Positions 1-64,000 of a DNA stretch of 64,000 nucleotides are shown here, in pieces. The DNA is taken from assembly GCF_019649055.1 (NCBI RefSeq), contig NW_026570230.1:186001-250000 (forward strand). Direction: 5' to 3'. This DNA comes from Paramacrobiotus metropolitanus. Lineage: Eukaryota; Tardigrada; Eutardigrada; Parachela; Macrobiotidae. Made by a program: the position numbers and the translations under genes. The number at the start of each line of letters is the position of its first letter. The first letter of the stretch is position 1. The notes below the pieces were generated by a model. That model was given only the letters and a program-made list of their open reading frames with translations. It was not told the origin of the DNA and ran no database searches.

Positions 1-2110
1 GAGGACTTGTATTCTTATTTAATACCGTTTGACACCTTTCAATTTCTCTGATTGGATTTCTTCCTTACTTACATTTTGTTGCACTTCTAGCATTTGGTTT
101 GCAAAGTTTAAAGCAATCAAAAGTTTTTCGTGTTTATTATCACTGTTTGTATATTTTTGTGTTCTAATTATTCGAAAGCTGTTACGTGGGTGATAATGAC
201 GCGTTTCTATTTGAGTATTCTATTCGAAAAGTCAACCTTCTGCGAATAGATAATTTTTTTTGCGTATTATTAAAGCATTCTATATTTGGGATGGTTATAA
301 TACCGTACAAAAGACGCGCCAATTGCTACTTGTTGTACCCTGTACTGCTTAAATAGTAGCAACGGTGCCGGGGACACACCGGTAGTTCCGCCGTAAATAG
401 TGACAACTATTTCCGGAATGATCACGCTCAGAGAGCTACGCTTGACTGGGAAACGTGATTAGCAATATTTTGTTCCGGGAACCGTAGATGATTACAAAAG
501 CATTGTCCTCATTCAATCAGCGGGATAATGTGGAAAATAAAAGACTAACCGGGTAAAGTAGGAATTAACTTGGAAGGGAATGCACGTCAGTCAGCAGCCA
601 TAGACGATAATAAATCGGTAATTTCACGACAGTGATGGTAAATCACCCAATCTCGTGACGCGTGCCAGCGAGGATAGGAGTAATACGGTGTTATTAAATG
701 TTGATTATTTGTTCCAAATGTCCTGCTCACGCGACTGCACTCAGGGAAAATGGAGGATAGCGTGTGGTGCGCGCCTTTCTGTTGGGTTCGTCGAAAATAG
801 CTCGACGCATATTGACGTGTAAATCAATACGACTGATAGGGGAGGGATAATGTTGGTGCAGGCATCTCTCGTGTATCTGGGCTGAACTCGAGACAGTGAC
901 CGTGTACACATATACATACATAACACTCCAAGGTCGCTACTTGTGCCTGACTTCCGGATTGGGAACAGATAGCCGGAAATAGTGATGAAGACGCGCTATT
1001 AGACAGCCGGGCTGACGTCAAAGATGCTCGTTGCTTAATGTTGCCGTTAGCTGTTCTTCCCACGGCAATCCGCTTAAGTTTTGGCTTATGACCTCAATCG
1101 CAACGGCACGAGAGCTGCGGTCGGCTGCGCACTTTTTAATTACCTTCATTTCCTACTATCTTGTACAAACAATAACAGCAGATTACAAAAGACAATTATC
1201 GTCAGCACGACGTTAAGCAAGCTTGTTTTATTACATCGTATGACGCAGTTGACTCTCCCCACAACCCTCTTAGCCGAAAATTCGTGATCAACCCAACGTT
1301 GTTACCGAAGCAGCAGTGAAATATAAGGAATTAGGTTTATCGTGCGCGCCATTACCGGTTACACCTACTGGTTCGATTCCAAAATTTGGAACCAGTAGGT
1401 GTAACCGGTAATACGTACGAAATACGAATACAATACTGTATGTACGTCACATCTTCATAAAAATTATATATGCCCACGCATTGCTAACGAATTGTGTAGT
1501 GTGAAACTGGCAAAAAATAGGTTTGTTACTTACTTATTTAGTGATGAATTCTTTACGACCACACCTGTATGTTGCTCACAGTTGTATTGCTTGGGAAAGG
1601 GGCGAGATATGCCTCGCTGAATTTATTATACACTATATATACGAGTACTACATTACATTACAATCTATAGGCTGCTTTTTGATTACACGCGTAGTAATTT
1701 TGATTTAATTGCGCTTGGAACGTATTTTCTAGTTAATCAGTTATGCACAATAATATTTCTGAATCAGACTAATACTAGTACATAATGACCTCACGGATAA
1801 TTCATACAGATATATGTATCTACAATAAATTTCCATGGTTGTTAATATGTGTGTAAACGGAAGTAGTAACTTTGGATTTCCGTAAATCTTGTGTGCTTCG
1901 TAGGCTTGCATCAAACTATTATTGCATCAAGAGCTGCGAGAAAGATTTTTTAAAAGTTTGAGCAGTAATTGCACAAATTATCACATTTTCGCATTTGATA
2001 TAGCACAATGGGTGAAAATGACTGAGCCGAAGCGGAAATGAACAAATATGGAGAACAGCTGTAGGATCCTAGCAAAAATACTTTTCTCGTCTGATTTTGT
2101 ATATTTTCAG
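1..2110. other. No recognised exon; probable 5' intron of SIK
   Basis: I find no coding exon in this 2.1 kb stretch. The first SIK exon visible begins at 2111 inside the kinase domain, just before the VAVK lysine motif, so at least one exon with the glycine-rich loop must lie further upstream. I looked for a reading frame like GKGNFAVV before an intron donor and did not see one. The stretch is therefore probably the end of a long SIK intron. It contains a near-perfect 62-bp hairpin at 1351-1412, listed separately. Confidence 0.5.
1351..1412. repeat. Perfect 24-bp inverted repeat with 14-nt loop
   Basis: Bases 1351-1374 and 1389-1412 are exact reverse complements (24 of 24), separated by 1375-1388. 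The end of the left arm running into the loop reads GGTTCGATTCC, an exact match to the tRNA B-box consensus. No A box or cloverleaf is apparent around it, so this is not a tRNA gene. It could be a small foldback element, a tRNA-derived remnant or a hairpin RNA. Confidence 0.85.
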
Positions 2111-5245
<3,135 letters not shown>

Positions 5246-6040
5246 TATTTTTCCAATGCTACACCATTCCATTATTCTGATCTTCTTTGGCTTATAAGAG
5301 ATATATTTATTTGTTCAACGAATTATTTTTATATTTTGTAATGCGCCGTAGAACGTCTGCATCTACATATATGCATATTTTGTTTTGTCTTCTATCTCTC
5401 TTTCTTCTAAATTGCTGGCTGCTCGTGATTATTTAGCTATTCGCTCACTGTCAGTTGAACAAGAAACTGGTGCTTGCCGACGACTCTCCGTTCTGAATAA
5501 ATCCGTAAACGGAAATGGAATAGTTACGTACTGAATGCCGCACTACAGGTACAGGATCCGTTACCAGTTTGATTCGTACTGACGTTTCTCTCTGTATAAT
5601 AGCTTTCAGCTCTGTTATACGAATTATAGCGCAATAACGAGTCTCCTTTCAACACTTCTATCCATAAGTTCTAACATCGTAAGTAATTAAATGCTCATTA
5701 GGTTCATTAAGGGTACCGGTACAAAGCATCGCTCGCCAATAATTTTCCGTTGAAGCACTTGGTCAGATATTACAGTGAGCAAGTAGCCTGAGGTTTTCGT
5801 GAAACCTATATCATCTGTATTTTGGTCTTATTAACACTGTAATGTAATGACCCAAAATTGGCATGTTTGCGAGCTAAGCGTTCAGGGTAGGATGTCTTAT
5901 GCAAGTAGTTGTTAATTTGTGATTTTCGGCAAGAGCGATCAAAGTTAGCGCTTGATGTTCCTTTCTGTATTTTACTACTGAAATCCCTAGACTCAACTGC
6001 TACAGGACTACATAGGCAATCGGTTCAAAACGTAAGAATC
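5246..6040. other. SIK 3' UTR and intergenic DNA
   Basis: This holds the SIK 3' untranslated region, with a candidate polyadenylation signal at 5496-5501, and the upstream region of the next gene. I see no exon and no clear TATA box. Confidence 0.5.
5496..5501 (+). promoter_or_regulatory. AATAAA polyadenylation signal, SIK candidate
   Basis: An exact AATAAA lies about 250 bp after the SIK stop codon, a reasonable distance for a 3' UTR end. Confidence 0.45.
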
Positions 6041-7344
6041 ATGAAATCAATTTTCGTTGTTCAAATATTTTCGATGTGTTCGTTGATGAATTACGTGGAA
6101 AGCGGAAAAGGTAAGTTGCATTTTCATGGCATGATATTGGTAAGATTATAATGTTATTAGCAGATTATCATTTATATCACCGTCCCGGCAATATTAGACA
6201 TTTACTGATGATTTTATTTATTATCAGTCAAATGCGAACCACAAAAAATTTTGCAGTAACACTTACACTATGCATATCTGTAGTTACGAAATTTACTTAT
6301 GCAACGTATCAAAGTGCGAAACGACCTACGTACGGGGGAAAATTTACCATACCATTACTTTTCCATCTTTCCGTATCTTCGAATTTGTTTACTCAATGAA
6401 AAGTACGAATTCATAATTTTCTTTGCTGTGTCAATACTGTTATTAATGGTAAGTGAGAGTACTGAACTCTTGTATAGACATTGGCAAAAAAAACGCACAC
6501 AGCACATCCGACGGTGCGTCAGCGGCCAGCCATTGTCGCGCGTCTTTTAAACATAAATTAATGCACCAACGTCTAATAAAGAACAGCAATTACAATTTTG
6601 GTATTGACCGCGCCTAGCTCGTCGACATCATTTCCGGGACAAACGGCAGATTCTTGGAGATTTCATTGCGGCTCGAACGACCTTGACGCCCTACATTGAC
6701 ACGGATCCACAGGGCGGCTCTTGGCTGGAATCTGACCAGTTCCAGCTGACCCAGGCTCCGATGGTCGACCCCTTCAATCCGGACGCTTCGACCACAGAAT
6801 CTCCGGAAGAAGAAACTGAGGAAGAGGAAACCACTGTCACCTCCGCAGGAGGAGCATCGGGAGCAACCAGGATCAGACAAGGTGGACCGCGAATCACCAC
6901 GACCCCAAGACCGACAACGACGACGTCCATGGTGGGTTATCTGGTCAGCTCACCTTATCCCTACGTTCCGGATATGCCAGATATACCGTTCTTTGGATCC
7001 AAATTCAACGGACCCTGGGGGTACGGTGAAAAAATCTGAACCTTTAAATATTCACCTGCTCCGTGAAGATTAATCAATCGCGGGCTGAAATCCGAATTTT
7101 ACGATGGATATACGTACTATACTCGTATTAATGTCAGTATAAGTAGCGGGTCGGCACGTTCGAGCGAGCTGCTGTAAAGTAATAAGCACAAAAATTGTCA
7201 TCTTCTTCCGTTTATTTTTACAGTTTCCCTCTTGGGCTTTATCAGTCTTTCCGAGGAACTGGACAATACATCAACCACTACAATTATTACCCGCTATCCT
7301 ACTTTGGGTCCGCTTTGATCCCACCCCGTTACGGGAAGGGCTAG
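6041..7344 (+). CDS. Small secreted Thr/Glu/Pro-rich protein, unknown function
   Basis: Three exons, 6041-6110, 6618-7020 and 7224-7344, with a good GTAAGT donor at 6111 and TTTTTACAG acceptor before 7224. They sum to 594 nt, predicting 197 residues. The first exon encodes a hydrophobic start (MKSIFVVQIFSMCSLMNY) that could be a signal peptide, though its charge pattern is not ideal. A basic stretch ending in DKR follows, then a region rich in Thr, Glu and Pro (ESPEEETEEEETT and TTTPRPTTTTS), suggesting O-glycosylation. The C-terminal exon is rich in Tyr, Gly and Pro and ends in PPRYGKG. The acceptor before 6618 (GCGCCTAG) is the weakest part of the model; it was chosen because it alone restores the frame, whereas the nearer CAG at 6649 gives a stop. 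I do not recognise the family. An extracellular matrix protein or a peptide precursor are both possible. Confidence 0.6.
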
Positions 7345-8536
7345 CGCTGTGAGCATATGTTTGTGCGTTACTGCCTTACCGGACATCCTGCAGCCTCCGC
7401 ACCATGAGGTTTTTTGAGAAGAATTGTTGGATTTTAATGGCAGTTCGTTGTCACTTCTGTACACGATCCAACGTTATAATATTAGTTCAGAACAGAATTA
7501 TATACTTCTATTGCTGTTGTTGGTTAAGTTGTCTCATTTTTTTGTAAAAGAACAGCAGCGCAGTAGTACTGTTGAACCTACATAAATATTTGTGGTAATC
7601 GTTCTTAGTATTAAAGAATTCAGATCATGCGCTGCGAATTATGAGATGCATATCTGGCAATGGTAAAACATCTGCAATCCTGAAAATTAATATTAATAGT
7701 GTAAGTACTGGTAAAGTAAAAAATTTATTCTGCGACTAAGAAAAGTTGTCGTTGGGGGCGAACATCTGAGGAAATACTTACTGAAATAATTACCAGTATC
7801 AATCCTTAAAAACAGAATTTAGTGCATATCGCAACACGTTCAAAAATTTTCCAAACCACTTCCGGTGGAAACCGTTCTGACGTCATGGTGGTCACCGCTG
7901 CGCCTTGAAAACTGCTCAACCGATGCGTGGGCGCTCACTACGCTGTACGTGCACAGGTCAGTTTTGCTGCTGTGACTGGTACGTTCACTATGTATGTTGG
8001 GTTGCCGTTTTATAATATGCCTGTGCAATGTAGTGACGCTTCCGCAGTTATGAGCTGTGACTCATATGTTACAAGGTTGCCGGCTTCCCTCTGACTCTAA
8101 AGCGGCGAAATGTAAAATAGACTGTGTGGGCGGACTTAAGCAAAGCGCGGAGAGATAAGGAGCGCACTCGAAACGGTTTGATTGGCGGTTGGGCCGGCTG
8201 CAGGCCCGTAACAGGTTGCATGTATCTGTGATTCTGATTCAGGCATGTTTATCCATCCGTTTACATTTTCCGATGATTTTCAACGGGCTATCAGTCAGTA
8301 CAGCTCAAAGGTAGCTCCACATTTTGCCAAGGTAGATTTTTCTTAGCTTCAGCGTTGCTTGGCGAGTTCCAGACCGCTTGATTTGGATACTTTTTGTGGT
8401 TTAGTTACTGCTTTTTTCACCGCTAAAATCTGGAAGTGGTTTGACCAGCCGAGTAGAGAAACTACACTGTCCGCGCCGTTCCATTTCTTCCGTCGGTGGT
8501 CGACTCGCCTGTGGCCTGTGACGGTTTAGGGGCAAA
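7345..8536. other. Intergenic region upstream of the fasciclin II gene
   Basis: No exon is recognised. The stretch ends at the fasciclin II start codon and should hold its promoter and 5' UTR. I see no convincing TATA box close to the start. Confidence 0.45.
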
Positions 8537-11500
8537 ATGCTTGCTCACTCCAGACAACTGATCACCTGCTTAGGTGTATTTCTGGCCTTATCCTACAGGA
8601 CAGGTAAGCGCAAATCTGAATAAATGGCTTAAACATCCTTTTCAAAGAATGGATTAGCACACAGAACATTAGAGTAATTCCGCTGTCCCGCATACACTGT
8701 GGCCTGTGCCACTTCTCTGTGCCTAACAAATAACAGGTGGTCATATAGTTGCCACTTCCAACGGCTGGCAAATTCAGAAAATTATCAAATTCCTCATTTC
8801 GCTGCCTGGGCCATAGCGGAATGCGAACTGTTCATATTTGTCTGTGCATTGATAAAAAGCGATAAGGAAAGGTTTATGGGCTGATTTAATGTGCTGGGTT
8901 GGAGCACTTATTTTCGCACGGTATTATACACCGGCGAACCAAAGGGACAGTCGGGTGACAAATGGTTGATTTATAATGCAATCAAGGAGGGCAGTACTGA
9001 TTAAGGGTAAACAGGAGGAAATGGGTGTTTTGTTTCGCGAGTTTTAGCTAAGAGTTTATGATGGTAGTGTTTCCGTCGGCCATTATCGAGTTCCTGTGCT
9101 GGCCGGCCAGACGGCAAGTACTCGCCGTTGTATTGTCCTCCTCTGAGGAGGTCAGAGACTTTTACTTGTTGGGATCATGGCTGTGACCTACATCTGAGGG
9201 TTGACCACTTGATGGCGTCTAATATTGTTGTGCTTTTCCAGGGTAATTAATACTAGTTCCCCGCACGTATTCTAATTAATCATCCAGTTACTAAAGCTAG
9301 CATCAGGAAGCTTGTTGGAACTCATACATTTTATTTAGCAACTACTTTATTTTCATGTAAAATGCATAGTTGATGTTGCTAAAATTGCAAATACCGCTGG
9401 GTCAATCGAGAATATGATTGCAAAAAAAGCAATCGCCTTTTAAAAATTTAAAATGATCAAACTGGCGCCGGTATAACGCCGGTTTACGAGCCAGTACCGG
9501 TTTATCTGTTGAAGATGACCAGTTGGCTGCAACTTGGGGCGATATGTATCTTTATGGGTTTATTAGCCATAAACAAATTTGCATTCTCTTTCTCAAGTGC
9601 AGCATTCTGTTGCTTGGATTTTGCACCATAGATTAGGCTCAATAGCTGTCCTTGTTCTATGAATTAGTTATTTCAGACGCTTGTTGATTTTCGATAACGG
9701 GCAAATGTTGAGTCATGAAATTATTATTTATATAGTTTTATCAGCCAATTTGCGTTTTTGCTGACAGAGAAATGGCTGTTGACAGTTATATGACAGTCCG
9801 TCATTTGCACATGAAGGCGATCAATTTTGTTTACGACAGAAGAAGAACAAAAAATTGTCATAAAAATGATCAGTATGGAAAAAAGTCGATTTTACATCTG
9901 ATTGAAGGGTGAGTTGAAAAATGCACTTGTGTTGATGGCATGTGCACATGGCACATCTGTATGCAAGGTTGAAGCGCAGAAGCCTGTATGTGATTATTGT
10001 GTTCTGTCATGCTTATCGCATTGTAAAGATTTATGAGAGCATATCTAGGTGAAATCACCGAAATCCGAAACCAAAGGATAAGGAAATCACTCGTCAAGCG
10101 CAAAGCAGTGGAATTCGCCTTTTATTGTAAAACGCGTCTCTGGCAAGGCTTCCTTATAAAGGAAGCGCACGTGAACTATGCAGAACAACACAGCAAAAAA
10201 ACCTGACACAAATAGCGGCGATCGATGCCGGCTATTTTCCGTAATTCATGAATTCTTTTTTATTAATGAACATCTGTCACGCTTTCCGTTCTTGCTTATC
10301 CCCTGGCAGTGTAATCGATAGGGAATACGTGGTGATTAAGGAAACTGGTTCGGCGGGAGATGATTTTTCCGCATTAGTTTGGATGGTAATTAAATTGTTG
10401 TTTGCTCTTTACGGCTGGTGGCCTAGTTTTTGCATCTCACCCAGAATGCGTGGTATTACCTGCTGGAGATAATGGTTGTGTATATGCATATAAGATGAAT
10501 GTGTTCACTGCCCTTGAATGGAAACTGTTTAGTAAATGAGCGGTTGATGGAGATCCAGTTTCCACTGATTGGCCATGCCGGCTCTCATTGCTGACGGTTT
10601 TCCTAATCCGCGGCTTGAATCTTGAGATGTGGCGTTAATAAAATGGTTAAGTATTTATCGTTCCTTCGCTCAGCGACATGACTTTAAATTTTTTCGCATG
10701 CTGAAAATTTTATTTTTTTCTTGTTTTTTATATTAAATTTAGAGCCTTTTTCTTCTATCCATATGGTTGAAGTTTAATCATCCCCGTATGATGTTATTTA
10801 TATTTACTGAATTCAGTAAATATAAAATTATTCGGATAATGTTAAGTAGACGTCCAACGGTTTTTTGACATTCGCTGGAGCATCGGTGCACTTTGAATAT
10901 GGCTTCTGAAACAATCCTCTATAAAGTGATGGGGACGACTTGTTCCCAAATTATGATTGGTGATGTGAGGCTGGTGCGGCTTTCTCTGTCGGAAGTTCCA
11001 GCAATAATACATAACAGACCAGTAAAACAGTTTGAAGAGTACAAGTGGTTGTCATAAAAAAATGTCATGTTCAATTTTTTATTGATGTATGTCTTGAGCG
11101 TCTCCGTAATAATCATTTCTTTTGATATGACCAGACCCGTTATATCTCTGCGGTTTAGGTTCGTTTGCTGTGCGGTGTCTTTGTCCGGCTGATAACATTT
11201 TCGATTTGTTGAACAGTGTCCGTTTCCATTGTGTGTTGATTCTATGCTAACAGGCGTTTTCTTTTAACTTTTATTGATATGCAATACACACTGTTTGTGT
11301 ATTTGGGTAATATTGCGTAAAAAACGATGTCCGATCAGTTTAATCGATATTTTTCGTGCTATGCAGTTGCTTCACAGCCCGTAGTGCAAAAAAATAATTG
11401 GGAACCACTAACCAACCGGTTAATCGTGGAATATTTTACGTTGGCGCTAATCGTGAAGCCCATTGCAAACCCGGTTGGTTTTGTTCTGTTAATACGTGGA

Positions 11501-14500
11501 TAATATATTTGTTCAATAGCAACATTGCTTGGATAAGGTAGCTTAATCGAAAGAATGTCATGATCAATTTTATAATGAAAAACAAGTGGGTGGTTTATAT
11601 GACAAATTTAATATCAATTACATTGGTAGCATAGTGTATCCCGCCGCGGGCTGCGTATCGCCACCTAAGATCGTTTTTCCTTTACTGCAAAGGTATTCGA
11701 TTCGATATATAAAAAGATGTAGTGTTACCCGTCCGCCAGGTACGGAATTTCATGGACAAATTGTTACATGGCCGGTATTGGTTTTTCTATACAGTCATTC
11801 AACTGTATCCTTGAGCTGAAGCTGCAGTCCAGTGAATATAGCGCCAATTTTTTTCCGCTTTAGCGTACAAGCAAGTGTCGTTCGTAATCAACACATGATT
11901 CACAATCAGTATTACAATTTACATTCATTGTTAGTTTTCTTAGCTTCGACGATGCATTCTAAAAAGTTTTTTTAGACATAAAAAAATACATATACAGTAG
12001 TGTATTTAAAACTGTTTTCGCATAGGGTAGATTTTGCCATTCTGGTAAGTACATGTATCTCTGTGAATTGTAGTAGTAACATAACATGTTAGTAGATGCA
12101 TGTCCTTTGCGAAATTTTGATGTTTTGTAACGGCAGGCCGATTGGCACTCCAGTGCACAGGAAACGGCGAAAATTCAATAAGTTACCAATATCCCGGCTT
12201 TTGAATTATGTTTCTAGGACAAATGCCGCTTGTCCACTGGATTTCAAGCTGCTTTTTGTAGTGGGACCATGGTTATGCGGATTATTTCAAAATCGCATTT
12301 TCTCGTCACTTGTAAGCGCTGTGAATGATCATGTCGATACTTTGGCATGAAAAGACAAATCTCTTTCACTTGATTTGCCGCCTAAATTTTAAATGATTAG
12401 TGAAAAGCGGAAAGAAAAGCATTGCTAATTTCATTGCCGGTTTACGCTTCACTTGGCAGCTGACCAGCCCCGGGGATGGGAGAGTTTTGTTAACTTTGCT
12501 TTTTGTAGTTATTTCAGTGAGTTACGTCGTATCGGTTTGTGTTGCGCTGTAGCAGTATTAAATAACGCTAAATAGTAAAGCTGTGATACCGATGCAACGA
12601 GCAATTCCATATTTTTCAAAGGCATAGTTCTAGTCTTACTGTTGTATTTTATAAATGCAGTAGTTCACGTATCTTCGACGACACAAATTGAAATTATCCT
12701 CTTCCTGCTGTAATAATAATAAAATCAGTCATTCCAACATCCAGAAGGTATCTGAGGAAGGTGAGCTTATTGTGTTGGACTTGATTTACTTATTTACTGC
12801 TTATACATGAAATTCATCATCAGAACAGATTTAAAAATTTCGTGATATTTTAGGTCTCGGTCAAATAATAATGATGGATAGTTGCGCAGAAGTTTGACAT
12901 TTCTATTCAATGCCCACCAGATTCACATAAACGTCCATTTGCTTAACTTGACAAATATTATCTTTTTAGCGCTTTTAAAATGTCCGGTTTCTCAGTGATT
13001 GTCAGCATTTCGTGAATATAAGGAAATTCTTTCCTTATATCGCCTTTATGAGATTGACCACGATGGTGCGGAAATTTAGCAGCACCATAGCAGCGCTGGA
13101 CTACATGGTGCGTTCCCTTGGCGAATGCCGGTCGAAATAACAACAAATAATTTGCAGTATAATGCTGCATTATCTTTTGTTTGAATCAAAATTCTGCAGT
13201 TAATCGAAATTCGAAAGTATCAGTTCCTCGATGCGCTCTTGGAACTGGATATTACCATTTTAAATTATTGGTTACTGGACGTTAAGAAAAGCGGTGCATT
13301 ATGTATACAAATGCATTTCAAATTATTCGCAGAACTCATTGTTGTGATTTGGTAGTCTAATAGTGATTCTGTCCATTACGTTATATGTTATGTATTGTCT
13401 ACCTGGGAACGTGAAACGCCCTGTATTGCAGGAAAATCACTCTCACGGACACGTGCTGAATTATGTTATCGCGCCTGTTCACATATTTCTTTTTAAGAAC
13501 TTCGAGAATTTGTTAACAAATTAAAATTATCCTAATTAATTTTGGAACAGTGTTTAAAAATCGTAGGTTCCGAAGCATTCAGCTAAAATTATACAGTGAG
13601 CTGAAAGCTAGCTTGTTGTGCTTTTCGCCGCGCAAATCAGGTAGAAGACGAACGATACCGCTTTTCCGGTAATGCAACTCGACCAGTGTCGGTGGGTTTG
13701 AGATGTGGGGTCGGAAATATCAACCGAATGGAGCTGAAAGTAATAATACACAGTTGCGCCAGTTGATCAGTTGGACTTGCAAACCGAAAATGGGACTTCC
13801 GAGCCGGGAAACTGAACGAATGTCGCGATTGTTCTGTTTGTACAAATTGACACGAGATTTAGTGGCGCAGCATAAATATCTCGCTTGCCTACCTACCGGT
13901 TTGCTATTATACATTATATTATAGTGACTATAGTCGATACCGGTTGCTCCATTCCCGGCTTTATGTGCCGTGCATTACTCACCGGCTACGTTGACCCATA
14001 TTTCGTGAGGGATAGATCATATTGCTGTGTGGGGAGAAGGCCGGGGTTGCTGGGCAGACTGCTACAGTGCATTTGTAACGCATTTTTATTGCTAATGGAA
14101 TTGGCTACATTTTGTCCAAACCTAATGTAGCATTGTGATGTTGTAAAACGAAGCGTATAACAAAATAAAATTTTGAAGTTAAGCACGACTTCAAAACGCG
14201 GGGCTCTGCAGCTAGGTGCAGCTAAGAATAAATAAAGGAGTTTTTGTGTAGATCATCAGATTTCAGTTGTCTTAGCACCGGAAGTGACCTGTCCGTTTTG
14301 CACGAAACAGTACCTTGTTGCATCACCTACACAGATGCCAGTTTTGCAACTTGTACCTACGTAAAGGAATCGTAGTGGTGTCGAAAATTTATCATGTTGG
14401 AAATATTGAGCCTAGGCGAAGTATTATCTATAAAGGGCAATATTTGTTTGTTTGCACATTGCTGTCAGTTGGCTGGTTTCAAGTGGCCAGCGTCCTTCTG

Positions 14501-17500
14501 ACTCTATCGAAAAGGTTGAATTCCACCGATCCAGTTCCCTTATCGATGGGTTATAATGCAGGTGGCTGTTAAGTACGCTCGTGGTCGAATGTGTTCGTAT
14601 TCGTAAATTTGCAATGCTTCGCATACCTTTTATCCGCTCGCCAAATCTTTCTTTAATCGGCATAGCAGAGCATTGTTCACTCACATAGACCAACTCTACA
14701 CAGTACTTCTCAAGTGTTTTTTCATCTGCGAAAGATGTCGAAAGTGGCATTTGCATTGATCTGTATGAATGAAAGTTTGCACCACAATTTTTTTATCCGT
14801 TCTCTGCCAAAAACACTTCGCTAATAAACGTTTAGAATTTTTGCATTGTTAGGACTGTAGGGTTTATCTAACTTTTTTTCATCTGTAAAACCACTTTACA
14901 GTCTACAGGTCCTACGAGATTTTAGTTTGTAATGGTAGCCTACACACTGTGCATGATTGAAAAGTTTATATTTGCATAAGCAAACATAAAAAATACATAT
15001 ATAACTTCCGGGTTTACGTACATAGTACACTTTCAGTTTGTCATAGTTTGACGTATTACACAGTCTCACTGTTAGATCGAGCGACATTTCGATTGTGCTT
15101 GAGCCGCTGGTTGTGTTCTGGTGAGCTGGCAGTTTGAAAATCACGGAGCAATATATACTCTGGCACGTAAGGACACTAGAAAAACAAATAATTCATCACG
15201 TCAGATTTATAGAGTTATAATTCTAAGTTTCATTAATTCTATGGCTGCGATAACAGTTTCCTGTATGCGCTTACACTGTAGCGTTACGAGGATTTTATAA
15301 CAAACATGGCACAATTTGCTAGCGTAGCCGGAATTGTGACATGGAAATTATATGCTTACATTGTCAGATCATCCCATGATGAATTTTGATGAAGAATGCT
15401 CCGGCTTGTCCAGTTTCCGATCGGTGCTCGACAGTCCGGCGTTTGATAAGTAGGATAGGGCCGTTAATAATCAGTCATTGGAGTTGTTGGCCGTTGTCTA
15501 CTGTAACGAAATATTGTAGACTATAATCTCTTCGACTAACCCATTAGGTCCATTTTCCATGGACAATTGATTAGACTTGCTGCCACGGCGCAATGCGCCG
15601 ACTGACCAGGCTATCCTGGAGGCCATCATTTTTCTCTCTATAACACAAATCAATGCAATCTTTACATACTGCTTTTCTTGTCAGTTAATAACATCTTTCA
15701 GACACAAGAATTGAATATTGTGCATCAATACACAGGATCATAGTTGCGGATTGACAGGGCAGTGGCTCCCGTCACGCGAAAATCGTTGGACTCGCCACCA
15801 GAAGTCGGAGTTATAATTAATGCACCTCTTCAAACCGCTTAATCAAAATAGTCGTTGTTGTTTTTCTTTGTTTTTACGCTTTACAGTTGGATTGAATTCT
15901 ATTAGGCAGCATCTGTAGGCCGTCCGATTAGCAAAAGAACGTGCGGTCATACTTTAGCCACGGTGTATAGTGCTTTAGGCTTCTCTGCGTGTTGAATATG
16001 TTTACAGCTTATGATGCGATAGATAATATTGCTTTTAATTTTGATGTGAGAGCAACTTGAAAGTGTTAACTTTGTGGATACTGTATAATTAGGAAAATGC
16101 ACTGTTGCCCAACAAGCATGTAATACAGAACCGCATATACGGGACCGGGGACAGTATAAATTTGTAGTCCGACAAACAAGCACTTAATCGATGTTGGCGC
16201 TTATACAGCATGGGAATCAATTGTAGGTGATGGTAAGAAGTTTAGTATTGCATTTGATTAAAATTTAAAGTGGCTACTATTCGGGGTGTTCCTTGACACT
16301 TGAGAACTGGGAACCAAGCTGTGTGACCGACCAGCGAGATCCGTCAGAATGAAGTGCTTTTCTCAGCAAGCCAAATATGCACCATCGGCCAATTGAGTAT
16401 GTTTGACCAGACAACATGCAGCTAGTGTGGATGCGAACTGGTCAGTTTTATTTCTTCAAATTATTGACCATCCGCCAATTCCCCAGACGGGTTTTTAATG
16501 ATTCCAATAAGCGTAAAATAAAACGTCACGCCGAACGGCAAGTTCTGTGATGCCGGCCGACTTTTCTGAATAGGACGTGGTGATTAAATCATTTTATTGT
16601 AATATTCCGGCAATATGGGCGGGGGTTGTTTCCAATGGGCTCGCTATAATCAGCGTTGATTAATTAGGTTTCATTAGAGAATACTGCGCTGGTCGCTCGC
16701 ACATGCGGCTTAATTATGGACTCTTTTGTATTCGGAAGGGTTTGTGCGCGGCGCAACCCGTATGGTCTCAAGGGAATGGACGCGGGTGATTTTTTCCCGC
16801 TTTGGCGCTACTGTGTGCTACGGGGCAACATCCCGTTTAACTCTCGTGTCCAGCCGGGTTTAAGTGTGCGCCAATCGATGCGCAGTACAAAGCGAGGGAT
16901 CGGTAATGAATTTTTAATTTGTATCGCTTGTTGTTCACTTGGTCAAGAAGGATGAATGGGTAGCTCGAAAGGCAAATACTGTAGCATGTATTTGCATACT
17001 TAAGTAACCCAGATGGTCGTTCCTGGTTACCCAAAATCATAATTTTTTCCTATTCCAGTTTTAACACTCAAACACCACAATCTTTCAGAATTTGTTAAAG
17101 GTGTGTGAAATCAATTTTCGTTCACGGGCGTATGGGAGGGCGTTATGGTGGCCCCCTGCGCGCGTAAGTGATGGAAAGTATCAGCTGTCCAGCAGATTTT
17201 GCCGGAGCAATATAACGACGGGGTATCCGCACCTATTAACGATTGTTTAAAAGAGGAAAAACGCGCCATGTTTGTAATGTGTCACAGCCACTTTATTCTG
17301 ATGGGTGGAACGCTTGACCAGATTTTCACTGGCTAATTCCCGTGAGGGAAACGGATGTAAATTTTGTCTCATTTGTCTTGGCGGCTGCATTGTCACATGG
17401 CGCAGTGTTTAGGATCGGAAATCAGTTTATGAGCATTACTTGTTACTATTTTGACCTATATATTTTCCATACTGTGTCAGCACTTTGTTTGTGTGCAGAT

Positions 17501-20500
17501 CAATTGATAAATTCGAGCAGGTGGTTATGCGCTCGCATATACGTAATTTACAGTGCGGAAAAACAGCACCGCAGAAGTACATATGCGCGTAGTGAGTTTG
17601 TTTTCTCCTCAAGGATTTACAAAATATTCACGAGTCTATGAGAAAATAGCGCTTTTGTTTATGTAATAACAAAGCGATGCGAGGGAAACGGCCAGTAATC
17701 CTTCCGTGAGTGGGTGTTCAAGCAGCGTCGCCTGGAGTGGTGTGGTCACACGCCCGGGTGCAGAATATGGTTTACAGGATGATTACGAAGATTTGTGTTG
17801 AATTGGCTGGGGCTTAATGAAGCGCGGTAGCAGATGTATTAAAAGGTAGAACTAGTGACCTGTAATTGTTAATGGAAAATCAGTTAAACTAGGTGGAATT
17901 CAGCATGCTTTTAAATACATCGGGCATTCTCTCCCTGCGGCGGCAGCGCCGGTTAGATGAAGCGCACGTCCTTGGCGTGCGTGAGTTGCATTAAAAGTAT
18001 TAAAACCGGGGGATTTCCTGCACAGAGAAGAGAAAATCCGACGGGGGATTAAATGCCGACCCTATGCGACCGTTGGGGATTTTGTGGGTGCACCCTGCAT
18101 CCGTCGATAATCGTTTGTTGGCCAACATAACCTTAACATCACAATTCTTTGTTGGCTCGTAAATCTGCCGGCTTCGTTTACGATTAATATGTATGGCATT
18201 GTTAATAATTTTCTTTCATACTTCTTGGCGACCTTATAGTTTTATGAAATCAAAACTTCTGAAAGCAGGTATATCTGTAAGTTATCCCTGTCCCTTGCTA
18301 AAATATTGATATACACAATTTAAATTTGGTGGCGATATTACACAGGGATACCGTGAATGATATTTGCAGATTATTTTCATATAAATTAAGAACGTAAAAT
18401 ATCAGATGTTCGGTTATTCTGGACGGACCGTCATCACTGCCTGCTTTTACCTCTAAACTTCTTTCCGTTCATTTCGGTAAAATATCTTGCAAAATTGACG
18501 ACATTCTTATTGATAATGTGCCATAACAACACGGGTGCGCTCGTTTGCTCGATGAGATTTAGTAAGCAGGTTAGAATATCTGTGCCTGTCTTTGGATGGT
18601 ATTCTTTTCTAGTGTCTGCGCTTTTAACGCTTGACTGGTAAAACCAACAGTAAAACTTGTTGGGCATATTTTTCTACCATTATAATCAAATAGCCCTAAC
18701 GCTCTTATTTTGACAAGATATATGTGTAATGTGTATAACGACGGTGGTATTGAAAGCGAACAAGCCAAGTGGAGAAAAGGGTCTCAATCAGTATAATTTT
18801 TCCTACCGGATCAGCACCACGTAATTACACTCGTAGTTTTTCTTTTGAAATTCAAATACAAATGATGTATCGTGGTGCGGTCGTGCTTTTACCTGCCGGA
18901 AGCTAATATGATAGTGGGTTAACCTGTGTGCACGTGTGATTCTTAATGGGTGAGCGGGGTGAGCATGGTTATTGATTGTTTTCTACCGGACACTGCATGG
19001 TCCTTTTACAACAATATTGGCTTCGCTATGCATGATTAATATACAACGTGATTATATGTTTGCAATAAAACTGTCCTGTCTGTGTAAATAAATCAAATCC
19101 CTTCCTAAGCCGCTTAGGGGTCTGCGGCACGGATTTGGGTTAATGAGCTGGTGAATAATTGCTTGTGCAGAGCCTTGGCCACATACAAAGCACTATACCT
19201 AGAAACGATCCCTAATTTTTTCCTTATTTGCGATGACCTGTCCCGTCATTGCTTATTCGATAATGTTACCAGAATGTGCTTACCGGTTAAAAAGCGGGAC
19301 CGAAATTTCACAACCATGTTTTCGTGTTACATCTTTGTAAAAATACGGTGCGAAAATTAAAATTTATGTGTATTGAAATCAAAAATTAGTTTTATTAAAT
19401 TCGAAAGAAAACGTCCCTATCGATCCTTTAGGGCGCAACAGCGTTCAGCATAGGAGCTACTGATTAAAGTGGAGCATTGGTCTAGTCAATACTTCATAGA
19501 GAAGGATTTCAAGGGAATGCGATAAGTTGCGGATGAGGACTCTTAAATATATTATTGATAAAGATCGAGTTAAGACCGCGATGATGGATTTATACGGTAG
19601 GTTTTTAAAATTTACTTAACCCGTATCGAAGTTCAAGTGGTTCTCGCCGGCTGACCATGGGGAAACCTCAGGTTTTGTCATGCGGCAAGTATTGGTTTCT
19701 GGACCGGAATTATGGATGATGCCATCCAATTTCCTTTTTCTTGTGCCGCCACGTTTAGGGCGTTGGTCAGTGTAGTCGGCAGTGTAGATGTGTGACCAGT
19801 GCGGTACAATCCGGTTTTATCCCGCTAGCATTCGATCCCGGAAAGTGTTGGTAATTGGAAGCTTGTAGCTTTTAGCCTGATTTAGCCGATCAGGTTACAC
19901 TGCGGCATGCACTGGACAGTAGAGTGCTTTACTGTACCTCTACGGGATCTGAGAGTGTGTGTGGGGGATTGGGAAGGGGGAAAATATTTCCATTTTCGTT
20001 GCATGTTGACTCGACCTCAAGTACTTTGTGATCCCCATCTAATCGGGCTGGAATATTTGTACAAGGCTAATTACCGTAGTCCACTGGTCAACTGCAGCCG
20101 ACGACGGCATTCTAATTGCTCCAATGTATCAAATGCAAAGTCCCGGCACGTGTCTAGCTTCATCAAAGTATTAATGAGCTTGCATCGCTGTCATTGTACT
20201 TTTCAGTCATTCTATCGAGAAACGAGAATACATTGCTTCGAAGCTTTCCATGAGCTGTAGTTGAAATTTCGGGTGTTTTCACCATCAGAAAAATATAACT
20301 CACGATTTACGAGAACTGTATACGTACAATTGATTTAACATGAATACTTAGCTTTGCAATAGATATTTGCTTGGTGTACTTTTTTGTGCAGCAGTGCTCG
20401 AAGACATGGACAAAATCAAACAAAATTGTTGTTGAATAATTTTAAAGCATTGAAATACTGCGCGAACGACTGGAACATTCACTGCGTTCTTGGTCTCGGT

Positions 20501-23500
20501 TTTCGTTCCAGAAAACAGCGACAGAAGGTGACTGATAACCGTAGTGAAGCAGAACAAGAATTGTTCTGTTATAAAACTTGACTGCCATATAGTCTGATTA
20601 TTCATCCCAGTCGATTAGCAATATCGGGCACAAAGATTTCCACTCATCTTCAGCGTTATGCCCACACCCTGCTGTATACAATACCGGTTCATCCAGCATG
20701 CTGTCAGGAAAAGTAATATATTTCATAGGAACATCTGTAGTTTAAGCGCTGTCGGTTAAGAGTTAACGCGTGTTGGGTTAATTGTTAGATGTTTACGTGT
20801 GCTTGACTAGTTCACTGAACGGGGATGTGGCGGAACGGAGGGGGTCGTGTGTGCTGCCCCGGTCCTGAAGAATCACTTCTCCACCCTCGTCCCAGTTGGT
20901 GGACGACGGCTAGCATATGTCCAGTGATGAATTTAGTTCAGTTTAAATATGACTACCTGGTAGTTAGAGCAGGATAATGTGTTTTCAAATAAGTGGTAGT
21001 CTGACGAAGGGTTGTCATTAGGAATTATGGATTATTTTCTCCTAATTCTTATCATGCTTCCCAGTTTTCTTTCCACCTGGATAAGCTGTGTAATGGGTAC
21101 ATCTTACCGGAATCTCAGAATTTTGCTTGGATTTCCGTCAGACGTTTTAAAGTTTTTTGTTTTGCAGCTGCTCAAAATGACCCGAAATTAGTCCTCCAGC
21201 CCGCAACCGGAAATCTCACTACAGCCATCGACAGCGATCCCTTTATAGAATGTACTGTCCAACCGCAGACCGCCAAAGGCGCCGTGGCCAACGTCCGCTG
21301 GCTGGATCCAGAAGGCAATGAAATCGGCGATAAAGGACTTAATAACAGGTATGCTGTAATCGCTCAATATAAATTGGTTCTGGTCATCAACGATATAAAT
21401 TGTGAAGCTGTTTGCCCGGCGGTTAAAGAAAAACTGGCTTTTAAAAAAAATAAATTGGCGGTTAAAGAAAATTAAATGCTGAATTTTTGCGAAATATCTG
21501 CTATTGTCGCTGTTTATTTTATTTGTGAATAAAATAAAATGTTTTATTAATTTCACAATGTCGGAAAATGTGCAGCGGCATATAGAAAAGAAATCTTGTA
21601 AATGGTATTCGTTAAAATATTTATTTATTCATCGTAGAAAGTACACAAAGAACGCATTTGGTGGAACTTTCGGGCGTAGTCTGAAATTCTTCAAAGGCCA
21701 AAAGGACGATTCCGGCCTGTACAAGTGTGTGGCAGATTTCTACGGTCACGACCGTCTGGAAACAGGAGTGTATGTGGTATTCTATGAGGATATCAAATTC
21801 GAGGATGCCCCGACGCTGCAGCATCCCCTTTTGAACACTGCTGGTAAAGTTCGTTGTCTGGTCAGCGGCAATCCGGCACCCATCGTCGAGTGGTGGCACA
21901 ATCAGGCCATTGTAACATCCGGTAAGACAGCGGTAAACAGGCGTGTCGTGATGCCGTTAGTAATATGGTAATGGCGTCGATTAACGGTGTATTCCTCGGG
22001 GATGCGATGTTTATGCGGTAATGCTGATGAGCAGGTGGGCGATATCGTGTGGAAACGGATGGATTGGTCATCGAGGATATCGGGGTGGAGGATAATGGTG
22101 AATATACTTGCACTGCCGCTGTGCCGGAGATGGGCCGGAGCATCGAAAGACAGATCAATGTGGAAGTTCACAGTAAGATACGTATTCTTCATCAGTTTAC
22201 GGTCATATCCAGATGGTTAATTATTGAATAGATAAGTAATAATTCTGAATAATGTTTTTAGTGTGTAATCAAGAACCGTTTGCAGAACACAGCTTGCATT
22301 TTTGGGAAATTGTAAATATTACTGAAACGATCCAAAATTTAAATTTCAAAAAAACAACCGACATCTTTCCGTTCGAGTACTACTACTACTAGTGCTTACC
22401 TTATAAACATATTTGTGTAAGTATGTATTGTATGGATATTTAGTTATGGAGTAATGGCGAAAATAGATTACAATTATTAGAATAAAATTTTGATACTGGG
22501 AACAAACAGTTTTCCGCCCAACGGCTGTCTTTGCTGTTTGCGAATATTGCGAATTTCTCTGTCCAGGTTAATAGGGCGTAACAAGTTCTGTATAGCGCTT
22601 GTAGTTTTAGAATGGTAATGATTTTAATACCTATCTTTTCGATATTTATAAGGATGCTTTCTCGTAGGTGCACCCGAATTTAAAGCTGACGGCTTACCGA
22701 AACCAGCCCGCGGTTTGGAAGGTCGCAGTGCCAGTATGGAATGTGAAGCTACCGGCATTCCGATGCCAGAAATCAAATGGATTTTCGTTCCTGTAAGTAT
22801 AGTCAAATTGAGTTGAACATTTTGAGAGCTTATTGTTTAGTAACTTTTCCAAGTGCAGCTATTTTTCATAAATACGAAAATTTATTATCTAGAATGGCGA
22901 AGATGTGACCAAGCTGGAGCACGACGAACAGAAAACACGCCGTCACACCGTAGATCCTGTAACTGGGACCATGAATATCAACGATCTGAAGAAAGTGGAC
23001 CAGGGTCAGTACAAGTGTATGGCCGAGAATGCCGCCGGTCGCAAGGAAGAAACCGCTGAGCTGTTTGTTGCGGAGAAGCCCCGTTTCGACGTGGTGACTA
23101 ACACCACCATGCATGAGAACAAATCAGCGACCATCGAGTGTACCGTGCGCGGAGATCCCGCTCCCACCCTTCGCTACATCCGCGAAGGCACGGAACTGCC
23201 CATTACGGCCGACACCGATCCGCGTTACGTGTTGGTGGAAAATGAGCGGGAGTTGCGGTTAACGATCAACGATCTGCAGCGGAGTGATGATGGACTGTAC
23301 ACGTGTGAAGCATCCAATGAAGCCGGTGTGGAGACGAAGGCCTCGCACATTACGGTGCAGTTTGCGCCGTCCTTTGCTAACACGCCAATGCACGTGGCCA
23401 AAACGTGGATGGGCAACCTGGAAGCGGTGAATATCACGTGTATTGCCGAGAGTATTCCCAATGCGACGATTCGGTGGCAGCAGAGGATTATCAATTCACC

Positions 23501-26248
23501 TCATCATCTACCTACGAAAGATATCACAGAACAAATGGAGCAGGATGGTTATAAAATCGAAAACCGTGGACCTTCTAGCAGTCTACTGGTAAATATTCTT
23601 GGAAGCGCATCGCATGCAAAATATCTTGAAAAATGTTGGTAAATTGAAAATTTTCTAGTAACAGGCTACATATAAAAAAATTGGTGGGATTGCAGTTAGA
23701 GCCTTTTTATTTGATTATTTTTTGTTTAGGTATCCGCTGTGTCTTATGACATTTTTGGAGAATATCTCTGTATCGCCAGTAATGAACTGGGCGAATCGAC
23801 CCACGTTGTCCGACTTCTCCAGGCCACGGTGCCTAAACCCATCGCTTCCGTGCGGGTGGAGGAACTGACAGCCACCACTGTGCGATTCGAGATTATCAGT
23901 CCCAATGACGACGAAAACTTAATATTAGAAGGATATGATGTGTTTTATATAAAAGTGGCAACCGAAGAAAACTTCCAGCAAGCGCCAGCGCGTAGCTGGC
24001 CCATCGGTGTGCCCTACACTGTTGAGGGTTTGGAGCCGGGTCGCAGCTACCGATTCCGTTTCTATCCCAAGAACAGAGTCGGCGTGGGAGCCGCTTTCGA
24101 TAAGGAAGTTAGTATGCCGGAAATCGGACCGCCTCGACCGCCGACTTTCCTTCCCAATGGAAATGACACCTCGGGTGAAGCTACCCGGTACCGTCTGCAA
24201 TGGCAGGAACCGAACGATAACGGAGCGAAGATTGTTGAGTACAAGATCACGTACTGGAAGGTAATGATTGCAGAAAAACAAGGAAGTGAAGTGTGAATAA
24301 TAGAACCAAATGAACCTTTTATAAACAATTTTTGTAGAAAAATAGATTAATAGATGTATAAAAATACCTTGTAGTTACTGGAACAATTGCGCATGGGCAT
24401 ATAGATATAAGTATTAATGCAATATAAGTATCGAGAGAAAAATCCATTCAAGTTTGGCCAATGAATTTCGATTTCCGTACTGAGGTACTTCATCGCTGGG
24501 TTGTGCGGTTTAAATATTTTACATCACAGAAAATATCACAACTCTTTTGGTAACCGTAGAGTAGCACACTGTAAAAACGTTCTACCCACTTCTGGCATTT
24601 ATTTTCTATTGTGTCAATTCTCGATATGCGTACTCTAAAGGAGTCTCTATCCAATGCTTTTATGCTGCTGGAACTTTGGTGCCATTTGTAGGTCTTTTAT
24701 CACTTTATTTCACTGTTGAAATAATTTTTGAAACCTTTTTTAGGCATCTGAAGGTAGAGAAGCTTCCCGTGTTGTAACAACCCGTGCACCTGCCAGTTCC
24801 TACGTGCTGACCGGTTTGGAAGGAGGGACCACGTACCAAGTGGAAATTGTAGCGCGTAACGAGCGGGGATTCAGTGCCCCTCTTGAACTTTTTTTCACAA
24901 CTGGACATGGTAAGCACCGAAGAATTGTTGGAATGTGTGTTGCTTTCCCCGTTGCCTGCTGCATTTGTTGTTTGACGCATTGCTTTGCTTGTTCCCCCGC
25001 GCTTGGCTTATAGGTCGCTTTTCATCGCACGCTTTGAGCTCCGGTAAGTCGATTATTCCGATGTCCGATGTGTTCCCCTTTAATTTATTTCACAGTCCCG
25101 CTTGTTGCGTAGCTTGTGCTGTTTTTCAGTTTTGTATAGATTCGCTTGTACATTTTTTGAAGTTATCATTGTACGTTGCAGCTCAAGGATTTCACAAAAT
25201 TGACCCGGTGGAAGGTGATGTACAGTTGTCGACACCGGTTATAATTGGAATTGCCGTTGCGGCAGGATTATTACTCGCCTTAATTATTGGTAAACAATCA
25301 TAACACCCAAGTTCACAATTTTTAGCCATAACAGAAATTCTGATTATTATTTGTTTGTATTTTGCAGATTTAACCTGCTTTTGTACGAGACATGCCGGTT
25401 TGACTCACTGGCTGGCCACTCGTCTTTGTGGAAAATCAGAGAAACTCAAAAATCATGATGTAGAAAATATTCGCCATACAGAGACGTAAGTTGCGATCAA
25501 TCGGGCATGTTTGTTGCTTGACAATGCTTTCTAATAAACCGTGCTGCATTGGGCTTCGTGTTGGGCGTATTGGTGTCCTGTTGATTGTGCTTGTGTGGGT
25601 GGTGCATCGCTTGCGAAAAATGTCTCCGCGCTTCGCAAACACATTTGAACACGAATGGATTGTGTTAAAAACCTTTTTATAGCGAAATAACACGAGAAGA
25701 AAGAGAACCTCTGACCACACCAAAACAAACAGCCACATACGTCAGAACCACGACGACCTTTAAGGAAGAGAAAGAACCGGAAGATAAACCCTCGCCACAG
25801 TAGTTCCTGAGTGACTGGCTAATATTTTCTGTAGTTTTCTCAACATGTAAGGAAAACTAACGCCCTCCTCTCCCTCCTCATAAATTCTTTGGGATTTTGT
25901 TTCCTTTCCGTGCACGTGACACCCTGTTACTAATACCAACCGTTATCTTATCTTACGAATTAGGGATCAGTAATTCATTTGCAATATATTAAAATTAATT
26001 TGCTGTTTTGTAGTGATCAAGTGGATAAAGCATCTTCGTATCTCATATTCAGCAATTTGGCATATCACGATAGTAATAAGCAGAATGGATCTAACACGGC
26101 CAACCGAACACAAAGCGACGACACGAATCTGTACGAACGTATCGCGGATTCGGGATTCTGCGAGGGCGATGAGCAGGGCAGGTATCAAGTGGGTGCCACA
26201 CGGTCCTTGTCCATGGGCAGCCTGGTCCAGTTGGAAACCGATGTATAG
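8537..26248 (+). CDS. Fas2: Fasciclin II / NCAM-type cell adhesion molecule
   Basis: Homophilic neural adhesion receptor at the cell surface. Exons: 8537-8603 (signal peptide MLAHSRQLITCLGVFLALSY), 21168-21348, 21638-21921, 22035-22172, 22668-22792, 22893-23588, 23730-24260, 24744-24909, optional 25014-25043, 25182-25289, 25368-25485, then either 25683-25803 or 26014-26248. Phases agree, giving 844 or 882 residues (10 more with the microexon). Five Ig domains each show the Cys pair (for example YKCVADF, YTCTAAV, YKCMAEN, YTCEASN, YLCIASN), followed by two FN3 domains and a helix at about residues 748-766. The juxtamembrane tail DLTCFCTRHAGL resembles the NCAM/fasciclin II tail, and EEREPLTTP resembles EKEPLRTP of Drosophila fasciclin II. 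Domain order and count match the family. The first intron is 12.6 kb. Linking the signal exon to the Ig1 exon rests on phase (G|CT) and the lack of a better candidate. Confidence 0.93.
10797..10826. repeat. 30-bp perfect palindrome
   Basis: Two 15-nt arms meet with no loop at a GAATTC centre (10809-10814). The sequence is AT-rich outside the centre. The function is unknown. Confidence 0.8.
13016..13040. repeat. 11-bp hairpin with 3-nt loop
   Basis: Arms 13016-13026 and 13030-13040 (ATATAAGGAAA and its complement) flank the loop TTC. A similar but shorter hairpin, GCTTCCTT-ATA-AAGGAAGC, lies at 10148-10166. These are probably incidental. Confidence 0.6.
25014..25043 (+). CDS. Fas2: 30-nt cassette microexon of the fasciclin II gene
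   Basis: A pyrimidine-rich tract plus TTATAG precedes base 25014 and a perfect GTAAGT donor follows 25043. The exon is 30 nt with phase 1 on both sides, so including it adds ten residues (GRFSSHALSS, the first codon being split) between the second FN3 domain and the membrane helix without shifting the frame. Skipping also keeps the frame (24909 to 25182). Small alternative exons at comparable sites are known in vertebrate NCAM. Its use cannot be shown without transcripts. Confidence 0.65.
25683..25803 (+). CDS. Fas2: Alternative last exon A of the fasciclin II gene
   Basis: Acceptor TTTTTATAG, then 40 cytoplasmic residues after the split Thr codon: TEITREEREPLTTPK at the start and PEDKPSPQ at the end, stop TAG. 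Rich in Pro, Glu, Ser and Thr, it recalls the PEST-containing transmembrane isoform of Drosophila fasciclin II. It competes with exon B at 26014, since both accept the same phase-2 donor at 25485. Confidence 0.75.
26014..26248 (+). CDS. Fas2: Alternative last exon B of the fasciclin II gene, PDZ-ligand end
   Basis: Acceptor GTTTTGTAG, the same phase as exon A, then 78 residues beginning TDQVDKASSYLIF and ending SLVQLETDV, stop TAG. The last four residues, ETDV, form a textbook class I PDZ ligand, identical to the ends of Shaker and Kv1.4 channels that bind Dlg/PSD-95. Using this exon would give the adhesion receptor a scaffold-binding tail that exon A lacks. An internal YHDSNKQNGSN stretch and LYERIADSG have no recognised motif. 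Confidence 0.75.
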
Positions 26249-27815
26249 TTGTTTTGCTCTTCTGTTTTTTTAATCAGTGTCGATTGTCTCCTTTATAAAT
26301 CTCCACGTTATTACTTTTGATTGCCTTTTGTTGCCCCCGCAAATGCCCCGTTCCTGTGCGCATCTCAGTGGTCAACATGTTATTTAGTTTAAACATTGCC
26401 TCTAGAGAGACGTTTTTCTCGGAAAATGATTTAGTGTGATATTTCTTTGGTTATGTTTGTGCCGGTCTCTGTCTACGGCCCTGAACGGTATTGTTGTATG
26501 TTGTTTTTTACATTTCGGTTTTGAACATGAGTACTTCTATAAGCAATGTATTATGTACGGTTTAAAAAGAATCTCTTCAGCATGATGGATATATGCGCCG
26601 GTTGCGACGTGATCTGTAAGATAGTACTTTTACTCCGAAAACCCAAAATTAGTACAAGTAACATGGATTGTCGGATCGCTTTGATATATTGTCAAGAAAT
26701 GTGCTTTCGGTGTTTTAGAACTAACGCTGTAGCATGCTGTGGATGCATACCATCTGCAGAAGCGGCTTTTTGATCGTTACAAAGCAAAAAGTAAATTTAA
26801 TTAAATTTCCGTGTAAAATTATTTGAAAATACACATAACATTTAACGATTAAGACCTGCTAGATTTTCCTGTACGATAGCATCATGAATGTCTCAATACT
26901 ACTATTGACAACTATAACGTAACCTATTCTAGATCGAAGAATTTAACCATTGAATATGTAGCAGTAGTATTCGGATGACTTTGGTTCCTGGATGGATGGG
27001 GAAATTATTGAGCTCATAAGCCGTAATCACAGGATCTGCTACATCTTGTACGGGTAAGTGAGTCGACTCACGTTACCAAATGTCAAAATTTCCATTTCAG
27101 TTCCCACAAGCCATGCGCGCATAGCTTCGCACCATTTCCGGCGATTAAATGCAACTTTTCCACATTTTCTTCCTGTTTATCGATTACGCTTACCGCACAC
27201 AGGAGGGCTTAGCATTTATTTCGAGCAACGCTTTCCTGGGGATACATTCTGTTAGCACTTACGACGTAACAGTACAAAAAAGTGCGGGTTGACACTCCCT
27301 GCCGTCCCCGGCGCTGATCCCGAAACGGGCATTACAGTAGCAGCGGCATATACACAGTCTTCACTGTTGCTAATAATTGACTTCGTTATTTACCGCAACC
27401 TTACAGTTTTTGATTGTGTGTTCTACGTCTTTCGATACAACAGTAATCGTAAACTTTCCAATTGAAAAAATTTGAATTTGCCGATTAAGCGTTGAAGTAA
27501 GTACAAATAAAGATGACCTCCAGCAACTACCTATCATAAACAATTAAGTGCAGCAAAACCGTGAGCGAACGCAATTGCCGTCGGCGTCGGGTAAAGTTTT
27601 TACGTTCTGCTTAAAAGAACACTGTGGACGTGGGACTGCGGTTACGAAAAATTACTATAAGAGATTTCGGTTTCTGTTGTGGACAAGAATCGAATGGTCA
27701 ACCACGAAGGTTCAAGAGTAGCTGCTTTTTGTTGCATTGCGCTGTTTTTACTGCTCGTTTGCGGCGTCGACTATAACCAATGTACAGTGGACCGGTTACT
27801 GTAAATACTAAATAA
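26249..27815. other. 3' flank of the fasciclin II gene, no gene seen
   Basis: The region after the distal stop codon contains 3' UTR and intergenic DNA. An AATAAA at 27506-27511 could end a long 3' UTR, though it is 1.26 kb away. I see no coding exon. Confidence 0.4.
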
Positions 27816-28618
27816 TAAGCAGGTTGCGGTATCAACGAAGGGGTACGATTGACGATAGAATTAACGACGGAGTACAATTAACGGACGTTTAAACGGCAAT
27901 ACCCGTCGTTATTAACGAAACGAAGGGGGTATCGTTTCGTTAATAACGACGTTGAAATTCAGTAATGAACGACCGGGCCCACATACACCACTGAGCACGA
28001 AGACTGCGCAGGCGAGACAGTCTACCCAGTAAATTTCTGCCTGGGCATTCAATCCTGAGTTGTCCACTCGACTCGAATTTTCGAAAATCGTACCAGTTTC
28101 GACGTTTGCACTGCTGTCATTTATTTTTTTGCTAGTTACATTGAAAAGAAAATAATTTGCCTTTTCATAAATGTAAAAATCATTGCAAAAACTAATACTT
28201 TACTGTTGCAGCAATGTGCTATAGCAACTCTGTAGCCTGTGCTGTGCATATTCACCATCTTTCAAGTGCAACAGCGAGTCACGCATTCCAGAATGGAATG
28301 ACAGTTCTGTTACTTCTGTATAACGTCTGTGCGGAAAACTCAAATCGCATTTCCTTCTAACGTGTTTGTACCACATAAAAAAATCTGCATTTTGTTATTT
28401 TTGCGCTGGTAAACGAAATTGTTTTGACATTGGTACAAAATATTGAGCGGAGACCGTCTGATACAATCATGGTTCCTCACGTTAATAGCAGGAGCAGTAA
28501 ACTGCTTAGTTTATAACGCAACCTCTTATTCCAATCAACGGCACATTAAATTAACAACGTTAAAATCGTCGTTAATTTTGCCGTTAATCGCAGGGCCGTG
28601 CAAAACGCAACCTACTTA
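27816..28618. mobile_element. Probable MITE with TA-flanked inverted termini
   Basis: The left end reads AAGCAGGTTGCG (27817-27828) and the right end CGCAACCTACTT (28606-28617), which are inverted copies with one difference. Each is bordered by TA, the target site typical of Tc1/mariner insertions. Internal similarity continues: on the left, CGATTGACGATAGAATTAACG, and in the reverse complement of the right end a matching CGATTAACGGCAAAATTAACG. AACGACG and TTAACG words recur through both ends. A perfect 20-bp hairpin lies at 27904-27951. There is no transposase frame, as expected for a non-autonomous element of about 0.8 kb. Confidence 0.6.
27904..27951. repeat. Perfect 20-bp hairpin inside the MITE
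   Basis: Arms 27904-27923 and 27932-27951 are exact reverse complements around an 8-nt G-rich loop. Both arms consist of the same GTCGTTATTAACG-type words as the element's ends. Confidence 0.85.
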
Positions 28619-29050
28619 ATGCTTCTATTTTGTAACAAATATTTGAGATATGTGTATATGTGTGTAGGTACTTGTACAAATCAAATTTTTGAATTCATAG
28701 TTACAATAATATTAATAATATTTGCTATTGTTGGGGTAAATGCGATAATTTTTATATTCACTGTTTCCAAAAGCTGCAGTCGCATACGGATCAGTACCAG
28801 TCAGTATACGATTTCACTCGATTTGTAGCATCAGCTTTTGGTGGATCATTATCAATATTATTGTTTCGCTTCGGTATTAAATTAGCATGAGATAAAACTA
28901 CAGGAAAAAGGCGCAGATTATTAAATTTGACAGGCTTTAGGGCCTTAGGCAAACAAACGCTAACGTACCTCGACATACTGTATCTGTAATTCAGAGTGTT
29001 TTATTTATATTTAAAAATGCTCATTCTTTCTTATTAGTTCCCAACTTCCT

Positions 29051-29607
29051 GTGACCAGTGGCTGGTGGCATAAACTGCTGTTGTATCCCTTTTCACGTAA
29101 CTGCCCAAATGGAGATAGGGCCACGAACGCTGTGTTTACGTCATATTGGTCAGTCAGCGCTGCGCCGCTAGCCAAACAGGATAAGGCACTCGTTGCTTAC
29201 TACCGCGGGAAATCGCACCGGACTATCTGTTCAGCGCTCTGGGATTCGAAACCATTGGACCCTTCCGGCCGGCACCTACCCGCTTTGAGATTACCGGAAA
29301 TGGGTAAAAACTTTAGAAGATCTGGCATTTCTTGCCAGACCTTCTAAAGTTTTTACCGGCGAGGCACCCCGGTCTAGAAACGGAATATTTACACCAGCAT
29401 ATCACATACAAGTCCAGCGTGGGAACACGGCCTCCGATTAGGGAACATCGGCAGATCCACTGTTTTCCGATTTTAGACCGTCTTCACTATAGTTTGCTGA
29501 CTCCATGTGCTGCGATATTATACTTAATAGTTTTTATATTTTCGTGCGTAGTATTAGTGAGATACGTTCGTAAAAACGTGGCTACTGGGTGCCCCGGTCA
29601 GTTGTAA
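29051..29607 (+). CDS. Possible gene end with C-terminal membrane helix, unresolved
   Basis: Two coding-like segments flank a possible 74-nt intron (donor GTAAAA at 29304, acceptor TCTAG ending about 29377). Read in phase 1, the second part gives a chain ending in one helix (LLTPCAAILYLIVFIFSCVV), then LVRYVRK and a stop at 29607, with AATAAA 20 bp later. The upstream frame open from 29051 supplies that phase. A different upstream frame looks more coding-like (REIAPDYLFSALGF and PFRPAPTRFEITGN, about 29205-29300) but joins in a frame that stops sooner, after NTASD. No family is recognised in either. The putative intron consists mostly of a 25-bp hairpin. This could be a decayed gene or an insertion. 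Confidence 0.28.
29303..29357. repeat. 25-bp hairpin with 5-nt loop
   Basis: Arms 29303-29327 and 29333-29357 pair at 24 of 25 positions around TTTCT. The left arm begins at a GGTAAAA that could serve as a splice donor, so the hairpin may sit inside a short intron. Confidence 0.85.
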
Positions 29608-29626
29608 ATTTGTAATACCGGCTAAC

Positions 29627-29632
29627 AATAAA
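29627..29632 (+). promoter_or_regulatory. AATAAA polyadenylation signal candidate
   Basis: An exact AATAAA lies 20 bp after the stop codon at 29607. It supports a transcript ending here, though such hexamers also occur by chance. Confidence 0.35.
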
Positions 29633-30350
29633 GAGCCGCATAGAGACAGCACCGGCAGCTTTGCCGCCTTTCTGATTCATCCATTGCTCAGCACGGTCCC
29701 GCCCCTTTCTCATTGATTTCCATCAACGGCCAGCTCCTCCCGCTGACAAATCCTATCGCTTCCTAGCCCCGCTTAGTCTTCCTTCGACCTGACATGTGCA
29801 CTTTGGCTAACCGTAATAATTGTAAAGCATCGTCTCCTTGAATCCATCACCGTTAGCCCGAGAAGGTTTTTGCGTCATTCCACATATACAAGTATTAACA
29901 CTACAGTGTATATTTCGTGGTACTGTGTTATCCAATACATCCTCTCATACCCCGCTCGAACAGCGTGGAATAACGGCTGACACCAGTAGTTGCGCGCCTG
30001 CACATTGTCGAGCGCGAGATCAATGGTAAGCCAACTCCAAAAACATTCCCGTTAATTATCCCATCGTTGTCCTGGTTTTCCCTACTCCACGTCTCTCTCA
30101 TTCACCGACTACCGATTACAACCTGCCCTCTGTCTCTTGTGCTCTCTCGCGGCTACCCGGCTATAAATATAGCCTCGTCGATGCGCGGCTAACGTGTAAG
30201 CGCGCACCTGGAATTATCTCCTTCAGACTGTATTTATATGCCGATTCCTTTACTCAAGCACATCGTCTCCGCTTGACTGATGCTTTAATATACAGCCGCT
30301 CTTCGGTCGCAGTTTTGGAAAAATATAGTCGTGCACTCCCATTGACAACC
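29633..30350. other. Promoter region of the Klingon-like gene
   Basis: This is noncoding and relatively GC- and pyrimidine-rich (many CTCTC and CCCGC words) and leads to the start codon at 30351. It contains a TATA box, listed separately. Confidence 0.5.
30162..30169 (+). promoter_or_regulatory. TATA box (TATAAATA)
   Basis: TATAAATA is embedded in a GC-rich context (CCCGGC before, GCCTCGTCG after), about 180 bp upstream of the signal-peptide start codon. A TATA-led start would fall near 30190-30200. Confidence 0.6.
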
Positions 30351-33300
30351 ATGGACAGACTGAATAGGATAACGCTTTATATTTCTCCGTTAATCCTCCT
30401 CCTTTCATTAGGTAAGTTGTGTGTAAAAGTACTAGTAACGGCACGCTACACTGGCATGTAAAGAATTTTTAGCATTTTTCTCTTTTACCGTACAACATGT
30501 TTATTTTGATTTTTCTAACGACGGCCGTTCGGTGAGAAAAATGGTCAGCATGTGCACTTGAAAATTGGCCATGCGGCATAGCTTTGATGAAATACTTGGG
30601 AAAGCGGCCTGGCATGTCAAGTACACTTTCTCCGGTTCACATAGTAAAAATTGTCTGACCAGCACCTACGCGCGATGCGTCTTAAAATGTAGGTGGTGAA
30701 GGATATAAAAATACACACTGACCGCTGGCCGAATACTATGTCGTCTATTCATATAACCAACGGTCGGACATATATAAATTTTGCCTGGTTGCCGGGTCTG
30801 AATGGACCGGCTTAATGAAACCTGCCGTAGCCAGTGATTGCCGAATGTGGGGCTGGAATTATTTGTTCAAGTCTTGAATGTAACATTAGAATACAAATGA
30901 GAATAATGCTATTGAGAATTGCGTGTGAGTTGGCTGCTGCAAGTGTATTATCCCGTGGCTTGAGTGGTCAAGTCTGCTTCGAGTCTTTTGGTGGTGGACT
31001 ACACAGTGATGTGCAGCAACCGGTGACGACGAAAGAATACATAATTTACTCGTGATGGACCGATAAATGGAGGAGTGGGCCGAATGCAAACGTGCAAAGT
31101 GCTCCTTCCATTTTCTCTCGTCTTCTTGACTTGCTTGGAAAAATATTTCTTTGAAATTCCCATGAATTTTTCTGCGGATATGTAACAATAACGAAGTGTG
31201 ACTGTTAACAACACTTTACGAAAACAGCAGGATTATTGACTTTGGTGTATTTCGGATCTTTTTCGGTCCTAGAAGGGCTAAAAGCTGTATCGATATAATT
31301 GCAATTTTGGTCTGATTATTATTTTCTTCCAGTATGTATTTTTCGTTAATTTTCTTATATGTACCGCATTCGTGCTGTTTCCAAAACGTATGAAGAATAT
31401 TCTGGGATTTTTCTTTAATTAAAATTTATGAATAATTTTTTGGGATTTCCTTTGATCGCAGTTGTTTTTTTAACAAACACGAATTAAGCTAATGATCACG
31501 TTTACAAACGGAATTATCGTAGCTTACCCGGCATGAAATGTTGCATAAATTTCTTGCGCAAATCATGCCGATCAAAATAAACATAACACGCACCGGGGGT
31601 GTGCCACGTGATCGTGAGGATCAGAAGATGTAATGAGCCTGTTTGGGTGTCTGGAATAGAGGCGGTTATTGTGGGTTAAAGGGTTTGTTTTTCTTACATC
31701 CAGCTGCACGATAAGGAAAACACGCAATGCGATAAGCAAAATATGCCGCGCAATGATCGGGATGCGGTGGTATAAAGTGGTCAAACGCTCACTCTGTTTC
31801 CCCGCAACGTTTTTGTGTCCATTGGCCTTGATCGGAAGAATACCGGCACCAGCGGCATTTGTTATCTCATGCGAAGCCACAAATATTTCTGCGGTTTTTT
31901 CGTCGTGATTATTACGGTGTTCGTTAACGGGTTTACATAAAGCCGGCATTGTACACTATTTTGTTTGCTCTCCAAACCGAATTAGTGAAGGGGTGCAGTT
32001 TTTTTCCCTATGTGCATGTCAGTTTAGACGCGCGCACATTGCGAGTTGTAATGGTAGCGTAAAACCATTGTTATCGATCGATCATGCGTGTGTGTAAATG
32101 CGTAACGTATGCGCTCGTAATGAGTGATCGGTGCTACGGGTGATTCATGTAAAACTCAAGGTCAATTTTTACTCGGCTAATTTGTCGCGTTGTGTTGACA
32201 CATACATAACTGCGAGTATGATTTTTTCATGAACGTAATCAGGTATAATTTCATAGCTGCTGTGATAAATTCAGTAGCTAACGGTTTTTGCGTGTTATTC
32301 TGGCGGGTAATGTTCCTAATTTGGCTATTAGCGCCCTGAAAATATGCTTTTCCTGTTGGCTGTTTCGGGTTACATAACACTTATCGATCCGTCCTCTCCA
32401 CGCTGCGAAGGGTTTTCATCGCAAATGGCAGCGTGGTTTTTTTTCGGGGCGGATAAGCAAAGCGCCCGGAGGAATGATAGCTTGTGCTTGATTACACTGC
32501 GCGCCAAGAGTACTTGCATAGTCAATAGCTTAATTAAATCGATCGTCCAGTTTTGACAAAGAAGCTCCTTTCCGGAGTGTTTTCTTGTTGTTACTTTAAA
32601 GAGGCGGTTGTTCAAGAATTATTTATGAGTTTACAAAAAAAGGCTTGCGATGAAAAACACCGTTAAAAAAGAAATTTCGTTATTTTCCCACCATATTGAC
32701 CTAGTGAGAACTTTTGTCCTCCCTTGCACGTTGTTATGCAAGAAAGCGGTGTATCGATTTTTTCCGTGAGGAAAATCTATGGAGCAGTTAAGCTGATAAT
32801 TCGATAAGACAAGTTAGATAACGAACGGAGCTCTAAGCCGGAATTCTAAATCAACCATCTTTTTTTGGGAAGCATGACGTTGACTTCCCATCCGAGCGAT
32901 TAATGCGGGAAAATTATTACTCTGCGAATAAATTTTCCTTTTCCAAAATTCATACAGCGCTATCGCTCTTTGTCCGCGGTTTGGCAGAATTTGTCAAGTC
33001 AAGATAGAAAAAAAGTGAGTCAGAGGAAACGCCTAAAAGCTTTTACAACGCACCATGGGCAGCCCGGTGGAGCGTAACGACAACGCCGGATGACTTTTCA
33101 TCAACACTGTCCAAATGTGTGTTTTTTTTCTCCAGCTCTTCCCAGCAACTGACCGTACGGGTAATAATCATTGATACGGGATGTCGTGACAGAATTTCTA
33201 ACCATGTGCCCACGCTTGAATACACAAACCTTTCGGGGTCAGATGGCCCCGACTATTTAACACCGCTGAAATGGCGATTCTGTTGTGTAGTGCTAATTAA

Positions 33301-36300
33301 ACCCATACACAGCTGGCCGCATTATTGCACTATACTTGACTGAATTGTGCACACAGTTATTTAAATGGCGAATATGTTTTCGGGTAAAAACTGACCCAGC
33401 CGGTTCAAATGAGAGTCCAGAGACACTTTTGGCTGGCGCATATGGCCGCACACACACACTGCAGTCACTCGATCACTCCAGGTACAAAAGGGTTATGTTT
33501 TGCAAATATCCAAATGCCGCTGTTTGTACCTACGTCCCTGGTTATTGGATACTTAAATATGTCAAAATCGCTCTGTCAAATATTTCGTCAAAACCTTCCA
33601 CTGGACCACTAGAACACACTGGACCACAGTGGAACAGAAACAGTAAATATGATGTATTGCTGCTGGTATCAGATTTCTTGCGCTGACCGTTCCGTTTCCG
33701 CGTGTGCGCAGGTGAACTCATAAGGTGTATGTTTCCGCGGCCTGTAGTAAATCATTTTGTGGAATTTATGTTTGATGGTGATGGCAGTTTGTAAGGGATT
33801 TATGACGCTTGTGAAAGCGCTATAATTCCTGATAAGGATTTATGACAAGATCGTTGATATACTCCTATAAATTTGCGGCACATACACGTGTGAATATTTC
33901 TTGTTGATCTTTTAAAAAATATTTTTGGTTAAGCATTTATCTATCATTTTCATAACTATGCCGGTACAAAAATTGAAATTTTGAATAATTGCTACCTGCA
34001 TTCCAGTTGTGCAAATATTTTTTACAAATGTAAATTTTTCGAATTCCGAGTGCCCGGAGTGTCGGATAACGAATTCTTTCGATTTGCGCCGTTAATGATT
34101 AAGGTATACGGAATGTCTAGTAGGGAATACCAAAAATAACTTCCTGTCGCGGAAAACGCTCCTTCTATGCTTTTTCTTCAACGCTCCACTTGTAGAGTTT
34201 ACCTTTTCCTTAAACGTAAGCTGCATTACGGTTGACATAGGAGCGATGTGAGCAGTGGGTGATTTGTTTGCCTATTTGCACAGCACAGACGCGCAGTGTT
34301 GTTTTAACGGTGCCAATATCGCACACAGCCATAGGTAGACCGCTGTCGTCTCTCGTGTTGCTTAATATTAGGCGGCAAAAGTAAAACAACAGCGTACAAT
34401 AAAAACAAACCACAATTGCGGCGCGGCTTCCGCTGGACGCGACACTTGTTTGAAGAAATCTGTCGATTTTGCTCCAGTTTCGGTGCGTATGTACAAATAT
34501 ATATATGCCGGTTGCAGTAAATCAGTCCATAAACGTGACCACTGGTAATCAGTGTGTGAGAACGGGGAAGCTGGTAATCGCGGTTTAAATCCGCCCTCTG
34601 ATGGACGAATTAACGGCATATAACCAAATTTTGTAACACAGGGAATTTGTAAGAAAAGGAATTGGCCAATTTCAGCATGCGATTTTTAAGAGCAGACGCT
34701 TTGTAAAATTGTCATGTTTGGACAGGCCCCGGATTAAGGACACATCATTAGGCCCATGTCTTTTAATGTGTATGTGCAAAAGTACAAGTGTCCAATTTTA
34801 CATCTTGAGAAGAGTGGTCAGCTATACCGGTTCTTGCCGGCATAGACGTAATATTTCACTCGAAAATTGTAGGAATGTGGTGTTTATGTCGTGGGAAATG
34901 TGGTGATATGCAATAAGAAGGACGTAAAAGTTACTTTAAATGCCGGCTGTATGGGCAGTTAAAAATAAGAAAAGCCAAAGTTATTAATCAGTTTCCTTAT
35001 AGTTAGTTATTCTGCATATATTTAATAATGCAGATTCGCCGAAAATATTTCGTCCCCTATTCCTTTCGTTGCCGGAAAAACGTTTTACTGGGATTATTAA
35101 TTAGATTAGACCTTTTTAGGTCGGATTTGACATTTTTTAAAATACCTTTTAGGTCGTTATTATTGATTTTCCCGTAAACCCGGAGGGAGAAACTCGTGGT
35201 TGTGTGTGTTTTTCGTGTTGATCGAGCGAAACCCAGCCAATAGCTGAAATTTAATTAAGCATTCATGATTTTTTAATTCGACATGTACACGCGGTGCAGT
35301 GTGCACTTTGTGGGCTGCTGTGTGTGCGATGTACACTGCTCTTCTCTTTGTAAAAATTCCTTTTCATTTCCACAGATGATTTCAAATGCTTTCTCAGCAG
35401 GACAGCTCCACAATTCAACAGACGGTTGCAAGTTTGTACCCCATCTAATTTGTGCAGATTCTGCAAAGTAGCTGACAGACGGTCCATAAATGGAATATTT
35501 AGCATCTGCTTGTTAATTAACAAAATCGCCATGCTCCGCTCATCAAACATTTCGCCTTTTTACAATGGATACTGCGATCATTATCACTTGGCTTAACAAG
35601 CCTGAGCATTTTATGAGCTCTTCGCACATATGCACAAGTTAACACACTAATTTAAGCCTAATAAATCGGATAAAATTTTCACGCGGATTTTCAGACAAGT
35701 TATTTAAAAAATTTAATGTCTAAAGAAATACCGGCATTCCGAAAATGTTCGGCGCGATTACGGTTGGTTTGTATTGATAAGATTTTTAGGGATTAGTGCT
35801 TAATCGAGAAAAACGAAAAATCGATACGATCGTCAGCGCAGTGTTTTTCCTTAATTATCTGATTGGTATCTGTGTATTACGAAACAATATTGCTGCAGTG
35901 GGGAGATTTATTCCCACGAATGTAAATGGAACGAAGTATCAAGCGATAGAAATTTCTATAGCTCAGCTGAGCTTTGTTGATTTCTATCGAACGATTTATA
36001 AATCGTCGACGCACACTGCAGTCTGCAATTGTTTAACAATAAATGCATACAGAGTATGAATTGTGTTAAGTGGTCACGTAATTGTGTTATCAACGTGTAT
36101 TTTCTCTAACACGAATTTGACCCGTTGACAGTTGACGGGAAAAACTCATTAGGCGCTAAAGAAAAGCCGCGGTGCTATCTATTTAAAAGGGAATAACTAG
36201 GAAAAGAAAAGAAATGAGCCGCGGGGCAAAACTGGGACACTGGAGCACTGTTCTGGCAAATGCACAAACAAATCGGAAACACGATGCAGGGAGAAACGGT

Positions 36301-39300
36301 TTCATAATCTGGAGAAGGATTGTCGGCCATAAAAATCCAGTTTTATGACCGCAATTGTGGGCGGTTTATTAATTAATATCTCTTTTTTCCTGATTGTCAT
36401 TTGCCAGACAATTTTTCTAAATTAGTTTTGAGCGATTTTGTAAATAAGTTGTTTTATAAAATGTTAATTTTTAGTGCTGAATTATTTTTCGCCAGTAAAA
36501 ATTTTAATTAAGCAGTTTTTCGGTAATATAATTTAACAATTTACAACGATGTCTTGCACGATTTTTGACCGGTCTGGTTTACAAAACAAATATTTTTTAA
36601 TTGCAGTCATTGAAAACTGGAAAAGGTGTGGCGCCATGCCGCCGTATTCCCAAGCTACTTATGATTAAAACTGTTATTTATGTACAATGTGTCAGTATGT
36701 TAGTGTGCTACTTGGGGTCAACTCTGCATTAGTGGTCAATTTTTATACAAATATAACGATAAATAAACACTCGGCATCCCCATCCAGCGGTAGCCGTACA
36801 GTGGATATGGAGAGGCTGAGAATAAATTCGTCTGGATTGTTCTGAGTGCACGGGCGTATTCGGTTAACTTCCTGATCGATTACAAAGCGTATCCCGCGGG
36901 GACAAGAAAAGAGCTCCCAAACACTGCGCTATAGCTAGTGCACACACAGAGAGCCTCGGCGCTGCAGTAGCCCTTTCTCCCCGCAAATCTCGTCAATATA
37001 GACGTTTATTCCTCGGCTATTTGGCCGAGGTCAGCGGAATTTGTGGGATGATTCAGTTGACTATATTTACAATCCGGATTTGTTGCATCAGCGTATTTAC
37101 GGTGAATGGGCGATGGGTGATTCCTTGTCAGGGGAAATTATTGGATTTTTACCTAATTAATTGCCGGGATTGCACGTGCCGGTATAGATAGAATGCACAT
37201 CCGGAAAATTCGATAATTGGGGATGATGGCACGATGGGGACAATGGGCGATGAATAATTCACCGGCTAATAGACACGGCAATGTCCCCTACCTGACAGTC
37301 TAATGTATACTTCTACGCAGTGTGCAATACAAGTTGGAATAATTTCAATGCATTTGGTGTTTTTAAATTATTTCAAAACGTTTTCAGGCGTTTTTTTTTC
37401 GTTACGATTAAAGCCACAATTTTTTTCCGCCTTCGCAGATTAATGGTCAAATTATTTATTCCGGGATAGAGTTTTTAATTTGCGTAGGATGACCGCTTTT
37501 TATGGAAATAATACGGAATCATAAAAAATCTTGTCACTATCTCCACGTCCGGCTGCAAGGCATTAATCAATGTTTTCTCACTATGGGTTCAATAAAAAAG
37601 CAATTTTCTCAGGGGTTTAAATCTTCCCTTACATTTGCGCGGGCTGTAAGTGAAACTTGACATGCTTCGCTAATCGTTTGTTCGATGAATCAAATTTTAA
37701 ATATATACAGTACGAGCACGTTGTCGGCGGTGTAAGCCTTGTGTGTGTGTGCATCTGCCGGTGATTGGCGAAAAGGTGGAAAACGGATACCCCTGCTGTG
37801 CATCAATCACCATTTGTTCCGCCACACTGGGCTTCTGTTCGGCAACTGCACGTTACAGAATATATATCACGCAAAAAGCTGTAAATTTTTTACAAAATTG
37901 TGAGTGCCTACTCCAGATGTGTCAGCGCGCGGTGCGGCATATGTAGTGTAAAGCCATTTCGGAAATGAGTTTTCTCCCGGTGACTAATAACCATTCATCC
38001 TGGCGAGGTCATCGTGCGCCCTGTGAGCGCATGTGCAGTGTGCAACTGGAGCCTTTTTTCTATTTCTTTAAAGTGAGCACGTTTCCTTCTAGACAAACCT
38101 GTGGAGTGCAATCTCAGGCCTGACAGGGTCGTATAACAGAAACACTTCAAAGCCTATCTTGCCACGGTAGATTTAAAATGTCACTAATCGACGGTGCCAT
38201 GTACACCGTTAACAGTTTCGTCAATTTCAAATGAGAGCATATGTACTGACGCGTGTACTTGCATAGTTACATAAGGCGTGAACGTTACCTAAAAATTTTA
38301 CCGGCCCGTAAAACCAAAAAATACGTATATGTATTTTTTGCACATTAGAATAAAGAAACATTGTATACATAATAATACCAATATCGAAGCGTTCTGGTTT
38401 TCGCAGTGATTAAGAATTATAAAAAAAATGCTGATATGTCCGATATAATATTTATATTATTATATTCATTCATGTTTTCTTGGTTTTAAATTGTATGTGG
38501 AGTTGTGGATTATGATATTATTAATTTTTCATTTTTGGATTAGAAATTTGTGAACGATTAGAAATCAGATGTCGTGCGAGCGAAGAATTTACCTTTCGAT
38601 TACTGCGAATAATATGCTAGCCCGTATCCAGCCGCGCAAACTGTTTTCAGTGGCAGTATCACATTTCCCATTTCGGAATTACACATTCTAAACCTATTTT
38701 GACCATTTCCTTTCTAAGCGAACATAAGCCGCTTTGTCCGTAGCCTGAGAATATTAGGAATTTGAAGGTATTAAGAGGCCCTTAACATGGCCAGGATAAG
38801 AGGTGTGCAGTTGTGTACGCGTGCTGAACGGAGGCCGGTGTAGGTGGCCATGGGTCATAACCCACTTTTTGCACCCGCGATTACCATCCCTTACATTGCA
38901 CTTTCCCGTTGCATCCCGCAATCGATGCCCGATTACTCCATGCACGCCGGCAGCATGATCAGCCACACTGCCGAATGAATGCCGGCATTTTGTCGCTGCA
39001 CACGTCCAGTGCGCCGGCATATATGTATGCGGTTCTATGCGTGTTGTGATGATCGGTGTTCTAATGTATTATGCCCATATCGGCTAGTGTATCTCTGTTT
39101 GAACTGATCCCAATCTTTTGTCCCATGATGGATGCTGCAGTGGACGCGGGAATCGCCGCGTGTCCAGCTCGCAAATTGTGAAACCAGAGCAGCGTAATAA
39201 CTGAACTAATCGCTCGCGTATAATGCAACTAATAGTTGGTATTAAGACCGGCCAAAGATCAAATGAAGCTGCATTTAGCCAAGGCTAATCCGCTCCCGTA

Positions 39301-42300
39301 TACGAATGCCGCCCGGCGTAGCTCATTTTCTAATGTTATATCCAGTTTCTTCCGAATGATGAATTTATTACAAAACTGAATAGGTTTATCGGGAGCGGTG
39401 ATGGACTTGAAAATTAGATCATATTTCATAACAAACGGATAAAATGAAAAGGTGTATGCACTGACGTATGCACGCTTGAGTATTGTATTTCACAATATAA
39501 TTATTTTATTTTCGATATTTCGACATTAATGTTCTGTTCATTATTTTAGTCTATAAAAAGCGTGAGCGCATTAGCTGTCGGTGAAATTACTAATTACCGT
39601 GGAAACATTATCCTGTGAGTAATTTCGGTGTTGTGACATGGCAGCGGCACTCAATACTGGACATCACTAACCTGAAAACAGTTAATTAAATATTCATGAC
39701 TTTTCATGTAGCGAACACATCGCTGCGCCTGAGCGTGTCATGCGTAGTCGGAAGTGTTAAGTTTTCCGCACCAGTGGTCAAAAACATTTAAGTGGCCACT
39801 AGCCGGGCGCAATAGATAGAAAATCCAAACCTCCACTCTTCCCGGCACTCTATAGCATTTGCATCTTGCGAGTAGTACTGTAATTCCGGCCGCGCGCACG
39901 GCATGTGAAATTAATCAGAACACACTTCGGCCGGCCATCCCAAACGGGGAAGAGACGGGCAGCACTCCAACACAAAAGCTTATCCTAATTGACAGTACAG
40001 TCAGGACCGACCGGACCGCACTGGCCGATCGCGACGCGCGGGAGACCCCCTCCCGGTGGCTGTCATGCAACTTCTAGCCGCAACTGATGGAGAGCCACGT
40101 GTCAGCATAATCAAGTTGCCGGCTTCCACTGAATTTATTCTAATGATGATTCCGTGTTTTCTCCATACTTGACAGGGAAATGGCGGGTTTTTATGGGGCC
40201 CTGTTTATTGGGGGGCTGTTACATTTAGATTGTCGCAGTTCCATCATCATCAATGGGGTCAATTAAAGGGAATCAGGAGGGATAAATTGATTTTATGTCG
40301 CGTTCTGGCCTACTTTTCCTGCGGTTACCGGTGCCGCACAAACACTAGTCATCGGCAAATAGTTCCGGACTTAAATATGCCATATTAATTCCCATAAATG
40401 TATGGCGGATTTTCCATATCCGCTGATATAATTAGATTGCGGTCGAAGTATAGGTAAAGGATTAACGTAGGCTTTGATTTGTTGTACGTACATGCTTTAC
40501 CGTAGGCGCACACATGAAACCTGAAAGTTTTGTTGAAACGTATTAACAGCAAGGGACAGTCAGTAATGGTTGTTTTTCTCTTCCGTAGTTTCTGCCGCCG
40601 AAAATTCCCGTGCGCCCCCTACCGGTGCCCTGGAATTACAGCCAAATGTAAAAACGCGTTATGAAGAAGAAGGAAAAAGTTTTACACAGTATTGCCGGAT
40701 AAACAAAGATTACACGCCCGCTGGACCGATACGATGGCTGAAAAATACTGTAACAGAAATCAAGAGCGATAGAAGGTAAGCTACATGTGTATTATGTACT
40801 GTATATCTATAAAAAAATTTATGGTAATTTTGTTAAAGCGCTTGGTAATTGGTATACGGCAGTTTATCAGCTTATCATTTTGATATGAAATTTTCCTATG
40901 AAGGCATTCATTGTTTTTGTGTGAAATTATTTTGTTTGGCTGAGATCAAATGACAGCATTCGTCCAGCTGTAAATACAGTACATCAATTTCAGAATATAT
41001 TCGGGTAGCAGTTAAATTTGTTATGATTCGTATTGATTCCGCAATTTGTTCTCCACCACCACTGTGTAGCGGTATCGATTGGAGTCTGGTAAATAATAAA
41101 GGCGTTTTGTCAGTCCATTATGGTGTATTAACTGGACTAGGATGGACACCAATGTGTTTGTCCCGGTGCCACGCAATACAGATTCATCAAATTGCGTCTG
41201 TATCCCAATGCAATAGCCGGGCTTGACCGGTGCTGTGTGGCTGAGGCAATCGATATAGGCCACTCATCCCTGTCTTGGGATGGTCAGTGCGCTCGTGTTT
41301 ATTCATTTCCTTGGGAGTTCTTTAATTATCCCATCTGATAAATGAATTTGTCGGCATAATAGGCAATTTCATTATCCGCTGCCGGTTCCCACTGACCGCG
41401 CCCACTGCGTCCATTCACGGGACGCTCTAACTGCATTACTGTGGTCATCTGGGGCACATTCGGAGTGAATGCGAGTGTTGACGGTGTTTTTCAATTTTGC
41501 AGCATCAAGGTCCAGAATAAATCAGCTTCCCTATCCACATTGTGGTTCGGCAAGATCAAGCGGACGGATGAAGGCGTCTACACGTGCGTGGCCAAGATTC
41601 AGGGCTACGATGAGGAAGCGAAAATTGAGTTCAAGTTGAACGTGTTCGGTGAGAGTGTCTGCTAAAGTTTTGGAAAGTCTGGATGGCAGTGTGCGTGTTG
41701 TTCTTTATTGCAGCGGGAATTGATTTCGCCAACGTCGCCCGCAACCAGACCGCTGATCTGGGCAGTGACTACACGCTCAAGTGCGACGTGCAGGGCGACC
41801 CGAAGCCACGTGTCAGCTGGGATCGTGACGGGAAGACGATTGACTCGTCCAGCGCAAGTACGATTTGTTTTATTTATATACGTAGATGAATGTGTAAGTT
41901 TTTTTTATGTACGTTTTTTTATATGACAACCGTGTAGCGCTAGGTGAAAATGTTTACCGGTGTGGATTTTCTAGTTTTGAGAGCAATAGTCAGGAATGGT
42001 ACAAAAAGGTTACCCCTTATTATAAAGTTATACGCTAAAAGATTCCGGTTTAGCGAGGTCCATTGTATACTCTGCTACAGATTTATGTAATGATTTCTTT
42101 ACAGATGGGAAGTACCGGCTGTCCGACGGCGCCGATAGTTTAACAACGCTGACCGTGATGAAAGTGGCTAAAACGGACGGTGGTGCATACGAATGCGAAG
42201 CCGAACAGATCACCGATATTTCGTCCCGATCGGACCGCGTCACAATCACTCTTATAGTTAACTGTAAGTGTTCGAAGGCAATAAAGTGAAAAAAATCGGT

Positions 42301-43324
42301 CTTAGAAGACAACAAAATAAAATTGACGAAAATCACTTTTGAATAGATTTCGTATTCAAATATATGTGCGAATACATAATAATCGGTAACGAGAGTTTGA
42401 GTAGGAATTCGAAATTGTTGCCTGTTTTTCACAGATCCGCCAGAATTCCCGGATGCTGAAGCAGAGAAGGCTTACGCGTTCTTGGGCGGAGAAGTGAATA
42501 TGCAGTGTTCCGCGGAAGGCCAGCCGCGTCCGAGTTATGAGTGGTTCTATAAAGAGGACGGCAACTTGGTGGAACAGCCGGGCTACATTAACTACGATCC
42601 CGCCAATGCGGCATCCTATAGCATTCTCAATCGCAATATGACTGATAAGTCGCTCTTCCGGGAGTATGTTTGCAAAGCGCGCAATGCTCTGGGTACAGCC
42701 GAACGCACCTTCATTATTAAGGAAGTTGGTACGTCCAAAAATTTTTTATCAAAAATTGTTTTAAATAAATGTTAAAAGGTAAACAGATTTATAAATGTGT
42801 ATGTGTACTCAGTTTGCTGCGTACTTACGATTGTCACTTGCCGGCATTAAGTAAAACGTTCGGTTTGCTGTGCAGATAAGCCAAAATCTCCGGTTCTCCG
42901 TTCGCACCGCGTCAGTGGGAACAAAATCGAAATCGAGTTGATTCCACCGCAAGTCGAGCCGCCCATGACCATCAAGGGATACCGGGCGTTGGTACGGCCA
43001 ATTAACACCGGGTGGGAAAACGCTACAACGATCGACTTTAATATGGGTAAGAAAAACTTTTTGCTTTAAAGTCATTTCCGGTGTGATAGTGGTTTGTTCT
43101 ATTAAATATTTATCCCTTCAGGAAAACTCCATTACATCGATTCTTTGTATCACGGCACGGATTACGAAATTAAATTCGCGGCTCGTAATGAAATTGGATT
43201 GGGTGAATTTTCGGACAGCCAACAAGTGAGGACGCATGATTATTCGTCGGGAACGAAAGCCGGCTCGTTCAGCGGAAAAGTCATCGTTTTTGTATCGTTG
43301 TTTCTGTTTGTTCTGTTGATATAA
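30351..43324 (+). CDS. GPI-type adhesion protein with 3 Ig and 1 FN3 domain (Klingon/wrapper-like)
   Basis: Exons: 30351-30411 (signal peptide MDRLNRITLYISPLILLLSL), 40589-40775, 41503-41648, 41714-41857, 42105-42263, 42435-42728, 42876-43046, 43122-43324. They sum to 1365 nt, giving 454 residues, with all phases matching. Three Ig domains show their Cys pairs (QYCRIN/YTCVAK, LKCDV/YECEAE, MQCSAEG/YVCKAR), then one FN3 (YRALVRP, DYEIKFAARNEIGLG). The chain ends SSGTKAGSFSGK followed by VIVFVSLFLFVLLI and stop, with no cytoplasmic residues: the signature of a GPI-anchor signal. This architecture equals Drosophila Klingon and wrapper, used in photoreceptor and glial adhesion. The start, SAAENSRAPPTGALELQP, resembles the adjacent fasciclin II gene (AAQNDPKLVLQP), and two intron positions are shared. 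The first intron is 10.2 kb. Orthology to a specific fly gene is not established. Confidence 0.88.
30412..40588 (+). other. 10.2 kb first intron of the Klingon-like gene
   Basis: It runs from a GTAAGT donor to a TTCCGTAG acceptor. No exon was recognised inside; the long open frames present (for example on the minus strand at 31572-31949) lack domain similarity and splice context. It contains a short GT-rich tract near 37739 and CA repeats near 33450. Confidence 0.7.
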
Positions 43325-44213
43325 AACGATCCATTCATGTTTCCAGATGTTTTATAAAATTCAAGGCAGTTACAGGCATTTAACTGGATGGTTTTGTGTT
43401 TTTGAAGTATTGTCATGGTTTTTATGTTTAGATAGGATCTTGTGTTTTCTTTTGTTACGTAGAGGTTTTTTCGGCTTTCGACTGTTTTGAGTCGTAGATG
43501 TAGTCGTTTGCTTATTCGTTTGCTGCACATGTACATGCTGAAAAAATTGTGTTGTTGACTGTATTGTACAGAATACTGTTTTTTCGCTCTTGAATGTAGA
43601 ATTAAAAATATTTCAAGCATTTTCGCGCCAGTAAAACGTAGGACGTCTCAAGCGTGAGTCAAATCTAAGCATCTGAACCGATACAACTTCATTCATTGTA
43701 ATTTGAAACAGTGCCATTTCATTAACCGGAAGAGCAAAATTATAATAACTGAACCGACACTTCATGACTTTATTGCAAGAAGCGACTGTATACGAGCTAT
43801 TACTGCCCAGCTTTACGAAATACAACGATTTTTGCTAGACAAAATGCATGAGGTTAGTTACTGAAAGGCGTAGCAAAAATCACAAACTCTTGACAATTCC
43901 GTATCCATTGGCATCAGCAATTTGAAACTACAGTCTGGCATTTGACTGAAAAATAAAGCCGACTCCAGCGGTTTGCATTTTAAATACATCTTTAACAGCT
44001 CTCACATATATTTATCAAAAATACATTAACTGTTTTGAAACTCATTAAATAGTGCTGTGTATCCGGGCGAAGCGTGTGAAATGCCACCGAAAATTCTGTA
44101 CAGAGCACTTGTGCACATGTAGCGTTTGCATAAGCCATCGACGTTTCATGCTTTCCTTGTAACTGGAAAATAAATAATCCGGGATACAAGCTGCACTAGC
44201 TGCACTAGCTGCT
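43325..44213. other. Convergent 3' UTRs of the Klingon-like gene and USP2
   Basis: The two genes end tail to tail, 889 bp apart. A plus-strand AATAAA at 43952-43957 could serve the Klingon-like gene. I saw no clear minus-strand AATAAA for USP2. No other gene is visible. Confidence 0.5.
43952..43957 (+). promoter_or_regulatory. AATAAA polyadenylation signal candidate, Klingon-like gene
   Basis: An exact AATAAA lies about 630 bp after the stop codon at 43324, before the end of the convergent USP2 gene. Confidence 0.35.
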
Positions 44214-47200
44214 CTAGTTGGCCAGCTCATAAAACAGCAGATAGGCTTCAGACGTAACAATATCATCTTCTTTCGCAGGCGAAACTCTGAAAAATAAATT
44301 TTTATCGTAAACTTTATCGTATCACGATTTTTATAGGCGTTTAGAATTTCTATTTTTCAAATTTACCTGGCATCATTATACTCGTTCCACTTGTTGGTAA
44401 CCGGATGCTTGCAATAAGACACATAGTGTCCACAGTGTGTACTCCCCGAATGGCAGACTACGGCGTATAAATTATAGCGGGGCTTCGGACCGACAGCGGT
44501 GTCGGCGGCAAAATTACTGAGGTCCAGCCCATCGACCGGGTATTCGACCATCGTTGACAATTTGGCACGGAAGCGCTCTTGAGAGAAACGCTTAAGATGG
44601 ATGACTAGATATTTTGGGAAGCGTTGGATGGTAAAAAACTTGCGGCACCGCTGCTTCGTTTTACAATGACAGCACGTCTGAAAAAATAATCCACTGCTTC
44701 AGTATGCCAATGCACTGTAGAGAAACTAAAACTACGGCACCGCCGGCTCAGCGCAATATATGGCCAAATAAAAATTTAATAATTTTTATTTCGCAAAAGC
44801 TCGTAACAAATCGAAATGCCTGTGTTAAAGGACACTATGTGAAATGATTAAATTCGATGCTTGAATATACTGCAGACTTAGTCCTGGGGCTTACGTTAGT
44901 TTTAGGTCTAGGAATTAGTTTTACTGCGTTTTAAGATTATTGATTTTATAATAAATTTACAACAAAAACTGTAAACATTTGTGTGAGTTTAATTAAATTA
45001 AAATATTTGCCGACATTTGATATAGTCATAAATTTATTTGCTTACGGGACTTTCGTCTCCATCCAATGTCTCTTCCCGTACAAATAATTTAAAGCATTCG
45101 TCTATGCTGGTGGAAGGTGGTGATGCATAGGTGGAACGACTCCGGCTGCCGGGAATAGGTAGCGAAAGATCCCAAAACGGATCATAAGTAACTGAGCAAT
45201 AGTTGCACGACTCGCAGATCAAGGAACTCTTCAGCTGACCCACAAAAAGATCTGCAAATATGGAGAAAATGTCATTAAAAATGTCACGTGTAAGCAGCTT
45301 CAACAATAAATAATCAGTACTGTACATACCAACAATTTTGCTGTTGTCCCGCTTCAGATACCGTTTCCACGATTCCGAAGCTTTTTGTGCGTCCGGCAGA
45401 TGCTCCGGTATGTCTGCCGCTTCCGTGGCCGGCTTTTCTTTGATGCGATTCACATCTTCATGCAGGCCTTCCAGAAGGTAGCGGAGAAATTCTTGAGCGT
45501 CCTGTTGCCTGTTAAAAAAAAGAATATTTATATAAACACTGTTTAAATAGGCAAGTAAATTTATAAATAAAAAAATATATTTAAGAAAAGCTATATTTAC
45601 TGTATATTAAAAAGTATGTCACCATATTCCAAAACCTTCGGCAGACTGCGTCGCTGCATTTTTACTTAACTGTTTAGTGAAACACGTCGCAACCGTACTG
45701 CAATCTGTGTACATTACTTCGGTAATGAAGTATTTGCTGCACTTACAGATATCCCGAAAAACGCGGCGCATACTGCTGGACTTGCCGATGGAAGCGGTCG
45801 GGCACGTAGGGCGTGCTGGTGGAGTAGCTGGAAATGCGTTTCCACATGGCCTCCAGAACAGCCGCAAAGGCTAGATAAAAACACAACGATGATGGAACGG
45901 CACTGTCTCATGCCATGACTAACGTAATCAATGATTCAATCAAACAGAGGACGCACGTCATCCCCATTCCCTCGTCGCCCTTCGCTTACCGGATATCAAC
46001 GTTCCCTTCATCTGACTGGTGGTCGTGTTCACTTCCGATTCAAACTCACTTGTCTGCAGACAGTAGTCACGCAGGGGTCGTGTATTGCTTAGACATTGTA
46101 GGATGGAGTTCATGAAACACTGTAAAGCACAAAATAAACATTTTATAATTCATGGGGAATGCGCATCTGGAGACGATCGCGCTGTATGTCCATAGTCCAC
46201 ATTTCTACGTAATTTTATCAGATAGAGTGCTTGTACTAGCAAAATTTCACAAGGAACTCATTTTAAAATGTCAAAGAAATTTAGAGAAAAGGATAATAAA
46301 AACTTTAAAATGTAGTTCAGTGCAGCGATAAGTAAAAATACGTCACTAGTTATAAAATTAGGAATAAAAAAATTGCGCAGCATCAATACTGACAGTACCG
46401 TCAGTACGTACCGTATTGCCCAGATTTTTTAGTCCAACCAGTCCGGCTTTATCGGATTCGTCAACATTAATGGTGGACGTCTTGCGGGCCAGCAGTCCAG
46501 ACCTCCGCGGTGTGGGTGGCGAATCAGCGCGTATAATACTACTCGTATACTTTGTGGTGGCGGTGATATCGTCATCGCTGCTGGATGTACCCAGACTGCT
46601 GTCGGACGCGAAATTCTTCCCGCCAATAACGCGCTCACGGCTTTCCGTTCGTTTATAGCCGTTTTGCACCGGTTCATATTTCGAATTAATCTCCCGTCCC
46701 CGGGTGACGGAAACAGCTGGCCTTGATCGGTCTAAGCTGGGATCACGCTCCCGCACTCGATGCGGCGCGGAGGCTAAAGGCACATTGCGGCTAACGTCAT
46801 CGCTGATTTCCACAGGGAACTTGGAAACCACATACCTGGAAATGCCGGCAATACGTTAAATGTATTTCTACACATACAATAATAACAAACCACTACAATT
46901 CTAAATAAAGATCGTGTTATTCGCGGAAGATTAAAATAACAAGAGGATCGAAGAAGATTGTACCGAGATTCAACGGCGTCGTCGCGCTCGACTTGAATGG
47001 GGATATCCCGTTCCACGGCCACCCGACTAACCAACACCGCCGGACTGGGATCCCGCTTGGAAATATTGCTCAAATCAAAACTAACAGAGGCATCCCGCGA
47101 TCCTGCCCGACTGTAGGATCGCGATCCAATGGACGAGGCGTTACTGTTCAACCGGCTTAATCCCCCGTTGGACACACTGGTCGGGATCAGGTTGGACTCT

Positions 47201-50200
47201 CGCGTTCCCGTTAACGAGGAGCGACTGTCCGAGCGCTGTAGCGGCTGATAGTAGGAGGCGCTACTGGATGGCCGACTGGACGAGTAGCCGTTGGAGGTCT
47301 GCCGCGACAAGGAGGTTGAGTGCGGACTGACGGGCGGCAGCGATGCCTTATTCGCCGACAAGGAGGAAGATGGCGCCGATCGGAGTTTAACGGAGCCGGC
47401 AACGGAAACGCTGTCTTCATCCTCGCTGTCGACGGTGGGCTTCCGACTGAACCGACTGCTTCCCGTTCTATTCACATCTGTCAAGGAGAAAAACACATAT
47501 GGGTCATCGACAAGTTCGTGTACACACCGGAAGTTGTGCTGATTACACCACATGCCGCACTGGTACCAGTTGGAATGCGATCACAACTGTAGCAGCTTAA
47601 CTGTCAGGTACAAAAATGCTCGACAATTGTCAGCGAAACCCAATCGAAAAAATTCCTATTGCTAACAAATTATTTGACCAATATAAAAGAAAGCGAGAAC
47701 AAAACAAACGGTCAAAGCGTAAACAAGATAAACTTTAGAAATATCGTTTAACTGAAAGATAAAGGGCGATGATAAATTGAAGTTAAAAAAGGCAACTGTG
47801 AAGAAAAACAAGTTTTTCAGAAATTTCAAAGCAACCTTACTGATAGAAATGAACTCCTTCAGCCGTCAGATGAAAGCAATTTGATGGTTAATGCTTTACG
47901 GTTCAGCCACTCACTCTAAATTAATAATAATGACTTACCATCAAAGTACAACGCTTGTTTTAAAACTGATAAGCTGCTGTTGCTGTCTTGGTAAGAGCAC
48001 ATTGCTGTACTTGGCAAACTATAAACCTGCAGTCCAAATTTAATAATCTATGGATGATCTTCCATAAGTACTACGCCCAACCTTAAAACTTCGGAAGCCT
48101 TTATAAAATAAAACGCCCCCACTGACAGCACGGGCTAAAACAACGAAATGGTATAAACTTGCGGCTATCGCACTTCGATCGGGAATCACATCACTATCCC
48201 AATAAGAAAAAAGTAAAGAGCATTCAACAAGCGTAAATTTGTCCGTTGGAACGGGACCCGAGGATGTTCAGGGTGTGACAAATGCACATGTGCCACACGA
48301 AGCTATACTCACTGGTGCGCTATTGATTTTTCTGATAAAGTCATCAGGAATAAAAGAAACAGCGATTACGTAATAACTCGCGTGTACGTTTTTTATACCC
48401 GTATCGAATGCAGCTTACTTATCTCATGAATCACTCGATATTCAACAACACCATATTTATTTATCCAAAACCGGCACGTCACAATTGAAAGCGCCTTTTC
48501 AGCTGTTCGTTGCACATGCACTAAATTCCAAAATTTGCCATTGATGAGTTGTAGAAGCATTCTCCTGTTCTTTCGTTACGATAAAATAATTGCATGTATT
48601 CGCATGATATTAAAATTATAACCTGAAAGAAAAATTAATAAAAATTCTGTAGTTTTAAATTGATTCCGGCATTAACAAGAAATCAGCAGTAAGAAAACAA
48701 TTACGGTATTTACGGCGCACCCGAAACATCTGACGCCATGACTGTAACAATCTCTTAGCAAGGGCTAATAATGGCAGTCGCGGCATAAACATTGTAACCA
48801 GTTATGTTTTATCACTTTCGGCTAGTCAGCACAAGCAAAGCACTCAATAACGCCAATGCGCAATGCGCATGTCCAAAAGCATGTGCATTGTATAAATTAC
48901 TTCTTCGCTATGCAGTCACATTCTAAGAATGCGAGAATTTGAGGTATTTTCAAGTCTCAATACTCTACATACCACATATTTAAAACTGTTTTTAAAAAAT
49001 TCTCAAAATAACAGGGCACATACAGAGTGATCGTACAAATTGTTTAACTAAGTAATTTTATGAAATAAAATTCAGAGAATATCGCACCATTTCTTAACAG
49101 ATCTAGCTCATTGATTTAATCAATAGGCGGAACTGCTGATCAAATTAGCGCATATCAGAATATCTGTTCACGAAACGTATCCGTATGTAATATTATTAAA
49201 AGAAGGAAATTTAATCAAATAAAATTCAACGAAAATTGCATCTTGAGTCACTATTACTGTCTGCAGACTCGTGCGTACAATTCGCAACGTCAAATTCCGG
49301 CTACATACAGAGTAGCTAATGTTAAATTAACTTTGAGGCGAAAGAACTTTTAATTTATCGGGATATCTCGGTATAACGAACTCCAATTCGCACAATACGA
49401 TCCGAAATCGCTATTCATGATCATATTTTATCTAATCATTACTTTGCTCATTTAAACATTAAAACGAAGATATCGTTCGTGCAAGCTCATGATTAACCAG
49501 AATTTTAAGCTACAGGGATCACTGCGCTTGTCATATTATCTCTCCCATTAAATCTGCAAACAACTACTTGCAGAATGGTAAAACAACCCGAAGCCCCCGT
49601 CAAAAATACCACAATATTCGAACAAAAAATAATCAGAATGCTAGAAGACAAGAAAAAGCAAGCTGCAAGGGCAAAAAAATAAATGTATAATTATAATAAC
49701 ACACTTTTAGGAGATTTGGTATCGCGGTTGGTAGTCATGTTTCACGGGACAGGTACTGCGTACCTACCTGATGAGGTAGAAAAGCACATAAGCCACGCCA
49801 TTGTACCACATAATAATCAGTACGGCAGTTCACTTGAGGTCCTTACATTGAGGACACAAAGTTACCTCAAAAGACCGTTAAACAATCAAGTTACGCGAGT
49901 AAACACGCCAAAGAGAGGCCACAATGTTGTCTCGTAAACTGTTACACAATACTGCAACGGCAGACGGCTGTTGTCTTCCAACAAAATACCAGATGATTCC
50001 TGTGCGCATCAACAGCAGACGGTAGTTTCTGCACAGAACAAGGCCCTCGACGAGCGCTGAGATACACACGCCACAGTTTGAGATCAGACAATTCTCTTCG
50101 CAAAATGCATATCAACATCACCCCCGCCATACAGGGACGGCAAAAGCCATGTAAAAGCCAGACAACGCACACTGCACGCATCGAGGTACGCCGGCTCACA

Positions 50201-53056
50201 GAGTAATCAATAATTCTCACCAGGCCAAAAATCAATAAAAAAGCTCACACACACTGGTGTAACAAGGGAAACCGACTACGTGCGCGTACTTACCATAGGA
50301 AGCCGTGTGCCGCGAAAATAAAGAATTATCAACGGAGAAGAAGCTTCGGAAAATTTTGATGTCTGGCATTTTTTTCTATGCGGTTAGTCACGATTAATCC
50401 GGCCAGGTGAGGTGAAGACGGGGCCGCGACACACTGTTCTGTCACACACTTAAGGTTGTGCCGTACGCTACACTTTTTGTAAAATTCAATGGCAAGCGGC
50501 TAGCTAATCGTGAATGAGCAGCTGGTCAAGACTCGCGCGACTTGTCTAGCGGTGTACGCTGCTATCGCGATGAGTCAGCTGTGTGCGATACCTGCTGAAC
50601 TGCATTCCTCGTCGGTCAAGGCATTTACGCAAACGGCGAGATAAGATAGCTTGCCAAATGTTCAACGAATACGTAGGTGGCGCTAGTGACTGAATCAGCT
50701 GATTGTAGAAGTACTGTACATAGATAAAATTTCTTCTACCAGACAAACCAAAACAAAGAAACAATTAAGTAAGTACTTTACATACTACCCACTTCGTTCT
50801 GGCATCGTATTACTTTTGTTTTACGGAAGTGGATTAAGTACAGTGTATGACATATTTTGCGCTTGTGTTATAAAATTATCTTTCTGCCAGCTGTTTGCAC
50901 TGTATGCATCAGAACTCATACCGTAGATCATATATTGTTAACATTATTATTATTATTATTATTCGTACACGTAGCGGTGGCATGGGTACCAATCCACATA
51001 ATATTTTACCACAAGTTTTACAACAACAAGCAAGCCGTAGTAAATGGTAATATGGACTGAAATGTGGGAGAACACTCTTAAAATCATGAGTATTACAAAA
51101 CCATTTCAAAAACGACGACGAGCACAAATTATCCACGCTCAAACAGCATGCTTGGTAGGAAATCCCGATCCACTCCTGTTGATTGCTAACCTTAGTCCAT
51201 CGTGTCCGCTCTCTATGTTTCGCTCGACCATCTGGTCTGGTCTGGTGGTTTGTAGGTGGATGGGGAAGTCTACCAAGCAGCTGCTGGCGGGAGGCAGTGT
51301 TAAAATTTTAACGAGTTTAATACGTCGACCATAAAATGAATAAGGTCGGGAAACCGACACCGGCCACGTTTAAAGCACAGACACAGCTGTTTCGGTGAGC
51401 ACTTCACAATGAACTTTTAGTCAGTATCCCTGCAGTTTATCATAACTTTGGTTTAAAACATTCGGGTTGATAAAGAGTCCTGCAGCCACGTAGGCCGGGT
51501 AGACCTCCCCCACCCCCCTAAGGATTCCCGATTCCCATCTATGGAACGGTGACGCTTTTCGACATCTACAGAACACACATTACGCCTTTGTTAATACAAT
51601 CTTCGTGTCGTCACCGTAGCGTTTGGCAGCTAATTACGCGGAAACTATACTCAGTACTGGTTGCTATATTTATAAAAGTTGCCTATTTATACCATCGTAA
51701 TAATCATGCGGTGCCGAGCCCGTTTTTGTTTCGCTTAATTTCGTGCCGGCATATGATCGAGATCTGGCTGAACCAATATCCGCTGTTTACATACTGAGAT
51801 GTAAAAAATCCGGCATTTTCGCACTCTTTGAAGTAAGGATAGCATAACCAAAATAGATTTGTTTACAGAAACATCACCAAATGCTCCAGGATCCCATATA
51901 ACATTCGTTATGAACATTTGCACGGCCCACAAAATACCGGAAAGCAGTATATTGTGCAGTAATGCGTACTGCGTAGGTCACTAGTTTGTGCTTTCGTGTA
52001 TTAAAACAGATTGAACCAAATTTTATGCAAACACAGTCGATAGCTTTTGTAATACTAAAAATTCTGGCAACCATACTTATCATTATTAAATAATGCATAT
52101 GGGTTAATTGCGCAACAAGAAAGGACAAACTGTCACTAAGGCATTTGTCAGAATAATATCAGGCACTAGTACTAGGCCAACCTCACTACGCCAACATTCA
52201 TTCGCAATCCTTGACAAATTTATGGATATCAGAGCATATCCGTTTAACTTCGCTTTCCAATCTCGATCGAGTACAATCCCGCTCCTGTTTGTTTCTCATC
52301 CTAACAGAGCCAATTCAAACGGCATTTTTCGTGCGAAAAATGCCGGCAACAGCCGTCTCGTGTCAAGCGTTTAGTGCTATTCATGAATACCACTGGAAAC
52401 CCAGTAATCGCGTGCAACTTACCCCGTGGTCTTTCCAGCGAGCTATCGCGACTGTATCCTGTCCCCGTCCGCGACACGGATCCGGAGCGTGAGCTGTAGT
52501 CATAGATGGATTCCCGATCACTATAATCCGACCCCGGTGTCCTTGAATACGATCCACTGCGGCGTCCATACTGGGCGCCGACGCCGGCAGTTGTTGTCAC
52601 CGGCCGCAGCACATCCGTCGGGTCCAAAATAGATTTCCGATCGGCCGCTGACGAATACGCCCGCGTGGGCCCAAAAATAGGCCGACTACGTCCGTAGCTG
52701 CCGTCGCCATTTGAATACGCCGGGAACGAAGACGTACTGGACGCCGAGGGCGAGCTCAATCCGGCCCGGTCCAGACTGGACTGTGAGCCGCGGCCGCTGG
52801 AGCTGTTAGCGTCACGGTGGGCGCGCATGCGATCCTGCTGGCGAATATAGTCCACAATGCTGTTGCCGGTGAGGCTGACACTACTGGCCGGCGGTGGTTT
52901 GGATGAATACGTTGGTGTGGTGTAGTTAAAGGAGGATTTCGGCTCGCGATCACGGTGTGTCATGGTGGACAGGCCGTTCCGGTTGGCATGGTAGTATGTG
53001 GATGGTGCGATGGATGCGGCCGCGCTGATGGCGTCGTCGCGTGCGGTGGGTGCCAT
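44214..53056 (-). CDS. USP2: Ubiquitin carboxyl-terminal hydrolase USP2
   Basis: Cysteine protease removing ubiquitin from target proteins. Exons in order: 53056-52423, 47477-46964, 46835-46412, 46119-45990, 45870-45747, 45508-45330, 45251-45046, 44677-44367, 44286-44214. They sum to 2595 nt, giving 864 residues. The first 500 residues are Ser/Arg-rich and low-complexity, as in USP2 N-termini. The catalytic core starts GLKNLGNT, followed by the active-site Cys (525) in [20 protein letters not shown], then [20 protein letters not shown] and [19 protein letters not shown]. CxxC zinc ligands are CESC and CCHC (about 739-742). The catalytic His lies in HCGHYVSYC (821) and the third residue in NEYNDAR (Asn 838). 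All catalytic and zinc residues are intact. The end [10 protein letters not shown] equals human USP2 closely. Two other candidate first exons lie in the 4.9 kb first intron. Confidence 0.93.
47939..48002 (-). CDS. USP2: Alternative first coding exon of USP2 (short form 1)
   Basis: On the minus strand an ATG at 48002 opens 21 codons ([20 protein letters not shown], then D) plus one base before a perfect GTAAGT donor. Phase 1 is exactly what the downstream exon at 47477 needs. A TATAAAG box lies about 97 bp upstream. The joined protein would be 674 residues, lacking the 211-residue Ser-rich first exon. Confidence 0.55.
48099..48105 (-). promoter_or_regulatory. TATA box (TATAAAG) for the USP2 short form
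   Basis: TATAAAG on the minus strand, preceded by a GGGGGCG motif (complement at 48114-48120), lies upstream of the candidate alternative first exon at 48002. Confidence 0.5.
50294..50369 (-). CDS. USP2: Alternative first coding exon of USP2 (short form 2)
   Basis: On the minus strand an ATG at 50369 opens 25 codons ([16 protein letters not shown], then LFSRHTASY) plus one base before a perfect GTAAGT donor. The phase again fits the exon at 47477, giving a 678-residue protein. No TATA box is obvious upstream. Mammalian USP2 also has isoforms with different N-termini made from separate first exons. Confidence 0.55.
50943..50963. repeat. (ATT)7 microsatellite
   Basis: Seven uninterrupted ATT units lie in the first USP2 intron. 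Confidence 0.9.
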
Positions 53057-55958
53057 GATCGGACGGTGATTCTGCCTATGAGGCGGAAGATTTGTTTACA
53101 CATACCGGAAAATGTCCAAATGTTGTAATTGTGCCAATATACGGTTCTGGCAGCGGATAAATATTGCGCATCTGATTACGGCTTAATTAAACATCGCGCC
53201 CGGTTTCGCCGTGCACTATACTTTGCACGACAGAAAGTGGAAACATCACTGTTAACGGAGTTAAGGGTCAAATCGCCGATGGTAAAAATAACCGGGATGT
53301 TGCAATCCGCGAACGAAAGTTTAGGCTTGGTTATGCAATATGCACGTCGTGTCTTCAAATATTGTTCACAAATCACCGGCACTGTGAATTTTGACGGCGC
53401 ACAGAGGCAATCGAGCACAAAAAATAAATTTCTGCATAAAAGATTTTGGGTTTTGCAATCACATTTTTAGTCCATATTATTTGTGAAAGTAATAGTATAT
53501 GATACGATTCAGGCAAATGGAACGAAAACAAACGTTTAGTATCACACGTGGCATTTATGATTCCTAATTTATTCTAAAATGCATTCTTATGCGCCCACAG
53601 ACTAATGGAATTTTATTGACATTCAAGGGACAAACATTCAAACATTGCATAACTCCGTATTAGGCATTTGCAGCCGCAATACTGGGGCGCTTTGTGAAAC
53701 GCTTCCGGCGGGACGCTTTGTGAGCGGCACGCTTGGTTGTCACTAATTTTTAGGCTGCACAATACCCAGCCAGCAACACAATCGGCGATTGAGGTTGTTT
53801 AGTCGTATCTGACTTTTGTCAGCAGAAAAAATATGCGTGCATGAATTCTGCTGAACGCAGTGTAATTCTGACACATGTGTTTACATCGCCAACACCTTCC
53901 CTGAATAATTCCGGAAAACGATTTCCACGAAATAAAAATGTTTGTAATGCTCATACCGCTGTTGAGTGTTGACAACTTGCAAATTTTATGAATCACAACA
54001 ACGTACATGTCGCAATATCTTGAAATTCTAAAGTTTTTTGTACGAAAATGAATCGACTTTTTTTATAACAATATATGTTTTTCTCTTTAACCATGAGGCA
54101 ACAGGCACAGATTTTCCGGTGCGGATCAGTCTGGGCTAGAAAAGATTTGGCTTGTCATAGGCATCAACTCAACTTAAAGCAATTTCTATCCGAAATCTCG
54201 AAGTAATTAGCTATAACCGTTAACAAAACAAAACTGTATAAAGTTTTAGAACGGCCTTAGTTGCACAGTACAGAAATAGAGAATAATTGAGTAGGTCTTT
54301 CCTAGTTATTTTAGTTAGTTGTAAAACTGAAAACTGGACTTCAATCGAAAATTTGTGTTGTTAAATTCTTTCCGATCATGAAACTCTTAAAAAATAGCTA
54401 GATTTCACAATGAAATAGTTTCAAAAACGATGCAGAGTTTTATATTGTTTCATCCGGTTAGACTATATTGCCTTTGACAACAGTCTTCTGGGAGTTCCCA
54501 TAAAAGGGCAACTGTGTGAAAACAGTTCCCATACCAAACAAGTCGTATAATACAGAACTCCGTTTTGAACTTCTTACCTTAAATTTTGCACAGGTTACGT
54601 TTAACCATCCGAATATCCAATACTCTGCACCAACAAACCAAACCCTAGCGGGTTTTATATAACGTATCCTTACTCAAGTACTGGCCCGCATATCAAGTGC
54701 GATGTTTGACAGAAAAAAACCGGCACACTGATCTGTAAACACTTTGTAATGGTTGTGCGATGATCTTTTCAGAATCTGCGTATATCCAGCCTGGCGTTTG
54801 CGCAAGGATTCCGCAGTATAACATCACATAGAGTGCGTACATGTACATATAAATAATCCGGTTAGTTATACTGTGCACTCCACTTTTTCTTTTTGAACCA
54901 GAACTTGGACGTGCAACGTGTTGTCAAGCGTTGGTGGAGATTTATGCTCTTTACCGTATGCTTTTCAAATGCAAAACACGGGTACTGCGTCAAATGAGTC
55001 ACATCCGCCGTGACTTCTCAATAGGCTGCCGACGTTTTTCCCGCGGCAGAAATCGCTTAGTTTGCCTGATTTGTACACTGTTGATCAGCTGGTCTCTCCT
55101 TACGACCTTGCATTAGACGGCTACGAGTATCTGCGGTGAATTCTGATCGTCTTAGGTTTTTTTGCTACGGCACAGAGGAAGCCGACTACTGCAGCCGAAA
55201 GTGTAATATATATAAAGCGGGCAATCCATTTTTGGATGCCGGTAGCGTGTCAATTCTCAAGCGAGAAATTGTAATGTTGTCTTTCCGACATTTACGAGAG
55301 CCGACACAATTTGTACTAAAGTGCATTCAGATGCTTAATGAGCGTCCATTCCCCGAGAAATATTGTATTTTCCAGTTTACAAGGCATCACGGGATTCTTT
55401 TAGTTGTTGTAGAAAAAAGCGATGCTTAAGAAGTGCCGTATGCGTAGTTTTGCCGGCAGTAAACTAAGCACAGCTTTGCCGGTATTAGTAGTAACAGTTT
55501 TGGAAACTGCAAAGCTGATAAAGTTCGAGTACGTTTCGTCAACAGTGATCAGGCAAATGACGTTAATTTAAAGTTCAAACAGGATCTGCCGGCATTAAAC
55601 CGTAAACGAAATTTAGCACCTCTTGAACACTCGAGACGAAACCTGGAACACAAACACTATCTGCAATAAACAGTAATGTTTCACTCTCTAATAACCGCAA
55701 CAACATCCGGTGACTACGCAAACAGCGCATTAAAAATTTGGGCAGTGTCACGCTTTTGGTTTACTGAACAATCACCATTTCGATGAAGTCTCGATAAACT
55801 TACTGACGATAATTTTATTTAGCTGGGTGACTGGGTGATCGACAATAAACAATTTTATTTTTACGATGGTTCCTATGTACAACAATTCTTTACATGGCTG
55901 GTAAACGCGTTCAGATTTGCAACAGGTTGCGAATAAGGGCAACATCATCCATAGAGCG
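53057..55958. other. Intergenic region between USP2 and the Pro-rich gene
   Basis: This holds the USP2 upstream region (a CATAG just before the start codon could be an acceptor for a 5' noncoding exon) and, at the far end, the 3' UTR of the Pro-rich gene. No supported exon was found; plus-strand open frames near 53129-53470 and 55136-55429 have no domain or splice support. Confidence 0.5.
55854..55859 (-). promoter_or_regulatory. AATAAA polyadenylation signal, Pro-rich gene
   Basis: AATAAA on the minus strand lies about 100 bp after the stop at 55959; a second copy is at 55814-55819. Confidence 0.5.
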
Positions 55959-58900
55959 TTAAAAAAACCGATTACCATAATACTGATTGTTGGATCTAGA
56001 TCCATAGCCGCTATCGAAACCGCTACGGCCGTAACCATTATTATTGGAGTTGTATCCGCCACCATTTCCACCGCCGTATCCACCTCCGTAGCCACCACCG
56101 TATCCACCCTGGCAACATTAAGAAAACTTAGCGTAATAACAGAAAAACAGAAAAAAATTTCAAATCATGGTCAGGGTAAAAGAGCTGCATATACTATCTG
56201 TACTTACGTACGGCTAATAAGATGAAATTTACTCCACATTTAACGCAAATTTTATTTTGACAGAAAGTTTACCAGCAGGAACGATTTACTTACAGACGGA
56301 TATGGCGGTAGTCCAGGTGCCGAAGGGTAACCGGGAGCCGGCGGAAGGCCAGGAGAAGAGGGGTAACCGGGAGCAGGCGGAAGTCCAGGAGAAGAGGGAT
56401 AACCGGGAGCCGGCGGAAGTCCAGGAGCAGAGGGATAACCTGGTGCAGGAGGCAGACCAGGCGCACTAGGATAGCCTGGAGCCGGCGGAAGTCCAGGTGC
56501 ATCTAAAAATAGCAAATGTTAAGTATTCATGTTTGGCTGAGTCGATACAGTTTGTCTGTACAGTATTTGTTATCGTTTAATACTTACTTGGCAGACCCGG
56601 TGCCGGAGGCAGTCCAGGAGCACCTAGTGATCGACGCACAGCAGTTAATTATTGTAACTGGGTTTTTAATGACCCCGGTGCCTATTGTACCTGGCAAACC
56701 CGGGGCGGGAGGAAGACCAGGTGCCGGCGGAAGTCCTGGAGCTCCTACACAAAATAAAGGTCATGCGTTGCAGTGAGCAATGCTGTATAACAGCGCAAGA
56801 AATCCTCGCGCCTTGCAGCTCCTTATAACCTAATTATAATTCAGCATTCTTGCAGGAATAAGGATATACTTAATTTACCTGGTAGAGCTGGTGCCGGTGG
56901 TAATCCGGGGGCAGGAGGCAGCCCCGGCGCTCCTGTTAAATTTCTTGGTTTTACAAGTTGTTCAAGCAGATTTTAACTTTGAGAGTGCATTTCAGCGCAG
57001 ACTTAATAATATACTAATTTCCAGATAGGACCAGACTTATCTGTGTATGTTCTTGTACGTACAAAAATAAGTTTTTAATACTAGCAAGTGGCAACAATTT
57101 ACCGGGCAAAGCAGGTGCCGGAGGTAAGCCGGGCGCTGGTGGTAACCCAGGTGCACCTTAGAAAACAACATTGTACCTTTGGCAATCACCATTCATTTTA
57201 TTTTGCGCAAGATTTGAAATATGCGACATAAGGCCAACAGGCAAAGCACATTTTCGTTGAGGAAATTCTTACCAGGGAGTGCCGGTGCAGGGGGTAGACC
57301 GGGCGCGGGTGGCAATCCGGGAGCACCTTTACAACATATAAATTTATTAGGAGCCCACAAACAGAGAATCTAGATAATACTGTAAATCTTTGACAGAATA
57401 TTTGCAGATCCTTGTTATTTTTAGTATCTTGCAAAGTTTTGCTGGCAGAAAACAAAATACAGTACGTAAACCGTCGCACTGTCAACTGTCCGTTAGGTAT
57501 ATAGCCGGTGAATAACAAATTGTATGGATACGGTATATATTTTTTTTATACATATGTCAGTTGCCATCATACGTACCAGGTAAGGCCGGTGCGGGTGGAA
57601 GTCCTGGAGACGGTGGTAGCCCGGGAGCTCCTTCAACATACAATTATGTTATCATATGTTTTACTTAAAAAAATTGAACGTTTAAAGGTTGCCTGGCAAA
57701 GCGGGCGCTGGAGGCAATCCAGGTGACGGTGGTAATCCAGGCGCTCCTACAAGCATACGAAAATAACTAATCACTTGACAGTATTTACGCATCAGTTAGG
57801 GGCTTGTAGCATTGATACAAACTCCGTACGAAATAGTTGCACACATCAATAAACGATAGTTAACGATGACAAGAGGTGCAACAGCACAACAATAAGTAAC
57901 CTGGTAGATACTCAGTTTTAAAAAATTAAGGTGTACGCTAACCTGGCAGTGCTGGCGCCGGGGGCAAACCGGGCGCCGGCGGAAGGCCTGGTGCATCTGT
58001 TGCAAACACACGCCACGCAGCAGTTAGTCAAGATGCTCATGAGACGCTCCCATTTTTTTACTGTTTGCCTTCCGCCGTCCTCACGTGATGTTTACCGTGG
58101 CTGCTGAGCTACCTGGTTACTAAATTAATTACCTACAAGTCTACTGCAATTAAAATTCACCGAAGTTTAATAAGAAGCTGGAAGCCTCGTTCAATAGTAA
58201 ATCCTCAGCCCAATAAACTGACTGAACTTTCTCATGCTTAATAATAATTACTTGGTAATGCCGGTGCTGGTGGCAGTCCAGGCGATGGTGGAAGGCCGGG
58301 TGCTCCTGTGAAATAAGAATGATATTTGGTATTTTACCATACCTTATACCAGTATCTGTAGCCTGGCAGTAGGTACCAGCTGCAGATCCAGGTAGGTACG
58401 CGTTGGATAAGACAAGATGCACATGTCTTCTCCGGCTAAAAGTTTCGAGTTTTGTATTAAGCTTTCTAAACACCAAATACGAAGTTGCTTTGTTACTTGG
58501 TTGACACAAAACCGTCCTGTGTCATGTATTTGCACAGAGTGATCATGATGTTCATTTTGGGCACATTTGGATTCTGTACCTGGCAATGCTGGTGCAGGTG
58601 GCAGGCCGGGCGAAGGCGGCAGGCCAGGGGCTCCTGCAAAAACTTCCTTGTAAATTGAGAAGGCGTAATAAGGCGTAACGTAATGATTTGAGCAGAATAT
58701 GCACAGCATTCTGCTTTATTCGTGATAAAGGCGTATGCCGTTTTCTTGCAACTAAGCGGCCATAAGAATTTACAATAGGTACACTAACAGATAGGTATTG
58801 GAAATTCTATTACATCAAAATGTACCGGGTAATGCAGGTGCCGGGGGTAAGCCTGGTGATGGAGGCAGTCCGGGAGCTCCTGTATATCGGAAAGGTCAAG

Positions 58901-60369
58901 AACATCAGTGTCTCTTAAGCATTAAACGACTGCATTAAACTGCACAGAATTTTTAACGTTACTGTATTTACCTGGTAGTGCCGGGGCTGGCGGTAATCCT
59001 GGAGATGGTGGCAGACCTGGTGCACCTGCATTTCATGTACCCAGTGTCAGTTTTACCTTCATTGTTCGCCCTGTCTTATCAGCGCATCACAGCGCGATTA
59101 CAAACCGGGCAGTGCTGGAGCGGGCGGTAAACCAGGGGACGGCGGCAATCCAGGAGCGCCTGTAACGTTAAACGGCTTGCTTCGTTCGTCAGCACAATAC
59201 TACTATCGCTGAACAAGCCTAAAGTCTTCAATCTTGCAGTTGCACAAAACATGGATGTACCTGGTAAAGCGGGTGCCGGTGGCAGACCGGGTGCGGGCGG
59301 TAACCCAGGAGCACCTATACGGTAATACAGTCAGCTGACTTCATCGCTAGCAATTTCTGTATCTTCCGCACTATGGTGCAAATATACAGGTAAAGTGTCG
59401 GCACAGGACATCAGTTTGAGTACCTGGAAGCGCAGGCGCAGGCGGTAGACCAGGAGAAGGAGGCAGTCCCGGAGCACCTGGAAATTATATCACGACTAAA
59501 GTGCGGGAGTACGAATAGGATACGCATGCAGATACGTCTGCGTGCATTACAGTTTGTGCATATTGTTTACCTGTGATTGGACGACGCTAACGTCCAGGTG
59601 ATGGTGGTAAACCCGGTGCCCCTGTTGAAATGTAAAACAGCTTTGAATACGATACAATAAGTACGTTACACTGTACGCTCCTGAACCATGGAAAACGTAC
59701 CAGGCAGCGCGGGAGCGGGAGGGTATCCCGGACTAGGCGGTAAACCCGGAGCGCCCGGAAGAGATGGACTGGGCGGATAACCCGGGCTGGGCGGAAGTCC
59801 CGGGGAGGAGGGGTAATCCGGACTGGGAGGCAGCCCAGGAGAAGACGGATACCCCGGGCTAGGAGGTAGTCCAGGTGACGATGGATATCCTGGACTGGGA
59901 GGTAGTCCAGGAGAGGACGGGTATCCTGGACTGGGCGGCAGTCCCGGAGACGTGGGATAGCCGGGACTGGGAGGGGGGCCGGGTGCTGACGGATAACCGG
60001 GCATACTAGGTGCTACCGCACTGGGAGGATAAGGAACTGAAGGATAGGAGGCACCGGTGCCGTATCCATTATCACCGCCATTGTTACCGCTACTCGAGCC
60101 AGCCGAGTATCCGTTGGATCCGGAATTGCCGTATCCAAGTTGGTTTAATGTGGCGTCTCCGTATTGTGTAGCACGGAGTGCCGCTGTTAAATTAAACCGT
60201 GATTTGCATATCGTTTTACAATGACTGACCCTGGTGAGCAGGCATGATATTTATACAATATGTATGTACCGTACAATAAGTCACAATTTATTAGATGTGC
60301 ATAAGCTGATAAGCAAAACCGTTCATGCTTACCAATGCAGCTGAAGAAGAATATTAAATGCGAAATCAT
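55959..60369 (-). CDS. Secreted Pro/Gly/Tyr-rich repeat protein built from 54-nt microexons
   Basis: Exons, 5' to 3': 60369-60333 (hydrophobic start MISHLIFFFSCI), 60183-59701, fourteen 54-nt exons (59477-59424, 59314-59261, 59159-59106, 59025-58972, 58879-58826, 58633-58580, 58305-58252, 57996-57943, 57746-57693, 57630-57577, 57326-57273, 57156-57103, 56932-56879, 56744-56691), a 36-nt exon 56623-56588, 56502-56294 and 56108-55959. They sum to 1671 nt, giving 556 residues. After the signal comes a Gly/Asn/Ser/Tyr region, then repeats of PGYPSSPGLPPS, then microexons encoding APGLPPAPGLPPAPALP with Ser/Ala variation, more PGYP repeats and a Gly/Tyr-rich end (GGYGGGYGGGYGGGN, YYGNRFF). All microexons are phase 1 on both sides. 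Composition suggests an extracellular structural, cuticular or adhesive protein; no family is recognised. Minus-strand splice sites decide the strand. Confidence 0.8.
59571..59621 (-). pseudogene. Degenerate repeat exon with in-frame stop
   Basis: In the Pro-rich gene, acceptor TTCAACAG leads into GAPGLPPSPGR and then TAG, RRPIT and a normal-looking GTAAAC donor (51 nt). The first half matches the repeat and the second half has decayed. Splicing instead at an internal GTTAGC (exon 59621-59592, 30 nt) would avoid the stop and keep phase 1. GTTAGC is also the donor of the intact exon 57996-57943. It is either a dead exon that is skipped or a shortened working one. Confidence 0.6.
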
Positions 60370-61625
60370 GATGAGTGATATACAATTCACAGCACCGGAA
60401 GGATAATTACGTCCCAAGCGCAAAGGTCAAACTTAAGTCGGCCAGGTAGTATACATTGCGATGATTCTGTTGACCAGTTATTCCTGCGTCTGTACCACTT
60501 AACGTTCAGCGCTCAGATAACGTACAGTTTTGTGGTAAACTGAGCAGATGATATTACGGGATAACGTAACTAACAATTAAATGCTACTTTCTTTTAGAAA
60601 ATTCGGCGATCACAGCGGTGTGGGGTGATAAAATGAAATGGCCAATAATTACATAAGACTATCTTAAACTTATGTAGTGTATGCCAGACCGAAGTCAGGT
60701 CATTGAGCAAAGCGGGTAATTATGAACGATTTTTCATTTGTGGAATTTTTCATTCGAGGTAAATGCGCTTTTGTTGTCAGTGCTAACGTATTTCAGTATT
60801 TGTGCACCATAGCCGTACTTCCAAAGTTTTCATGGCTTTGACAGCGCGATATAAAAGTTCTTGTCACCTTGATCATTTTGTGCTCTACAGCAGCGGAGAT
60901 CAGGCTAGAAGATTTTTAAACTTTCGAAACCGCACTTACTGGTACAGAAGTGCTTCGTATAGGTCAACGTTGCTGTTCGCTGCCAATGCGCTGAACTTGG
61001 ATGTCCGGTGTCCTAGAAAGTCGTTTACTCGCCTTCAAATTAACGCTACATGGTTGTACCTGATCAACAGCAGCCGCTTGTTATTTATTATGCATACAGG
61101 AAAGTACATATTTCGAAAACATTGGTTATCTCGCTGTTCGGATGAATACAAAACAACAAAACTACAGATAGATGCAGAACTATCTCAGCTATTTAAAACT
61201 GTTAGCAGTTAGCAGCAGTCCATAAGCACCGGAAAGGGCTAACAATTGTCAGGAACGCACGGGTACAAACCAGGTTTCGCTCTAATGGTGGCGTATAATC
61301 CACGCGTAACCGGTATTTCCATAGCATTGCATGGATGCTCAGTTCTGAATCGGTGTTTTTGTGAAAACGACAAAGTTGCACCGGTTGATTGCAAAAATTA
61401 GCCATTTAATTTTTTACATAATGCCATAAACCAAAAACAACGAAATTATAACATGTGCGACGTCAAGAGATATCAAACGCTTTGTTCACAGATGCGTAAC
61501 CGTATCCGTAGAAATCTATTTTATCGAAAAATTGCAGAAAAAAAGCATAAACTAAAGGCTGCTTTCAGAATCTTACAAAAAACAGAGATCGTTAGCTTAA
61601 ATCGAATATTCTAACTATCGCATTA
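60370..61625. other. Intergenic region between the Pro-rich and F-box genes
   Basis: This should contain the promoter of the minus-strand Pro-rich gene and the 3' flank of the F-box gene. A 136-codon plus-strand open frame (60802-61212) has no start context, splice support or recognised domain and is not called. Confidence 0.45.
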
Positions 61626-62887
61626 CTAGTCCTCATCAGAGTTTTGAAAATCGTCATCATCGTCATCATAATCGTCCGGATCATCGTAATCATCCGATTC
61701 GTCGTAATTATCATATTCGTCCTCCTCTTCCTCTTCATCGCTGTAGTTTCCCGCGGTTCTCTTTATGAACAGACAGAGAAGAACGGACACTGTGGTTCGG
61801 CGTAACGTCAAGAGATTGGCACTCAAGTTTGCTGCTTTTACGTTGTTCCATGTTGCATTTGGTCCAAAGGGACCGGCATTCTGCCAAGTTTTTAGCACCT
61901 ACAAGAAATTCACTGTTAAATAGAACCCGTTTAAACTAGAGTACGTATTTAATTTGCTTAGAACACATGCATTCCTACAACACGATGCGCGTTAATTTGG
62001 TTAAACTTTAGATGATGTCAGGAGCATTCAGAATGTAAAAATTACGTAAAAATATTCTTATAGTAAATATTTACTTTAAGGATTTCTTCCTTGCGAACTT
62101 CGGTGAGAGTTTCATCACGATCTGCAATCCAATCCGACAGACGATCCAGTTCAGCTGTAAACGGGAGATTCGGGTCGGAGAAATCCGTAGCGGCCCGTTC
62201 AAAAACATCCATCAGTGCCGTTTCCGAGTGCGCGTCCACAACAGCGTACGGGATTTCCAAATCCTGGTATGATCCAAACGATTCCGAACCGTAATGTGGG
62301 AACGACACGTACGGATTGAATACACCCCAGATTCGTACACGTTTCAAGATCAATCGGTTGCAGATGAGCTTCACATTCTCCGAAAGCGCTGTTCGGGAGA
62401 TTGCCAGAATATCTTGTGGCTTGATGGCCACATCACACAACATAAACTTCGGCAGTCGGAAACCGCGTATCTCAATCACAGACCGCAACGCGCTGAAAGC
62501 ACCAACAAATTCCACACTTGTCCCGTTCCGGAAAATCAGACATTTTGTTACGCTGGTCATGCAGTGAAAAATCCAAGAAGCTAACACGTAATCACCACTG
62601 GTGGCTTGGAAACTTTTCAGATCAACGATGACATGTTCAGCACATGCTGAGGACCGTGCAGCCGCATCCCACGCGGCACAAACAGCCCGCAATTTGGTCT
62701 GCTGAAGACCGTTACAAAAAGAAAAGATGGTTTCAATAAGCTCCAGTGGAAGCTCACACAAAGACATATCGCCAGGCAGTTCGGGGGTGTCGGAGACGTC
62801 ATCGCTGTCAACCAAATCTTCATGGGATCGTTTGATTCCCCGGTCTGCTTCATTTGAGTCCGTCGAATCCCCCGCAGCCAATGCCAT
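61626..62887 (-). CDS. F-box protein with acidic C-terminus
   Basis: F-box proteins recruit substrates to SCF ubiquitin ligases. Exons 62887-62075 and 61898-61626 (donor GTAAAT, acceptor TTGTAG, phase 0) give 361 residues. The start was set at the ATG at 62887, in an excellent context (GAAGCCATGG). The F-box lies at about residues 43-80 (CELPLELIETIFSFCNG, LRAVCAAWDAA). The middle region has no recognised repeats, and the last 40 residues are almost all Asp, Glu and Tyr (SDEEEEEDEYDNYDES and onward). The frame stays open upstream through ESALGEA to a good acceptor (TTTTGTAG, ending at 62910), so an upstream coding exon is likely, perhaps the reading frame at 63351-64000. In that case this is the C-terminal part of a longer protein. 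Confidence 0.7.
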
Positions 62888-62910
62888 GGCTTCTCCCAAC
62901 GCACTTTCCT

Positions 62911-63350
62911 ACAAAATAGTGGTGGCTGACTGGCTGCGCTTTTGTCTGGAGAACAAACATAAATTTCAAAAATATTTACAGTTACTCAGTAAATCTTAAC
63001 AAACGTAGAACATATGGGATGCACTGATATGCACCTTAAAATATTCGAAGGGTAACTTTAGATGGACTCTAGCTTACGTAACGAAATTATGCCTAATTAA
63101 CTGCAAACTGCAAAAACGACTAAACTAGAACACACCATATCGTCAGCGTCCAAATGCAGCCAACCGTAATAATACACATTGTGACAAACGTCCAAATTCG
63201 ACATAATAATATGGGCTTGTACAGAAAGCTAGCTTATTATCCTATACGTAAATAGTTAGCCGCTAGCTCATATAACCTAAAATATTTTAAAACAGGGTGA
63301 TTCGACTAGCAATTTTTAATTTCATGTTAAAGGATAATTTAATGGCTCAT
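62911..63350. other. Noncoding stretch, possible intron of the F-box gene
   Basis: There is no exon in this 440-bp stretch. If the two right-edge reading frames belong to one gene, it is intron; otherwise it holds the F-box gene's 5' end and the 3' flank of the partial gene. Confidence 0.4.
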
Positions 63351-64000
63351 CTACATTGTTCTTAGTACAAGTGCAGGCTCTAGAAACATAACTAGGCTGC
63401 GCACATTTAACACCTTTCGGTTGCTTATCACGACTTTTCCATCCAGGCTGCTGTCATATCGCAGCTGCAAGTACTGCAACTGACCGTTCTCCAGTCCGAT
63501 TAGAAACGTTCTTGGAAACCGATTTTCCCACAAAGTTTTCACATTCGACGTAAACTTGAATCCCTCGGGAACGGGTACTTCCTCTTTCAAAATTTCGTTC
63601 TTAGAAGACTTTCTGGTCTGGCTGCAACTACAAGTCCGAAAATGGCAGACGCGAACAACATCCACAACGCGATCATCGCCTATCAATGCTTCAACGATCC
63701 AATATGTTGTTGACGAACCCGCGAAAACTTTGCATGCATACCACGCCCAAGGCTGTTCGTACGATGGTTTTAGCAAAACCTCCCCTACAGTCGAATTATC
63801 ATCCCTATCCGCAGAGTAAAATCGGTTATTTGGTTGGAAAAGTTTGTTGTCCAGAAACGTCTGCTGGAATGGAACAGACTCAGGCGCACTGTTGGGAATA
63901 GAGAAATCGATCAGCCATCCGCGCTCCGTTTTATCCACGATCAGGCCTCGATGAACAGTCCCAGCTCGAACAATATCTGCGGAGTTCCATCGATTATGCA
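63351..64000 (-). CDS. Unidentified protein, 5' end beyond window; perhaps the front of the F-box gene
   Basis: An open minus-strand frame of 215 codons runs from the window edge (WNSADIVRAGTVHRGLIVDK, then TERGWLIDFSIPNSAPESV) to a stop at 63351. The segment around GLIV and GWLIDF looks like a compact beta domain, and later parts (YACKVFAGSSTTYWIVEAL) read as a second. I cannot name a conserved family. A GTGTTA donor after NRK (exon end 63414) is in phase 0 with the acceptor at 62910 of the F-box exon, so the two may form one protein with an N-terminal domain followed by an F-box. I associate that layout from memory with tardigrade multigene families. As read, the frame could also be the last exon of a separate gene. 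Confidence 0.55.
   Translation of the reverse strand, partial: HNRWNSADIVRAGTVHRGLIVDKTERGWLIDFSIPNSAPESVPFQQTFLDNKLFQPNNRFYSADRDDNSTVGEVLLKPSYEQPWAWYACKVFAGSSTTYWIVEALIGDDRVVDVVRVCHFRTCSCSQTRKSSKNEILKEEVPVPEGFKFTSNVKTLWENRFPRTFLIGLENGQLQYLQLRYDSSLDGKVVISNRKVLNVRSLVMFLEPALVLRTM

Follow-up and report, generated by a model that had tools for sequence, protein, structure and literature searches.

A proline-triplet repeat protein encoded by an array of 54-nt exons in the tardigrade Paramacrobiotus metropolitanus, a candidate rod-like structural protein

Tropoelastin is encoded by symmetric exons, with an alternation of spacer and cross-link parts, and elastin is cross-linked via lysine. Flagelliform silk genes are repetitive in the same way as those coding for MaSp2 silk, and one class of arthropod cuticular proteins is defined by a chitin-binding domain. 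In the fibrillar collagens, exons of 54 bp are described as the most common and as skippable (PMC9320522), and the arrays of spider MaSp2 are described as having homogenised exons and introns (PMC9779670). The APPG and IDP families of the Caenorhabditis elegans pharyngeal cuticle are reported to be secreted, of low complexity and biased against charged residues, and the proteins that peak when new cuticle is being built are reported to be rich in cysteine, proline and glutamine (PMC9629831). In the open-access literature searched, including that on tardigrade cuticle proteins, a description of a gene or protein such as the one reported here was not found, and a word search of one P. metropolitanus transcriptome paper returned no mention of cuticle, proline, eggshell or collagen.

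The window, that is, the whole 64-kb stretch of DNA analyzed here (GC content 42.4%), contains on its minus strand a complete gene of 19 exons, running from position 60369 to 55959, with a coding sequence of 1671 nt that specifies 556 residues and a stop codon (Table 1). Seventeen of the 18 introns are GT-AG and one, after exon 11, is GC-AG; 17 of them are in phase 1 and the last one in phase 0, with lengths ranging from 62 to 274 nt across the gene. Exons 3 to 16, all of 54 nt, and the 36-nt exon 17 make up an array spanning 59477-56588, in which every exon is in phase 1-1 and is preceded by an AG acceptor (15 of 15) and followed by a GT donor (14 of 15) or, once, by GC. These coordinates and splice edges confirm the fourteen 54-nt exons and the single shorter one that had been claimed in an earlier, sequence-only reading of this DNA, and its further claims that each symmetric exon carries one repeat and could be skipped in frame are likewise supported. 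The GC donor has the sequence CAG/GCAACC, and its intron (57692-57631, 62 nt) is the shortest of the gene. Two junctions are odd (58252/57996 and 56588/56502): exons 9 and 17 end in A and exons 10 and 18 start with AT, so that asparagine is encoded at both, and a one-sided change at such a junction would yield serine or aspartate. Exons 1, 2, 18 and 19 and a relic exon were absent from the earlier reading. The gene model, its coding strand and its triplet register are established by the sequence itself; splicing would proceed as modelled, the 556-residue product is probably secreted, and its hydrophobic N-terminal start, MISHLIFFFSCIAALRA, is signal-like by eye.

Table 1. Exons of the 19-exon gene and the associated relic exon, in positions of the window.
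Feature	Position	Strand	Description
Exon 1	60333..60369	-	37 nt; ATG and most of the signal-like peptide (MISHLIFFFSCI...); donor GTAAGC
Exon 2	59701..60183	-	483 nt, phase 1-1
Relic exon	59571..59621	-	51 nt; GAPGLPPSPGR, then in-frame TAG; profile match 59619-59593, E 1.5e-4
Array exon 3	59424..59477	-	54 nt
Array exon 4	59261..59314	-	54 nt
Array exon 5	59106..59159	-	54 nt
Array exon 6	58972..59025	-	54 nt
Array exon 7	58826..58879	-	54 nt
Array exon 8	58580..58633	-	54 nt
Array exon 9	58252..58305	-	54 nt; final base A, so that the junction with exon 10 encodes Asn
Array exon 10	57943..57996	-	54 nt; starts with AT (junction Asn)
Array exon 11	57693..57746	-	54 nt; GC donor
Array exon 12	57577..57630	-	54 nt
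Array exon 13	57273..57326	-	54 nt
Array exon 14	57103..57156	-	54 nt
Array exon 15	56879..56932	-	54 nt
Array exon 16	56691..56744	-	54 nt; GLP at the end in place of ALP
Array exon 17	56588..56623	-	36 nt (GAPGLPPAPGLP)
Exon 18	56294..56502	-	209 nt, phase 1-0; five 12-residue repeats GLPPAPGYPS(A/S)P
Exon 19	55959..56108	-	150 nt; Gly/Tyr/Asn/Ser-rich C-terminus and stop

The unit had been given previously as GAP GLP PAP GLP PAP ALP. This version is exact in four of the 14 units, but GAP GLP PSP GLP PAP ALP, found in eight, is more frequent; one unit has asparagine first and one has GLP last. Variation in amino acid is confined to two of the 17 whole codons per array exon, residue 8 being serine or alanine (8:6) and residue 16 alanine or glycine (13:1), together with the junction residue, which is glycine or, once, asparagine. 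The PAP units are those of exons 4, 10 and 13-16, and four of these six lie at the 3' end of the array, adjoining the PAP-bearing exons 17 and 18. Exon 2 proceeds from a segment rich in glycine, serine, asparagine and tyrosine, through tyrosine-bearing 12-residue repeats (GYPSSPGLPPSP), to a single copy of the 18-residue unit (GAPGLPPSPGYPPAPALP), which occupies its last 18 codons, has tyrosine in place of one leucine and ends at the donor (last 52 nt, profile E 1.6e-4). The serine codons of the PSP triplets are TCN in the array (8 of 8) and AGY in the exon-2 repeats (5 of 5), and hence the serine of the array derives probably from the alanine (GCN) of a PAP-type ancestor. A DNA profile built from the 14 array exons and run against the whole 64 kb recovers these exons at E 1.2e-11 or better, followed by other parts of the same gene, with no match under E = 1 in the window outside the gene (best E 1.2, at 3925-3943). 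A gene of the cell-adhesion type lies elsewhere in the window, on the plus strand, where 22905-24296 encodes immunoglobulin I-set and fibronectin III stretches.

At the protein level, residues 69 to 506 form a core of 438 residues composed of 146 unbroken xxP triplets. The first position of these is taken by glycine (71), proline (44), alanine (14), serine (12) and others (5), in agreement with the earlier claim that not all triplets of the translated strand contain glycine, and the second by leucine (58), alanine (49), serine (23), tyrosine (14) and others (2). Proline accounts for 195 of the 556 residues, cysteine for one and glutamine for three, and lysine, glutamate and tryptophan are absent. 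Of 28 tyrosines, 14 precede the array and 14 follow it, with none in the 264 residues encoded by exons 3-17, and the ends of the protein are rich in glycine, serine, asparagine and tyrosine. A polyproline-II helix has three residues per turn and rises by about 3.1 angstrom per residue, and tyrosine can serve in protein cross-linking. Given proline at each third residue of the core, an extended polyproline-II helix should be favored, which would measure roughly 136 nm if the core were wholly in this form and would present proline on one face and leucine or tyrosine about every sixth residue on another. An AlphaFold model of exons 1-2 (173 residues, computed without an alignment; mean pLDDT 55.6), the sole helix of which covers residues 2-30, is uninformative in this respect, neither favoring nor opposing polyproline-II. 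On balance, we favor the view that this P. metropolitanus gene codes for a single secreted structural protein, a rod-like spacer with a polyproline-II core in the extracellular matrix, such as that of the cuticle or the eggshell. The tyrosine-free middle, derived from the 15 symmetric exons, would constitute the spacer, the length of which would be set by exon number in steps of 18 residues, and the tyrosine-bearing repeats and Gly/Tyr-rich tails would provide ends that are sticky or may be cross-linked through the 14 tyrosines on each side.

Exons that are old in their DNA but code for almost unchanged protein suggest a rod-like material and not membership of a family recognizable here. In Pfam, at E up to 0.1, the only match is to formin FH1, which at 20.7 bits falls short of its cut-off of 40, with neither a collagen repeat or C-propeptide domain nor a chitin-binding domain detected at that threshold; no Pfam family is matched above its cut-off, in line with the sequence-only reading. 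Among solved structures, 8zxl ('spindlefibril/axialfibril') is matched at E 2.6e-60, a compositional match that we do not count as a relative: with a shorter query its whole-sequence E is 2.9e-47, but the aligned stretch has an independent E of 0.054 and is a collagen-like repeat of Gly-Ala-Pro type. The remaining structural matches are weak, and the alignments inspected consist of proline-rich stretches. Against the genome, the repeat query yields 18 matches, 14 at the locus and four elsewhere (C79, C52, C152 and C8), the C-terminal query seven, four at the locus and three elsewhere (C11, C162 and C152), and the N-terminal query matches at this locus only. No second xxP array or paralogue was seen in the genome on inspection of the six outside places, although weak matches may escape such a search. 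In C79 the frame that matches is itself a Gly-X-Y stretch of collagen-like type, and the C152 match comes from the opposite strand of a collagen-like gene, the plus-strand runs of which include 24, 22 and 35 Gly-X-Y triplets. The C11 match is a different protein bearing a proline-rich stretch, that in C162 is rich in glycine, asparagine and glutamine, and those in C52 and C8 are LPDQPE-type repeats. Runs of at least eight xxP triplets are absent from C52, C8, C11 and C162, and the only ones found, of 14 triplets in C79 and of up to 35 in C152, all lie opposite Gly-X-Y runs. The collagen-like gene in C152 (L005, C152:255500-262000) exemplifies a general trap, in that its reverse complement mimics xxP in translated searches; in C52 and C8, the repeats of L004 and L013 are of the LPDQPELPDQPE type, with short runs of proline at every third residue.

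Comparison with the systems introduced above reveals partial likenesses. Fibrillar collagens are described as having 18 residues per exon, exons that are skippable in frame and a register kept across exon borders (PMC9320522), and 14 of the 15 array exons here are likewise of 54 nt and encode 18 residues. Unlike in collagen, however, the obligate third residue is proline instead of glycine, the array introns are in phase 1 whereas most collagen exons consist of complete codons, and there is no collagen family match in Pfam. With tropoelastin the gene shares symmetric exons and an alternation of putative spacer and cross-link parts, but the lack of lysine among its 556 residues precludes lysine cross-link exons. 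The low complexity, the bias against charged residues and the putative secretion are reminiscent of the APPG and IDP proteins from the cuticle of C. elegans, likewise an ecdysozoan, from which the protein differs in its low content of cysteine and glutamine and in its strict triplet register. It differs also from the chitin-binding cuticular proteins of arthropods in having no Pfam match to their defining domain.

Two further readings of the locus are disfavored. Since proline at every third residue reads as glycine at every third residue in the reverse complement, the plus strand of the array spells out 54-nt blocks of Gly-X-Y like those of fibrillar collagens (PMC9320522) and could be taken for a fibrillar-collagen-like gene (e.g. 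GKPGAGGRPGAGGSPGAP). We attach next to no credence to this possibility, because the glycine periodicity is merely what the complement of the proline one produces, none of the 15 plus-strand blocks is preceded by a flush AG, only five are directly followed by a GT, and the glycine frame encounters six stops in exon 2 and five in exon 18. Moreover, column entropy across the 14 exons averages 0.238, 0.041 and 1.665 bits at minus-strand codon positions 1, 2 and 3, respectively, all 18 third-position columns being variable. The variation falls in third codon positions of the minus strand, which would be second positions on the plus strand; this identifies the minus strand as the coding one and rejects the collagen reading. 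Coding from the other strand, on the absence of which the sequence-only reading had made itself contingent, therefore fails as far as the sequence can tell. A young array, in which exons had recently been duplicated together with their introns and gene conversion kept the copies alike, as in the MaSp2 silk genes of spiders, would in turn explain the near identity of the protein units and the identical size and phase of the exons, and the gene resembles MaSp2 in coding for a putative structural protein with repetitive exon/intron organization and nested repeats. Such an origin is nonetheless very improbable. The 91 pairs formed by the 14 array exons have a mean pS of 0.778 and a mean pN of 0.034, and where their amino acids match, identity at the third position amounts to 0.292, compared with a codon-permutation mean of 0.279 (reached in 204 of 2000 permutations). 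The 13 adjacent pairs behave alike (0.283 against 0.277; 850 of 2000), similarity does not decay with exon distance (Mantel r 0.08, one-sided p 0.79), and a shared synonymous history among the 14 exons is undetectable. No convincing homology was found among the 153 pairs of the 18 introns (mean z 0.42, from 60 mononucleotide shuffles per pair). Three pairs reach z just over 4 in short alignments with scores of only 22-25, which are unconvincing in view of the many pairs and of the extreme-value shape of alignment scores. In contrast, MaSp2 introns are described as strongly homogenised within a gene (PMC9779670). The saturation of synonymous sites and the unalignable introns imply that any exon-plus-intron duplications are old; the growth mode proposed in the sequence-only reading, whose interpretation as a whole is partly supported, may hold for such old events, with no recent process being visible. 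Exon duplication is evidently ancient and constraint at the protein level strong.

Other alternatives concern what the gene product does. A low-complexity, disordered protein, such as a secretory lubricant, a gland product or an adhesive, would owe its register to repeat history alone and form no polyproline-II rod. We consider this less probable than not, but a serious contender, for the composition is biased and exons 1-2 have no predicted fold; yet a mean pN of 0.034 at saturated pS, which repeat history alone would not produce, shows selection on almost all residues of the unit. The exons of the array may also be skipped, and it is conceivable, if rather doubtful, that they act as alternatively spliced cassettes producing several rod lengths, with the relic as a poison exon tuning expression. 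All 15 are symmetric, but symmetry is to be expected anyway from the duplication of one exon. The relic exon retains its AG and GTAAAC edges and contains an in-frame TAG, and may hence be either a decaying part of the array or a poison exon; the loss of the match to the repeat in its last 22 nt fits plain decay.

The two kinds of repeat present in the gene differ in their synonymous sites. The five repeats of exon 18, which are not split by introns, have a third-position identity of 0.529 against 0.378 by permutation (0 of 1000 reach it), compared with 0.277 against 0.274 (357 of 1000) when 12 residues are taken from each array unit, 14 in all, and the exon-2 repeats show a weak excess (0.366 against 0.307; 53 of 1000). 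At least one uninterrupted repeat block, that of exon 18, is by this measure younger than the array or partly homogenised. It may be, then, that introns stabilize coding repeats, a proposal that is drawn from one gene and that exon 2 supports weakly. Extending the rod-like spacer that we favor, we tentatively suggest that the gene could represent a lineage-specific class of proteins, an idea that we regard as speculative, in which the obligate third residue is proline, a single chain forms a polyproline-II rod with tyrosine-bearing ends, length is quantised in 54-nt steps, introns have guarded the repeat against slippage and homogenisation over a time sufficient for synonymous sites to become random while selection on the protein preserved each 18-residue unit, and the exon rule of collagen has been reached independently.

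The array provides a second case of 54-nt exons coding for 18 residues in a protein with triplet register, apparently independent of collagen, and the reason for the 54-nt size, be it protein register, splicing or founder chance, becomes comparable between the two. Likewise, the coexistence in one gene of intron-separated and uninterrupted repeats makes the idea that introns stabilize repeats a testable one.
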